Assembly (NCBI GenBank): GCA_002049455.2
Contig: KV918971.1
Location: forward strand, 1 to 64,000
Source of the DNA: Porphyra umbilicalis
Taxonomy: Eukaryota; Rhodophyta; Bangiophyceae; Bangiales; Bangiaceae
Direction: 5' to 3'
Length of the DNA stretch: 64,000 bases
Below are positions 1 to 64,000 of the stretch, piece after piece. Positions within the stretch are counted from its first letter, which is position 1, and the number at the start of each line of letters is the position of its first letter. Made by a program: the position numbers and the translations under genes. The notes below the pieces were generated by a model. It saw only the letters and a list, made by a program, of their open reading frames with translations. It was not told the DNA's origin and searched no databases.

Positions 1-2628
1 TGTGCGCTCAACCCATCGATCACTGCCCTTTTTTTTCGAGCCTACGAGTGCAACTGGCACCAAAAGAAGCGTCTTCCCTAGAGCTTCCTGCAGGTAAGTT
101 TATCCCCTGTTCGGCAATATATCGAGGCAACGGCGTTCGTGGGGAGAAAAAGTAATGGGCAAACAAGCTGGAATCGACGATTCTGGTGATCCACTTTGGG
201 CGTCGTTGATCCAGAATCGCGTCAGGGACAATATGTGCTACAGTCGTTATGCGTGTTCATGGCAGGGGTGCGCCACAAAAGTAGCACCCTCTTTCAGTCC
301 GAGATCGCGAGAGATCGCGGTCCTGAGACTCTAGAGGGGCCATTCACTTGTAGAGCATGCTCTCCAAGTGAATGGCACATAAGCGAATAACGACTGTGTT
401 TACTAGGCTACAAGATGCCACGTGCGTGCCCTGCCGGCCAATGACGCTGTTCATGCTATTTCTGCACGGACAGCTCCGGTACTTGATCAAAAAGGTGGAC
501 TACATTGTCAATAGCGATAGCCAGGCATTGCTGTGGTCCGACAAAGCTATTTCCCCCTCAATGACGATTGGAAGGCACATCCGTCTAAATCTTTCGCAAC
601 CTTCCAGAATCATGCAGGCCGTACAGCAGTTCCAGCAGACACGAAAGCCACGTTAGAGCAACAAGTGCACGACGTGAGCTTTTTTTCGTGGCTCGAACTT
701 GAAGACACTGTGTTTCGGAGATCACACGCGACCGGGAGCTGCGCAAGCGCCCCAACATCGACGGGGTGCACGTCCATATCCAGTCTGGCGTGTGTAGTGA
801 AGCAGCCTTTACACGGTGTCTGTGCGAGCTCAGCGGGCCTCAGGACGATTTGCGTTGACGCGGGTGGTTGACTTCTGAATCATGCCTTGAACAGGCGGTG
901 ACCCAAAGGCCCCCTCGTGCCCCAGATGCAGCATCCGCCCTGTCCACGGCGGGCCTGATACAGGAACATCAGGCGAGGCGCACTTTAGGCACAAAGCGCG
1001 ACTTCTATGAGGAAGAACGCTGTGAACATCTGAAAACTTGTGCTTGGACACCTGTCTGACGTCTGTCAACGCTCGAACGCTCGCCATAAGCCATGATGCG
1101 GGACCAGCGATAGGACGAGCCGATTGGTTGATGAGGAAAGTATCAGACAGGGCTGAAAACATCTGCACTCCCGAGGGCGGGCCGGCCATTGAGCAAGTGG
1201 GAAATCCGTAAGGCCGCTGGGGTTGAAGATCGCCCGCATGAGCACAAAATGCACCTGTGATGCCAAAGAGAACAGATGGAGGCGCCATGGACCCCCTCTC
1301 GGCCCCGCAGCTGGAGTGAGAGACAGGAAAAGGTGCCACGGTCTGTGACCGACGGCGTTAAAGTGGGGCGTCCGGTTGGTGTCTGGGTCCTGCCAACAGC
1401 TCACGTCCGAATCCCGTCTGGCAAGTGTCGCCTTCTCGCACTCCTTATGGGTCTGCTGTCGCGCACCTAGCCAATTTCGTGGGCACTCAGTAGGGCATTT
1501 AGCTAATTGATTGGGAATCTCCCCGCGCCTCCCGGGTGGCGGACGCTGAAATGGACCACGGCCACACTTGGTGCGGCTTCGAACAGAGGTCTGTTCGCTT
1601 CTCGCCTGCTGGCAACAGCGCAGGTGCAGTCAGACACCGGCCCGTGAGCAATACGTGCGTTCGTCCATTTCGACGAGGATCACACCAGACGCTGTGTGTT
1701 GCGCAGGATGCCAATTACTCTGGTTCTCGATGACTGGCGCGTTCCGTTGGCCGATGTCGCCCACCCATGTGCTGAGAGCGGGGGGCCTTGAGGTGCACGA
1801 TCAGAAATTTGCATGGAAATCCCCCAAAGGCAGACAGAGGCGTAGCTACCCCCAGAACTAGCAGGGTGGACCCACCAACGCTTCAGCACCATTTGAGTGG
1901 GCGAGTGCTTGTGGAGCTCCGCTGAGGTTGGCCGTGGGCGGCGGTGGGCAGCTTGACCCGGCGCCTGCCCTAGTGGGAGCTCGGCTGTGTGGCTAGAAGA
2001 GAAGGTGGCACCACAAACGTGTCCACCGCTCAATATCCTAGCTTCTCTCCTGCCCAGCATTCACGCCACCACCCACTAACCAAGAGGCAAAGTGAGTCGG
2101 TTGGACAAGGCTGATGTGCCCGTTGGCCGACGGTGTCTGTCTGTGTGAGTGGTCCTGCAGACTGCCACGCCGATCGGGTAGCAGCGGCGGGCACTTACAA
2201 GTTGCGCACACGAAATAGGACGGCCTCTGTCCCGTAGGCGGCTGGGAGGTGGGGTTCGCTGGCATTGCTTTGCGTGACTGGTTCTAATGTCCGCCAACGG
2301 ACCATCCCGCTGGGTCGCGAATCTCCCATTCTGGTTGGCGTTTTGTGGCCGCTTGTTTTCTGGCACGGGCTATCTTGCGGCAGGGGTCTGATGTGTCATC
2401 TTTGGCAGCAATGCAGCTTCCAAAGCGAGAGTCTTCCCAGTACTCTGTGAACGACTCCGCTCGGTCCGGGCAAACAAGCGGCAGAGACGTGGTCCCTCGC
2501 TCAAAAAAGAGTTGGGGCTGTGATGCTTGTGAACTCGTCTCTTGCTGGCTGTACCCTCACCCCAAGGAGCCTTGTTGCTAGCCGCGCACTTTGCCCTGCC
2601 TTTACGTCTCCTCCTCCACCCCCCCGCC
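1..2628. other. gene-poor stretch with decayed coding-like scraps
   Basis: I recognise no intact gene here. Short open frames on both strands are below 170 codons and lack family motifs. The stretch around 372-880 (+) gives protein-like scraps in more than one frame, for example residues reading RDRELRKRPNIDGVH near 730-775, interrupted by stops. It could be a decayed transposon or gene, but nothing identifies it. Base composition is more balanced than in the housekeeping block to the right. Confidence 0.3.
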
Positions 2629-4511
2629 ATGTTCTGCAACACCGCCTTGCTCGGCCCCCGTCGTATGGCGCCGTCGGAGATGAACGACGATGACGATGAG
2701 ATTGTTGTGGCCCTAAGCGTGCAGAGCATCCTTCTACATCGGCCGGCGGCTGTTTCCAGTCTCGTCCGACGGGCGAGGACGGGTGGCTCTCACCGTGGGC
2801 GACGCTGAAACAAGCTCCGCGACTTCCGCTCGGGAGTTCACAACATCATGCGCGACTACTTTGGCGTGCACGGGCTGCCGCCCATCTATGACGACGCGGA
2901 CACTGAGCGCCGGTTCCGCATGCCACGGGTGCTGTTCCAAAAGATCTACGACGATGCAAAGGACGAACCCTTCTTTCAGCAGCGTATCAACGCAACGGGA
3001 CAGCTGCAGGCACACCCTGTGCAAAAGATCGTCGGCGCGCTGCGGGTGCTCGCCTACGGTGAGGCAGCAGACCGTGCTGAAGAGTACGTTCGCATCTCGG
3101 GCTCCACCATTCAACAGGCCGTGGGCCATTTCACGCGCTTCATTGTGCAGCGCTATCAGTCGATCTATCTGCACAAGCCGGCGATTGATGAGTTGGGTGT
3201 CATCCTGGCGCGCAACGAGGAGCGGGGCCTGCCTGGCTGCATTGGGTCCCTCAACTGCTCTCATTTGCAGTGGGCAGCATGCCCCAAGGGGCACGCGGGA
3301 GCGTACCAAGACCGCCGCGGGACGCGCAGGATTGCGATGGAGACGATTTGTGACATGATCTTTACATTCATCACTTCTTTTTCGGTGCTCCCGGTTCCTT
3401 GAATGACTTGAATGTGTTGGATATTTCGCCTCTTTTTTCCGACGTGTGCGCGGGTGTCTGGCCTCCTGCTTGCCCATTCTCCATCAACGGACGGCCCCGC
3501 ACAATGCCCTACTACCACGTGGACGGAATCTACCCGAAGTACCCCTTCTTTGTGGCTCCCTACCCCATCCCTGTGACGTCCGTGGAACGGGCATTCAACC
3601 GTCTACAAGAAGCGGTGCGCAAAGATGTTGAGCGCTTGTACGCTGTGATGACCGCGCGCTTCCACGTGGCGCTTCGCCCTGCCCGGGCTTTCTACATGGC
3701 CAACATCGCGACCACCGCCCGTGCAGTGGCAATCATGCACACCATGATCACAGTCCTACAACGGGACGGCTACGTCTCGCGCCGGCGGTCGGCGTATTAC
3801 TCCCATCAAAATGATGACGCGCCTACCGATGGGGGTGGTTCTGTGGGTGTGGCACCGGCAGCTGTTTCGGGTAATGGAGGGGGCGCTGGCGGGGGTACCG
3901 GAGATGGCGACGGCGGGGGCGTCCAAGGCGACGGTGGCGGACGTGTCGGAGGGTTAAGCACGGACAGCGCGCCGCCGACCGCCGACGGGAGCGGAAGCGG
4001 ATGCGATGGGCGTGGTATGCCGCCCGTCGGCGGCAGCGGTGACGACTTGGATGGTGGGGGTGTGGGCAGGGCCCCACTCGCTGCTGGCGGAGACGGCGGA
4101 GGAGGTAGTGTGGGGGTGTCACCACCCGCGATGGGCGGCCGCGGCGGTGGAGCTGGTGCTGGCGGGGCGCCGCCCGCCGTCAGCAGGGGCGGGGGTGGAG
4201 CTGGTGCGCGTGGGGGTCCGCCGGCTGGCGGCGAGGACGGCGACGGTGGTGTGGATGTGGGGCCACTAGCCTCCACCGGTAGCGGTGGAGGTACTGGGGG
4301 CATCCTGGGTCCGGTGCCAAGCAGCACCTTTCCTAGCGTGTCCACCCTGGCGGACCCCTTTGCGGGCAGCTTTGGGCATATGCTGGTGGCATGGGGTCGT
4401 GCGACGGACGCAGTGGAATACCACTCTCTCCGCAGTGATCTGGCGGTCCATGTTTGGGAGGCACGGGAGGAGCTCCTGGCACCGTACGAAAAGATAAGCA
4501 TCACTTCGTGA
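2629..4511 (+). pseudogene. PIF/Harbinger-type transposase, broken
   Basis: The encoded protein matches the PIF/Harbinger (DDE_Tnp_4, HARBI1-like) transposases, which cut and paste DNA elements. From 2848 it reads YFGVHGLPPIYDDAD, then FFQQRINATGQLQAHP and LRVLAYGEAADRAEEYVRIS. After 3399 it continues with GAPGSLNDLNVLD, DGIYPKYPFFVAPYP, FNRLQEAVRKDVERLYAV and TARFHVALRPAR. The two halves lie in different frames; the join is near 3350, where a single missing base before the ATGATCTTTAC stretch would explain the shift. A TGA at 2806-2808 lies upstream of the conserved start, so the N-terminus is also uncertain. The first catalytic Asp expected in GSIDCxH is Asn (GSLNCSH), so even a frame-corrected copy would probably be inactive. 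About 160 residues of Gly/Ala-rich filler (3826-4310) precede a short conserved-looking tail ending in EKISITS. Terminal inverted repeats and target duplication were not found. Confidence 0.85.
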
Positions 4512-7500
4512 CCATTTCAATACCTTTGGAGCGATTTTATCGAGAACATCGAACTCCGGAACTCGACTGTGCCGGTCAAGATGTCCCAAACGAAATCTTC
4601 CCGCACACGAAAGTGTTTGACCTGCTGGTTCGGAGGCCGGCGAGTGGCCGGCAGCTCCCTTGACGCAGCTCATGCGTCCGCGAGTGCCGCCGCGCAAGGT
4701 GGCGTTATGGGAGGCGACTGCGAGAGGGGCGGTTACTGTGGGGACAGGTGTTGGAGTCTGCGGCGCATACAAGTGCGGCCGTGCCTTTCGCATCGGCTAC
4801 GGCCAACGCAAGTGCACAAGCGGGCGTCTCGCGTGCGGCCGCCATGGGCGATGGCCGCCTCCAATGCCACACCTTGGACCTGAGGCTCTATCGCATTTTT
4901 GGGGGCTGGCCGCCGTTGCTGACGCGGTGGCCGGCGAGTCAGGCTGTGTCAAGGCCCTCGGCCGTCGCGTCGCTGACTCTGTACGTCTGCTTTTGGCTCA
5001 GATACATCACGTGTCCGAGCAACATGTGCATGTTGGAGGCGCCATTCCATATCAGTACCTCCCCAACCCCCCCTCTCCACGCTAGCACCCCCCCTCCCCC
5101 GCTGCCACCCTCCCCGCCCCCGCGCTGAGCGCGTCCGACGACAGGCAGAATTAAGGCTTGATGGCTGCGGGCATCAACACCGCGGCCGCCGCCGCATCAA
5201 CGACGGCGTCTGGCCCACAATGCACTCGGTTCACATGAAAAATGTCAGGCGGTGCCGTAGCACTCGGCTGTAATCGGTGCGCCCCCGCACCAGTTGCCAT
5301 GGTCCTGCTCGCATCGCCGACGGGTGGCCTGCGCCTTGTCTCGGCGTCCTTCGGCTGCAGCGCGCTCCGCCGCCGGCCGCCGCCCACGACTGGCAATGGA
5401 CTGTGGCTTGGGCAGTTGTGGTGAACGGCGTTGACGCTGCCGTGACTGTCGTTTCACTGAATGGCGACATAAACCGCGCCGCCCCGGCGGTCCGCAGCGA
5501 CAAGTACCCCCCCGTCCATTTTCGTGGGCTGCAAGAGGCGGAAGGCGGCGGTCGTGCGCGGCGGCGCCACAAAACAGCGCAGCTGAGGGAGCGGGGGCGT
5601 CAGCACTGCCGCTGCCGGCCTCTTGCGGCGGCGGCGGCCGGCAGCGGCGCGACGGGGGGGCGCCGCGGCGGGGGCGTCTACGGCGGCGGGTGTGCTGACG
5701 GCCGACTGTGCTGCCGGTCGCCGTGGCGTCTCCAGAACATGGGCAGTCGCCGTGCTCTAGCCGCCGCTTCGCCCTACTTCCGCCGCGCAGCGCAGCGGCT
5801 GGTGATGCGATACGTCGCCGCGCTGCTGCCGCTCCGGATTCAACCGCGGGCCTGGGCTCTGCTGCGCGCTGCGGTGCGAAAGGTTGCCTCGTGTGCGGCA
5901 TGGCTTCCAACTCAAGAGCTTGGTTGCCTGAGACGCTGGCGTTGCATGAAGAGTGCGGTAGCGTGTTGGGGTGGAGCGGCGTGGGCGGCGCCACCGTGAC
6001 AACTGCTGTTGGCGGCGCTGCGAGCGCCCGCGCACAGACGACCATTTCGTCTGTACAAAAAAAAAAAAAAAAAAACCAATAGGAGTTGGGACTGAAGTCC
6101 CGATTTGATGCAACCCGATTTCACTGTCAAGCAACTTGAATTAAGCATTAAGACCAACTCCGGCGCTGCGATTAGAAAGGTGGTACCACGGTGTACAGAG
6201 CAACGGCTTTCTACCCCTTGACGCAAGCGTCACTGCACCACTTGCCGCAGCACGAGTTTTACGTCGTGGGCGATTCTGGGTTACGGAGCATAGCACACCA
6301 GTATAACGTGTCTCTCCTGACATACCTGTTCAGGCCACAGTAATTCTCAACCGAAGCAGACGCAACGTTTGAAACCGGGAGGATTGATAACCATTTATCG
6401 CAATCCCCTAATTCCGAACTCACGACCACTGTGTGGGGCATTCCCACTAGGCCAACCGCCTTTGATGTCACTCGGACGTACGTTGCAAGCTATCAATGCG
6501 AGATTCGGCATGAGAACGAGAGTTCGATTCGCATCGGCACACGTCGAGTACAGTCAACTCCGAAACCGCCAGCCGCTTTGGCTTCCCGCCGACGGCCATC
6601 AACACAACGGTTCTCTCCCTGACGCAAGCGGCAGCCACCGCCGCCGTCAGCTCTTGCGCCCCCCCCCTCCACCGTCGCAGTTGACGTTGCCGCCGCCGGC
6701 GCCTCGACTATAAGCACCACTACCTCCGTCAAGGGATTCTCCGGCAAAGCGTGACGTCCACGCCAATGGTTGAGCTATGTATCGTCGGGGCCAACAAGCA
6801 GCCCGGATGGCGCCGACTGGGCGAAGGGAGGAAGTCGCGGTGTACATTGGAAGGGGGGCGTGCTGTACCCGTAGCGCAGATTGCCCTGAGGGGGCGAGGG
6901 AAGAGTGCCACGTTGTGCGCTGGGGGGGGCGACGTGCTGTATCCGCAGCTGCATGCAGATCTTCCGCGCACGTGCAGTGAAGCACCTGTTCAGGCACGGC
7001 TAGGTGGATGGGAAAGTATGGCCAAGAGGCGCTGTAGAAGGTAGTAGCTCGGAGTGTGTGCCCCGCAGCAGCTCCTGACCACGCGCTTGTGTGCAATTCA
7101 TCCGCAGGGGGCTCCACGGACGTGCAGTAATATGAGCTGCACGGTATGGGCGCAGAGTGGGCCGACGGATGGGGTGCCCTCTGTCAGCGTATGATGCTAC
7201 GATTGTCTTTGGAAGGTAGGGAGCGGGGTGGGAGAAATATAAGAGAGGCTGTGGTCCCATGCATGATGGCGACTTCGGGGAAGGCTGCCAGGACCATCGG
7301 TCGAGTGCTATGGCCATCGTCTATCCAAGACACGCATGTACCCATCGTATACAAAAGGTGTGGCACAAGAGTACACCAGAGGGTTTAGTTTTCGAGAAGG
7401 ACCACCGCTGTCAGCCATATCATGCAGTCGTACTTCTAGGATACCGGCAGAGTGGTCGAATTCGGATCAGTTGCCGAGGACATGGCACTCAAGTCGGTTG

Positions 7501-8008
7501 AGCCAGGGACAGTGCGACTCCTCATTGCGGCAGTCGCGCGCGCTGCACCCGCTCGGCGTTTGGAAGCCCTGGTAACGATTGCCGGGCTCGATGTTGGGGG
7601 TGTGCGCAGGCCAGCAGGGCGCGTACTGCCTTCCGGCTTCGATTCATTGACGGCAGCACCAACCGCGAGCGCAGCAGCAACCCAGTCCACACCATGACCT
7701 ACTCCGCCCAGCCTGGTTACCGGGGCATGTGCGGCGGCCACGCGTCCGGGGCCGCCTTGGCTGCATCGTTGAGTGCATCGGCAGCGCAGGTACCGACAGC
7801 GGCACCGGCCGCTGGAGCGCTTCCGCAGTCCGCCGGGTTGTTTGCGACCAACGCGGGCGTCTCATAAACCGCTGACACGCGAGTGCCCTCGGTGACGTCC
7901 GCCACGTCTGCACCGTCGTCGACACCACCGCCATCGGCGGGGGCGCCGGCCCCACTCGGTGCACTCCCAGCAACCGCTTGCTCGACACCCACAGGGCCAT
8001 TTGCTCTA
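4512..8008. other. gene-poor stretch, GC-rich frames and a poly(A) tract
   Basis: No recognisable gene. Between 5150 and 6050 both strands have long GC-driven open frames of low-complexity Arg/Ala/Pro composition, without motifs. A run of 19 A (6057-6075) follows this GC-rich block and could be the 3' end of a retroposed sequence, but no target duplication was recognised. From 7436 to 8008 alanine-rich frames exist on both strands. They end where the repeat starting at 8009 begins. Confidence 0.3.
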
Positions 8009-8575
8009 AGAGCATTGCCAACAACTCAGGCTATCGCTATCGGCTATTCCATTCTAGAACCAAGTCCGCGTCCTTAGACAGCCACATGTACGTCAGCGGT
8101 TGGCTGCTGTGCTGTCATGAGCCAAAGTACCCGCAGGTTTCCGTACACCAGGCCTTGTCTGGGCCCGATCAACACGATATTTTCTGCCAGGACTTGATTC
8201 ACTGCAGCGGCAGATGACAACTGTGGTGAGCAGCCGTATCAACCATAACGAAGGCGCAGAGAACGCTCGTCGGCAGACGGACAAAGAAACATGTCAAAAT
8301 GTGCAGCGCTTGATGACGGCCACGCCTAGAAGGACGTCACTGTAGGACCATTGCCATGTACGACAGCTCTTGCGGGCGTTCCCACCATCTCTGCCCAGAA
8401 GAAACTGGCAGTCAATCTTGCAGACGTGGCGCACACGTTGCAGCCACGTGCTACTACTTGCTGTGAAACGTGTCGTTGATCCATCACATGGGCCAATCAG
8501 AGGCCCCCGTGAGATAGCCTCGGCTATCCTAAAAGCTATTCCGACTCGAAATAGAAAAGCAATGGCCGCACAGCT

Positions 8576-9174
8576 GTTGTGGAAAAATCAGCGACGTGAA
8601 GCGTAGTCACGAAAGCTGAAAACAGGAACGGGCGACGTAGCCGTCCGCCAAGCAACACCCCTACCAGGGGTGGTGCTTTTACGGATGCTACGTCTGATCA
8701 TCCGGGTCCGCCGTCCGCTAGATGGTGCCGGCGGCCCTTCTTATCTACCCTCGCGCGGCCACCCACACGGTCCCACCCCCCCTCGAGGCGTCCCCGAAGT
8801 GGGGGCAGAGGTCCGCAGACGGGTGCCCACGCAGGCCCCCACAGGGCGCACGCGTCAGCGCGCCCAGGGGCCCAAAACAAATCAAAGGCCCGCCGCTCTA
8901 ACAGCGGTTACGGCCCTCCGGCGCCGATACGTAGGCGCCGGGTCAAACATCACGATGAAAGCGGGTCCTACCAGTAAAGGTCGGCCCGTAAGAACACGTC
9001 GAAATCGCAACGTGGCGCCGCCCGATCCACCACCGGCGGCGCCCACCCAGCCAATCAGGTGCCGCGCGCGGTCCCACCACACCGCCGCGGCCGGTCATTG
9101 GCCACTGCCAAGGGCCCCCCATCACGCCGTGCGCGAGGTTGACACCAAGGCTGACAGTCGCGAATCTGTCGATT
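8576..9174. mobile_element. 599-bp nested insertion with 7-bp target duplication
   Basis: The sequence CACAGCT occurs immediately before (8569-8575) and immediately after (9175-9181) this block. The right copy of the host repeat, read in reverse complement, has a single CACAGCT followed directly by ATTCTTGGTCAGC, so it is the empty site. The insertion is GC-rich in its middle (8690-9125) and has a small hairpin ACCCCTaccAGGGGT near 8660. I see no clear terminal inverted repeat and no transposase, so the class is unknown. Confidence 0.6.
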
Positions 9175-9230
9175 CACAGCTATTCTTGGTCAGCGGAAGC
9201 CAGAATACAGTACAGTCATTATTCGGTTAT

Positions 9231-9884
9231 ATCCATCGCCATTTATTTACAGCTGCGGACAGTACTTAGGCTCCTCTGGCTCGACTTGCGATCGGCTGCC
9301 ACGAGGTCGTTTCAATACTACTGGGAAGAAAGAGAAGTACGAAAGAGAGCATTTACGGTGAACTCGGACAAGATAAAATCCAGTTTTACCTGCCTTCGCA
9401 GAACCTGATCACGCAAGATGGTGCCTCGTACCGACCCACCATGCCCCATCACTCTTCATCGTCCGCACCAGCCAAAACCACGTCAACCTTCACATCGATG
9501 GCCTCAACATTGGTCGCAGCCACCACCCAGCGACGCATTACCGGCGCATGGTCTTCACCGCGTACGCTCTCGAACTCGCACTGCAGCGCCGTGTTGGCCA
9601 TCATGGCTGCTAGAGAAGACACGTCCAAGTTTTTGTTGTCAGCCACAGGCTGAACGTCATCAGGCTGGCGTCTGAGCTCAGTGTTGGCCCTATTGGGCAG
9701 GCAGTCTGACTTCAGGCAAACCGGCGGGCAATCTGCGCGGGCCATATTGCGTTGCATTCCTGCAGGATGAGCTAGGGTTTGTGTAAGTTGATCTTACCTG
9801 AGAATAAGTTCAAAAGGTCGACCGTAAATGTGATTGCAGTCCACGTTCCCTGTTCTCTCGGCGCCTGTCGTGCGTTCTTCGGCC
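9231..9884. mobile_element. second nested insertion in left repeat, ends approximate
   Basis: The host repeat is broken here: CGGTTAT occurs at 9224-9230 and again at 9885-9891, and the right copy lacks the intervening block. The alignment around the junction is not clean, because about 15 bases of the right copy are also missing, so the ends are approximate. A frame of about 100 codons on the minus strand (9449-9757) lies inside it and looks protein-like, but I do not recognise it. Confidence 0.4.
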
Positions 9885-9943
9885 CGGTTATGGTGCTTTT
9901 CTAAAATTTGCAACCTTAGATGTTGTCAACGTTTGCCCAAACC

Positions 9944-10755
9944 TGATATGGCTGTGTCAGACCCCCGCACAGAGGCCAGAAAAGACATGTCTCGTTGCCA
10001 CTTTGACGGAACTCGAGGCTGTCCTGAGTGCAACAATGGTCGATCGAGACCGATTTGCAAAACATGAAGCCATCGGCCGAGTGGGGGCAACGCACGGCGA
10101 GCGCTGGTGGACCTGTACCGGGGTTCCAAGAGCCGCTCTGAAGTGGGGGTCAAACCCGCATGGACGATATTGAATTGACCCCCCAATTCTTACTGGCACC
10201 CCACGAGTGACCCCTCCAGAGCCGCACGCTCTTAGTGCGACATCTGGGAACGGAGAAACGCGATGCTCGGGCCGAAACGGGCATGCAAACCCGCGTGACT
10301 GACAGAGCTTGTTCGGCAGTTACCAAACGGAGTTCTCTCATCCAGAACTCGCACAGGGCACCTCATTGGCTAGCTGTCGTGTTGAGAAAGGAGCTAAGTC
10401 CCTTGGCCCACACACTGCCTTGTTGGCAGTCTCGAGAAGGTGACAAGTTTCACCATCTTCCTTCATGACGGACGACGCGCGTCGCCGTGTGCCTTGCCAC
10501 TCTGCAAAATCAGTCGTCGTCCGGTCGGCCCAAGAGATAAGCAGCGGCAGCAGAGGCGACTGCCCCCCGCCTTGAGCATTCATGCCATCATGCAATCCCC
10601 AGCCGCGGCACCACGACCGCTCAAGTGTGCAGATCGAGCTCGCTGCTGCACGGTGCCCTCTTGTACCCAGCAACGCGCGTCCCGTTCCAACTCCCCGCCC
10701 CCCCCCCCCCCCCTCGTCTGCCCCTGACGGAGTAAGCCGCCACTCCGATCCGCCT
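9944..10755. other. intergenic stretch before ePHD gene
   Basis: No gene is recognised. A C run at 10697-10712 lies just upstream of the next gene. This stretch probably contains its promoter and leader, but no confident promoter element is visible. Confidence 0.3.
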
Positions 10756-11319
10756 ATGGCTCTTCCGATGCGCCATCGGACGAACGTTTGCGGTCTTTGT
10801 CCGCTGGACAGCCGCACGGGCGGCATTCTTTCGTCACCCCTGATGGGACCATACATCATCTCCGGGGCAAGCAGGTGCAGCCCCGTGTGTGTTCACCGTA
10901 TTTGCGCTTTGTGGGCTCCGGAGGTGTATTGCGACCCGTCCACGTCCACGGCCGATGCGCTTCGCAACGTGGATCAGGCGTACCGACGCGGCAGATACCT
11001 GCGTTGCACTGCGTGCAATGCGACGGGTGCTACCATTGGCTGCCAGGTCGCATCATGTCCGAAGGTTCTTCACTTTTTATGTCTACAACGTGGACGGTGT
11101 GCCTTCGTCCAGGCACAGTACGCCGCCTGGTGCAACCGCCACGCCCACACGATGACCGACGCGGCGGACAAGGGCAACCTGTCTGCTGATGAACCGGTCC
11201 AGGAGAACAATGGGGAGGACGGGGAAGATGATGAGGATGGGGGGGATGAAGAGGATGGGGGGCATGGAGAGGATGGGGCGGAGGATGAGGAGGAAGTGCA
11301 TGACGACGCCTCCGACTAG
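10756..11319 (+). CDS. extended PHD (ePHD) zinc-finger protein with acidic tail
   Basis: This is a protein of about 187 residues built from one extended PHD finger (HC5HC2H type) and an acidic C-terminus. The metal ligands appear in the order expected for the family: CGLC near residue 12, VHRICALWAPEV, a CTAC pair, GCQVASC, LHFLC and WCNRH. In characterised proteins such modules bind histone tails or nucleosomes, so a chromatin role is an inference. The last 60 residues are mainly Asp, Glu and Gly in short repeats (EDGxDEEDGG). I chose the ATG at 10756 because the finger starts directly after it; an in-frame ATG at 10582 would add a Pro-rich stretch. Similar stand-alone fingers occur in host chromatin regulators and in some retroelements, so its origin in this repeat-rich region is open. 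No other domain is visible. Confidence 0.7.
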   Translation: MALPMRHRTNVCGLCPLDSRTGGILSSPLMGPYIISGASRCSPVCVHRICALWAPEVYCDPSTSTADALRNVDQAYRRGRYLRCTACNATGATIGCQVASCPKVLHFLCLQRGRCAFVQAQYAAWCNRHAHTMTDAADKGNLSADEPVQENNGEDGEDDEDGGDEEDGGHGEDGAEDEEEVHDDASD

Positions 11320-11373
11320 CTGTTTGGAGGACAGACGAAGGTAGACGGGAGGGACACGTCTGTTTCCGCACAC

Positions 11374-11379
11374 AATAAA
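11374..11379 (+). terminator. possible AATAAA polyadenylation signal
   Basis: AATAAA lies about 55 bases after the stop codon of the ePHD gene, a plausible position for a poly(A) signal. It is not known whether this organism relies on the canonical hexamer. Confidence 0.35.
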
Positions 11380-12473
11380 GAAGGCGCGAAGCGGAAAGAA
11401 CTGCCTCGGGAGCAAGCTTGTGCCACGAAGAGCACGAAAGAAACATGACCCACAACGCGCCGACACGCCCGCCCCACCCGGCGGCCGCATACTCCTCCCA
11501 ACCCCCTGCCGCTCACGACCGCCACGGCGACGGCGCGTTGCGAACGCCCTTTGCCCGCCGCCCAGTTGGCCGGCGCCAGTAACGCCACCGCTGCCGCCGC
11601 CGCCGCTACGGGCGTCGTCGCCGCCGGCCGTCGCCGGGCGCAGCTACCAGTGGCGTGCGCGCCCGCCGCCGCGCCGCCGGCCTTCCCACCGCAGCGTCGC
11701 CACCTCCTCCGCTGCCTTCAACACGTACCCGCCGAAATCTGTGTCGGCTTCGGCGCCAGTGCCTCAAGCCTCCACTGCGTCCGCCTCTGGGGGCGCCTTC
11801 GCCGCCGCGGCGCCGTGGCGGCCGCCGCCGCCGCCGTGGCGGTCGCCGCCGCCGGCGACGCCCCCGCCTCTCAGCGGCGCAGCCACGGTGGCCCTGTGGC
11901 CCGTACACCAGCGGTACGGTGCCGACCAAGTACTGCATGTGGCACGGGGATCGGGCGGTGGCCAGGGCGGCCGCCAGCCCGACGAGCACCTCCCGCCCAC
12001 GTGACCCCCCCCCACCCAAACCCCCCCTGCCCCCCCACCCCTCCCCGCGCCAAGCCACGCATCCAACAGCTCCCGTCAGCCAAAAAATGTCATGGCGTTT
12101 ATCGCGACGGCGGCGGATGCGAGCGAGGCGATTGCATGCCACCCGTCACGGCGTCTGGCACGGTCACGACGCGCTCGGCGGAGAGGTTCGCCTCTCCCGC
12201 CACTGCCTCCTGTCGGTAAGCGGCCGGCAGCCGCAGCCGGTCGGCGAGCCACGTCGGCTCCCCCGCCGGAACAAGCCACGCATAGAGAAATTAGCGGCGG
12301 GGGGAGAGGGCGACGCTGATGACCGCCGCCGACGCTACCGCCGCCGAGGCGAACCGGTGGGTGGTGGGGGTAAGGCCACATGGGGGGGCGACGTGGCCGC
12401 GGCGACGGAGAGGGGTGTTCCCGGCGCCGTGTGTTCCCGGCGCCGCCGTGGCGGTAGCGGATGCGGCGAGCTG
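11380..12473. other. GC-rich stretch, no gene recognised
   Basis: Very GC-rich, with runs of Ala, Arg and Pro codons open in several frames on both strands. No family motif is seen. Short runs of C and G (for example 12005-12045) are frequent. Confidence 0.3.
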
Positions 12474-13050
12474 TCAACCGCCGGCGGCGGGCGTCGCGAT
12501 GGCCTCCGGCCGCGTGTCGTCGGGGCGCGCTCCGACGCTCGCCCCCACCACGTCCAGCGTGGCGGCGGGCAGCCGCGCGGCGGCCATCTTGGCGAAGTCG
12601 AGGAACCGTTGAACGGCCGCCAACCCCTTCCACGGATTCACAGGCTCCCCGCACGGTCGACATCCGCGAGGGCCCCCCCCCCACATCCCCGCCCGCCAAG
12701 AACGCACGTACCTTGCGAACCCCCCGCGTCGACGCCGATGGCAGGAACATGCCGGGCGCCACCGCCAACGTGGAGCGGCGGTACGCCGTCGCCGCACCAG
12801 CCGCGTCGACGCCCCAGCACAACAGCCCGTCCACTTCCGCGTTGGCGGCATGGGCGGCGGCGACGCCGGTCGTCGGGCCACCCCGCCGCCGACGACCGCC
12901 GACGACGGTGGGGGCATGGGGGGCGCCTTGATGACCGCGCCACCGACGCGGTGGTTCGGCACCGAGCGCAGGTGCACGCCGCTGCGTAGTGGCGCCGTCA
13001 TGCCGAGCACGTCGCCGAAAAGAGCAAAAGCGACGCCGCAGCATTTTCCT
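12474..13050 (-). CDS. unidentified coding-like region with one putative intron
   Basis: On the minus strand two segments in different frames join in phase if a 67-base intron (12645-12711, GTACGTGCG...GGGGAG) is removed. The joined peptide reads ...LAVAPGMFLPSAS TRGVRK then PVNPWKGLAAVQRFLDFAKM and ends with EAIATPAAGG followed by TGA at 12474. The composition is less repetitive than in the neighbouring frames, which supports coding. I cannot assign a family, and the 5' end is undetermined because several frames are open above 12900. Part of it may be spurious, since GC-rich sequence here is open in many frames. Confidence 0.3.
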
Positions 13051-13323
13051 GCATGATCGCATCGCCGGACGGTGGCGGCGGCCCGACGTCCGAAAGCCTC
13101 CTCCTGTTCCTCTTATGAGCACCTGCTCATAGTTGCTCGCCCCTCTCCCCCGCGTCTGTGAGAATCACACGGGAAACACTTTTTCTCGAGCGCCGTTGGG
13201 CAGTGTGTGACACACACTTGAGCACAGGTGCGCAGACGGCAGGACCAAGATCTCAATGCATCCCCCACGCTACACCGACACACCCGCTGAAACCCGCCCT
13301 CACCACCCCCGCCACATGACACA

Positions 13324-14136
13324 TCAGCGCATAGCCCGAAGAAAGCGGAGGACGCGCACACGCGTTCCCAATGGAATGGTCCCTCTACATGTCCGCCGAC
13401 TGGTGGACAGCAACACAGCCATGACGTCCTCCGCCGGCGAATCCAGAACCAGCTGCCCCGTGACGTCGTCCTGATCTGCAGCCAGGAAGATCGCTCGCGT
13501 CAGAGCCTCCTGGAGGTGTTGCTCCATACCAACACACGGCACCCGCGCCACTGCCTCCGCCACTTGCGTGGGAGCAAAGAAGCTAAAGCCAGAGATGGCC
13601 TGTCCCACAACTGCTTCTCGTGCCGCAGCGGGCTTGTCACCACCGCTCCCAACTCCGCCGCCGTCCGCCTCATCTTGGACGTCGTCGGCGGCGGCCGCGT
13701 CGTCCGCCCCACCCGAATTCGCCGGACCACTGGTGGCGGGGTCATCTCCACCATGTGCGCCCCAATCACCAGCACGACCCGCCCCTCCGGTAGCAGTGCC
13801 AGCACCCCCCCGCCCTTCAGGACCAACAGTACGTGTTCGGACAGCTGCTCCACCCGGTGGCGCATCCGCATTCGGATGGAAGAGCCTGTGCATGGTAATG
13901 GCAACCCGGCGGCGATGGAGGGTGTCAGCCATCAATTCTTCCTGCTTGATGGCCACTGCAAGCGTCGGTTTTGCCTCTATAGCAGGAGGCACGGAGCGTC
14001 CGGGTGACGCGGGCACGTCACCCCGAGAAGTTGATGATGTGCTCGACGAGGAACCCGCAGTGGGACTCTCCACGACGGAAGCGGTGGCTTCCAGCGCGGA
14101 GGGGGCAGCGGGATGAAGGGAAGCCGCGGGGTCCAT
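13324..14136 (-). CDS. unrecognised protein, shares C-terminal domain with 15958-18322
   Basis: A protein of 270 residues if it starts at the ATG at 14136, which has a good context (GCGCCATGG); an ATG at 14160 adds eight residues. The N-terminal half is low complexity (Ser/Thr, then Gly/Asp/Ala-rich). The last 90 residues are ordinary in composition and run from FSFFAPTQVAEAV through LQEALTRAIFLAADQDDVTG to TRVRVLRFLRAMR at the very C-terminus. The same pattern, FxxFxPxQVxxAxA ... LxxAxxLxAxxxxVxG ... PxGTxxRVLRFLRxMR and stop, ends the gene on the plus strand at 18322. I know no named family with this ending, so I give no function. The two genes lie in opposite orientations about 4 kb apart, consistent with a local inverted duplication followed by divergence. 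Confidence 0.6.
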   Translation of the reverse strand: MDPAASLHPAAPSALEATASVVESPTAGSSSSTSSTSRGDVPASPGRSVPPAIEAKPTLAVAIKQEELMADTLHRRRVAITMHRLFHPNADAPPGGAAVRTRTVGPEGRGGAGTATGGAGRAGDWGAHGGDDPATSGPANSGGADDAAAADDVQDEADGGGVGSGGDKPAAAREAVVGQAISGFSFFAPTQVAEAVARVPCVGMEQHLQEALTRAIFLAADQDDVTGQLVLDSPAEDVMAVLLSTSRRTCRGTIPLGTRVRVLRFLRAMR

Positions 14137-14850
14137 GGCGCAGCTGCAGGAGTGGAACACGGCGCCAGTCTGTCTCTGTCACTGTGCGAACGGGATGCCC
14201 GCCCTCGCAGCGCTGTCCCTTCGCGGCACTCCCATGCAAACAGCCAGCTTTCTTGACTGAAATGGTGGAGCACTGGGCAGGCGCCTCTGCTGTCGCGGCC
14301 AGATCTGCAGTCTGCAGCAATAAAGCGCACCCCGACACGCGCCCCATGTCGGCAGAGGCGCCAGGTGCTGGTCACCGAAAAATGAGCACCCGTTGCGGTC
14401 AATCGCAGTGACACCACTGCACTGTGAACCGATGGTGCAGAAAGCAGACACTGAAGGGGACGTGGAAGAGGGGGAACGGAGGGCCGAATTCAGCCGCGCA
14501 CGATGCGGGGAGATGGTTGCGTGCTGCCTGCAGATCATTCCGTGGCGCCGGATCATCCCATGGCGCCGCAGCGTGCCGACGCGCACCGACACAAGCCGTT
14601 TATCCCGAGGTCAGACATCTGACAGGGGTGTGCGACGACCAATAAGACGTCTTCACGTCGTGGGTCACGCCTGTGCACACGCCTTGTGGACGTTTCTGAG
14701 CACGGGTCACGTGTCGAGACCACCCCTTTGCCACGCAGGGGCCGGGTGCCGCACCTCAGCGGATCCGCATCTCAACGGATCCCTTCTCGGCGCAGAACGG
14801 CCAGGGCAGCAATCAACAGACTCACGCTCGTCTTTTTCACCGCATCTCCC

Positions 14851-15582
14851 ATGTCCTCCAATGCAGAGTCCATGATGCCCCTCGGCGGCAGGCGCCTCGG
14901 CGGTCGCCCCCCCCGTGTTCCTCGCCCATCGCCGAGGTCGCCCTCGTCCCTACTTTCTATTGTTTCGCGTCATAGGCGTCGCCGGCCGGTCGCCCGAGGC
15001 CGAAGCGTGCAACTGTCTATTTGGGATGATGAGGTGGGGGGCCCAGGGGCTTGCGAGCCACTGAGAATTCTGTCTCGGCGTGCGTCTGGCGTAGCGACGG
15101 GCAGTGCCGACGGGTCGGACGCCATAGCGGCTGCAATTATGCAGCGGAAACGACAAACGCACGGCGGAACGCCGTCGCGGCCTGACGACAACGGGGCTCT
15201 TCACGTGCGGACGCGACCGCCGCAGTCGGCGTCAGTCATGGCCACTTTGAAGGCTTTGCAGGCTGTAGCCCGCGCGGACGTTGCGCGCGCCATCGGTGTC
15301 AAGGCCGAAGCAGCCGCTGCAGCGGCGACGCTGAGCAGCAGGACTTCCCCAAGGGTTGTTCGGGCCGTGCTGGCCGCCGACGAGCGCGCTGCCCTCGTCT
15401 TTCGAACGGCTGAGGCCGACGCGGCCAAGGCTGTGGATGATGCAGTGTCTGCAAGTGCGGCTGCTGCGGCTGCAGCAGCGGCAGAAGAAGCTGCAAGTGC
15501 AGCGGCGTCGGCCCCACTTGAGGCGTTATCGGGGAGTTCTTCGTGTGCTCTCGGCTTCTCACCTGTTTCTGACTTTGAGTGA
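14851..15582 (+). CDS. unrecognised Ala-rich protein
   Basis: An open frame of 243 codons from the ATG at 14851 (MSSNAESMMPLGG). An upstream in-frame ATG at 14686 would extend it. The N-terminal part is Arg/Pro/Ser-rich. Residues from about 125 onward are Ala-rich with spaced Arg, Glu, Asp and Lys and could form a helix or coiled coil, followed by a run of Ala and the tail GFSPVSDFE. No domain is recognised. It sits between the two related genes at 13324-14136 and 15958-18322. Because of its low complexity it could be a chance frame. Confidence 0.35.
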   Translation: MSSNAESMMPLGGRRLGGRPPRVPRPSPRSPSSLLSIVSRHRRRRPVARGRSVQLSIWDDEVGGPGACEPLRILSRRASGVATGSADGSDAIAAAIMQRKRQTHGGTPSRPDDNGALHVRTRPPQSASVMATLKALQAVARADVARAIGVKAEAAAAAATLSSRTSPRVVRAVLAADERAALVFRTAEADAAKAVDDAVSASAAAAAAAAAEEAASAAASAPLEALSGSSSCALGFSPVSDFE

Positions 15583-16337
15583 TGTATTCTTTTTGGCGCT
15601 GTGGTGCTGGTGACACACCAGTAGAGACAAAAGGGCTCCTCCATTCACCCCAAGACCTCGTCCCTCCCGTCCCTCCCATACCACCACGGCGGGGAGCTCC
15701 CTGAGCTCGGACGGTAGGCCAAAATACAAATGTTGCAAATCGGCGGACTTGCGCCTTGGAATCGTGCGCCAGTGGGGGTCGTCAAAAACATTTGGAGTGA
15801 GATCCCGATTGCTGGCCCCACGACCTCACCATGTCGCTTGCCGTGTCATTGTGGCTTGCGTTGCCCTGCACAGCGGTGCGTTGTGTTCCTGTTGGGCGCC
15901 AGCGAGAGCCCCCCGCAGCGCGTGCCGCCGTCGTGGCGCGCCGTTGCGACCGAGGTCATGCCCCGTCTGTGCGATGGCTCCAGTGGAGCAGCGGCAGCAG
16001 TGACTGAGTCCCAGCGGGATGGCTCGCGCTATTTATGCGATGAGTGTGCCTCTCGCCCCGTCATCGAGCCAGAAGCGGCACAGACCGGTGCCAGTACGCT
16101 GGGAAAGCGGCAGCCTACGTTTATCGGTGTTGGACCGAGGTCGACGGTCCCGGCTTCGAAGATGAACAAGCGGGCGTTTTTGAGTGGCTCTTACCAGCAA
16201 TGTGACAAGACGGCACCATCCAAGCGCAACGCACCGACTGGGCTTAGCTTCAGCCGGTCGCACGGGCCTCTTTCCGGGACGCGCAGCGTCGGGTCTTCTT
16301 CACGCTCCACGCCGGCGGACGTGGCGGCAAATTCGGG

Positions 16338-17739
16338 CCGTCCCGTGGCGGCGCACGCGGGCGGCGCATTGCGGAGCGCGGCGGAGCAAGTGGCGGCCAC
16401 GATGGGCTGAGGCGCGGCGGCGCTTTTCGTCGGCGCGTCCCTCAACACGGCTGAGGACGGGGTGCTCGCGTCGGGCGGCCTCCCGGCGGCGCACTTGGTG
16501 TGCGCAACGCGCTGTACGACGGACCATGTGGCGGCCGAGATGGGCAGCGCCACGGCAACGCACTTGGTGGGCGCGTTGGGCACTACGGCGGAGCACGCGG
16601 TGCTCGAGTCGGGCAGCGTCGCGGCTGAGCACTTGGTCGGCAAGTTGGGCAACAGGGCGGAGCACGTGGCACCCTTGATGGGCAGCGCCGTGGCGGCGCA
16701 AGCGGTCGGCGCTTTCGGAAACAAGACGGAGCACGCGGAGCTGGAGATGGGGGGCGTGACGGCGGCCCACTTGGTCGGCGCGTCGCGCGATACGATGGAG
16801 CAGACGGTGGCCACGATGGGCGGTGCCACGGCGGCGAATGTGGTGGGCACCTTTGCCATCCCGCCAGATAACACGTTACGCGCGTCGGGCGGTGCCGCGG
16901 CGGCGCACTTGGTCCGCGCGTCGAGCGACACAACGGGGCACGCGGCGGCCGCAATGAGCGGCGCCGCGGCGGCGCACGTGGTCGGCGCGTTGGGGCCCAC
17001 GGCCTAGCACGCGTTGCTCGTGTCGGGCGGCGTCACGGAGGAGTACTTGGTCTGCACGTCGGGCAACGGAAAGGAGCATGTGGCGGCCAGGTTGGCCGGC
17101 GATGCGGATGCGCACGCGGACGGCGCGTTGGGCAACACGGCGGAGCACATGGCCGAGGACATGGTGGCCCGGTCGGGTGGCGCAGCGGCGACGCACGTGG
17201 TCGGCATGTCGGGCAGCACGGCGGAGCACGCGTTGCTCGTGTCGGGCGGCGTCACGGAGGAGTACTTGGTCTGCACGTCGGGCAACGGAAAGGAGCATGT
17301 GGCGGCCAGGTTGGCCGGCGATGCGGATGCGCACGCAGACGGCGCGTTGGGCAACACGGCGGAGCACATGGCCGAGGACATGGTGGCCCGGTCGGGTGGC
17401 GCAGCGGCGACGCACGTGGTCGGCATGTCGGGCAGCACGGCGGAGCACACGGTGGCCAAGATGGGCCGCGCTGCGGATGCGCGCGCGGGTGGCGCGTTGG
17501 GAAGCATGGCGGCGCACGGCGGAGCACGCGGCGGCCAAGATGGGCCGCGCTGGGGATGCGTGCGCGGGCAGTGCGTTGGGCAATACAGCGGAGCATATGG
17601 CGGAGCACACGGTGGCCACGTCTGGTGGCGCTGCGGCGGCGCACTTGGTCGGCGGTCCGCGAAACACGGCGGAGCACGCGACGGTCACGATGGGCGGCGC
17701 TGCGGCGGCGCACGTGGTCGGCACGACGGGCAGCACGGC
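16338..17739 (+). repeat. about 20 tandem units of 69 bp (some 81 bp)
   Basis: The units are degenerate but in register: each encodes 23 residues beginning with G(G/S) and containing AAHxVGAxGxTAEH, alternately ending in Met or Ser. A few units have four extra residues (AEHMAEDMVARS). Unit lengths are multiples of three, apart from a 10-base insertion at about 17505-17514, so the array evolved as coding sequence. Confidence 0.75.
17011..17448 (+). repeat. 219-bp near-perfect tandem duplication
   Basis: Copy 1 (17011-17229) and copy 2 (17230-17448) are identical by eye except one base near 17119 (G) versus 17338 (A). The length equals three protein repeat units (23+23+27 residues), so it is a recent in-frame expansion. 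Confidence 0.85.
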
Positions 17740-18322
17740 GATGAGGGGACCGTCCTTCGAGTCGCGGGAAGGGGCCGCCATTGCACTCTCCCGGCGTGCT
17801 GCTAGTAGTCGGCCTCTTTTTCCGCCCTCTACGTGGTCGCCATCGCGTCCCCCCTCTCCCATTCGTCGCTCACCTGCTGTTATCCCGTTGCCGCGTCGAC
17901 CCAGTGGGGACGCCCCGCCGAAATCAAGCTCCCGTCGCCCTGGCCAACCCGACGTTGCCCCCGGTATTGTCCCCACTCCGCTGCATCGACCTGCCCAGCG
18001 ACCTCCGCCACCATCAAACGAGCAAGACGTCCTCGATGAAGCAATTGACCCCGCCGAGTTTGCAAGCTTTTCTCCCCACCAGGTTGGCGCAGCGCTTGCC
18101 ACCTTTGCGGGCGCCCAACTCTCCCATGTGCGACAGCTTGAGCTCCACAGAGCGTTCACGTTGGGGGCCGTAGAAGGTAATGTTGTCGGCATTGTTGCGG
18201 TGCAGGAGGACATCCATCGCGTTGCGGAGGCGGTAATGACGTTTTACCGCCGCTGTCACGACGGCCGGGTGCCGTATGGCACTGAGTGCCGCGTGTTGCG
18301 CTTTTTGCGCCGCATGCGATAG

Positions 18323-21300
18323 CAAGCGTGCTGCGCGCGTGTCTTTGGTCTCTGAGTCCGTCGACGCTGGGAAGAGTTCTTCGGGTGTGCGCTCATTCTG
18401 TGTTGTAGTCGTCATAGTCATTCTTGTCCATGAAAAAGAAGGAAACTGCTGCGAAGGGAACAGATGCGTGAGAAGTCGCATCATCCCGTCCCGCATTTTG
18501 CAGAGACGGTTGTGATTTATATCACTGTGTGCGCCAGTGCCAGCAGTCGTCGTGCTTCACTTGTCGACGACGCGGCGTCAAAGAGAAGAAACTCTTTGTG
18601 GTTTGGCAGAGACCGACGGTCTCTCGTGACTGCAGGCCGACTGGATCGAGCACCAACGTTTAACTTCCGATTTCTCCCATCGACGAAATGCCACATGGCC
18701 CCCCCCTCCTCCTCCCATTTGTCATGTCACACGCGCAGCGGTGATCGGCGTGGACTGGAACAATTTGACACCCTGCCGAACTTACCTTCCACCGCGAGCC
18801 ACGCCCGATGGGGGGCGACGAGCATTGGCCATTGTGCAAGTCTCTGTGGTCCAGGGTTCAAGACAACAGATGCATTGGGTTTTGTTTCTCCACAAACGGT
18901 GACTGCTTTGGCTGCTTCAAGAGGGCCCGAAATCCGTACGATTTGGTGAGGGGCTACTGTTGATCTCCATTTGAAGAAGCATGCTGACTTGAGGCTGAGT
19001 CGGGGCGTTTTTGCACTTTCTGCTTCCCATGGAGACCCAACGCGTATAAGTTGGTGCCATGTGCAACGTCGGGACGCATGAGGACCCCTCTCGTGTTGAT
19101 GGTGTGCAGAATGACGGAGCATGCGCACCTCCGACGGCAGATCCACACTTCCCAGAACGAATCAGAACCTGTCGGTCCAGTGGGCCCACAGCGCGGTCGG
19201 TGGGAGGCCGTCAGAACGGCATCGACGTGGCACCCTCGTACGTCGCCGTCGATGATCCGCCACCCACCGCCGTCGCGCCGTCCCCTCCCCCTGTCGTCGC
19301 GCCCCCCCCTACATCCCCCACCTCCCCCCACTGCCCCCCTCTGCCCATCGAAGAAACACTTGGCAGTCCATGAGTCACAGCCATAGACGGCGGCTTCGCG
19401 GCCGGGGCGGGCGCGGCGGCCGCGGCCGCTTGAAAGGCGGGCCCTGGCCGGCGGGTGCCCCGTGAACGTCTTCGCCGCTGCGACTGTCATGCGAACGTGC
19501 CGCTCGACGCCGTGGGAGCTGCTGTGTGAGGCGGCCGGCGCGACACGCCAGCGAACGCTATTACCACGAAGGCGGCCGGCCTCGAGTCGTTTGTTCCCCC
19601 CGTGGCCGGCCTCAAGTCGTTTGTTCCCCCCCCAGTGCAGTGTCGGCAGGTTTGCAGGACTAGGGGGACTGTAGTTGCCTGGGGCGTGAGGACTTGGTGA
19701 CAGGAGGAATCCGCGCTCTCGCTTGTCGTTGTTGATGTGCCTATGTTCGTGCTTCTTCCCTGTTACTGTTATTCTCTGCGTGGCAGGTTTTTTTGTACAA
19801 CGTCTTGTCTGTACTATATACAGAAAAAACGCACAGCTCCTGCTTCCAGGCGCCGGTGCTCTCATGTCCCTCCAACAAGTTTGGCACGGCCACCAATTCA
19901 AACAGCGTGGACCCCGCGAAATACAGTTCACCGGCAGCCGAGCATCCCAGCAGCCAACGCGCGCCGCCACGTCCTCCCCCTACACCTCCCTGACCTCATG
20001 AGGCAACACCCCTTCCCGAGAGGGGCGGCGGCACTCGCCTTCTCACTCGCCCAGCCAGTTCTGAGAATCCAGGAGCAGTCGCCGCACCGCATCCTATGCA
20101 CGGCCGCCGCCAACTCCTGCGCTCACCACCCACCCTGCATCGATACAACGACCCTCTTGCCGAAGTTGCCTGGGGACTGCCCCAGCCTCTTCGGATGCAC
20201 CGCAGACTCGCCAGCCGCGCTGTGCGGCTCTGACTCCCCCCTGCCACCACACGGACACCCCGACTCTCTTGCCCAAGTTGCTGGGCGACTGCCGCAGCCT
20301 CCCCGGATGCACCGCCGCCTCGCCGGCCACGCCGCTGTGGCTGTGACTCCCCCCTGCCACCGCACAAACAAGGTGCTTTCGCTCAGCGCCGCTGCCCCCT
20401 TCTTCCCCGACCAAAGAGCATCCTCCACGTGCCGTCCAACGCTTGGGGGGTCGCTGATGCAGCCGCTGGCACTGCCGCAATGCAATCACAGAGTATTGTG
20501 GTCGCCCGCCCTCGACTGGGGTTGGAAACGCTTTCGGCCGCCGGACAAAGGCCGTACAACCCAACGCAGGTAATGTTCATCTGGTCGCAACGCAAGACTC
20601 CCACCGCGGGAAAAGGCACTGTGAATAAATAGGGAGAGGCAATCGCACACCTTTATGAAGAAAACTCGACAGGGACAAAGATGCAAGGACAAGCAGAACG
20701 AGAAATATCCCCTGCGGAAACCGCTGCATCAACGTAGTCGAGAGAGCGCAGTCGAGATGGATGCGTTGCCAAAGTGCCGACAACGTGGAGCACACGAAAG
20801 AGAAGTAAGCAGATCGTACGGGAATACAGACAGAGGGAAGCACAGATGCTCTCAGTGGCCATGCGAGAGGTGTTCATCAACAAGTAGGACAGAGAGAATG
20901 CGCAGATCAACAAACGCACATCGGCAACGAGTGGGAAAGCAACTGTGGGCGAAAGACGCTGCCACTCTCGCGGGCGCGAAGAAGCGCTCATCCGAGTGCC
21001 GTCGAAGACACGGCCGTATTCGGAGGAGCAGGTCTGAGGCGATGATGGGGGACCAGGAGGGGAGGGGACGGGAGCGTGGGCGAGGCGGCGACGGAGATGG
21101 CTGGCGGGATGCAGAGAGACGCCGACATTGATAAGATCGGCGGGGAGAATGAAGTGGTGTGACGGTGGTGGGCGGGCGGGGTGACGACGGCAGGGGCTCG
21201 GGCGACGGCCGTAGGGGGCCGAGCGACCATTGTGCGGGGTGGGGCGACGACGGAGGGTGGCGGCGCGACGACGATGGTGGGCAACGGTGGCGAGACGACG

Positions 21301-22530
21301 ACGGTGGAGGCCGCGGGGGTATCCTTCCAGGTGGTCCTCACCGAGGACGTGTGGTGCAGAATGAGCCCAGACTGAGGACCGAGAGAAGATATTTCGTCGA
21401 CCCACTGCCGCAGGCAATGATGCAGACGATCCGAGTGCATTTTTCATCAGAGCGCAAGCCCACCTGCCCACCTCGACTGAAGCAGACGTTGGGTCAGCTG
21501 AGTTCGACAACCCGCCAATTCCATTTCGATTCGTCCCCACCATCCCATCCGACATGTCACTTGGAAGAGAGCCCCGAGGTTGCATGATGCTCATTCGATG
21601 TGATTGTCGAGGCCGACCACTGACGCCGCGCAGCGCGATGAAAAGGAGGCAAGGGTATCGGGGTGGCGTCGTTCTGGTGAAGTCGACAGCTACGACTCTA
21701 AATAGGAAGAGAAGCGCCGCGCGCCTTCAGAGGGGAGCCAGCTTCGGATGCGGGCTGAGAAGCTGCGTTCTTTGTATTGCTGCGCGTGATTTTGCGACGA
21801 ACTCTACTGCAACGGCTGGAAGACACTGCTCCAACAGATGCTCGTCGCAGAGGGCCGCCTCTGGTACGTCGCGTATTCAAGTTTTCGAAGGTCGCGCGGC
21901 TGCATGTCCCACTGGCATGTCCAACTGGGCCTACGCGTGGCTGACCTGAGAAGGATGCAGTGCTGCAAGTGCCTATGTCCTGCACGAGGTAAAGTTTCGG
22001 ACAGGTACTCGGCTCAGCCGACACACATGGACTCTCTGCCGACCGCCAGCTGTCGCAGACCTCGTGTGACAGAACGCGGCCCGCGCAGCAGGATGGGAGC
22101 TGTTGCTAATCAACTGCCCACGCCACCACCTCCCGCGCCGGCATGTCAACTAGCGCCTACGATACCTTTTCACAGTCAAAAGACGTGCCAGCAGAGGTAC
22201 GGTATCATCGGCGCCCACTGTCGCCCAGAGCAGGGCGAAGCGGCGCACGACAGAGAAAGCAGGCACGAACCACTGCTGCTTCGAAGCATTATCTGGCTCT
22301 GCTCCCCTTTTTCCTTACGCTGCCGTTTCGAGTGCATGGATCAAGCGCGTCACACTGGTTTGGTGGCTGTCAACCATTGCAAGTGCGGATATCATGCACA
22401 CAGACCGGCAGCGCCCCCATGCGTGGTGAAACAATAAAGTCGAATAACACGGGTACTTAGGTACGCCTTAACATAAATATTCGGTCTTGCGATCTGATGT
22501 CGTATCTCAGAGGACGGTCGGGGGCCACCC
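18323..22530. other. gene-poor stretch
   Basis: No recognisable gene in about 4.2 kb. A poly-pyrimidine/Pro-coding block lies at 19260-19340. Two tandem units of about 113 bp lie at 20157-20381. A stretch at 21160-21310 is rich in CGACG-type short repeats and is open on both strands. None of the frames shows a family motif. The segment next to 22440 may hold the promoter of the transposase that follows. Confidence 0.3.
20157..20381. repeat. two tandem copies of an about 113-bp unit
   Basis: The sequence beginning CTTGCCGAAGTTGCCTGGGG (20157) recurs at about 20270 as CTTGCCCAAGTTGCTGGGCG. Both copies run through a shared CTGACTCCCCCCTGCCACC-type end. They differ at roughly one base in seven. 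Confidence 0.5.
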
Positions 22531-23994
22531 TTGCGCTTCTTGCGCAGCGGATCCGCCACCTCCGCCCCCATGTCCCCATTCCTGTTGCCTGAACCACCAC
22601 GGCCTGCCTCACCGTCGGCAAGGCGGCCACCAAGACCGGTACCACGTGCCAGTTCACCGACGGTTCCGCCACCACGGACCTGGTTGCCAACGGACGGGCG
22701 CCCACGCCGCCGTCGTGCTACCGAGACGGCCACCGCGCTTCGTCCCGTGGACGGCGCGGGCACTGCGACAGGCCCCGCGCCCCTTCCTGTCGACGGCGCT
22801 GGCACAGAGACTGCCATCGCGCTCCGTCCCGTGGACGGCGCGGGCGCTGAGACGGCCCCCGCGCTCCTTCCCGTCGACGGCGCTGGCACAGAGACGGGCA
22901 CCGCGATCTCTCTCCTGTTGAAGGCGACGGCTCCGCCGCGGCCACGGCGTGCCTGTCCCACGACGGCCATGTTCTCTGAACAGCAACGGCTCCACGCGCT
23001 GCACCTTTGCGAAGAGGGGTACTTGGTGGACGAGGTGGCCGTCATCATTGGCTGCTCAACGCACTCGATTGACCGCTGGCGGCGCGCACTGGCCGCTACG
23101 GGCTCCGTGTGGCAGGACCCTGAGATGAAGAACTCGCACGCTGACGCGGCCTTGCGCAACGACAACCTTGTGCGGGCTGTGAAGTTGCTGGTGGAGTCGG
23201 AGCCTGTTGCATTTTTGCGCGACCACGTGGACTTGTTGGTCACTCTAAGCACCTACTACCCCGAGGTGGACCACCGCTACGTCAGCTCCGCCACCGTCTA
23301 CCGCGTCTTGCGCCATCTCGGATACACTCGCAAACGGGTCGAGCGTCTTTTCCTCGAGCGCTCAGATCAAGAGCAACGCGAGTTCGCCGTCATGATCAAT
23401 CAGATCCCGCTCCGCTGCCTCGTCAGTGTCGACGAGACGCATACTGACGGCGGCGACGTGTACCGGAAGTTCGGCCGGACATTGCGAGGTGACCGGTGCG
23501 AGCTGCTGGACCACGACCCGCGGACCGTGCCAAGGACAAGCACGGTGATGGCTGTCTCCATGACGCAGGGAGTAGTGTGGTCCCAGACCGTCGTGCTGGG
23601 CCCGGCGCAGACGTCGGACGACTGGCGCCTATTTTTGCAATGCCTCGACACGAGGATGAACAAGTATGTACCTGGATTGCCCTGGGCTTTGCAGCCCGAC
23701 GCCTGCGTCGTCTTGTACGACAATGCAGGCATTCACGATGAGGCGGGCGATGCCTTTATGCAAGAGAACGGCATCCACCACGTCCGCCTACCTCCTTACT
23801 CCCCCAACTTGATGCCCGTTGAGGGAGTGTTCGCTGAGCTCAAGAAGCACGTGCAAGATCTCTTCTACGCCAACGCGCAGTACTTGGAAAAGCCCATGCA
23901 GCTGTTGGCGGCAGCCGTGGGGCGCTTGACTCTGCGGCAGATTTCCGGCCAGTTCCAGCGCATGGCAGAAATGGTGGCCGAGTTGCTGCTTTGA
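22531..23994 (+). CDS. IS630/Tc1-mariner-type DDE transposase, intact frame
   Basis: A 487-codon uninterrupted frame. The conserved protein starts near residue 147 (ATG 22969) with a helix-turn-helix: EQQRLHALHLCEEGYLVDEV, then IIGCSTHSIDRWRRAL. The catalytic core follows as VSVDETHTDGGD (first Asp), VVLYDNAGIHD (second Asp) and LPPYSPNLMPVEGVFAELKK (Glu). I count 33 residues between the last Asp and the Glu, close to the Tc1/mariner DD34E layout. This arrangement is typical of the DDE_3 endonuclease fold that moves DNA elements. The N-terminal 146 residues are Pro/Arg-rich and contain four in-frame copies of a 14-15 residue unit, PVDGAGTET; whether translation begins at 22531 or 22969 is uncertain. 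No terminal inverted repeats were found by eye near 22440-22530 or 24000-24260. All catalytic residues are present, so it may be active. Confidence 0.85.
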   Translation: MRFLRSGSATSAPMSPFLLPEPPRPASPSARRPPRPVPRASSPTVPPPRTWLPTDGRPRRRRATETATALRPVDGAGTATGPAPLPVDGAGTETAIALRPVDGAGAETAPALLPVDGAGTETGTAISLLLKATAPPRPRRACPTTAMFSEQQRLHALHLCEEGYLVDEVAVIIGCSTHSIDRWRRALAATGSVWQDPEMKNSHADAALRNDNLVRAVKLLVESEPVAFLRDHVDLLVTLSTYYPEVDHRYVSSATVYRVLRHLGYTRKRVERLFLERSDQEQREFAVMINQIPLRCLVSVDETHTDGGDVYRKFGRTLRGDRCELLDHDPRTVPRTSTVMAVSMTQGVVWSQTVVLGPAQTSDDWRLFLQCLDTRMNKYVPGLPWALQPDACVVLYDNAGIHDEAGDAFMQENGIHHVRLPPYSPNLMPVEGVFAELKKHVQDLFYANAQYLEKPMQLLAAAVGRLTLRQISGQFQRMAEMVAELLL

Positions 23995-24265
23995 TTCTCC
24001 GAGTGCTTGCTGGCCGGTGTGCTTTTGCTCGGCCGCCGGAGGGCAACGTGTCTTTCTTTCGTGCGTACTTACCGCCTTCTTCTTGTTTCCGACCCTGTCT
24101 CTCGCGCGCTGTCCCTTTCCCGGTCAAACGGACAGGTGAACGGCCAGCCACTGCACTCGAATGCCACCTACCCCACCACATCGACCCGCAACACGCATCA
24201 TGCCACAACCACCACCACGACGCCCCGCTCTTCTGCGCAGCGCAAGAGCGATAACACTGGCGTCG

Positions 24266-25470
24266 CAGCGCCGCCGCGACGGCCACTGCCGCCGACGAAT
24301 GCGCAGCGCAGGCGCCGTCCCTCCGCCGCCGACACGCGACGCCAACGACGTTGGAGTCCCCGCGCCGCCGCGACGGCCATTGCCGCCGACGAGTGCGCCC
24401 GCCGGCGTCATCCCGCCGCCGCCTACTCGCGGCGCCGAGGACGTTGGCGTCCCCGCGCCGCCGCGGTGGCGATTGCCGCCGACAAAGGCACACCGCCGGC
24501 GCCGCCCCGCCGCCGCCGACGCGCGACGCTGAGGACGTTGGCGTCCCCGTGCTGCCCCGACGGCCATTGCCGCCGACGAGTGCGCACCGCCGGCGACGTC
24601 CCGCCGCCGCCGACGCGCGACGCTGAGGACGTTGGCGTCCCCGCGCCGCCCCGACGGCCATTGCCGCCGACAAATGCACGCCGCCGGCGTCGCTCCGCCG
24701 CCGCCGTCGCGCGGCGCCGAGGACGTTGGCGTCCCCGCGCCGCCCCGACGCCCATTGCCGCCGACAAATGCACGGCGCCGCCGTCGCTCCGCCGCCGCCG
24801 TCGCGCGTCGCCGAGGATGTTGGCGTCCCCGCGCCGCCGCGACGGCCATTGCTACAAACGAGTCCGCACAGTCGGCGCCGTCCCGCCGCCGCCGACGCGC
24901 GACGCTGAGGACGTTGGCGTCCCCGCGCCGCCACGACGGCGATTGCCGCCGACGAGTGCGCACGGCCGGCGCCGCCCCGCCGCCGCCAACGCGCGGTACC
25001 GAGGACGTTGGCGTCCCCGTGCCGCCGCGACGGCCATTGCCGCCGACGAGTGCGAACCGCCGGCGCCGTCCCGCCGCCGCCGACGCGCGACGCCAATGAC
25101 GTTGGCGTCCCCGCACCGCCCCGACGGCCATTGCCGCCGACGAGTGCGAATCGCCGGCGCCGTCCCGCCGCCGCCAACACGCGACGCCAATGACGTTGGC
25201 GTCCCCGCGCCGAGGCGACGGCCATTGCCGCCGACGCGTGCGCACCGCCGCGCCGTCCCGCCGCCGCCGACACGCGACGCCAACGACGTTGGAGTCCCCG
25301 CGCCGCCGCGACGGCCATTCTCGCCGACGAGTGCGCCCGCCGGCGCCGTCCCGCCGCCGCCTACTCGCGGCGCCGAGGAAGTTGGCGCCCCCGCGCCGCC
25401 GCGAAGGCCACTGCCGTCGACGAGTGCGCACCGCCGGCGCCGTCCCGCCGCCGCCGACGCGCGGTGAGCA
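24266..25470. repeat. GC-rich minisatellite, about 13 units of about 94 bp
   Basis: A motif around CGGCCATTGCCGCCGACGA recurs at intervals of 89 to 96 bases from 24276 to about 25403. The intervening text alternates CGCCGGCG blocks with GACGTTGGCGTCCCCGCG. The unit is generally not a multiple of three, yet long frames stay open on both strands because the units lack stops in every frame; I regard those frames as chance. It begins about 270 bases after the transposase stop codon. Confidence 0.8.
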
Positions 25471-25843
25471 TTCCCGGTTTTGCAACACGCCCAGCGCCAC
25501 TCACATGACCTTTTTGTCACTTTTTGGTCACTGTGGGCACCACCAGGAGAGGTTGGGCACTGTGGCATCAAGTGTGGGGCACGGATAAAAAGATAAAGGC
25601 TTCCAGCACACGATGTCCCGGTTGCGAGTTCAATCTGTGCGCGCAAAGACAGGGAGGGTGGCCTCAAAACTACAGCAATGACGTCTTGCAGAGCCGCCCG
25701 ACTCTACCCGACACGCATACCACCGCCCCGCGAAACACTACCACACTACACACAACCTCATACGCCCACCACCACCCTACACACCACCTCACAGGCATGT
25801 GCACAACCGCATACGCATGTGACGACTATAATCGACACCCGAA

Positions 25844-27535
25844 TCACGTGTCCGACGTGCCGCGCACAGGTGCTGACGCACTATCATCGGTGGTGTCTAC
25901 TGTAGTAGCTGCGGCCCCACCGGCACACACTTGCAAGGGGTCGACATCCATGACGACCGACCCGTGTGCGCGTGCGGCGGCGGCAGCTGGCTGCGTCTCG
26001 CCAGAGGCGGAGCTGAGCCGCGACTGCTGCTGGGCAGTGGGGGAGGCTGCCAACTTGCTCTTGCGTTGTACGAGCGTCTCCACGGCGAGGGCAACGCTGG
26101 AGAGCAACGCCGGCCGCCAGGTCGGGGGCATACCAGAACAGAGCCATTCCGCGACTTGGGCCGCCGACAAAGTGCCTGAAATGAGGGAGTAGCCCCTGAC
26201 GTGTGTCGCCAGGGCCCCCTTAATGAGAGCAGACGCCAGTTTTGGGTCTGCATCTGCGACAGGGCAGTGGCACATCTGTTCAATAACAAGGTGTGCCACA
26301 CGGAGCGGCGTGCTGCTGCCAAAGGCCTTGTCGTAGAAAAACGGCATCTCGGCCGAGAAAGCCCCCCGCGTGCCGGTCGGCCACAGGCTGTCGGGGTTGA
26401 CGGTGACTGTCGCGTTCTCGGGAAGCGGGTAGACTGTCGACTGCCCGGGTTTCTGCGCCTTCGCCTTGCCCTTTCCCTTGGTGCTGCGCTGCGGCGACTT
26501 CGCCGGCGACTTGCCCTTGCTGATGGCGGCGGCGTAGAGGCCCATGCGACCGCCCGGCGGGCCGCGCTGCCCCTTGCGGCTGCCTCTGCCACTGTGCTGT
26601 TTCGCCACGGCGCTGTTCCGGTCCTCGTTGTCTGTGGACTCGTCCTCCGTGGCGCAGTCATCGTCACCGCCGTCGACGTCGCTCTCAACGGCGTTGGCGG
26701 CGCGGCGGTTCGCCTCCACAGCGCCTTCGTCGCAATTCTCAACCAGAGCGTCAAACGCCACCTTGTTGCTGCCGTGGAGCACGGACGCCTAGCTGCCATT
26801 GGACTGCAGCAGCTTGATCGACTCGCCCAGGCCGACGCCCGCAGCGCACGTGTTCGCCCGCAGCCGCGACACATTGCGCCGCCGTTCGGCACCCATCTCG
26901 GAAGCGGCCGCCGAGACGCTCTGCGTGTTGTCAACGAGGTTCTTGACCGTTTCGTCCTTCATCATTACGCAGACAAAGTCCGACTCATCCAGGTCACGCT
27001 TGCACGTCTTGCGGAGTAGACGCCCATCCTTCAGCTGCCACCGGTCCAGAGCATACGTCTGGGTGCCGTACTGGTGCCCCGTCAGACCGCACACGCCGCA
27101 GAGCTTGAGGTGGATGCACTTCGCGTCACCACACTGGCCCTTCTTGTGGAAGGGGTGATCCGCGGGCAAGCTGTGTCGGCAGAGCGTTTGGCGTAGAGGG
27201 CAGGTGCGCGCCGTGTGACCGCTCCCGTCCGGCGGCGCCACGTAGTGGCAAATGCCACACATCCCCATGTTGGGATGGGTGGGGATGGCGGCAGCGCTGA
27301 GCGGGGAGAGGTAGAAAAGACGACACAAGCCACGCAGACGCCACCTGTGGAAGGCCAGGAGGTCGTGAGTACTCTGCCATGCCTGAATTGGGGCAATCAA
27401 CGGACGCGGCAGAGTGGCGAGGCGCGCCACAGCAACTAGGCAGCCGCGTCCTCCCGTCAAAGCCATCAAGGGTGGCCCACGTGGCCCTGTGCTGCTCTCC
27501 ATAGCGGCATCTCCCCCACACCCCCCACAGAACAA
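25844..27535 (-). pseudogene. zinc-knuckle-like protein gene with one in-frame TAG
   Basis: Read on the minus strand, one frame is open from 27535 to 25844 except for a TAG at 26789-26791, giving about 248 plus 314 residues. The first half has closely spaced Cys/His: CGICHYVAPPDGSGHTARTC, then CRH, HFHKKGQCGDAKC-like spacing and CGVCGLTGHQY, which resembles zinc-binding knuckles. The part after the TAG is acidic (ESDVDGGDDD), then Lys-rich, then ordinary in composition (MPFFYDKAFG, RVAHLVIEQMCHCPV, VAEWLCSGMPPTWRPALLSSVALAVETLV). I do not recognise the family; a transposon-encoded nucleic-acid-binding protein is one possibility. No simple GT-AG intron removes the TAG while keeping the frame. 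The true start may be the ATG near 27270 (MGMCGICHY) instead of 27535. Confidence 0.45.
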
Positions 27536-28291
27536 TCATGAGTGCCCCACAGCGCCTCAACTCCCCCCCACCAAGCGCGCGGAGAGCACCGATGCGCCAC
27601 GCCGCACAGCCCCAGGATACATCTTCGCGGCGGGTGATTGCAAAAGAGGCCCGACCAAAGTGGCAAACGATGGCAAGGCGACACGCCGTGGGGCGCATCC
27701 AGCCACTCATTCGCAGGTACCGCTACAAAAGAGAAGGCGGTGGGGTGGCAAAAACAACGTCACAGAGCAAACTTTACCTGAAGAGACGGTACGGGGCCTC
27801 ACATGGCCCGCATGAATCCATTGCCGCAGCGGGAGTAATGCAGTGTTTTCCGGTGGCAAAAGCGGAGCCGCGCTGGCCGCCATCGTACCCGCAGGGCGTC
27901 AAGTGAAAGATGCGGAAGAGGGCAGAAAACCGGAAGGGCGATCACTGCCGATTTGGAGAGCAGCCGCCGATGGCCGTAGAGGGCGCCCAGGGGAGCTTCC
28001 AGGAGGTGGGCGCCGAGGGGATGCCGTTCGTGTTGAAAGAGGAACGCCGCGGACCGGTGTGGAGACCGGGGGGGAGGGATCCCACCACGCGGTGTGCTGC
28101 CAGGAGCATTGTGGGCGTGTGGGCGCGCCTGTTGCGCCAAAACTGGGCTTTGATGATACCCGTGCCGCTGACAGAGAAGCATGCGGTGAGACCAGGGAGA
28201 GAGAATGAAATCGTCGGTGATCATGGATTTTCATTGGCCCTCGGACTCCCCCAGCTCTTGTGAGGCACTCGGGATTTAGTGGTCCACTTCG
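27536..28291. other. intergenic stretch, no gene recognised
   Basis: Short frames on both strands without motifs. It separates the zinc-knuckle gene from the right-hand inverted repeat. Nothing else is visible. Confidence 0.3.
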
Positions 28292-28401
28292 GGTTTGGGC
28301 AAACGTTGACAACATCTAAGGTTGCAAATTTTAGAAAAGCACCATAGATCCACTGTGGATATAACCGGGACGGATTCAACCGAACAATGACTGTACATAG
28401 T

Positions 28402-28704
28402 TCGATTTCCATGGCCCGAACAAATGAAGGGCTTCTTCGTCTAAAAAGTGGTGTTACGTCGGACTGCATGAGCTTAATGGGACACGTTGTGCAACGTGGC
28501 TTGAATATGGCGATAGCATCTCATTGTTATCATTGCTCCAAGAGAATGCTCTAAGAGAATGCTCTTAGAGCAATGTTAACAATGAGATGCTATTGCCATA
28601 TTCAAGCCACGTTGCACAACGTGTCCCATTGAGCCCCTGAAGTCCGACGTAACACCACTTTTTAGACGAAGAAGCCCTTTTTTTGTTCGGGCCATGGAAA
28701 TCGA
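28402..28704. mobile_element. 303-bp foldback (MITE-like) element
   Basis: The sequence is a near-perfect inverted repeat: the left arm starts TCGATTTCCATGGCCCGAAC and the right arm ends with its complement, GGGCCATGGAAATCGA. The arms are about 135 bases with roughly ten mismatches, centred near 28553 on a short spacer (AGAATGCTCTAAGAGAATG). It interrupts the host repeat; the left copy at 9203-9230 lacks it. A clean target duplication was not seen. The transcript would fold into a long hairpin. Confidence 0.75.
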
Positions 28705-28801
28705 CCTACCTACTTGATTCTGGCTTCCGCTGACCAAGAATAGCTGTGCGGCTATCGCTTTTCTATTTCGAGTCAGAATAGCTTTTAGGATAGCCGAGGC
28801 T

Positions 28802-29463
28802 AGGGTTGTTATGTGAGCCCCTATTTTGGGGGCGCTGAGCGTATTAGCGCCCTATGAGCGCCTTAACAGCGCCTACCAGCGCCCCCAGCGCCCTAAGCGC
28901 CCTCGGTAGCCCCCCATCAAATACAGCTGCAGCCCACCATGCTTTCCAGATCGAGGAGTCGATTTCTTATGAATAACCAGTTTCAAGGAGACTTGACCTC
29001 ATCTGGTCTTTCCGAAGCAGCCGACGGAGCCAGTCAAGAGGGATCGTGATCAAAGAACAGCGCCTCGGCCGTTGATGCTGGCGCCCAAGTAACGGCGCTC
29101 AACAGGCGTTGTTCAGGCGTCCGCGCCCCATTCCCCCAGAATGGACAAAACGTCGTTATTGCGTCGATGGATCGAATCAGAGCACTGCTCCCTTGGGGTA
29201 CCCTCGACAGCATTGTTGCAAGGCGTGGTCAAACAGCACCCCTCCCCCCAGATGACCTGTTTTGCAATGCTCGATTCTGAGGAGCCCTGACAAAGCAGCA
29301 TTCCGGATCGAGGCCAGCTACTGGTCAATCCTAATACTGTTAACTAGCGCCCTAATAGCGCCCGGCAGGTTGGGGGCGCTGGGCGTAAAAGCGCCCGAAT
29401 CGTTCCCTATTAGCGCCCTATCTGCGCCCCTTATGTGCGCCCCCAGGCTCACATAACAACCCT
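28802..29463. mobile_element. 662-bp non-autonomous element, 18-bp TIRs, 10-bp target duplication
   Basis: The ends are AGGGTTGTTATGTGAGCC and its exact complement GGCTCACATAACAACCCT. They are flanked by AGCCGAGGCT at 28792-28801 and 29464-29473. The left repeat copy shows the empty site with a single AGCCTCGGCT (8517-8526), so insertion and duplication are directly visible. Because the duplicated site is itself nearly palindromic, the boundary could be shifted (TIR starting CTAGGG with a 6-bp CCGAGG duplication). Both subterminal regions carry many GCGCCCT motifs. A 9-10 bp duplication with subterminal motif clusters would fit a Mutator-like element. No transposase is encoded. Confidence 0.85.
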
Positions 29464-29980
29464 AGCCGAGGCTATCTCACGGGGGCCTCTGATTGGCCCA
29501 TGTGATGGATCATCGACACGTTTCACAGCAAGTAGTAGCACGTGGCTGCAACGTGTGCGCCACGTCTGCAAGATTGACTGCCAGTTTGTTCTGGGCAGAG
29601 ATGGTGGGAACGCCCGCAAGAGCTGTCGTACATGGCAATGGTCCTACAGTGACGTCCTTCTAGGCGTGGCCGTCATCAAGCGCTGCACATTTTGACCTGT
29701 TTCTTTGTCCGTCTGCCGACGAGCGTTCTCTGCGCCTTCGTTATGGTTGATACGGCTGCTCACCACAGTTGTCATCTGCCGCTGCAGTGAATCAAGTCCT
29801 GGCAGAAAATATCGTGTTGATCGGGCCCAGACAAGGCCTGGTGTACGGAAACCTGCGGGTACTTAGGCTCATGACAGCACAGCAGCCAACCGCTGACGTA
29901 CATGTGGCTGTCTAAGGACGCGGACTTGGTTCTAGAATGGAATAGCCGATAGCGATAGCCTGAGTTGTTGGCAATGCTCT

Positions 29981-31934
29981 AATGTGGGCAATCAATGGAC
30001 GGCATCAAAGAAGGCAACGAACAGCCTCGGAGCATGCGCCCCCAAAACGCCTGGGCAAGGCAAGCGCCACAGAGAAACAACAAGCGCTCGACACGCCGGG
30101 ACCGCGGACGCCCGACCGCCCGCCGTCCGACGCGGCTGGTGCCGTGCCCCGCGCCGCCGCCGCCGCAGTGCGGCGGTGCCGGCGGCCGCCACGGTGGCAG
30201 TGACGGCGGCAGCGACGGCGGCGCCGCCGCCGCCGATGCAGCGCCACTTGTGGTGCGGGGGGGGGGGGGGATTGAGGGGCGGGGGGGTAGGGGGTACGGA
30301 TTGCACCGCCCCCACAGACGGCGACGCGACGCCCGAAGGCGAGCGGCCGCAGCGCGCCGCGCCACCGGACGACGCGCGCGGCGCCACCGCCGCGCACGTT
30401 GCCGCAGGTGCGCTGTGCGTGTCCGACTCCACTCCCTCCTGTGGCGCGGCCGTGGCCGCCCAGCTACACACGGGGGGGACACGCTGCGCGCTGCGTCGGC
30501 GGCGGCGTCGGCGGCGGCACCCCCAGCCGCGCCGTCGCCGGCCAGTGACCACCCATCGGCGGCCGCGGCGGCGGCGGCGTTCGCCACCGGCGGCAGGTCG
30601 CGCGCGCCGTCGTCCGCGCGCCCGTGCCAGACGACGCGCCGCCGCCACGGACAGATGCGCCGCTGCCGCCACGCGCAAGGGCTGGGGGGCGCCCCCCCCC
30701 CCCGACCCCCCCTCCCAGTGACCGCCTGCCGCGGTGCCGCACGCCGCCCTGTAATGGGCGCCGCCGACGCTGGCGGGCGAGCGCCGCGCGCCAGTCGTCG
30801 CCACCAGCCACAGCGGCGGGTGTGGCCGACGGCGGCCGCGTCGCCGCCGCCCGCCCCGCACACCCTGTCCGCGTGCCACCTGGCGCCGACCCGCGCGTGC
30901 GACGGCGACCGCAGCGGCCATCTCCCCGACCGTGACCTCACCGTCCCCGCCCACGATGGTCACATCACCGCGGCTCCGTCGACCCTCAGAGCCGCCGCCG
31001 CCGCGGCGGCCGACGCGGCGAGACGCACCGCCACCGCTCGCCGCAGCCGCAGGGCGGGGGGATGGGGGGGGGGAGGGTGCACCGCCGGCGGCAATGCCGA
31101 CGCCACCCCTGTCGCCGGCGTGGGTGGAGGCGGCTGAGGCGCCGCCGCTCGCGACTCTTGAGTCATCGACGGCCGGTGGCGGTGGTGGTGGGGGGGGGCG
31201 GTGGGCGGCATCGGAGGTGGGGGCGGGGGGCGGCCGCGCCGCCGCGGCGGGCGTGGCGGGCGGTCCCGCCGGCGCCCCCTCCACAAGGGTAAAGAACAAA
31301 GCGCCGCGGCATCCACCGCCGACGCGAACTTTCGTACGGGTCCGAAAGTAAACACACACACGCAGGTGCACACACAATTTTGGCCATGCCTGCGGCGCGC
31401 ACGCGGGCCAGAACGCCCTGAGGACGCTCCCCAGTTTCCAACTTTGCTGCTGGCCCGACAAACCCACCAACCTTTGCTGCCAAAACAATGCGATCATGCC
31501 CACCGCCAGGCCCGCGTCAAAGCCCTCGACCGAATGATCTGGCCATCGTGGCACTTTTCATGCTAAGAGCACCCAATGTAAGCGGCACGTCTGCGATGAT
31601 CTCTCGTCCGTCATACCAATGAAGACGCAAACCGCTTCATGCTCACCGGCCCCACTGTCCGCTCCACAAAAAAATTGCGTAAGGACTCTGCAGACGCCAT
31701 ATGAAAGCATTCTACGACAAAACACACGACGGGGAACGCTCGAGAGACGCCTACGACCCGGACAAAGACGGCTAGGCCTCGCAACCGAGATTTGTGCACG
31801 ATCGCGGGGCGTTCGTTGACGTGGCATGGCTTCTGGGACCCTTCCGGGCAACGTTGCGGGCAAGTGACCGTTCCCACAACCAATAGGATCACGTTCTTGG
31901 CTCGATTTTAAAATCTGCTGGCCGGCAGATTGAA
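29981..31934 (-). other. GC-rich region, possible unidentified coding sequence
   Basis: From about 30000 to 31370 frames are open on both strands. Minus-strand readings contain less repetitive patches such as DVTIVGGDGEVTVGEMAAAV (about 30905-30965), and ADDGARDLPPVANAAA in another frame, so a broken or spliced gene on the minus strand is possible. No family is recognised. Runs of G at 30258-30269 and C at 30695-30704 could conceal frame changes. The rest (31370-31934) shows nothing. Confidence 0.25.
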
Positions 31935-33977
31935 ATGCAACACATATTTTCACGCGTGCGCGCACATTTTAGTTTTGGCCATCCTGACAAGTACAGCCTT
32001 GTAACCTCGGCTGGACAGCCTTGTAACCTCGGCTGGACACCGCCGGCGGTGGGGTGGGCCGCATGCGGCCCACCCCACCACTCTGCGCGCAGAGTTGTAG
32101 ATAGGAGTCGGGACGGCTGCGGTCAGGGGTGGCCGGCCGTATCTGGCAGGAAGATACCTTCCCAATCTCTGACAACATTAAATGACGGACACCTCGCGCT
32201 GGGTTTCTACGAGGCGGCAGCTGCCGCCTCGTCCCGCCTTCTTTTGCCGCTTCTCGCGCTGCGCGCCTGGGCCCTGATTTCGACTGCGCGAGTGGCTCGA
32301 CCCAGTAGAATCCCATCACAGGCGCATTGCCTGAAGCACCGATCTGGGCTGTCAGGTGCACTTGCGGCCCGGATCGATTCTCGTGTGCAGATTGCGCCTT
32401 GGTCGCGCCTTGGTCGGGGACGCTCGGGCGACCGCCCGTCCAAGATTTTATTGTTGCCCGCGGGAGCCAGGTGGGGGGTGCAAGCTGGGGTGATCGGACA
32501 CCTCCAGCTGCCTGACTCACGGGGAGCGCGCGGGCCCACCCACGCGAGGGCGGCCCCTAGCAAGCCCCCCGCGGGACACCGTCCATCGCCCCGCGGTGCC
32601 GTCTTGGTCCCCACGGCCGCGGGCCCGCGTCTGCCGGTGCGCTCCCTCCCCATCGCCGTAAATAGAGCTGCCCCCTTCCCCGTTCACGGCCAGCCCCGCT
32701 GTGCGCACCCGTCGCGGATTTCAACCTCCCTCCGCAGCGGCAAAAAACCGGCCCCTGGCGGCGGTGGCGCCCACCATGCGCCCCCCCCCCCGCCCGCCGA
32801 CGCGGCGGATGCCCTCCATGGCGTCCTTGCGCAGGTGGTGGCCACTCTCACCGCCGCGGGCGTGGTGGACGGCACCCCCCCGTCGGCGACGGTCGGTCCG
32901 CTGCAAACAGCGACCGCCGCCGATGCGTTTGCGCTCGTTGCCGCCGAAGCGGCGGTGCGGGCGGTGAATGCGGTCGCGGGCGGGCCAGGGGCACCCGTGG
33001 CGTCGAGCCCGCCCCTGCCGCCGCTGCCCGTGCCGTCGGCGCAACGGCCGCCGCGCGTGCGAGACGGCGGCTCAGCGGCCGTGCAGGCGGGGGTAGACGT
33101 GGGCCTTGGCGGACTGCTGCGGGCGGGCCTCCTTGTCGCTGCGCCGTGCGAGTGGGCCCTGCGCGACGCGGACCTCGGCTCGACGGGCGAGGCAGGGTCC
33201 GCTGCGGTGCTGGCCGCGCGGGAGCTTCTCCGCGCTGCCGCCGTGGCGCAGCCGACCGGGGGCACGGCGGGCACGTGGGGCGTGCCGTCCGTGGGTGGTT
33301 TGGCGGTGCCGGCCGCGTCGACAGCGCCAGACGGCGGCGGCAGTCCTCCGCCCACGCACGGGGCGGCCGGGCATCGACAGCGGGGCGGCGCGGGTGACGA
33401 CGCCTCCTCCGCTCCACCGGCTTTTCCTCCGCCCTTTGTTTCGCAGCGACCCAACATGCGCGTCCGTCGCCCGCAGCCCGACCGCTGGGTTGGCGGCGGG
33501 GGTGGGGGAGGCGGTGGCGGCGGCGGCGGCGCCACCGCCGCGTCCTGCCCACCACGCCGCGGCGTCAAGCGGCCACACGACAGCTCGGTGGGCGTCACGA
33601 CAGACCCCACGACGGCGGGGGCCGACGCTGCGGCAACGGGCGCGGCGCGGTCGCCTTCACGTCCGGTGGCCACGCACCGTCACACGACGGCGCCACCTTG
33701 CCACGTGCCGCGCCCCCGCCGCGCGGCCGGTCGCCCCGGCCCCGTGTGGCGGCCTGTCGAAGTGGCGCTGCTGTGCTTAATCATCCTCACGAGGGGGTGG
33801 GGGGACTGGGCGGCGGCGGCGTCCGTGCTCGGCGGCGGCCACACCCGCAAATCCGTGTGCCGCAAAGCGCTGGCACTCGCCCGCAAGGACGGCGCGGTGG
33901 CGGTGGCCAAGAGGGCGGCAGGCACCGTCTCGCAGCGGGTGGCCGCCGCAAAGGTGGCCGGGCAGGCGCCGCACTGA
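31935..33977 (+). CDS. protein with C-terminal SANT/Myb-like segment, start uncertain
   Basis: One frame is open from an ATG at 31935 to the stop at 33977. The first 250 codons overlap tandem repeats and palindromes and are probably not coding, so an upstream exon or other start is likely. From about 32745 the protein is Ala-rich but structured: ALHGVLAQVVATLTAAGVVD, then FALVAAEAAVRAVNAVAGG, then a Gly-rich linker with RVRRPQPDRWVGG. The C-terminus reads WRPVEVALLCLIILTRGWGD, then WAAAASVLGGGHTRKSVCRK and ALALARKDG. The spacing of Trp residues and the closing basic helix resemble a single SANT/Myb repeat. DNA binding is therefore an inference. PIF/Harbinger elements encode a Myb-like partner, but I see no transposase next to it. 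A run of G at 33507-33530 may alter the frame. Confidence 0.4.
   Translation: MQHIFSRVRAHFSFGHPDKYSLVTSAGQPCNLGWTPPAVGWAACGPPHHSARRVVDRSRDGCGQGWPAVSGRKIPSQSLTTLNDGHLALGFYEAAAAASSRLLLPLLALRAWALISTARVARPSRIPSQAHCLKHRSGLSGALAARIDSRVQIAPWSRLGRGRSGDRPSKILLLPAGARWGVQAGVIGHLQLPDSRGARGPTHARAAPSKPPAGHRPSPRGAVLVPTAAGPRLPVRSLPIAVNRAAPFPVHGQPRCAHPSRISTSLRSGKKPAPGGGGAHHAPPPPPADAADALHGVLAQVVATLTAAGVVDGTPPSATVGPLQTATAADAFALVAAEAAVRAVNAVAGGPGAPVASSPPLPPLPVPSAQRPPRVRDGGSAAVQAGVDVGLGGLLRAGLLVAAPCEWALRDADLGSTGEAGSAAVLAARELLRAAAVAQPTGGTAGTWGVPSVGGLAVPAASTAPDGGGSPPPTHGAAGHRQRGGAGDDASSAPPAFPPPFVSQRPNMRVRRPQPDRWVGGGGGGGGGGGGGATAASCPPRRGVKRPHDSSVGVTTDPTTAGADAAATGAARSPSRPVATHRHTTAPPCHVPRPRRAAGRPGPVWRPVEVALLCLIILTRGWGDWAAAASVLGGGHTRKSVCRKALALARKDGAVAVAKRAAGTVSQRVAAAKVAGQAPH
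31993..32036. repeat. two tandem 22-bp units
   Basis: ACAGCCTTGTAACCTCGGCT plus two bases occurs twice in direct succession, immediately upstream of the palindrome at 32050. Confidence 0.85.
32050..32077. repeat. perfect 28-bp palindrome
   Basis: TGGGGTGGGCCGCA followed by its exact complement TGCGGCCCACCCCA. A second perfect palindrome of 22 bp (CGAGGCGGCAG and complement) lies at 32210-32231. They could be ends of small elements or hairpin-forming sites; no function is assigned. Confidence 0.8.
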
Positions 33978-34840
33978 GCGAGCTCGGTGGCGCCGGCGGC
34001 GGCCACAACGGCGATGCGGCGGCGCGCGGCCCACCGTCGGATGGGGTGGGTGCCCATGGACGTGGCGGTGCTGTGGGCCGAGATGTGCGCGCGCGGCTCG
34101 CCATGCGCTAGCGGGGAGTGGGCGCGCATCGTCGCACGTCTGAGTGACCGGCCCGTGCGGTCTACAGCCCAGCGTGGCGGCTGGCGGTGGCGACGCGGAG
34201 CCGACGTGGTTGCTGTGATGGAGATTCACCTGCCCTGGAAGCTAGCCACCAAAGTAAAGTAGATTAGTACTTTCATGGAATAGAAATTCGACTGCCTGTC
34301 GTTAGGTTCGGGTCCCCAAGTAGGTGTGAGTGAGGTAGAAGGGACGCGGCCGAACGTTGCCACGCGTGTCAGCAAATCGCCTTCCATTAACATCGCTGCG
34401 ATGCCACCACCACACATCTTGCTCTTGGGCCGCGCTGTCAACCGCCGACGTGCAAGGGGGTCTGACACCGACACAGCTCACTCGGCCAGTTCACGGCGGA
34501 GGCGGCCCGCTGCCGTCTCCGGCCGCCGAGTCGTCCCCCGCCGCCCGCGCGCCCCGTCGTGGTGGCGGTGGGCGACTGTTGGGTTCCCGTCCGTCGTAGG
34601 GGGAGTGCCGTGACGTTTGTGCTGGAGGTGTCGTGAGCGGGAGGCGGTTGCGTTGTGTCGCGGGGTACTGGTACCCTCGCAAGCCCGCCTGTTTTCTCAT
34701 TTCTTTAGTTGTCTTCGAGCTCGAGCTGTCCGCGACAGTTCTACCGGCCCACAGGACGTTCACTTTGTTTTTTTCTCTTCCACCCTGTCCATTCCCCTTC
34801 CTCTTTCTTTCTCTCTCCTTCCTCCACTGCTCCCTTCACC
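33978..34840. other. intergenic stretch and epsin 5' leader
   Basis: No gene recognised between 33978 and 34700. From about 34765 to 34840 the sequence is an almost pure C/T tract (TTTCTCTTCC, CCTCTTTCTTTCTCTCTCC) ending directly at the epsin start codon. It is probably the transcription-start region or leader of that gene. Confidence 0.4.
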
Positions 34841-36418
34841 ATGGACGACATCAGCCGCAAGTTCCGGGCTGTGGACTGGGGCAATGTCAAGCGGCAAGTG
34901 CGGTCGATGCAAAAGGCGACGGCCAGCTCGCTCAAGGACATGGTCATGACGGACCTGGAAAACAAGGTTCGAGCGGCCACCAACGAGTCCCCCTGGGCGG
35001 CGTCCGGGTCGGACCTGATGGAGATTGCGCAGGCGTCTTTCTCGCGCGAAGACTACGCCCTCATCACCTCCATCCTGTGGCAGCGCCTCGGCTCCACCCG
35101 TTGGCGCTGCGTCTACAAGGGTCTGGAGATGCTGCGGCACCTGCTGATGCACGGCTCGTCGCGCATCCTCGACGAGTCACGCGCGGCAGTGACGCACATT
35201 GAAGCGTTGGAGCACTACCGCTCCATCGACCCGGTCACCCGCAAAGATGATGGCATCAACGTGCGGCGGCGGGCCAAGCACGTTGCCGCCCTGATCCGTG
35301 ACGAGCGGCTGCTGCAGGAGGAGCGGGACGCCAACAAGGCGTTGCGCGCCAAACTCGGCTCGTCGGGGCGCTCGACGGCGGGCACGCGCATCGGCGGGAT
35401 CTCCTCGGACGACTACCACTATGGCGACGGGCCGGGGGGCGGCGGGGGGTCTGGCTCGGGCCGCGACCGTCGCTACAGCTACGACGGCGACGATGGGTAC
35501 GGGAGAGGGGGGGGTGACGACTACCGCGACGACCGGTACGGGGGGCGGGAGGATGAGTATGGCGACGGCGGGGGCTACGACAGGCGGCGGGACGGGGGGG
35601 GTGGCTACGATGATGCGCCCGCGGGGCGGGGCGGGGGTGGCGCGGGCGGTGCGGGCGCACCCCCTGCGAGCGTCGACGACCTGCTCGGCGGGGGCGACGA
35701 GGGCGCGGGCGCGGCGGCGCCACCGCCGGCGGGCTCGGGCGGGGACCTGCTCCTCATGGACGGGGACGATGGGGACGATGACGATTTCGACCCGCGGGGC
35801 TTGGGCGGGGGCGGCGGGGAGAATGGGGTGTCCTCGTCCCTAGCCGACGACATCATGGCGTCCATCGCGACCAGCAACGCAGCGTCGGCGGCGGCCGGCA
35901 CGGGCGGTGGCGGCCTCACGTCCTCCTCGGGCGCGTTGACGCTCTTTGACGACGCGGGCGGTGCGGGCGGTGGCGACAATGGCGGGTGGGGCGCCTTTGG
36001 CGGCGGCGCCCAACGGCCGTCGGCGCTCGCCGCCAACCTCGCGTCGGGCGCCGGCGCGCACGCGTCCGAGGCGGCCGCGTCGGCGGTGGCGGCGACGCCC
36101 GCCGCCGCCGCCGCGCGGCAGGCGGCGGAGAAGGAAAAGGCGGCGGCGGCGGCGGGGACCGGCGCCGACTCCTTCTTTGGCGGCCTCGTGACGCTCGATG
36201 AGAACCTCCTCCGCTCGGCGCCCGCGGGGGGGGCCCGCGCCGCCCCCAAGCGCGACGTGCGGACCGTGGGGGGGGGGGGGCGGCGGCTCGGCGACGGCGC
36301 CGCCGCGCCCGCAGCGGCCGCAGAGGCGCCGGCGCCGGCGCCAGCGCCTGCTGCGGAGGCGGCGCCGCCTGGGGGGGCGCCCGCCGCCACCGACGATGAC
36401 AGCTTTTGGACGTCTTGA
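34841..36418 (+). CDS. epsin-like ENTH-domain protein
   Basis: A 525-residue protein with an N-terminal ENTH domain (about residues 10-155), which in epsins binds phosphoinositides and helps bend membrane during clathrin-coated vesicle formation. Visible ENTH features are WGNVKRQVRSMQKATASSLKD near the start, TNESPWAASGSDLMEIAQAS, and WRCVYKGLEMLRHLLMHGS followed by NVRRRAKHVAALIRDERLL. The remainder is a long disordered tail, first Gly/Asp/Tyr/Arg-rich, then Ala/Gly-rich. It contains SVDDLLGG, DDFDPRG, GWGAFGG, SFFGGLVTLDENLL and a terminal SFWTS, which resemble short adaptor- and clathrin-binding motifs. I chose the ATG at 34841 because it opens the conserved domain and follows a pyrimidine-rich leader. 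No intron is needed. A G run at 36269-36279 does not disturb the frame. Convergent with the hydrolase gene at 36868. Confidence 0.9.
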   Translation: MDDISRKFRAVDWGNVKRQVRSMQKATASSLKDMVMTDLENKVRAATNESPWAASGSDLMEIAQASFSREDYALITSILWQRLGSTRWRCVYKGLEMLRHLLMHGSSRILDESRAAVTHIEALEHYRSIDPVTRKDDGINVRRRAKHVAALIRDERLLQEERDANKALRAKLGSSGRSTAGTRIGGISSDDYHYGDGPGGGGGSGSGRDRRYSYDGDDGYGRGGGDDYRDDRYGGREDEYGDGGGYDRRRDGGGGYDDAPAGRGGGGAGGAGAPPASVDDLLGGGDEGAGAAAPPPAGSGGDLLLMDGDDGDDDDFDPRGLGGGGGENGVSSSLADDIMASIATSNAASAAAGTGGGGLTSSSGALTLFDDAGGAGGGDNGGWGAFGGGAQRPSALAANLASGAGAHASEAAASAVAATPAAAAARQAAEKEKAAAAAGTGADSFFGGLVTLDENLLRSAPAGGARAAPKRDVRTVGGGGRRLGDGAAAPAAAAEAPAPAPAPAAEAAPPGGAPAATDDDSFWTS

Positions 36419-36867
36419 GCGGTGGGATGGATGGGACAGGCTGGGGGCGCGCATGTCGGAGAATGGCGAGGGGGGGGGGCGGGGGTGGGGGGGGGGTAGG
36501 CACGCCGAGGGGAAGGGGACGGCGAGTGACGGTTGTCCTTTTGCGGGCTGGCGGAGCTGCCTTCCGCTGCCGGCTGTGCGCTGCCATGCAAGCGCCGTGT
36601 CGTGCGACTAGTGTAGCAAGTGTGTTGGCGTTGGAGCTGACTGCCCACGCCGTGAGATGCTGCTTTTGTTGTGCGTACTGTACGCCTTGCTCTGGACCAC
36701 GCCGTGCCACCTCGACTTGTCCCCCCGGACGGCCGCCGCGGAGCGAGGCGCGCGCCGCTGGCCTTCTCGCGCTCTCTGCCCGCCCGTCTCCCGGGCGCCC
36801 CCCCCCCCCCCTCCCCCCCCCCCCTCCCAACCGTGGATCGATCGTCTCGCGGGCGCCCGTCCCCCCC

Positions 36868-37245
36868 TCAGCTCCCCCGGTACGTCGAGTACCCAAACGG
36901 CGACAGGATGAGGGGCACGTGGTAGTGCGCGCCCGCGTCGGCGACCGTAAACACCACGTCCGCGTGGGGGTAAAAGCACGGCGCCGGCGCGTAGTAGGCG
37001 CCCGTGGCAAACCGCAAGCGGTACGTGCCGGCCGACCACCCGCCGGCGACGGTCGGCGGCACGAGCTCCGCGGCGGCCACCCGCCCGTCGCCGTTGGTCC
37101 GCGTCGACGAGAGGAGGGCGGGGCGGGCGCCGCCGCCGTCGCTGCCAGACCCGTCGCCCAGCCGGTGGAGGGTGACGGCCATCCCCGCCGCGGGCGCGCC
37201 CGTGGACGTGTCGAGGACGTGCGTCGTTAGCGGGGTGGCCGCCAT
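36868..37245 (-). CDS. 5-hydroxyisourate hydrolase (transthyretin-like)
   Basis: A 125-residue protein that hydrolyses 5-hydroxyisourate to OHCU in urate degradation, downstream of uricase. It starts MAATPLTTHVLDTSTGAPA, giving the first family His in THVLDTSTG. The central Arg lies in STRTNGDGR. The signature C-terminus is HYHVPLILSPFGYSTYRGS, with His and the closing YRGS that define HIU hydrolases as against transthyretins. Length is normal for the family. The frame is open further upstream, but the ATG at 37245 directly precedes the conserved core; an N-terminal extension that would act as a targeting peptide is not convincing. No intron is needed. It is tail-to-tail with epsin across about 450 bases containing several C and G runs. 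Confidence 0.92.
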   Translation of the reverse strand: MAATPLTTHVLDTSTGAPAAGMAVTLHRLGDGSGSDGGGARPALLSSTRTNGDGRVAAAELVPPTVAGGWSAGTYRLRFATGAYYAPAPCFYPHADVVFTVADAGAHYHVPLILSPFGYSTYRGS

Positions 37246-37708
37246 GGCAGCAGCGCCGGTGGGAACGAGGGGGGGGGGGGAGGGGGGGACGGCGGGCCCA
37301 CGTGCGGCACAAGCCAGGGATGCGGGCACGTCGTCAGGAGAGAACAGCGGGCGGAGACGGATCGGGGGGCCAGGCAACGGCACCGGGGTGGGAGGCGTCA
37401 CCCACTTCCAGAGAGTGGCTGCTCCCCGCGGACGGGAGGCAGTGCTGACGGGTCCTCGATTTTTCGGCGGGGGGACGTTGGCAGGGAGCCAACCGCGAGT
37501 CAACCGATCGCCGTGCGCACGGCAATTGCCTGTGGGGGATCCCGCCACGACTGTGGCGCAGCGTGCAACAGCGCGCGCCGGCCACGGTGCCGTGCAGGCG
37601 CCGGCGGGTCTCCCGGCGATCAAACGAGTGGCAGCACCCATCCCCGCGGTGGGCTGCTTCCACGCCCGGTGCGCCCCCCACCATCACCCCCGTCCACCCC
37701 CCCCCCCC

Positions 37709-37953
37709 ATGGCGTCGCACCGCCCCATGCCCCCCCCCCTGGTCCTCACCGCGGCGGCGGCGGCCGCCGCCACCGCCGCCGCCACCTCTGGCGCCACCGC
37801 CGCCATTGTCGGCGTCGACGCGACGGGCCTCTACACAGTCGCGGTGCCCGCCGCCGGCGCCGGCGCCGGCGCCGCCGGCACCGGCACTGGCACCGATGGG
37901 GCGGCGCCCCCCCCCCCCCCCCCCCCCCACCCCCTCCACTGGGGGCGCGCGGC

Positions 37954-37987
<34 letters not shown>

Positions 37988-39922
37988 CGCCGACATTGCG
38001 GCGGCGGCGGCCAATGTGCTCACGCACGCGCCGCCGCCGCTGCGCGTCGTTGCGGTCGTCCCCCCCCCCGGCGGCGGCGGCGCCGACGCCGACGACCGCC
38101 CCCCGTGGCTGCCCCCCCGCCACGCGTGGGCGGGCCTCCCCCGGTTGCGCCTCCACAACGACGGCACCCTCCACGTGTGCGCCGCGCCCGCCCGCCCCGC
38201 CGCCGCCCGTGGCGGCCACGACGCCGACGCGGACGCGGACGCCGACGACGACGGCGGCGGCGGCGGCGACGCCGCGTCGCCCCTCCCCGTCGACCCGACG
38301 CCGTGCGCGACCGCCGCCGCGTGGGCGCCCTACACCCTCTTCCGCTGGGCCGCCCGCGTGCCGCCGGCAGCCGCCGCGGCGGCGCTCCCCCGCGTGGCGG
38401 GCGTGCGCGCCGGGCCCGTCGACGCGCTCGTCGAGCCGCCGGGCGGCGGCGGGCGGCCGCCGGCGCTGCCGACGGTGGGCGAGTGGATGGCGGGCACGGG
38501 CGGGGGGGGGGGGCCGTCGCCGCCGTCGGCGAGCGCCGGGGGGGGGGGGGGGGGGGGCGCCGCCCCAAGGCGCGTGGCGGCGGCCGGGGCAGGCGCCCGC
38601 GCGGCGGCGTGGCGGCCGCCGCGGCGGCGGCGGTGGAGGCGGCGCTCGACGGGCCGGGCGGCGTCGGGGCGGCCGCCGACGCGGCGGGGGGGGGGGGGGT
38701 GCGGGTGCCAGTGGCCACCCGGCGGCCGTCGCGGCGGCGGTGGCGGCGGGCGTGCCGGTGGCGGTGGAGCTGCTCGTCCCCGCCGCCGGGGGGGGTGAGG
38801 GGGGCGCCGCCCTCGTCGCCCTCGGGGAGCCCCTGGCCGCGTGCGTCGGGGGGTTACCCCCCGCCCCCGCGCCGCCCGCCGTTGACATTGACGTTGTCGC
38901 CGCCGTCCGCCGCGACGCGGCGGCGGCGACGCTCGCGCCGGCGCTCGCCGCCGCCGCCGCCGCCGCCGTCACGGCGGCGGCGGCTCCCGCGGCGGGCGCG
39001 CCGGTAACGACCGCCCACTGGGCGCCGTGGGCCGAGTGCGTGCCACCCGGCGCGGCGGCGCCCGCGTCGCCGCCGCCCCTCCCCACGGTCGTGACGGTCG
39101 CGCACCCCCCCCCCGCGTGGCCCCTCCCGCCCGACGCGCCGTGGCGGGCGGCCGTCCACGCGGCGCTCGGGGTGGGCGCGGCGCGGCGCTTGACGCCCCA
39201 CCAGGCGCTCGGGGTGCGGTGGGGGGGGGGTCCCCCCCCCCCGCGCCCCGCGGCGGCGCCCCGCGGCTCGGTGCCGCCGGCGGCGCCGGCGGTGAGCCCC
39301 CACGCTGCCGCCGCCGCCGGGGGGGCCACGGCCTCCCCCCCCCCGTCACCGTCACGTCGGTGCGGGGCGCGTACGCGGCGTACGCGTACGAGCGGGGTCC
39401 CCGCGGGGACGTTGGGTGGGGCTGCGCCTACCGCGCCGCGCAGACGCTCGCGTCGTGGGCGCTCGCCGCCGGCGCGGCGACCGCCGCCGCCGCCGCCGTG
39501 CCGACCATCCGGGCCATCCAAGACGCGCTCGTCGCGGTCGGGGACAAGCCACCGACGTTTGCGGGGGGGCGGGGGTGGATTGGGGCGGCTGAGGTGGCGC
39601 TCGCGCTCGACGCCACCCTCGGCGTCGGGTGCCGCCTCCTCCACGTGCGGCCGGGGGAGGGGGCGGCGGCGGCGGCGCCGCTCGCCGCCCACTTTGGGCC
39701 GACCGGCGCCGCGTCGCCGGTGATGGTTGGGGGGGGGGACAAGGCGCTGACGGTCGTCGGCCTCGCGAGAGAGGGGGGGGGGGGGGGGGAAGCCGCGCTG
39801 CTCGTCGTCGACCCCCACGTGGTGGGGGGGGGGCGGCTGCCGTGCGGTGGCTGCGGCTCGCCGACCTCGACGCGCGCGTGTTTTACAACTTTTGTTGGCC
39901 GGTGGTGCCGGCGGGGGTGTGA
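37709..39922 (+). CDS. UFSP2: UFM1-specific protease, UFSP2/C78 type, frame broken at C/G runs
   Basis: The C-terminal part is a peptidase C78 domain, the cysteine protease that matures UFM1 and removes it from substrates. Visible motifs are GDVGWGCAYRAAQTLASWA (nucleophile Cys, codon 39423), GDKPPTFAGGRGWIGAAEVA, SPVMVGGGDKALTVVGLA, LLVVDPHVVGGG (Asp codon 39810 and His codon 39816) and FYNFCWPVVPAGV at the end. The N-terminal region (MASHRPMPPPLVLTAAAA from 37709, then PYTLFRWAARVPPAAAA) fits the less conserved part of UFSP2. Reading the whole gene needs frame changes at about five places, each inside a homopolymer: C at 37955-37986, G at 38539-38557, G at 38686-38699, C at 39334-39344 and G at 39824-39833. 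Because every catalytic motif survives, I think run-length error is more likely than a pseudogene. Convergent with the acyltransferase gene. Confidence 0.82.
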
Positions 39923-40596
39923 GGCCGCGGGGGGCGGGAGGGGGGGGGGTGGGGGGGGGGGGTGCGTTGGTGTGCCCCGCCACCACGTGTGGGCGACCAA
40001 GGAGCGCGACGGGTGGCGTCGGGGCGAGCGGCCGACACGGCAGCCGTTGCTCCCTGCCGGCCATACCGCCGCGCCGCCACGTGCCGCCCCTGCCGCTGCG
40101 GGTGTCGAGCGTGGCCGCTGCCCCGCCGGCGGGTCGGAGGCGTGGGTCCCCACCAGCGAGCGGCTCGCGGCCGATAGGATACGCGGCGGACGGGGCGCGC
40201 GGACGCGGCGGGTGGGGCGGCTGCCGCGCCGCCCCTACCGTCCCCCGCTTTGGTGGTCGTGGCGGGGAGCTCCGCTCTCCCTGTGGTGGTGGGGCGGCCG
40301 CCGCCGTGGCGGCGCCGGTGGGGCCCCCACCGTACGGCGGGGCAGGCGCTAACGGTGATCACGGGCGTACGCACCCCCAGCGGTGGGGCGCTACCTCGCG
40401 CCTCGGATATGCGCCGGTGCGGTGGCAAGCAGCGTCAACCCTACTACAGTACTGTACATATTCACATAGGGTCCCCGCCCAACCTCGTCGTGAGCCACAC
40501 CCGCACGCACTCCCGTGCCCCCACCCACGTGCGTGCGCCCGAATCGGTTCGACGTGCCTCCCGCGCTCGCCCCTCCCTTGCCTCGCCCGACGCCGC

Positions 40597-42153
40597 TCAC
40601 GCCGCCGCCTCCATGCGGCGGACTACCTCGGCCAGCACCGCGTCCGCGGTCGCCGTCGGCACCAGCGGCTGCACGGCGGTGAGGACGAGCGCCATGTCCC
40701 CCCCCACGGTGCACGAGTAGAGGATGAGGGGCGCGCCCATCGTGGCCTCCCAATCCATCAGCCGCACCGCCGTGACGGTCGGGCTGCCGCCGCCGCCGTC
40801 GGCGACGCGCGCATTGGCCGCGTCGGTCAGCGTGCAGCGGCCGACGTTGGAGACGCCCGGGGGCATGAGGCGCCCCTGCTCTGACGGCGACGCGACCTTG
40901 GCGCCGAGCATGGAGCGGCCGAGCCCCGTGGAGAGGAACTCGCCGAGCACCCCAAAGGACTCGGCTTGGAACCGGCGGTAGCCGGCGGTGTGGACCGTGC
41001 CAAACACGGCCACCGCGGCGGGCCACAAATCGTCGGCGGTCGCCGCCGTCACGGGCACGTCGACGACCGCCGAGCCGACGTAGCAGCCGACGGTCGTCGG
41101 GTGGAGCCCCGACGCCGCCGGCGCGCCGACGCGCGCATTGATCGGCACGTCAATGGCGACCGTCGAGCGGCGGCGCCCCGCCGGCGCGGGCGCCACCACC
41201 CCGACGGCGTCGAGGGCGGCCGCCGTGGCGGCAACGAGGGCGCACCCGACGGTCGTGCCCGCCGCCTTGGCCGCCGCCGCAAACCGCCGCACGACCGCCG
41301 CGGGGACGAGCGCGTCGCGCGCCGTCGACGAGCGGTCGGCGGGCTTGGCGGGCGGGCCACGCGGCGCAGCCAGCCGCCGCCGGTTCCACGTCAATAGGGG
41401 GGTGAGGGCCTCCATGGCCAAAAACCGCGCCATGCCGAGGGGCACCCCGAGCGGTCCGCCAGGCGACGGGTACACGGCGCCGAGCGGCGGGGCGAGGGGC
41501 ACGACCGCCAGCGGCGGCGGCGGCGGCGGCGACGCGCCGCCCGCCGCCACCGCCGCCGCCGCCGCCACAGCCGCAGCCGCCGCCGCAAGCGCGTCGACGG
41601 TGGCGGCGGCGAGCGCGTCGATGGAGGTGCCGTCGGACAAGTAGTGCGGGGTGTACCAGACGAGCGCGGCCGCGTCGGCGGCGTTGTGGGGTGCCCCCGG
41701 CGGGGGCAGAAAGACGCCCGCGCGCCACGGGAGGACGGTCGGCACGCCGCCCGGGGCGGCTGGGGGGGGGTTGGCCCACGCCCCCCCCACGCCGCCGGCG
41801 AGCACCGCCTGCGCGGCGTCAAAGGCGGCGGCCGTGACGCCCGCGGCCATGGAGCCGGGCGACACGACCGCCACGTCGACGCACGGCGCGAGCGTCGGGG
41901 GCGCCTCGACAAACGTGTCGCCCACGGCGAGCGTGCGGAGCGCGTCGTGGCGCGCGGCGACGGCGGCGACGGCGGCGGTGAGGTCGGCCGCGGCCAGCGG
42001 GGTGGCCGACGCGAGCGTCAAGACGGCGGCGATGCGGAAGGTCGACCCGTAGTCTCGCTCCGACGCGCGCATGAAGCGCTCCGTGCCGCCCATTGGGCGG
42101 CGGGGGGTAAGGGCCGGAGTAGGCGCGGGGGGCTTGGCCGCCATGATGGACAA
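40597..42153 (-). CDS. HxxxD acyltransferase (alcohol acetyltransferase / condensation-domain type)
   Basis: A 518-residue intact protein of the CoA-dependent acyltransferase superfamily. The catalytic HxxxDG motif is in WYTPHYLSDGTSID (His170, Asp174). An N-terminal core reading GGTERFMRASERDYGSTFRI and ARHDALRTLAVGD resembles the start of condensation and alcohol acetyltransferase domains. The second half carries AAKAAGTTVGCALVAATAAA, RRSTVAIDVPINAR, GCYVGSAVVDVPV and VSNVGRCTL, in the order expected for the second lobe. Such enzymes transfer acyl groups to alcohols or amines; the substrate cannot be told. Ala-rich spacers (about residues 180-215) are insertions typical of this genome. The start may be the first ATG (42153) or the one at 42144, which has a better context (ATCATGGCGG). 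A cytosolic location is suggested by the lack of a signal peptide. Confidence 0.72.
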   Translation of the reverse strand: MSIMAAKPPAPTPALTPRRPMGGTERFMRASERDYGSTFRIAAVLTLASATPLAAADLTAAVAAVAARHDALRTLAVGDTFVEAPPTLAPCVDVAVVSPGSMAAGVTAAAFDAAQAVLAGGVGGAWANPPPAAPGGVPTVLPWRAGVFLPPPGAPHNAADAAALVWYTPHYLSDGTSIDALAAATVDALAAAAAAVAAAAAVAAGGASPPPPPPLAVVPLAPPLGAVYPSPGGPLGVPLGMARFLAMEALTPLLTWNRRRLAAPRGPPAKPADRSSTARDALVPAAVVRRFAAAAKAAGTTVGCALVAATAAALDAVGVVAPAPAGRRRSTVAIDVPINARVGAPAASGLHPTTVGCYVGSAVVDVPVTAATADDLWPAAVAVFGTVHTAGYRRFQAESFGVLGEFLSTGLGRSMLGAKVASPSEQGRLMPPGVSNVGRCTLTDAANARVADGGGGSPTVTAVRLMDWEATMGAPLILYSCTVGGDMALVLTAVQPLVPTATADAVLAEVVRRMEAAA

Positions 42154-43425
42154 GGGGGAGGGGGGCGGGGGGAGGAGGGAGGGGAACGAGCCGGATGGCG
42201 ACGGGGGGGGGTGGCGGACAGAGGTCGATGTAAGAGAGGGTCAACGACGGTGACTCAACTGACCGGTGAGTGGGCTCTTAGTAAAGTAGGGAGAGGCGGC
42301 GCGACAGGGCCCCCGCAGCCACCGCCGCCCTTTATATGCGCAAAGGCAGCATAGAGTAACGAGCGGCGAGGCTGCGGCCGCCGGCGGGACAGCACAAACC
42401 ATTGCGTGCAGGTACAGGGATGCCCGAAACCGCTCACTCCGCGCCTCGCCGACTTATGGCCGATGATGCTGTAAGCTCGGACGCCATCCGCGGCCGCGGA
42501 TCACAGCGCGTCGCTGTGTGTCGAGGCCGTCGCCGTGCTTGGCGTCAGACACTTTGACAGCACAGCCACACACACCAGAGGGATGGTCACCTGCGGCGCA
42601 GCGCGGCAGCCGCGAGGGCCTCCCTCATGAGCGGCGATGGCACGCGTGGCGTGCAGTAGCCATCCGAGATGTCTCGTCCCAGGAAATTGATGGTAGTGGA
42701 TGCATCGTGGGTGCTGCAGGGTGCTTCGCAGTGGCCGCATCCACGACCGCCCCGCCTTCAACCGCGACTACCCCATCATTCTTGGCTGGGTGCTGCCTCT
42801 TGCTCGCGGGGGGGCTTCACTTGCCACTCAGATACAGTTGCTATCCCCTGGTCTATCCCACCCCCCCTCCTTTGGCAGAAGGCATAGAGTCAGCTGACTA
42901 CACGCGTCCATCGTACGATTGCGCCGACCAGAGCAGGCACCCCGCCCTCTTCACCCCGGTTTTCAACATCAACGCGTCGCTCCCCGACGCTCAGTCTATG
43001 ACCACTGCCCGCGCGTCTTGCTCGTCCACGCGCGCAGCACGAGCACAACCTGGTCAGAATTTACGTCGAATCCTCAACAACAGCAATCCCATGTGAAAAG
43101 CTTGTTGCGTCCAGAATGAAGCGCACACAGGTGGTGGTGCACGACACATACAGTTTTTGTCTTACTCACGAAAACACCCGAGTTTCTCCGCTGAACACCT
43201 TTCAGGACCGACATGTGCTTTGGTTTCACGGTGCTTGTGTTGCCCGGGAATATTCGTAATCGATCCACGCCAAAGTTGATGTGGAAGCCCGCCACTCTGC
43301 GGTTCAACAACTACCGCTACAGTCCCACGCACGCCCCGGCGGGCGTGGGTCTTCTTGCTCCCCCCACTTCCCGTCTCGCCTACTCTCCACACTGCTCCCC
43401 CCCCCCCTCCCCCCCCCCCCTCATC
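42154..43425. other. divergent intergenic region
   Basis: This region separates the start of the acyltransferase (-) from the start of SF3B4 (+), so it should hold both promoters. TTTATATG at about 42330 is TATA-like, roughly 180 bases upstream of the acyltransferase ATG and oriented ambiguously. Short frames between 42500 and 43100 show no motif. A C/T-rich tract at 43385-43420 forms the SF3B4 leader. Confidence 0.35.
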
Positions 43426-45160
43426 ATGGCCGCCGTCGCCAGCGGCACCGCCTCCGCCCTCCCCACCGGCGGCGGCGGCGGCGGCGGCGGCAACTCCAAC
43501 CCCGCCGACCGCCAACCCGAAGCGACCGTCCACATTGGGGGCCTCGGCGACACCCCCCCCCCACCGAGTCCCTCCTCACCGAACTGTGCACGCAAGTCGC
43601 GCCCGTCAAGCACGTGTACCTGCCGCGCGACCGCATCACGGGGGGGCACCACGGGTACGCCTTTTGCGAGTTTTTCACCGCCGAAGACGCCGCCTACGCC
43701 GCCAAGGTGTTGAACCTCGTGCGCCTCTGCGGCCGCCCGATCCGCGTGTCGGCCACGGGCGGGGGGGGGGGCGGCGGCGGCGGCGGCGGCGGCGGCGACC
43801 GCGGCGACCGCGGCGGCGGCGACGGCACCGTCGGCGGCGGCGGTGCCGGCGGCGGCGGCGGCGGCGGCGGTGGCGGCCGCGCGCGCGGCGGCGCCATGCT
43901 CTTTGTCGGCAACCTCGCGCCCGAGGTGGACGAGGCGACGCTCGGCGACGCCTTCCGCTGCTTTGGCCGCGTCTTGGACGTGAGCCTCGGGCGCCCGCCG
44001 GCGGGCGGCGGCGGCGGGGGCGGCCGCGGGGACGGCGCCGCCGCCGCCCCCGCCCGCCGCTTTGGCTTTGTCCGCATGGCCACGTTTGGCGGCGGCGACG
44101 CGGCGATTGGGGGCCTCGGCGGCCAATTCCTCGCCGGCCGCCCGCTCGTCGTGCAGTACGCGTTGAAAAAGGGGGGGGCGCCGGGCGAGCGCCACGGCTC
44201 GGCGGCGGAGCGGGCGCTCGCGGCGGCCGCTGCGGCAGCGGCGGGCGAGGCGGAGGCGGAGGAGGAGGAGGCGGTGGTGGGGCCGCCGCCGCCGTCGCCG
44301 GGGGGGGGGGGGGGGGGGGGGGGGGCTGGGCGCCCCGACGGGCCGCGGGATGGGGGGGGGGGCCGGCTACGCCGCCGCAACCGCCGCGACCGCGGCAGCG
44401 GCTGCGGCCGCCGCTGGTGGTGGTGCCGCTGCCGGCGGCGGCATCGGCGGCGGCGGCGGCGGCGGTGGCGGCGGCGGTGGCGGCGGCGGGTACCCCCCCC
44501 CCCCACCCCCGACTACCTCGGCCCCCCGGGCGGGGTGCACCCCCCCCCCCTCGGCGGCGGCCACGCGCTCTCCCCCCCCCCCCCCCCGGGTACGGGTACC
44601 CCCCCCCCCCCCCCCCGGCTATGGCGGGCGGGGTCTGCCGCTCGGGCGCGGCGCCCCCCACCCGCCCTATGGTCCGCCGCCGCCCGGCGGCGGGGGCGGG
44701 GGCCCCCGCTTCTACGGCGGCGCGCCCGTCCCCCCGCCCGGCGGGCTACCGTACGGCCCCCCCCCCGCGCCCATGGGGGGGGACTTTGGGCCGCCCCCGC
44801 CCGGGGGGCGCGGCTACCGCCCGCCCCCGCCGCCGCCCGGGGGCGGACGGCCGCCGGGCGGGCCGCCGTTTGGGGGGGGGGGGGGGGTACCCGCGGGGGG
44901 GGGGCGGGGGGGGGGGGGTGGGCCTACCGGGGGGGGGGGGGGGGGGGGGTGGGCGTTGGGGGCCTCCGGGGGGGGGGGCGGCGGCGGGATGGGGGGGGGG
45001 GGGCGCGCCGTCCGCGCCGGCGGGGCGCGGCCGCCCGCCGCCGCCGCCGCCGCCGGCTGGTGGGGCGGCGGGCCCGCCGGGCGGGCCCCCGCTGCCGCCA
45101 CCTCCCCCCGCGGGGCCGCCGCCGCCGCCGCCGCCGCCGCCGGGGGGGCGGCCGCGCTAG
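43426..45160 (+). CDS. SF3B4: splicing factor 3B subunit 4 (SF3b49), two RRMs, frame broken at C/G runs
   Basis: This is the SF3b subunit of the U2 snRNP that contacts pre-mRNA near the branch point. RRM1 reads ATVHIGGLGD, then TESLLTELCTQVAPVKHVYL and HHGYAFCEFFTAEDAAYAAK, ending CGRPIRVSA. RRM2 reads MLFVGNLAPEVDEATLGDAF, FGFVRMATFGGGDAAIGGLG and FLAGRPLVVQYALKK. The diagnostic motif GERHGSAAERALAA follows RRM2. The C-terminus is a long Pro/Gly-rich tail, as in the family, ending PPPPPPGGRPR. The start MAAVASGTASALP follows a C/T-rich leader. The frame changes at the C run 43553-43562, between the first beta strand and helix of RRM1. It changes again in the G run near 44300-44325, and more than once in the tail. 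Exact tail residues are therefore unreliable. A Gly-rich linker between the RRMs is longer than usual. Confidence 0.88.
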
Positions 45161-46310
45161 GTGGGCGCGTGGCGCCGCGGCCGCCGCCGCTTTGGCCGCG
45201 TGGCTGGCGGCGGCGGGGGTGTGCGCTATGGGGGGGGGGGTGCGGCGGCGGTTGGCGCCGCCGTCCCGCCGTCGGGTGGTAGGGGGCAGCCGCGGCGGGG
45301 CGCTGCCGGCGTTTGTCATTGACCGTGGGCGGTCTTTTTGACGCCACCGTCTTTTTCTGCCTGCCCTCCGTTGGTGCGCCCGCTGTGCTCCCCACGCCGC
45401 GTGTGCTCCGATCGCCCGCTACTGTACGCGTGTCCCAACAGAGGCCTTTTTGTGCTCTGCATATCCCCCGTTTTGTGCAACACAACTGTTGCAGCATACA
45501 ATGAAAGGAGCCAGGATGTGATTGACTCAAAGTGTCCATCGATCAGCAATACTGTTGTCCAGGCAATACTGTTGTCCAGAGCTCTTGGGGCTCATTTTTC
45601 GAATGAAAACGCGTTTTGTCGAGGCTTGGCTGGGGTGCCTTATTATTCGAGATACTGTTCATTGCACATTCGAAGGATTCTAAAGAAGATTTATCGGGAA
45701 ATGGGAGCCGGTCGGGTACTAACTCTAGGCCAGCGCTATTGAAGCGCTGAGTGCCAAGCGAGTGCGAGCGCTCGTCCTTCTCGGGTCGAACCGCACGCCC
45801 TCGACGTAGCCGTGCCGCTCGTCGCCTCCGCTGTGGCACCCGCTGGTTCGTTTGTGGTCTGGACTGCCCTCCTTCGTCCCCGCCCCTGTGCTTTTGCGTC
45901 TATGCCGCCCGCGCCCTTGCCCATCTGCGCCCGCCCTCCCCCTTTTGCCGGCGCGTTGGCACCACCCTTCCGCCTGTCCCCCGCGCGTGCCGTGGCGGTA
46001 TCCTCACTGCGCTGCTCGGCGGTGGCCGCCATGGCGCTCCCCCCACCCGCCGGCACGGCGGCCGTTCAAGGCGAGGAGGAATCTCGTTCCTCGACGGCGG
46101 TCTACGCCACCGCCCTCGCCGCGTCGTCCCCGGCGGCGTCAGCGTCGGTGCCCCCCGCCGGCGGCGTGGCCTCCTCGACCCCGCTTGCCGTCGCAGCCGC
46201 CAATGGGGATGCGGTGGCACGCAGGCCGCGAGGCACCTCTGCTCGCTCGTCACCACCGCCTCCCCGCTCACCCGTCGCGTCGACGGCCGTGGCGGGCGGG
46301 GCAGCTGATA
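45161..46310 (+). other. intergenic stretch, possible 5' exon of the next gene
   Basis: From 45161 to about 45780 nothing is recognised; a 17-base unit containing AATACTGTTGTCCAG is directly duplicated near 45547-45580. From 45902 to about 46350 an Ala/Pro/Ser-rich frame (for example MALPPPAGTAAVQGEEE at 46031) resembles a transit peptide and could be an upstream exon of the kinase-like gene, but the frame differs and no splice pair is convincing. Confidence 0.3.
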
Positions 46311-47681
46311 ATGCTGCTTCCTCGACGGCCTCGGACACCTCGCCCATCGGGTGTGAGGTGCGTGCACGCCGTCCTCCTTCGTGCTGCCCCCACGAGGGTG
46401 CTCACAATGTTGCACGATGGGGATTGGTGTCTTCCACGCCTGGAGTACCCCGAGCACGCAACGTACACTGCACGTGACTGCGCGCGGGATCTGCAGGAGT
46501 CCCTGGGCATCAAACCGGCTGTTGCCTCTTACTTCCAGGTGGTTGCGGAGCTGATTCCTGAGGGGGGTGAAAGGCACACCATGTTTTATAACTCAGACGG
46601 GGTCCGGCTGACGCTCCTGGCGGCCCCGTCTGAGTTCCACACCGCGTGCGAGCTGCCCCCGCATGCGCGGCGGATGCCCGTTGAGGAATTTCGGGACGCG
46701 GCGGAGTCGCCTTTGGGTGGCTGGTTGTACTCGTCTGCTCAGAATGCTGCGCTGCTCTTTGCTGACCTACTCGCCGTTGACGACGTTAGGACGGTGGCTG
46801 TGGACCCTCGCGGCGGTGTCTGGTGGACGCACCGTGCGTCTGCCTTTTTGCTGTCGGTCGTGCGTGGTCTACAATTGGAGCCGCTGTCGGAGGTGACGCG
46901 CTCATCGTGGGACTCGTCGAGTGAGCTGTTCATGGTTCGTACTTCGAACGGCTCCGATTATCTGAAGGCCCCGTCGCCCGGTTGCGCCGAGGTGAGACTG
47001 ACAGAGTGCCTATCCCGCATCTTTGCCGAGGACACCCTGCACGTGGTTGCTGTGAATGTCACCCTGAACTGTTTTGTGGCCGAGGGCTTTGACGAGCCCG
47101 GCTCTGGGCCTGTGATGCCACCCCTAGGGCCAGACGACTATGCCAACGTAGTCCGCAAGTGGAGCGCCATGCAGCTGCGGTCAACCCACTGCTTGGAGGA
47201 TTTACGGCAAGCGGGTGTTCCAGACTATTCCCCTGCTGTGCTGAGCTCGCTCGTGGGTCGGCTGGTTCGAGACCCTACCGTGACAGCAGCATCAGAGGGT
47301 GAGATGTCGACGGACGACTTTGTTCGCGGTGCGATGCGGGTGTGCGCCAAATTGGAGGCATCCGCCCTTCCCGTCTCGCTGGTGCACGGCGACTTGACGA
47401 CGGGCAACGTTGGGCGCAAGCGGGATGGCGGTCTGCTGATCTTTGATTGGCAGCATGCGTACCTGTCGCACCCGTTTTGCCACTCGTACCTCCTGCGCGA
47501 CCTCCTGCGCTTGCCTCCCGTGCGGCGCGCTTACCTGGACTGCTGGTCTGCATTGGTGTGCGGGGAACAAGCAGAGGCAGAGCTGACGGCTGCGGCAGTT
47601 GTGGGGGGGTTGGCCGCACTACACTGGTACGTGACGTTGCTGCCGACGGCCAGTAGGGTGCAGCGTCGTAGGCTCGTGTAG
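46311..47681 (+). CDS. aminoglycoside-phosphotransferase-like kinase with N-terminal NUDIX-like region
   Basis: About 456 residues from the ATG at 46311; the N-terminus is uncertain. The C-terminal half is a protein-kinase-like (APH) fold. The catalytic loop is LVHGDLTTGNVG (His359, Asp361, Asn366) and the metal-binding Asp is in LLIFDWQHAYLSHPFCHSYL (Asp379). The N-terminal part begins VHAVLLRAAPTRVLTMLHDG and DWCLPRLEYPE. This is the layout of a bacterial family in which a NUDIX-like segment without the full NUDIX box precedes an APH domain with the same HGDxxxxN and FFDWxxAxxSHPF motifs. The substrate is unknown; small-molecule phosphorylation is an inference from the fold. The similarity to bacterial proteins suggests transfer into this lineage, but only a phylogeny can decide. 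No intron is needed after 46311. Confidence 0.68.
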   Translation: MLLPRRPRTPRPSGVRCVHAVLLRAAPTRVLTMLHDGDWCLPRLEYPEHATYTARDCARDLQESLGIKPAVASYFQVVAELIPEGGERHTMFYNSDGVRLTLLAAPSEFHTACELPPHARRMPVEEFRDAAESPLGGWLYSSAQNAALLFADLLAVDDVRTVAVDPRGGVWWTHRASAFLLSVVRGLQLEPLSEVTRSSWDSSSELFMVRTSNGSDYLKAPSPGCAEVRLTECLSRIFAEDTLHVVAVNVTLNCFVAEGFDEPGSGPVMPPLGPDDYANVVRKWSAMQLRSTHCLEDLRQAGVPDYSPAVLSSLVGRLVRDPTVTAASEGEMSTDDFVRGAMRVCAKLEASALPVSLVHGDLTTGNVGRKRDGGLLIFDWQHAYLSHPFCHSYLLRDLLRLPPVRRAYLDCWSALVCGEQAEAELTAAAVVGGLAALHWYVTLLPTASRVQRRRLV

Positions 47682-48830
47682 ATGATCCACTACTCTGTCC
47701 GCTCGCTGCTTGGTGATTTGAGAATTTTGTAGTCGGGCGCTGTTGATTGAAGGCGCCTGGCCTGCGGTTGCCGCCTAGGGGCCACGGCAGTCCGTCCCGC
47801 CGCGGCGTTCCCCGCTCCACCCGCCGCGTCGCCCGGCACCTGCCTCTGCCTGACCACGCGTCGGCGCCGCCCGCCCGCCCGCCTGCCCGCGCCGCCGCGC
47901 CGCGCCGGTCGCCTGCCCACGGGTTCCCGCTGTTGTGGCGGCGGCGGCCGCCGCTCCCACCCGCCACCGCCGGTTGCACCTACCCGTTGCAGGACCGCCA
48001 TTGCGTGTGCTGACAGGCGGTTGTTGACCTCTGTGCCGGCCGCGCATGCCCCCGCCTCCCCCGCCTTCGTCTGTCGGCCACTGTGCTGGGAGTGGCTCTT
48101 GTCGGCCGCACGCCGGGTGGCAGTGGCCCCCCACTCTCGGCTCGGGCCCCTGCCTGAGCGGCTGCCGCCCGCCACCGGTGAATGGCGCTGGCGCGCGCTG
48201 ACCGGGCCGTCGCCCGGACGTGTGGGGACGTGGGCACGTGCTCGACGGACGGCTTGCGCTCGACAGGACTGCTTGGAGGAGCCGGGCGCTGTGTGCTTAC
48301 GCGCAGGCAGCCTGGCGTGGCAGTGGGGAAGACGAGCGAGCAGCTGAGTGGGAAAACCAGATGCTGTACACCACTGCCTGAAGGGGGAGTCAGTAGCTTG
48401 AACGACCAACAGCGAGACAATGGCGCACATTGTGCGCTCTTCTTTTTGCAACCAGAGGGTGCTGGCGATTTCAACCCACCGTGCCCCCACGCGTGAGAAT
48501 CACAGCTTTGATCCGTGGCGTGCAAGGCCCTGTCGCATCCGCCCGGCGACTTGGCCGCGGAGCGTTGCAACGTTGATGGGAGTGGACGTGGTGGCAACAG
48601 ACGCCGTGCCGCGTCGACCTAGGCGGCAGGTGCCTGCCGCCATCACCGCGCCCCCCCCCCCCCCGTGAGTGTCTCAGGTGCCCTTGATGCTCTCGATTAC
48701 TGCTGCCGCGTTTTTGTTTGACGGAAGCACTCTTTCCGCACCCCCTGGCCGGCCTCTTCCCCTTCTGGACGCGGCTACTGCCGCCGTCGACGGCGCTGCC
48801 CGCCGCCCCGCCCCGCCCCGCCCCTGCGCC
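47682..48830. other. intergenic stretch upstream of HD hydrolase
   Basis: No gene is recognised. Frames on the minus strand (47690-48490) are Arg/Ala/Pro-rich and unconvincing. The 48687-48830 part is in frame with the HD hydrolase (MLSITAAAFLFDGSTLSAPP) and may be an N-terminal targeting extension of it. A C run lies at 48650-48664. Confidence 0.3.
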
Positions 48831-49939
48831 ATGTCGAACGGTGCGGCTGCCGCCGCCGCCGCTGCGCGTGGCGCCCTCCCGCCAGACGTGACCGCTGCCA
48901 TGTTGGCGTATGCCAAAAGAGCCATGGGGAACAAGGACCCCTCCCATGATTGGTACGACGTCGCCGCGCGTGCCACGGCCCGCGGCTGCCGTCGGTCGGG
49001 GTCGCCCGCCTCCCTCCCCGCCCCACCGTGTGCTCTTGTCTTTCTTTGACTGCCGGCTCCCCGTCTGCGGTGCCTGACCCCCGACGCCCCGCGGTTGCCC
49101 CGTTTTTTCTTTTTGGATTCCCCGGTGCGGTGTGCGGGAGCGCCGACGGGCGCGCGCAGGTCGCACGTGCAGCGGGTCGTGGCAATGGCCCGCCGCATCG
49201 TCGCCGCCGAAGCCGCGGCGCCGGCGTCTGCAGAGCGCCCGCTGGATGTGGCGCTGGTGGACGTGCTGGCGGCAATCCACGACCTGCGGGACCACAAGTA
49301 CACGCCCGCGGCGGGCGCCGAGTAGGTTTGGTGTCTTCCCCGCGTGCGCCATTTCGCGGCCCGACGGGCGGGTGTGCTGCACTGGCTCGTCTGTGTTCTT
49401 CATTGAACCCCTCTATGTGCCTCGCACAACTGGACAACTTGCCTAACTGTCGCTCCTTGTCTGATCGCATCCTCCCCCCCCCCCCTAAACGTGCGTCACC
49501 CCCCCCTCGCTCGCTCTCGCCTCCAGAACCGAGGAGGCGGTCGTCGCCGCCCTCACCGCCGCTGGCGTCCCCCCCCCACCGCCGCCACGGCGGTGGCGCT
49601 CGCCCCCCTCGTGTCGTTTCGGCGGCAGTTTGGGCCGCCGACCCCCCCCCCCCCCCCCCGCCCGTCGCCGTGGCACACGCCCGCGAGTTGGCGGTCGTCC
49701 GCGACGCGGACCGCCTCGACGCCATGGGCGCCGTCGGCGTCGCACGCACGTTTGCGTTTAGCGGCGCGGTGGGGCGGCCGCTCGCCGACGGGGGCGCCCA
49801 CTTTGGGGACAAGCTCCTCCGCCTCGTCGGGTGTTTGGGAACGGCGGAGGGGCGGGAGCTCGGGCGCCAGCGGCATGCGCTGTTGGAGCGGTTTGCGGCG
49901 GCCTTGTCAGAGGAGCTGGCCGTCGGCGATGAGGTGTGA
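48831..49939 (+). CDS. HD-domain hydrolase, YpgQ/YedJ-like, three exons
   Basis: This is a metal-dependent HD phosphohydrolase related to bacterial YpgQ/YedJ proteins, some of which are nucleoside triphosphate diphosphatases. Exon 1 (48831-48952) ends in the codons for SHD plus TG. Removing intron 48953-49159 (GTACGACG...GCGCGCAG) restores the motif HDWSHVQRV. Exon 2 (49160-49321) carries LVDVLAAIHDLRDHKYT. Removing intron 49322-49526 (GTAGGTTTGG...CCTCCAG) joins to exon 3, AGAETEEAVVAALTAAGV. Exon 3 needs frame changes at two C runs (49569-49577 and 49642-49659) to reach VSFRRQFGPP and then VRDADRLDAMGAVGVARTFA, FSGAVGRPL and the stop at 49939. The DADRLDAMGAVGVART signature is highly characteristic. 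The start could instead be at 48687, adding a possible transit peptide. Confidence 0.8.
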
Positions 49940-51015
49940 GAGGGCGCGCGTTGGCACTGCGTCTCGGACGGGGTGTTGGTGCCCCGCCCGCGGGATGGGC
50001 CCCGGCCTTGGGGTCGTTTTGGCCGTTTGGTTGGCGTTGGTGCCTGAATGTGGCGGCTGGCCTGCCGCCCGTGGCAGTTTGTACCTGCTGGCGAAACGCC
50101 GGTGTGGTCTCCCCGCCTTCACTGCTTCTGCTGTGTGCACTGTGCATTGTGTGCACTCTGTCTTGTGTGTGGCGGCGGCTGAGAGTGCACCACAGAGCTA
50201 CAGCCGCCCTGCTGCATGTTGAGCGCGGAAACCTAGTATGATGGTCGCACACGAGCGAGGGACAAGCGTCGAGTAAAACAAGTGTTTAGACGAGCAGGGC
50301 GCCATTCCCGGCGGTACACAAATGGGGACGCCGCTATGGCCCGCCCAAACATGGCTCACAGGAGACCTTTTCGATTGATCGGGGCGAGTCCCATGGAAAT
50401 GGGGCGTGTGGCGCTTCACACTGCTGCGCGACGTCTTCAGCGCATCGTGTTTACCGTGCGGGATGGGCTGTTCCACCTTGGTGGCGAGTGGCTGCAGTGG
50501 ACGAAAATACGGTTGTCATATCGTTTTTGGCCGATGTGAACAGGACATTTCGACGAGTCTCTCCGAGTTTCTGGGGTCGATTGCTTTCAAAGGGATTACT
50601 ATACTTAAATATCAAGCTGCCTTTTCAGGCTTGCCCTCGGCCGTGATCCGGTCAGTCGCCGTGCCGCTGTATCAAGCCCGCGCCTGCGGCCGCCTCTGTC
50701 GCCGCCGCCGTTCCGCGGTCCGAGCTCGGCAACCCGCACCTTCATCGGGCCCTGTTGCTGCTACTGCTGTTGCCACTGCTGCTGCTGCTTCTGTTACACT
50801 TTTCGTTTTCTGCAGCCACTTCCCTGGCCCACCCCGCCCCGCTATCACGGTGCATGGCGCCTGCATTCATCCCCCACGGGGTCAATCCCGTCTTCCCGAC
50901 CGTCGCCTCCCGCCGCCGCGCCGCCACCGTCGGGCGGCCCGGCCTGGCCATCGTCTTCCCCCGCCGGTGCTCGACGCTTGGCGCTTCGCTCCGTCCCCAA
51001 TCCCCCACCGCAACA
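49940..51015. other. intergenic stretch upstream of adenylosuccinate lyase
   Basis: No separate gene is recognised. The part from 50755 is in frame with adenylosuccinate lyase and encodes a Leu-rich hydrophobic start (MLLLLLPLLLLLLL) followed by an Arg/Ala/Pro-rich stretch. It could be a leader or targeting peptide, or simply a CTG-repeat-rich 5' UTR. Confidence 0.35.
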
Positions 51016-52506
51016 ATGGAGTCGCCTGTGCCGACGCCCGCGACGGCGGCGGCCGCCACCCCCGTCGCGGCGGCGGCCGAGCCTAACTACGTGTCCCCCC
51101 TAAGCACCCGCTACGCATCCGCCGGGATGCGCGCCAACTTTGCCGACCTGACTCGCTTCCGCCTGTGGCGCAAGCTGTGGCTCGCGCTGGCCACTGCCGA
51201 AGCGGAGCTCGGGTTGGAGATTACCCCCGAGCAGCTGGCCGCGTTGCGCGACGCGCCCGACGTGGACTTGGAGCTCGCGACCGCCTATGAGCGCAAGCTC
51301 CGCCACGACGTGATGGCGCACGTGCACGCGCTGGGCGACCAAGCGCCCGTGGCGCGGCCGGTCATCCACCTCGGCGCGACGAGCTGCTTTGTGACGGACA
51401 ACTCAGAGGTGATCCAAATGCGCAACGCGCTCGACCTCCTCCTCCCCACCCTCTGGGCGGGGGTGGCGCGGCTGGCCGACTTTGCGCTCGAGCACAAGGA
51501 CGTGGCGACGCTCGCCTACACCCACTTCCAGCCGGCGCAGCCGACAACCGTCGGCAAGCGCGCGTGCATGTGGCTCCAAGACCTCATCGAAGACGGGCTG
51601 CGGTTGGAGGAGGTGCGTGCGGGCCTCCGCCTGCGGGGCGTCAAGGGCACGACTGGCACGCAAGCGTCCTTCCTGGCGCTGTTTGACGGCGACCACGACA
51701 AGGTGACCGCCCTTGACGCCAAAGTCACCGCCGCGATGGGCTTTGGCGAGTCGGTCTGGCGCGTGACGGGCCAAACGTACACGCGCAAGCAGGACTTTAC
51801 GATCGTTGCCGCCTTGGCGGGCGTCGGCCAGTCGGCCGCCAAGATGGCCAACGACGTGCGGCTGCTCGCGCACATGAAGGAGGTGGAGGAGCCGTTTGGC
51901 AAGGACCAGATTGGCTCCTCGGCCATGGCCTACAAGCGCAACCCGATGCGGTGCGAGCGGATCAACGCGCTCTCCCGCTTCCTCCAGTCCCTGCTCATCA
52001 ACCCCGCCGAGACGGCGTCGACGCAGTGGCTGGAGCGGTCGCTCGACGATTCGGCCAACCGGCGGCTGGCGATTACCGAAGCCTTTTTGACCACCGACGC
52101 CATCCTGCAGCTCGTCCTCAACGTCTCGTCGGGGTTGGTCGTCCACAAAAAGGTGGTGGCCAAACACCTGGCGGAGGAACTCCCCTTTATGGCCACCGAG
52201 ACGGTGTTGATGGCGGCGGTGCGGGCGGGGGGCGACCGCCAGACGCTGCACGAGAACATTCGTCAACACTCTATGGCGGCGGGCGCGCGCATCAAGGAGG
52301 AGGGCCTGTCCAACGACCTCCTCGACCGCATCGCGGCAGACGCGGCCTTTGCGCCCGTCCACGACCGGCTTGAGGAGCTGTGCGACCCGCAGCACTTTGT
52401 CGGCCGCGCGCCGCAGCAGGTGGAGGACTTTGTGGGGGGCTACGTGCGGGGGCTCCTCGCGGCGCGCAACGTGGACGGGTCGGCAGAGGGAGACGTGCGG
52501 ATTTAG
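51016..52506 (+). CDS. ADSL: adenylosuccinate lyase
   Basis: A 496-residue enzyme of purine synthesis. It releases fumarate from SAICAR and from adenylosuccinate. It matches the animal-type branch throughout: YVSPLSTRYASAGMRANFAD, WRKLWLALATAEAELGL, KLRHDVMAHVHALG, HLGATSCFVTDN (His118), THFQPAQPTTVGKR, RGVKGTTGTQASFLALF and VTGQTYTRKQDF. The signature loop is GSSAMAYKRNPMRCERI at about residues 299-315, with the catalytic Ser in GSS. SANRRLAITEAFL and LPFMATETVLMAAVRAGGDR complete the C-terminal half. I chose the ATG at 51016 because it directly precedes the conserved core. In-frame ATGs at 50755 and 50854 would add a hydrophobic or basic leader and could give an organellar form. No intron and no homopolymer disruption, unlike its neighbours. 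RsmE follows on the same strand after 340 bases. Confidence 0.96.
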   Translation: MESPVPTPATAAAATPVAAAAEPNYVSPLSTRYASAGMRANFADLTRFRLWRKLWLALATAEAELGLEITPEQLAALRDAPDVDLELATAYERKLRHDVMAHVHALGDQAPVARPVIHLGATSCFVTDNSEVIQMRNALDLLLPTLWAGVARLADFALEHKDVATLAYTHFQPAQPTTVGKRACMWLQDLIEDGLRLEEVRAGLRLRGVKGTTGTQASFLALFDGDHDKVTALDAKVTAAMGFGESVWRVTGQTYTRKQDFTIVAALAGVGQSAAKMANDVRLLAHMKEVEEPFGKDQIGSSAMAYKRNPMRCERINALSRFLQSLLINPAETASTQWLERSLDDSANRRLAITEAFLTTDAILQLVLNVSSGLVVHKKVVAKHLAEELPFMATETVLMAAVRAGGDRQTLHENIRQHSMAAGARIKEEGLSNDLLDRIAADAAFAPVHDRLEELCDPQHFVGRAPQQVEDFVGGYVRGLLAARNVDGSAEGDVRI

Positions 52507-52846
52507 GGGGGAGGGCGGCAAGTGCGAGCGCGAGCGTGGTGGCGTGATACACCATAAGCTGCTGTTTTTGTATGGTCACGGTCGGGTCTCCGTGGCGCAA
52601 AGGCGGAGCGCGGGCAGAAGCGGCGTCGGGGTCTGCCGGCGTCGGTGGCGCGTAAAATCAAGGGCGTCGATCCCCCAGATCCGCGCACCGCCCTCGTGAC
52701 CCGGCAGGTGCCGTCCCCACCACGGCACCCGCCGGCGGCGCCTCGACGCCGCGCCCGTGGCCGACCCCCACCCCGCTCGGCTCTCCCACTCACCACCCCC
52801 ATTCGCCCGCCACCACCCCCCCCCGCCCCTCGCCAACCCCCTCTCC

Positions 52847-53336
52847 ATGGCGTTTGTGCCCCCCACACCCCTCCCCACCGGCTCGCCGTCGCTGCGGGGT
52901 GGCCACCTTCCCCGCCGACCGGCGGCGGCGCCGCCTCCCCCCCCGCGGCGGCGGCGCCCGCTTTGCCCCCTCCCCCCCCCCCCTCCTCCGTGCGCCTCGG
53001 GCGGCGCCTCCCGCGCCCGCCAGCGCGACGGGGGCGTCGGCCCCGCCGTCGCCCTCAACCGCATCCTCTTTGACGCGTCTGAGGTTGTCCCGCCGCCGCC
53101 GGTCGACGGCGGCGGCGGCGGCGGCGCCGAGCCACTCGGTGCGGCGCCGACGGTGCGCCTGCCCCCGACCGACGCCCGCGCCGTCCACATCCGCGCGGTG
53201 CTTGGCAAGGACACGCCGGGCGCGACGCTGGCGGCGGGGGTGCTCGGCGGCGCCTTATGCACCGCGACGGTGGTGGCCGTGGCGCCGGGGGGGGGAACAA
53301 GGCGGCCCGCCGTGAGGCGGCGGCGGCAGCAGCAGC

Positions 53337-53367
<31 letters not shown>

Positions 53368-53948
53368 GCGGCGGCGAGTAGTGCCGCTCCCGGCGCTGTC
53401 GGTGCCGGCGGCCCCGCCGCCGCCGCCGCGCACCCCAATGGGCGCTCCGCGGCCGCCACCGCCGCCGTCGCCCCCCCCCCTCCGCCACCGGCGGCACTCC
53501 CGCCAGGCACCCTCACGCTCGCGCTGGGCGGGTGCACCCCCCCCCCCCCCCCCCCCGGGTGGACGTCCTCCTCGCCCTCCCCCGCCCCAAAGTCCTCGCC
53601 CGCCTCCTCCCGGCGCTCGCCACCGCCGGCGTCGGGCGGGTGGTGGTGGCCAACGCGTACCGCGTGGAGCGGTGTTATTGGGACTCGCGGGTGCTGTCGC
53701 CCGCCCAAGTCGGGCCGGCGCTCGTTGAGGGGCTCGCCCAGGGGGGGGTCGACACCCGCCCGCCGGCCGTCGTGACGGCGCGGCGGCTAAAGGTGTGGTT
53801 GGAGGACGCGCTCGGCGCGCCGCCGCCGCCGTCGGTGGGGGGGGGGGGGGGGGAGGGGGGCGGCGGCGGGGAGCTGCGGGTCGTCGCCCACCCGGGGGGG
53901 GTGCGCTTGAGCGAGGCGCTCGACGCGCACCTCGATGCTGTGGCGGCA

Positions 53949-53983
<35 letters not shown>

Positions 53984-54341
53984 AGGCGCGGCAGCGGCGG
54001 CGGCAGCGGGGGAGGGGGGGGTGTCTGCGGTAGGTTGGCCAGCCGAGGCAGATCCCGCGGCGGCGGCGGCGGTGGCGGCGGCAGCCCGTGCCGCCGCCGC
54101 TGCGTCGGTGCGGGTGCTCGTCGCCATTGGCCCCGAGGGCGGGTGGATGCCCCGGGAGCTGTCGATGCTCGCCGCGTATGGGTTTGTCGGCGTGCGCCTC
54201 GGCGCCCGCATCCTCCGCTGCGACGCGGCGGCTGTGGCGGCGGTGGTGCTCGCGCACGACGCGTTGGAGGGGGCCGCCACCTGGGGGGAGGCGGCTGCGA
54301 GGGGGGGGGGGGGGGCGGCGGACAGCGCGCGGGGGGATTGA
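52847..54341 (+). CDS. RsmE-type 16S rRNA (uracil-N3)-methyltransferase, frame broken at C/G runs
   Basis: This is a SPOUT-fold methyltransferase of the RsmE family, which in bacteria modifies U1498 of 16S rRNA. In an alga it most likely acts on plastid or mitochondrial ribosomes. The N-terminal RNA-binding part reads NRILFDASEV and ARAVHIRAVLGKDTPGATLA. The SPOUT part reads VDVLLALPRPKVLARLLPAL, then VGRVVVANAYRVERCYWDSR, a region RPPAVVTARRLKVWLEDAL, then VLVAIGPEGGWMPRELSML (codons from 54114) and GVRLGARILRCDAAAVAAVV. GPEGG and LGxRILRxD are the cofactor-knot motifs. The start MAFVPPTPLPTGSP begins an extension that may be a transit peptide. Frame changes are needed at the G run 53287-53295 and the C run 53537-53556. 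Ala-rich insertions near 53310-53370 and 53940-54010 are unusual for the family. Confidence 0.82.
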
Positions 54342-54843
54342 GCGGCGGCGGGCGTGCGGCGGCGGGCTTGGGGCAAACGCGGGGCCGCAGCGGCGCAAGT
54401 CGGCACCGGTACAGCGCGCTCGATTGTGGTGACCGTGGGCACTGGAGTAACCATAGTGGCGGGATGCCTCGACCGTCCCACACGCGTCGGCCTCGGCACG
54501 AGCGCGACACTGCATCAGTGGGCACTCCCACATGCTCACTTGACGGAGATATCCATCGCGGGGGTAAGCAGGTGTCCTGGCGGTGCTCACATTGACATTT
54601 GTGCAGAGCAGAGCAGACTGCGTCCACAATGTGGAGTGCATGTGACAAGAGCGCAAAACGCAGTTCAGAGAGGTGCAGCCAACACATACAACAGGCGTGG
54701 GCTCCGACACATTGACCCAGACGGCTCGCGCGCTCGAGCTCCGATCCCCCAACCCCAAAACCGCTGTGTGGTCTGGCCTACCCCACCCACCCTTCTCCTC
54801 GTCCAAACCCTCCCGACCCCTGCTCCCCTTCCCACGGCGGCAA
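54342..54843. other. convergent intergenic stretch
   Basis: Between the 3' ends of the RsmE-type gene and OLA1. No gene, repeat or clear polyadenylation hexamer is recognised. Confidence 0.35.
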
Positions 54844-56322
54844 TCACTTCTTCTTGCCTGTGTTGATGGTGCCGAACTTGAACAGGATGATGTCCCCGTC
54901 GGCGACAACATAGTTCTTGCCCTGCTGCTTGAATTTGCCAGCGGCCTTGACGGCAGCCTCAGTCTTGAGCTCTTTGAGGTCATCAAAGGCCATGACCTCG
55001 GCGCAGATGAAGCCGCGCTCAAAGTCCGTGTGGATGGTGCCGGCGGCTTGCGGCGCGAGCAGGCCCTTGCGAATGGTCCAGCTCTTGACCTCGTCAGCGC
55101 CCGACGTGAAGAAATAGATGAGCTGCAGTGCCCTGTAGCCGCCGAGAATGACCTTGTCGAGCGCAGACGTCATGGAATTGGTCTCCAAGTAGGCGGCGGC
55201 CGCCTCGGCGCTTTCGTTCGACGCCATGTCCTGAAGCTTGCTCTCGAGCGAGACGCTGATGGGGATCAGCGGCTCGCCCGTGTGCTCGTCAATCCACGCC
55301 TTGATCTTGGGCAGCCACTTGTTCTTTTTCCGCGCATAGTCCTTCTCCGACAGGTTGACCAAAAACACCGCGGGCTTGGCAGTCAGGAAATAAAAGCCGT
55401 TGAGCACCTCAATCTCCGAGCTCGACCACGTGCCCGCCCGCACCGGCTTCTTGGCGTCCCGCAACAGCGCCGTGCACTTCTTGACCGTTTCGTACTCAAA
55501 AAGCAGCTCCTTGGTGGCCTTGCCGCCGGCGCGCGTGACGCGCGCGGCCAGGTCCGCCTCGATCTTGTCGATCCGCTCCAGGTCTTTGAGCCGCAGCTCC
55601 GACGCGATGATGTCCAAGTCCCGCACCGGGTCGACGCTGCCCTCCACGTGGATGACGTCGTCGTCGGGGAAGGCGCGGCACACGTGGTACAGGCCGTCCA
55701 CGGCTTGGATGTTGGACAAAAAGTTATTGCCAAGGCCGTGGCCCTCCGAGGCACCCTTGACCAAGCCGGCAATATCCCACACCTCCAGGAAGGCGGGCAC
55801 CCGGCTGGCGGGGGAGTAGAGGTCGACCAGCCAGTCAAAGCGCTGGTCCTTGACGGTGACACGCGCCTCCTGTGGACCAAAACCAACAACGACAAGCACA
55901 AGGTTTTGCGCAGGGCAGCAAACATGCACTCACACCACGTCGAGGGCCAAACCCAGAGGAGCATAGCAGGACAAAGTCAGTGAGCAGCACGTAGACGAAA
56001 CAAAGTTGACACCATAGGGGCCAAACTGCACCACCTATACGCGCGTCATGCCTCGGCCCGTGCACGGCGCATGTCTTGAGTGCAGAACCACCACGCCCCA
56101 CAACATTGCCCAAAAGGTCACACACTGGGACCGCGCACGTACCGACGGCTCGATGGTGCAAAACGGATAGTTCTCGGCGGGCACGCTCAGGTTGGCGAGC
56201 GCGTTGAAGAAGGACGACTTGCCCACATTGGGCAGGCCGACAATGCCCATCTTGAGGGAGTTGCTAAAGCGCCCAAAGATGCGCTTCGGCGCGGGCGCCT
56301 CCCCCTTCTTCTTGGGCGCCAT
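54844..56322 (-). CDS. OLA1: Obg-like ATPase 1 (OLA1/YchF), two exons
   Basis: A 401-residue P-loop ATPase of the TRAFAC Obg family. It binds ribosomes and is involved in translation and stress control. Exon 1 (56143-56322) encodes 60 residues, from [14 protein letters not shown] to PFCTIEPS, with the Walker A motif GLPNVGKS at residues 29-36. The intron 55870-56142 has GTACGTG at the donor and TGGTCCACAG at the acceptor, in phase 0. Exon 2 (54844-55869) continues [14 protein letters not shown]. Switch II is [20 protein letters not shown] (Asp92). The G4 position is NLSE rather than NKxD, the change that gives this family ATP preference. The C-terminal TGS domain contains [20 protein letters not shown], then [15 protein letters not shown], then [13 protein letters not shown]. 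It ends with a Lys-rich NTGKKK. The match to the family is continuous, with no frame problems. Confidence 0.96.
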
Positions 56323-57007
56323 GGTCGGACGGCGCGGCACCGGTGGGCTGCGCGGCAGAAGCAGGGACGCGCCCAAAAACAAAAGGCGATAACCGAGGCA
56401 ATTTCAAAACAGTCTGGGGTGATGTACAGGGGATGGCAGCGACCGCAGCAGGCGCAGCAGCACGGGCAGCGCGGGTGTCGGGGCGGGGGCGAGGACGACA
56501 CGGACAACGGCGGCCGCTTCGACCGGGACAGAGCCATAGGCGTCCCAACTCGCCGTGGTCGATCGCTGTCGCAAGTTCCGCCTCACAATATGAGAACGTT
56601 GCCAACGCGTGAAAGTATGAGGATATTCAGAATTAGGAAGCTTGCTGACGGCGTCGAAGCGACCACGATCGCCAAGCGCTTGCCCAGCGACAGCGAGGGT
56701 TGTCGCACCCGTGCAGAGTACCAATCGAGGGGTGTCGCACCCGTGAAGCGCTGCGCCGGCTACAGCCCAGACGACACGCACGTCAGGCTCCCCGTGTGAG
56801 TGACGTTTCGAAGGCCTGCCCCACACCTATGTGTGCCGACTGATGGACCGCCTCGACAGTCAACTGGCACGTCGGGTGATAGATCAGTTGCTCTTGTTCT
56901 TCTACCGGCCACGCGCCGCGCGGGGGCGGGTGGCGCCCCGGGGTCAGTGCCTGCCGTTGTCCCCCCCACCCAACCCCCACCGACCCACGCCCCCCCCCCC
57001 CGGCGCC
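56323..57007. other. intergenic stretch between OLA1 and MGDG synthase
   Basis: It contains the presumed OLA1 promoter and the 3' end of the MGDG synthase gene. No separate gene is recognised. A C run lies at 56991-57000. Confidence 0.35.
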
Positions 57008-58955
57008 TCACAAGATCATGGCCCCAATACTCCGCGCAATCTCCCGGCTCGCGTCGGCCCGGCCGAGCGCCCGCGCCCGCGCGCTCATCCGCCGGAGCCG
57101 CCCCGGGCGGGCCAGCCAGCCCGCCACCACCCCCGCAATCTCTGCCGGCCGCCGCCGGTACACGCCGACGCCCGCGTCGACCACGTACGGCACGTTGGGC
57201 GCCTCCTGCCCCGGCAGGTAGGCGGAGAGGACCATCGGCAGCCCGCAAATGAGCGCCTCGGCAATCGTGCCGGGGCCGGCCTTGGTCACGAGGCAATCCG
57301 CCGCGGTCATCCACTCGGCCATGTTGGACACAAACCCCTTGGCGACGAGCGCCACGCCGGGGACGGGGGGGTGGCCGCAATGCGGTGGCGGACCGCCTCG
57401 TTCTTGCCCGCAATGACCACCACTTGGGCGGTGGGGGGGGCGGGGGGGGTGCCGCCCCCGCCCCCGCCCCCGCCGCGTGACGCGAGCGCCGCCGTGAGGG
57501 CGGGGACGATGGCGGCGAGGCCGCCGACGCCGTCGCCGCCGCCAACGACGAGGACGGTCGGCGCCGTCGGGTCGAGGCCGAGGGCGGAGCGCGCCGCCCG
57601 CTGGGCGGCCGACGGCACCAGCGGCGCGTCATCGCCGCCGCCGCCATCATCGCCGCCGCCGTCGACGCGGCGGCCGCCGCCGCCCCCGTCCAAGCCAAAG
57701 TACGTGTCGCCCGGCGCGCGGCGCACGGGCGGCAATTGCGACGGGCCGGCGTCGCCATTGCCGGCGTCGCGCGCCTCCATGCCCCCCCCCCCCCCCCCCC
57801 CGACAGCCCCCAAAACGGGGCCCGCACCGGCAACCCGAGCTGCACCGTCTTGGCCGCCGGCACCCCACACCGCGCCGCAATCGCGGCGACCGCGTCGGAC
57901 GGCACAAAGAGGCGGTCGACGGCCGGGTCAAACCACGTCGGGTGCGCGCCGCCGAGGTCCGTGACGACCGTCACAAAGGGCGGGCGCGGCGCCGCACCGC
58001 CGCGGCCGCCCCGCCCGACGCGGTCGAGCGCCGCGAGCACCGGCGCCTGCACGAGCGGGTGGACGGAGAGGATCAAGTCGGGGGCGTAGGCGGCGAGCGC
58101 GGCGGCAACGTTGCGCCCCGCGACGGCGGTGGTGAAGGCTTCGGTGACCGCGCGCGTCGGGGGGAAGCGCCCATACTCCCACGCGGCGCGCCAGAGGGGC
58201 GGCCGCGCCGCGAGGAAGGCGTACTGGGAGGGGAGCCGCGCAAACGGGGGGCCCGCAATGTCGGTGAAGAGGTCGACGACCCAGGGGGAGATGCGCGCGG
58301 GGTACACGTCGGCAAAGGCGGCGACGAGCGCTTCGGCAGACGCTCGGTGACCTGCGCGGGGGGGGGGGGGGGGGGGGGGGTCCACAAGGAAGGGGGGCGG
58401 GTGAGGCGTGGCGCAGCAGCCGTCGCCGCAAGCGACCGCCACACCGTGACGTGGGACGGCGGATGGGGTCAGACGCCGACCGCACTGGGGCACACCCGAC
58501 ACCGTTTCCACCCCCCGCCGTCGACTCGGTCACCCACCCAGGCTCGCCATCCACACCGTAGGGTGCCAGAGCCACTTTGCCTCGCACCCCCCACGGCACG
58601 GTGCCCCCCCCCCCCCCCCGTCACCGCAGCGGCCACCTACCCCCCCCGTATCGGACATCAACACCATCACCCGCTTGGCAGTGGGCCCCGCAGCCGCCCG
58701 CGCGGCGGCCGCGTCGCTTAGCAGCGGCGCCATCGCCTCTGGCGCAGCCGCGGCCGCGGCGGGCGGCGACGGTGGCGGCGGCGACGCGGCGGCGCGCCGC
58801 CGCGCGGCGGCTGCTTGGCGGCGCCCCCGCCCGCCCGCCCCGTCGGCGGCAGCGGGCCGCCGGTCACGCAGCGGCACTTGGGAGTGGCGAGCGCAAAAGG
58901 CACCGCTGGGAGCGAGCGCCGCCGGCACAAAAGCCGGCGCCGTGAGGGCGACCAT
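57008..58955 (-). CDS. monogalactosyldiacylglycerol synthase, two exons, frame broken at C/G runs
   Basis: This glycosyltransferase (GT28 type) makes the main plastid membrane lipid MGDG from UDP-galactose and diacylglycerol. Exon 1 starts at 58955 with MVALTAPAFVPAALAPSG, an Ala/Arg-rich transit-like region, and ends in AKRVMVLMSDTGG. After an intron of about 290 bases (58352 to about 58640; GTAGGTGG...CCGCGCAG) exon 2 resumes GHRASAEALVAAFADVYP. Further family motifs are LILSVHPLVQAPVLAAL, FVTVVTDLGGAHPTWFDPAV, QLGLPVRAPFWG, TVLVVGGGDGVGGL, AQVVVIAGKNEAVRHRIA, ALVAKGFVSNMAEWMTAADC, VTKAGPGTIAEALICGLPMV and GQEAPNVPYVVDAGVGVY. The start of the C-terminal helix ends the gene at 57008. One G seems missing from the run at the donor site, and frame changes occur at runs 57783-57801 and 57365-57371. 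The gene marks the organism as plastid-bearing. Confidence 0.9.
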
Positions 58956-60681
58956 GGCGGCAGCGACGGCTGGCAGAGGGCGGGGTGGGTGGTCCCCGGG
59001 ACGGGCCACGTCCCTCGTCGCGCGCCGCACCGCGCAGCAGAGGCGAGGAAGAGGACGCCTTGGCATCGTCCGAGATCGCAAGTCCCCAGCAGGAGGACGG
59101 ACAGTTCAGAAATGCAGTCGAAACTTGTTTTGCGGTAGCTCATTGCTGTACCTGGAAGCAGCCATGAGGGCCGACGTGGCTGTAAGCGACTGCCCACCCT
59201 CCGATCCAGCTCACAAAAATCTATACACGCGTGAGGCCATCGTGGGCCGTTCCATCACTGGCACGGGGCCACTTTTTCTCATGCAAAGTAGGATCCTCGC
59301 ACACGAGCGAGGTGGCGGACGGTTCCAGATCGATTTCTAGGTTGGCGCCTTGTCAACGGCAGGAAATTCATACCGTGCAACACGTGTGGCACAAAACCGT
59401 GTATATGAGATTGAAAAAGTAGGAAATCTTCGGGGGTGCCCGGCTGCATCTCAATGAGATCTGTTGTTTGGCTGTGTTTGTGTGGTCATCAGCCAAGTTC
59501 GAAGTGATCTGACACTATGAACAATGCCTGCAAGTAGTACTTTAAGGTCGACCAAGTTGCAGTTTTTAGCGTCAGCAGGGCCTCTCCATGCTTCAGAGCG
59601 TGCATCCTTTGCTTTGTGAAGTCCAGCAGAGCAGGAACTGGCAGAACTTATGTCCATGAGGACATCTCCATTCTTTCTTTGGTGTGCATCACGTCGGTTG
59701 AAGCACTGGAATTTGGCTCATAGAGATTTTGGTACTCTGTCGTGTTCGGTTCTTACACTGGTGCTCAAGTTTTCATGACGGTTTTTTTAATTGAAATTTC
59801 ACCCCCCTGGGCCACACGTGGACCGGAGCCTGCGCGAGCCCTGCACGCTGGCTCGCCATCAGTCCCGCGTTTCCCACGACACGCGGATGGAAGAATCGGC
59901 TAGCGCCAGACCTGTGCCGCCGACCAAACGGCCTGCCCAATTTCGGCCGCAAAAACAGCATGCGGGACGCGCCTTTTGTAGCGTGTCGACCCGGGCCCAC
60001 CCGCGCGCCAGCACCTGGCTGCGGACTGGACGTCGGTGGCGCGGCTCTTTTTTTTCGCGGGTGCGCCGCGGTCGGGGTTCCTGGTGGGGGACGACCCGCG
60101 CAGTGGTTGGCAGCACGCGCTGCGGGGGGGGGGGGGCCTCCTACGCGAGACCTTCGTGTGTGGCCGTTTGCGCGTGTCGCCACGGTCCCCCCGCGCCGCC
60201 GCCCCCACGCGCCGCCCATCTCCGAGGGGCGCGCGGCACAACGGGCACGCGCCGCGACGCGCAGACAGACGGGTGTCCCCTATCCCCGCCGCCGCCGCCA
60301 GTCGACCCCGCCGCCGATTCGTTGTGCCCGTGTCAACGGCCGTGCCGCCCACGCCGCCGCTTGCGGATGCTCGGCCGGTCGTGCCAACGCCGCGCCGTCA
60401 CGCCGCGGGGACGGGGCCGCACGCTGCCTCCTTGCGCCTGCCTCCCTCCCGGCCGTTCGCCGCTGTAGGCCGTTGCCGTTGCCGCTCGCCGCCGTTGTCG
60501 TCGGCGCACCCGCCGCCGCGCGTTTTGCCGGCCGTTTGAGGTGGGTGAGGTGAGGCTCGGGGCGGCGGCACGGGGAGCGTGGAACCGTTGGACGGGTGCC
60601 CCTTTTGTGGTGGCCGATTCCCGTCGACGCCCACGACGGGGCTGACGGGTCGGACCGCTGTCGCGGCTGTTGCCGGTCACC
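58956..60681. other. divergent 1.7-kb intergenic region
   Basis: It lies between the starts of MGDG synthase (-) and the SAPS-domain gene (+), so both promoters should be here. The middle (about 59190-59780) is clearly more AT-rich than its surroundings and has no open frame of note. The part 59950-60680 is GC-rich and open in several frames with no motif, perhaps the leader of the SAPS gene. No TATA box or known element is convincing. Confidence 0.35.
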
Positions 60682-63600
60682 ATGTTTTTTAATGGTGCGG
60701 AGATGCCGCCGTCCAACTTGGACGTGTTGTTGAACCGGCTGGACGCGGCGCGGGTCCGGCAGGCCAGGGGGGTGAGCGCCCCTCCGAACGCGTCGTCAGA
60801 GTTGGACGAGGCGCCGCCGACGATCACGGATTTTCTTGACGAGGACGACCTACTCCCCGAGTGCCGCTCGGACAATGGACGACTCATTGAGTACCTGTGT
60901 AAGGAGGAGCAAATAATGGTGCGTTCGCGCGGGCTGGTGTGGCGGTGTGCGAGCGGCGGAGGGGGTGGAGCCCGGTTTTTTTTTGTTTCCACTCATGTTT
61001 ACCCTACCCGTGCGGTGTGTGCACATGCGGGCATGCAGCGCTCGCGGTGTACCCTTGCGCCATCGCAGCTGCCCTCTGAGTTGTTTCTTGGCATGCCATG
61101 TGTGCCCGTGCATGTTTGCACACTTGTTTGTGTCGCCTTTGTTTGTGCTCGTTTGCTTGTGTTTTGCTTCCGACATGTGCAGCATCTAACATTCTGCTTG
61201 ACTCGTTTTTTTTTTTTCGCGTATGTGCCTGCCTATATTCTCGTCACTTCTTCTGTTATACAGGAGCTGGTCAAAATGTGCACGTCGTTGCCGTCCTCTG
61301 ATGTGGCGGACGATGTTGCCACCGCCTCTGCCGCCGTGGCTGCCGAGGTGAACGGGACCCCCCCGCCACGCGTGAACCCTGTGTCTGAGGCCGCTGCCAA
61401 ACGTCGCTACAAGTACCCGTACGTTGCGTCTGAGGTGCTGTCAGCAGATATCACGCTGCTTTATGACGTCATGGTCAACTCCGATCCTATCATGGACGAG
61501 CTGCTGGGGTCTATTGAGGCGACCCCACAGGGGCAGCTCGACGGCTTCCTGGCCGGCCACATGAACAAGGTGTGCGTGGCGCTGCTGAGTGCCCGCAACG
61601 AACGAATGCTTGCGCACATGGCACGCCGCCCCGGCTTCGTCAAGGCCCTCCTCTCCCATGTCGCCGTCGGTGCAATTGCGGATCTGCTGGTCCATTTGCT
61701 GGACGCCCCAGAGCGGGAACCGCAGCGCATGTACGGGGTGCCCGAGGACAACTCGCCACCGTCGCCTGCCGCTCTGCACCTGCTCGCGCGGGCGGACATT
61801 CTGCGCGGCCTGGCGGTTGCAGCGGTGCATCACGCGCTGCCGGTGAATGCCAACCGGAAGCTGCTGGCGTCGGTCGCCAACCTCGCCGGCACCTCTCCTC
61901 CGTCACCGCCCTGCCAACCGCCGCCGGATGCTGGTGTGCCCAATGGCCACGGCCCGGCTGTAGTGGAGGATGCCTCCCCTGTGGACGACGACGGTGGTCG
62001 TGGTGCGGTCGACTCGGAGGCACATGACCTGGGAGCTTTGGAGGACACCCTCAGCTCGGACACCGTTCCGACCTGCGATGGGATCGGCAAGGCGAACGGT
62101 CATGATGACAACGAGGGCGATGCAGTTCCCGTAGAGGCACCTGACAGTATGGATGTGGCGCCACCAGCGCTTCGCGCCCTGGCCGTACAAGCATCGGAGA
62201 CGGCGGCGGAAGCGGCGGAAGAGACCCCCTCCTCCCGCCGCTTGCGGGAGGAGGCTCTCGGGAATGCTGCGGTGGCCTTTCTTGGCCTGTCGCACCGTGT
62301 GCTGCGGCTGCCGCCCCGCGACGTTCCGGACGTCCTGAGCCCCTACTCCTCGCCCGGTGTGGTGTCCCTGTTGGTGGACGCGGGCTTGCGCGCATCGCAG
62401 GGGCCAGGCTCCGCGCCGACGCTGCTTCTACAGGCACTGGGCGTGGCGGCCGATTTGGTCGCAGCGCCCCGCGCGGTGATGCAGGCTGCTGCTGCTGCTG
62501 AAGAGAATGGGGGCGATGTGCTCGGCGATGACGGGTGGGGCGGACCGACGTCGTTTGGTCCTGCGGGCTTTAACCCGTATAGCGGCAGCCCGCTCGAGCC
62601 GGAGCAGGACAGTGCGCCGCCATCGGGGACAGGCAGTGGCGACAACGAGGTCACAGATAGCACGGCCGACGGAGCAGTCGCCCCAAATGCGAAGAGCATC
62701 AGTGGCGCGGCCGACCTTGACATTGGCGCCTGTTTGCCCGCCGCGACGGCCGGGGCGCCAGTGGATGTTGCTGGCGACCAAGTGTCGAGCCCTACGAGCA
62801 ACTCGGACCCGGTGGTGGAGAGCGACGCAAGCAAGGAGGCCAGCGCACTGACCCGGGACCTGGAAGTGGAGCTGTCGGCTCGCTTTGAGCGGCTGGCGTC
62901 GCTGCTCGTTCCACCAGGCCATGTGGCTCAAGAGACGCCCGAAGCCAAGAAGCTCCGGGAGCTGCAGAGTGCCCCCCTGACATCGAGCAAGGACCAGATG
63001 CCGCTGGGCGCGGCGCGCCTCAAGGTGGCCGAGTTCTTCTCGGCGTGCCTCCGGTCGGCGGGCCCCGAAGCGCTGGAAGTGCTGTCGGCGTGCAGGGTAC
63101 CGGAGACGCTGCTCGCCCTGTTTACTCGCCACGAGTGGAGCTCCATGCTCCACGGTGTTGTATCGAGCGCGGTCATTGCCGCCGCTGAGGCTGCGTCGGA
63201 GCACCGCGAGTATGTGCTGAAGGTATGGCTGGATGCGGACATCATTGGTTGGCTCATCCCCGCCTGGACGCGCGCGTCGGCAGCGCCACACGTGGAGGAG
63301 GAGAACGGATCATCCGTCAGCACCGAAGATGGAGCGCCCGAGTCGATGGACTCGAGCCAGTCGCCCCCGCCCAATGGCTCCACCGCACCTGGCGCCTCCG
63401 CGGGTCCTCGTCGTCGTCAGAGGAGAGATCGTGATGTGCACGGGAACGTCAAGTTCCGACCTGGCTACATGGGCCACTTGATCCAGATGTCGTCGGCCCT
63501 ACGTGCCTTCCTCGTGCAGTCAACGGAGGATCAAGCGGAGCGGGCGGGCTTCACCGCCGAGATCCAGGAGAAGTTTTCTCGCTTCTGCTCCGACTTGCTC

Positions 63601-64000
63601 GACGATGCGGTTGCCCTGGAGGGGCGTGTCCTGGGTGGCGAGCGGCCACCAGGCGGCGTCGGTTCCGAGGGGGAGGAGGTTTGTGAGGCCGGTAGGATGT
63701 TTGACCTGAGCGGCGTGGAGCTTCAAACCGGGGAGGAGGCGTCGGACGACCTCGACAGCAACGATGTGGTTGCCCGCTTTGCGCGCATCCTCTTGGCCAA
63801 GGACCCGGGCCTGACGCTGGGCAGCTTGGAACAGGAGGACGTCCAGGCTCCAGGGACGCATGGGGCTGGCGGCGAAGCCGAAGACGCAGATTTTTCGATG
63901 GGCGAGTATGGAGCTTCGCACGGCGGGGCGCTGCCACAAGACTTCGATGAGGACGAGGACGATGAGGACGGGTCGTACGCGGCGTTCAAGCGGGAGTCGC
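60682..64000 (+). CDS. SAPS-domain protein (PP6/SIT4 phosphatase regulatory subunit), partial at right edge
   Basis: This is a regulatory subunit of the PP6/Sit4 protein phosphatase, scaffolding the catalytic subunit in cell-cycle and stress signalling. Exon 1 (60682-60918) ends TITDFLDEDDLLPECRSDNG, then RLIEYLCKEEQIM. Intron 60919-61263 has GTGCGTTCG at the donor and a T-rich tract before TTATACAG. Exon 2 (from 61264) continues in phase ELVKMCTSLP, then RRYKYPYVASEVLSADITLL, then LLGSIEATPQGQLDGFLAGH and MNKVCVALLSARNERMLAHM. RRPGFVKALLSHVAVGAIAD and LLVHLLDAPEREPQRM complete the SAPS hallmark. The order of LLPEC, the KYPYxASEVL motif and the DLLVHLL helix is diagnostic. About 990 residues are visible and no stop is reached before 64000. 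Acidic low-complexity segments are inserted in the middle (about 61880-62150, 62480-62830) and near the edge (DEDEDDEDG). The frame is intact, unlike several neighbours. Confidence 0.88.
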   Translation, partial: MFFNGAEMPPSNLDVLLNRLDAARVRQARGVSAPPNASSELDEAPPTITDFLDEDDLLPECRSDNGRLIEYLCKEEQIMVRSRGLVWRCASGGGGGARFFFVSTHVYPTRAVCAHAGMQRSRCTLAPSQLPSELFLGMPCVPVHVCTLVCVAFVCARLLVFCFRHVQHLTFCLTRFFFFAYVPAYILVTSSVIQELVKMCTSLPSSDVADDVATASAAVAAEVNGTPPPRVNPVSEAAAKRRYKYPYVASEVLSADITLLYDVMVNSDPIMDELLGSIEATPQGQLDGFLAGHMNKVCVALLSARNERMLAHMARRPGFVKALLSHVAVGAIADLLVHLLDAPEREPQRMYGVPEDNSPPSPAALHLLARADILRGLAVAAVHHALPVNANRKLLASVANLAGTSPPSPPCQPPPDAGVPNGHGPAVVEDASPVDDDGGRGAVDSEAHDLGALEDTLSSDTVPTCDGIGKANGHDDNEGDAVPVEAPDSMDVAPPALRALAVQASETAAEAAEETPSSRRLREEALGNAAVAFLGLSHRVLRLPPRDVPDVLSPYSSPGVVSLLVDAGLRASQGPGSAPTLLLQALGVAADLVAAPRAVMQAAAAAEENGGDVLGDDGWGGPTSFGPAGFNPYSGSPLEPEQDSAPPSGTGSGDNEVTDSTADGAVAPNAKSISGAADLDIGACLPAATAGAPVDVAGDQVSSPTSNSDPVVESDASKEASALTRDLEVELSARFERLASLLVPPGHVAQETPEAKKLRELQSAPLTSSKDQMPLGAARLKVAEFFSACLRSAGPEALEVLSACRVPETLLALFTRHEWSSMLHGVVSSAVIAAAEAASEHREYVLKVWLDADIIGWLIPAWTRASAAPHVEEENGSSVSTEDGAPESMDSSQSPPPNGSTAPGASAGPRRRQRRDRDVHGNVKFRPGYMGHLIQMSSALRAFLVQSTEDQAERAGFTAEIQEKFSRFCSDLLDDAVALEGRVLGGERPPGGVGSEGEEVCEAGRMFDLSGVELQTGEEASDDLDSNDVVARFARILLAKDPGLTLGSLEQEDVQAPGTHGAGGEAEDADFSMGEYGASHGGALPQDFDEDEDDEDGSYAAFKRES

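What the first reader, a model, noticed from the sequence alone, without database searches (positions are those of the whole stretch)
13324..18322. Two neighbouring genes share an unrecognised C-terminal domain ending in RVLRFLRxMR
The minus-strand gene ending at 13324 and the plus-strand gene ending at 18322 have unrelated-looking, low-complexity N-termini. Both finish with about 88 residues of the same pattern (FxxFxPxQVxxAxA, LxxAxxLxAxxxxVxG, PxGTxxRVLRFLRxMR) directly before the stop. Strict conservation of the very end suggests a functional C-terminal module. I know no named family with this signature, so it may be a lineage-specific, undescribed family.
Basis: partly seen in the sequence, partly recalled or inferred. 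Interest (0 to 1): 0.75.

Follow-up and report, generated by a model that had tools for sequence, protein, structure and literature searches.

The report
Paired proteins of a giant transposon
The two neighbouring genes with the same unrecognised protein ending belong to an 18.5-kilobase jumping element of the Tc1/mariner type, a class that is usually small and carries one gene, and the shared ending is probably how two of the element's helper proteins stick together.

Summary
The shared C-terminal segment is real: 87 residues, 36% identical, far above shuffled controls. It matches no Pfam, NCBIfam or PDB family consistently. Both genes lie inside an 18,458-bp DNA transposon (window 9889-28346) with 63-bp inverted ends. 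The element encodes an intact DDE_3 (IS630/Tc1/mariner) transposase and duplicated TA on insertion: its flanks joined with one TA match 38 empty repeat copies. The order ePHD, A, alpha, B, transposase, zinc-knuckle recurs elsewhere, and ten TIR-bounded elements of 12-30 kb were found. A and B look like paralogues older than the family's spread; both C-termini are under purifying selection, as the transposase is. B has a GATA zinc finger above cut-off in two of six pieces scanned; A has a SUMO-type motif in 8 of 10 copies. The likeliest role is an interaction module that joins two transposition or chromatin helper proteins. A SAM-domain resemblance was tested and not established.

The parts
9889..28346 (.). 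Giant Tc1/mariner-type transposon, 18,458 bp including the TA at each end
   Evidence: inverted ends, collinear copies, empty site
9889..9951 (+). Left terminal inverted repeat, 63 bp, begins TA-TGGTGCTTTTCTA; the TA is the duplicated target
   Evidence: 95% complementary to the right end; empty-site match
28284..28346 (-). Right terminal inverted repeat, ends in the second TA
10582..11319 (+). ORF with an extended PHD-like zinc-binding domain (ePHD)
   Evidence: PF13771 E 1.2e-13, 51.5 bits against cut-off 29.1; 40 genome matches, itself included
13324..14136 (-). Protein A, 270 aa from the first ATG (the mechanical ORF runs on to 14160 from a GTG); the start is not proven, since the C95 copy lacks this Met
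13327..13587 (-). Shared C-terminal domain of protein A
   Evidence: dN/dS 0.07-0.21 against six other copies
13939..13950 (-). SUMO-type motif (psi-K-x-E, IKQE) just before the conserved RRR segment of protein A
   Evidence: at least one such motif in 8 of 10 A proteins, two in 4 of 10; the SUMO reading is recalled knowledge, not tested
14686..15582 (+). Alanine-rich ORF of unknown role ('alpha'), between A and B in the collinear copies
   Evidence: 17 genome matches; weak constraint, dN/dS 0.29-0.84
15958..16410 (+). N-terminal part of protein B: degenerate Cys-finger-like start where some relatives have a GATA zinc finger; the frame ends at a stop in this copy
16382..17740 (+). Repeat region (69-bp/23-codon period) that encodes B's linker; interrupted here
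17078..18322 (+). ORF named in the finding; only its later part is in the B reading frame
18059..18319 (+). Shared C-terminal domain of protein B
   Evidence: dN/dS 0.09-0.31 against five other copies, undefined for a sixth
22969..23994 (+). Transposase, 341 aa from this ATG, HTH + DDE_3; catalytic D, D, E codons at 23431, 23719, 23821 (95 and 33 residues between)
   Evidence: PF13358 E 9.8e-12, PF13384 E 1.5e-7; spacing; 116 genome matches, a lower bound
24258..25463 (.). 94-bp tandem array, 12.9 copies, inside the element
25844..27535 (-). Cys/His-rich zinc-knuckle-like gene (ZK; the name is mine, by eye), split into two ORFs of one frame by a stop in this copy
   Evidence: ORFs 26789-27535 and 25844-26782; 150 genome matches, a lower bound; no Pfam family above cut-off

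Best explanation
SHOWN: the two genes are accessory genes A and B of an 18.5-kb DNA transposon that has a Tc1/mariner-type transposase, ~60-bp inverted ends and a TA target duplication. The transposon is one of a family of giant, multi-gene elements in this genome. The C-terminal ~87 residues of A and B are homologous and have been kept by purifying selection, while the linkers drifted. INFERRED: the C-terminal module is a protein-protein interaction domain through which A and B bind each other (and perhaps host proteins with the same module). In this picture B brings DNA binding (GATA-type finger), A brings a basic/SUMO-type segment, and the ePHD protein reads chromatin. Together they would form an accessory complex that helps the element choose sites, assemble its distant ends or escape silencing. 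I put the location and class of the element at about 0.97, selection on the module at 0.9, and the A-B interaction role at about 0.45.
For: Inverted ends enclosing the genes. DDE_3 transposase with an open frame and DDE residues. The window element's flanks joined with one TA match 38 places that run through the junction at 88-94% identity, 37 of them without net length change; the other 2 of the 40 top places are the window's own flanks. Four were fetched and read, 93.5-94.0%. TA stands at 15 of 17 ends found, though the search pattern itself began with TA and allowed only two mismatches. The same order and strands (ePHD+, A-, alpha+, B+, transposase+, ZK-) occur at C211, C70, C95 and C38, at C20 without the transposase, and inverted at C205 with an extra domain copy. 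Ten loci have TIR pairs enclosing these genes. 21 of 26 domain matches lie in clusters with other element genes. C44 and C3 copies are 99.7% identical over 683 bp up to the TIR, with no alignment beyond it. Selection: dN/dS 0.05-0.21 (A), 0.09-0.31 (B), 0.06-0.23 (transposase) over the pairs computed. The nine B rows form one clade, 93/86. GATA finger in B of C151 (3.6e-11) and C117 (2e-6). The module sits after ankyrin repeats in two host-like ORFs, a usual place for interaction domains (recalled).
Against: The alpha ORF, at the same place, shows little constraint (0.29-0.84), so not every element ORF is clearly maintained. In the window copy itself B is broken and ZK has a stop, so this copy alone may not make the complex. 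Of six B pieces scanned from the finger region, only two pass the GATA cut-off, and one of those (C117) is not in a confirmed element cluster. Two of ten A proteins lack the KxE motif. A is one clade in only 41% of bootstrap trees. C70's joined flanks gave no empty site.
Confidence: 0.6

Rival explanations
1. A and B are passenger host genes captured by the transposon, with a host function (for example transcriptional regulators) and no role in transposition.
For: The module also occurs in host-like ankyrin ORFs (C188, C253) and in ORFs at C61 and C275. Giant transposons elsewhere carry cargo (PMC6431247 and PMC10175614, passages). The C3/C44-type elements have no copy of the module that the searches detected, so the transposase can do without it.
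Against: A and B occur together in the same order across diverged copies (dS up to about 2) and are constrained as strongly as the transposase. A passenger would be expected to decay in at least some lineages while the transposase is kept.
Confidence: 0.25
2. The module is a divergent SAM (sterile alpha motif) domain, a polymerising/dimerising fold.
For: By eye the order P-x-x-V ... I-x-G ... E-D-(V/L) ... G-x-R ... F-L resembles SAM. The profile comparison aligns exactly the IxG region, and its score of 13.85 lies above the 95% point of shuffles (9.76) and above the reversed control (8.91). Attachment to ankyrin repeats is common for SAM (recalled).
Against: HHalign probability is only 0.84%, E 0.066, over 20 columns, and the best of 100 shuffles reached 14.08 (the SAM profile had just seven sequences, three of them partial). 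SAM is among the Pfam hits of 0 of 25 members and absent from the PDB profile search.
Confidence: 0.3
3. The repeated loci are segmental duplications of a host gene cluster, not transposition.
For: C70 and C95 are 98.3% identical over 16.8 kb; C95 has no left end in the searches and carries a partial internal duplication.
Against: A TA empty site exists for the window copy. The C44/C3 copies have no similarity beyond the TIR. The transposase is inside.
Confidence: 0.03
4. The unit is an endogenous virus that borrowed a Tc1/mariner transposase as integrase.
For: Size and gene number; mariner elements with extra genes are known inside algal viruses (PMC3627910, passages).
Against: None of the ten ORFs scanned against Pfam hit a viral capsid, packaging or polymerase family (PHROGs was not searched). 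The two IMG/VR matches to the module are chance hits inside what reads as a DNA polymerase.
Confidence: 0.04

Closest known systems
IS630/Tc1/mariner superfamily
   Same: DDE_3 catalytic domain with HTH, inverted ends, TA target duplication
   Different: 18.5 kb with about six genes. PMC12242761 (passages) states that Tc1/mariner elements typically encode only their transposase; the full-length elements of one family (HvSm) in PMC7325037 are 1.7-2.8 kb (passages)
Oxytricha TBE elements (ciliate Tc1/mariner with accessory genes)
   Different: TBEs are flanked by ANT, not TA; their sequences were not compared with the genes here
[quoted passage not shown]
   Same: Mariner transposase with extra genes; Mariner-type TA duplication (PMC3627910, passages)
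   Different: Extra genes are endonuclease, methyltransferase or Fanzor; no Pfam hit of such a kind among the ORFs scanned here
Giant En/Spm elements of red algae (Chondrus, and a Bostrychia report)
   Same: 16-20 kb, 4-5 ORFs, in a red alga (PMC6431247 passages; PMC12477816 passages)
   Different: Different transposase class; the element here has DDE_3 and a TA duplication. The Bostrychia paper is not held and the Chondrus report (Repbase Reports) was not seen
SAM domain
   Same: Small C-terminal module with an IxG turn, found after ankyrin repeats (by eye; helical character is my reading of the sequence)
   Different: No significant profile similarity

Membership tests
IS630/Tc1/mariner transposon | DDE/D transposase of the DDE_3 type | tested here: met
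   PF13358 45.4 bits against cut-off 28.6; triad present, 95 and 33 residues between
IS630/Tc1/mariner transposon | Terminal inverted repeats | tested here: met
   63 bp, 95%; same kind of ends on other copies
IS630/Tc1/mariner transposon | TA target site duplication | tested here: met
   38 empty-site places for the window copy, four read; TA at 15 of 17 ends, with a pattern that favoured TA; C70 gave no empty site; C20 was not searched
IS630/Tc1/mariner transposon | Place of the transposase in a phylogeny of the superfamily | not tested
   No reference set of eukaryotic transposases was at hand; weak PDB matches to SETMAR (E 0.013) and Sleeping Beauty (E 0.11) only
Giant En/Spm (CACTA) element | En/Spm-type transposase | tested here: not met
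   No such Pfam hit in the ten element ORFs scanned; DDE_3 found instead
SAM domain | Sequence-profile similarity | tested here: not met
   HHalign probability 0.84%, score above the 95% point but below the maximum of 100 shuffles; SAM in the Pfam hits of 0 of 25 members
SAM domain | Five-helix fold | not testable with these tools
GATA-type zinc finger protein (protein B) | GATA zinc finger | tested here: inconclusive
   Met in C151 (42.9 bits) and C117 (27.7 bits) against cut-off 26.8; below it in C38 (14.0); no GATA hit in the C205, C20 and window pieces; the C70, C95 and C155 pieces scanned do not reach the finger region or gave no hit

The most novel reading that the evidence does not exclude
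A lineage of giant Tc1/mariner transposons (12-30 kb) evolved a multi-protein accessory system: two paralogous adaptors that pair through a new C-terminal domain shared with host ankyrin proteins, coupling a GATA-type DNA-binding protein and a SUMO-targeted protein to an ePHD chromatin reader, so that a transposase normally limited to small elements can move or place very large ones.
Probability: 0.3. Interest if true: 0.8.

Novelty: new variant of a known kind. Interest (0 to 1): 0.62.

Why it matters
Tc1/mariner is among the best-studied and most used transposon superfamilies, and it is thought of as a one-gene system with poor tolerance of length (recalled). A constrained six-gene, 12-30 kb lineage would show how a cut-and-paste transposase can be fitted with accessory proteins. 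It would give a defined, testable set (A, B, ePHD, ZK) and a protein module that no library searched here describes. For the genome in question it explains a family of repeated 'unknown' genes as parts of one mobile system.

Tried and rejected
Named families for the module: Pfam, NCBIfam (25 aligned members) and a PDB profile search gave only scattered weak hits; the best were DUF6403, E 0.0037, and IniB_NTERM, E 0.0039, each in 2 of 25 members. Member L018 (C224) was left out of that alignment because of a stop, so 25 of 26 were used. SAM: not claimed. Prokaryote genomes: 221 stretches matched a pattern, none encodes a relative. Empty site for C70: none; C20's flanks were printed but not searched. 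Rfam on the window: 0 matches. B linker as ankyrin: weak Ank_4 hits below cut-off (E about 0.002) in the C70 and C95 repeats, not followed up. Papers: ten searches, read as listings that were often cut (for example 10 of 532, 12 of 130), showed no giant multi-gene Tc1/mariner element in a red alga. The library lacks most subscription journals, so this is no proof of absence.
Full report
Observation. The frame ending at 13324 (minus) and the frame ending at 18322 (plus) share 87 C-terminal residues at 36% identity, directly before the stop; the score is 117 against a maximum of 61 in 5000 shuffles. Pfam lists nothing for either protein at E up to 10. Scans of 25 aligned genome members against Pfam and NCBIfam give no consistent family, and a profile search of the PDB gives none. 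The plus-strand ORF's N-terminal half is, however, an out-of-frame reading of a 69-bp repeat. The frame with the finger-like start at 15958 has stops at 16408 and 17005 and then changes, so B is broken here; the C70 and C95 copies are open for 894 codons.

What surrounds it. Searching the window's own genome (83.8 Mb, 665 contigs) with the B module gave 26 matches at E up to 10, several as A/B pairs about 5-6 kb apart. Comparing these loci showed blocks of homology and a 63-bp inverted repeat at window 9889-9951 and 28284-28346. A pattern made from the end, with up to two mismatches, found 17 ends in the genome and 0 in the reversed control. A second, more general pattern with one mismatch found 38, five of them the same sites, again with 0 in the control. 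The window interval is 18,458 bp.

Transposase. The ORF at 22969-23994 matches DDE_3 (9.8e-12) and HTH_23 (1.5e-7), has D, D and E with 95 and 33 residues between, and has no stop inside. The PDB relatives are SETMAR and Sleeping Beauty, weakly. The genome holds 116 matches, itself included and a lower bound, from 100% down to 39% identity.

Target site. Both ends of C211, C70 and C20 begin with TA, and 15 of 17 ends do; the pattern began with TA, so this count is biased towards it. The firmer test is the empty site. Joining the window element's flanks with one TA gave a sequence that matches 38 other places through the junction at 88-94% identity, 37 without net length change. The match reaches about 50 bases past the TA on the right, where the repeat seems to end. 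Four places were fetched and read; they have GGTTATATCC where the joined site has GGTTAGATCC. The element therefore inserted into a repeat and duplicated TA, as Tc1/mariner elements do. The same test on C70 found no match through the junction.

Gene set. Besides A and B the element has an ePHD ORF (PF13771, 1.2e-13), an alanine-rich ORF and a Cys/His-rich gene without a family above cut-off. From the match lists a script clustered places (only part of the transposase, ZK and alpha lists was entered). The order ePHD+, A-, alpha+, B+, transposase+, ZK- stands at C211, C70, C95 and C38, at C20 without transposase, and at C205 inverted with one more domain copy. C151 and C155 have a rearranged order. 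C137 and C268 keep module, transposase and ZK. 29 further contigs have two or more of transposase, ZK, ePHD and alpha within one cluster, without the module. TIR pairs enclose these genes at ten loci: C211, C70, C20, C38 and C3, C44, C16, C100, C152, C1, 12.3 to 29.7 kb long. The interiors of the last six were not read, so nested insertions there are not excluded. C3 and C44 are 99.7% identical for 683 bp up to the TIR and do not align after it, which shows movement.

Selection and history. Nei-Gojobori dN/dS, for pairs that include the window copy or end in C205, is 0.05-0.21 for the A module, 0.09-0.31 for the B module, 0.06-0.23 for the transposase, 0.11-0.26 for ePHD, 0.10-0.38 for ZK and 0.29-0.84 for alpha. 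Pairs share ancestry, several dS values are above 1 and one is undefined, so these are descriptive. On the tree the nine B rows form one group (93/86). The eleven A rows need two changes and are one group in 41% of bootstrap trees; long-branch warnings apply. The simplest reading is that A and B split before the elements spread. 21 of 26 module matches sit in element clusters. Others include an ankyrin-repeat ORF at C188 (Pfam), an ankyrin-like one at C253 (by eye), and ORFs at C61 and C275, which suggests that the module also serves in host proteins. Which direction it moved is not known. Pattern-based scans of prokaryote genomes and viral contigs found no credible relative.

Other parts of A and B. 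A proteins share a segment psi-K-x-E ... R-R-R upstream of the module (about 120 residues before it in the window's A). 8 of 10 have at least one psi-K-x-E, 4 of 10 have two, ten residues apart, and 2 of 10 have none. B has a GATA finger above Pfam's cut-off in C151 and C117, below it in C38, and none detected in the C205, C20 and window pieces. C117 is not in a confirmed element cluster. The linkers are low-complexity and differ freely.

Mechanism. Shown: mobile element, its class, its gene set, constraint on the module. Inferred: the module joins A and B (and perhaps host partners), making a helper complex with DNA-binding, SUMO-type and chromatin-reading parts. The inference rests on the module's repeated use at the C-terminus of otherwise different proteins, on the A/B pairing across copies, and on its presence after ankyrin repeats. 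Against it, C3/C44-type elements seem to manage without the module. A SAM-like fold was my first guess by eye; profile comparison did not establish it (probability 0.84%, score 13.85; shuffles: 95% point 9.76, maximum 14.08 of 100), and no structure could be computed.

Known work. All papers were seen as passages. PMC12242761 says Tc1/mariner elements typically encode only a transposase, with ciliate TBEs as an exception carrying two accessory proteins. PMC3627910 describes three-gene Mariner elements in algal viruses. PMC6431247 mentions 16-20 kb En/Spm elements with 4-5 ORFs in the red alga Chondrus, and has no occurrence of 'mariner' or 'Tc1'. PMC12477816 lists giant KDZ, EnSpm and Sola-1 elements in Ectocarpus and cites giant EnSpm elements in red algae. 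PMC7325037 places some red-algal elements in the maT group. Ten searches showed no report of a giant multi-gene Tc1/mariner element in red algae in the listings given. I therefore call it a new variant of a known kind; the protein module is an undescribed family as far as these libraries show.

Noticed in passing
window 28393-28713: A 160-bp near-perfect palindrome (91% arms, 1 nt apart) stands just outside the right end of the element; it may be a separate small element.
   Followed up: no
G000:C38 around 115023: Two large elements seem to abut: the left flank of the C38 element reads like an inverted end itself (AGCACCA-TA-TGGTGC), and ePHD and ZK matches of a neighbour lie just upstream.
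   Followed up: partly
G000:C95 135604-145308: An internal partial duplication gives this copy a second transposase.
   Followed up: partly
G000:C20 232328-244657: A copy with both ends but without the transposase region, so presumably moved in trans.
   Followed up: partly
G000:C24, C87, C147, C297, C50 (3.2-5.0 kb TIR pairs): Short TIR-bounded derivatives with the same kind of ends.
   Followed up: no
L062 (C188), L058 (C253), L059 (C61), L060 (C275): Host-like ORFs, two with ankyrin-type repeats, that end in or near the same module.
   Followed up: partly
G000, many contigs: The zinc-knuckle-like protein has 150 matches, and some elements (such as C3, C44, C18) hold two unlike copies, which suggests a second paralogue pair besides A/B (57 of 150 places entered).
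   Followed up: no
L002, L004 (B linker of C70, C95): The 23-residue linker repeat of B gives a weak ankyrin (Ank_4) hit below cut-off, E about 0.002; with ankyrin repeats before the module in host ORFs, B's linker may be a decayed ankyrin array.
   Followed up: no
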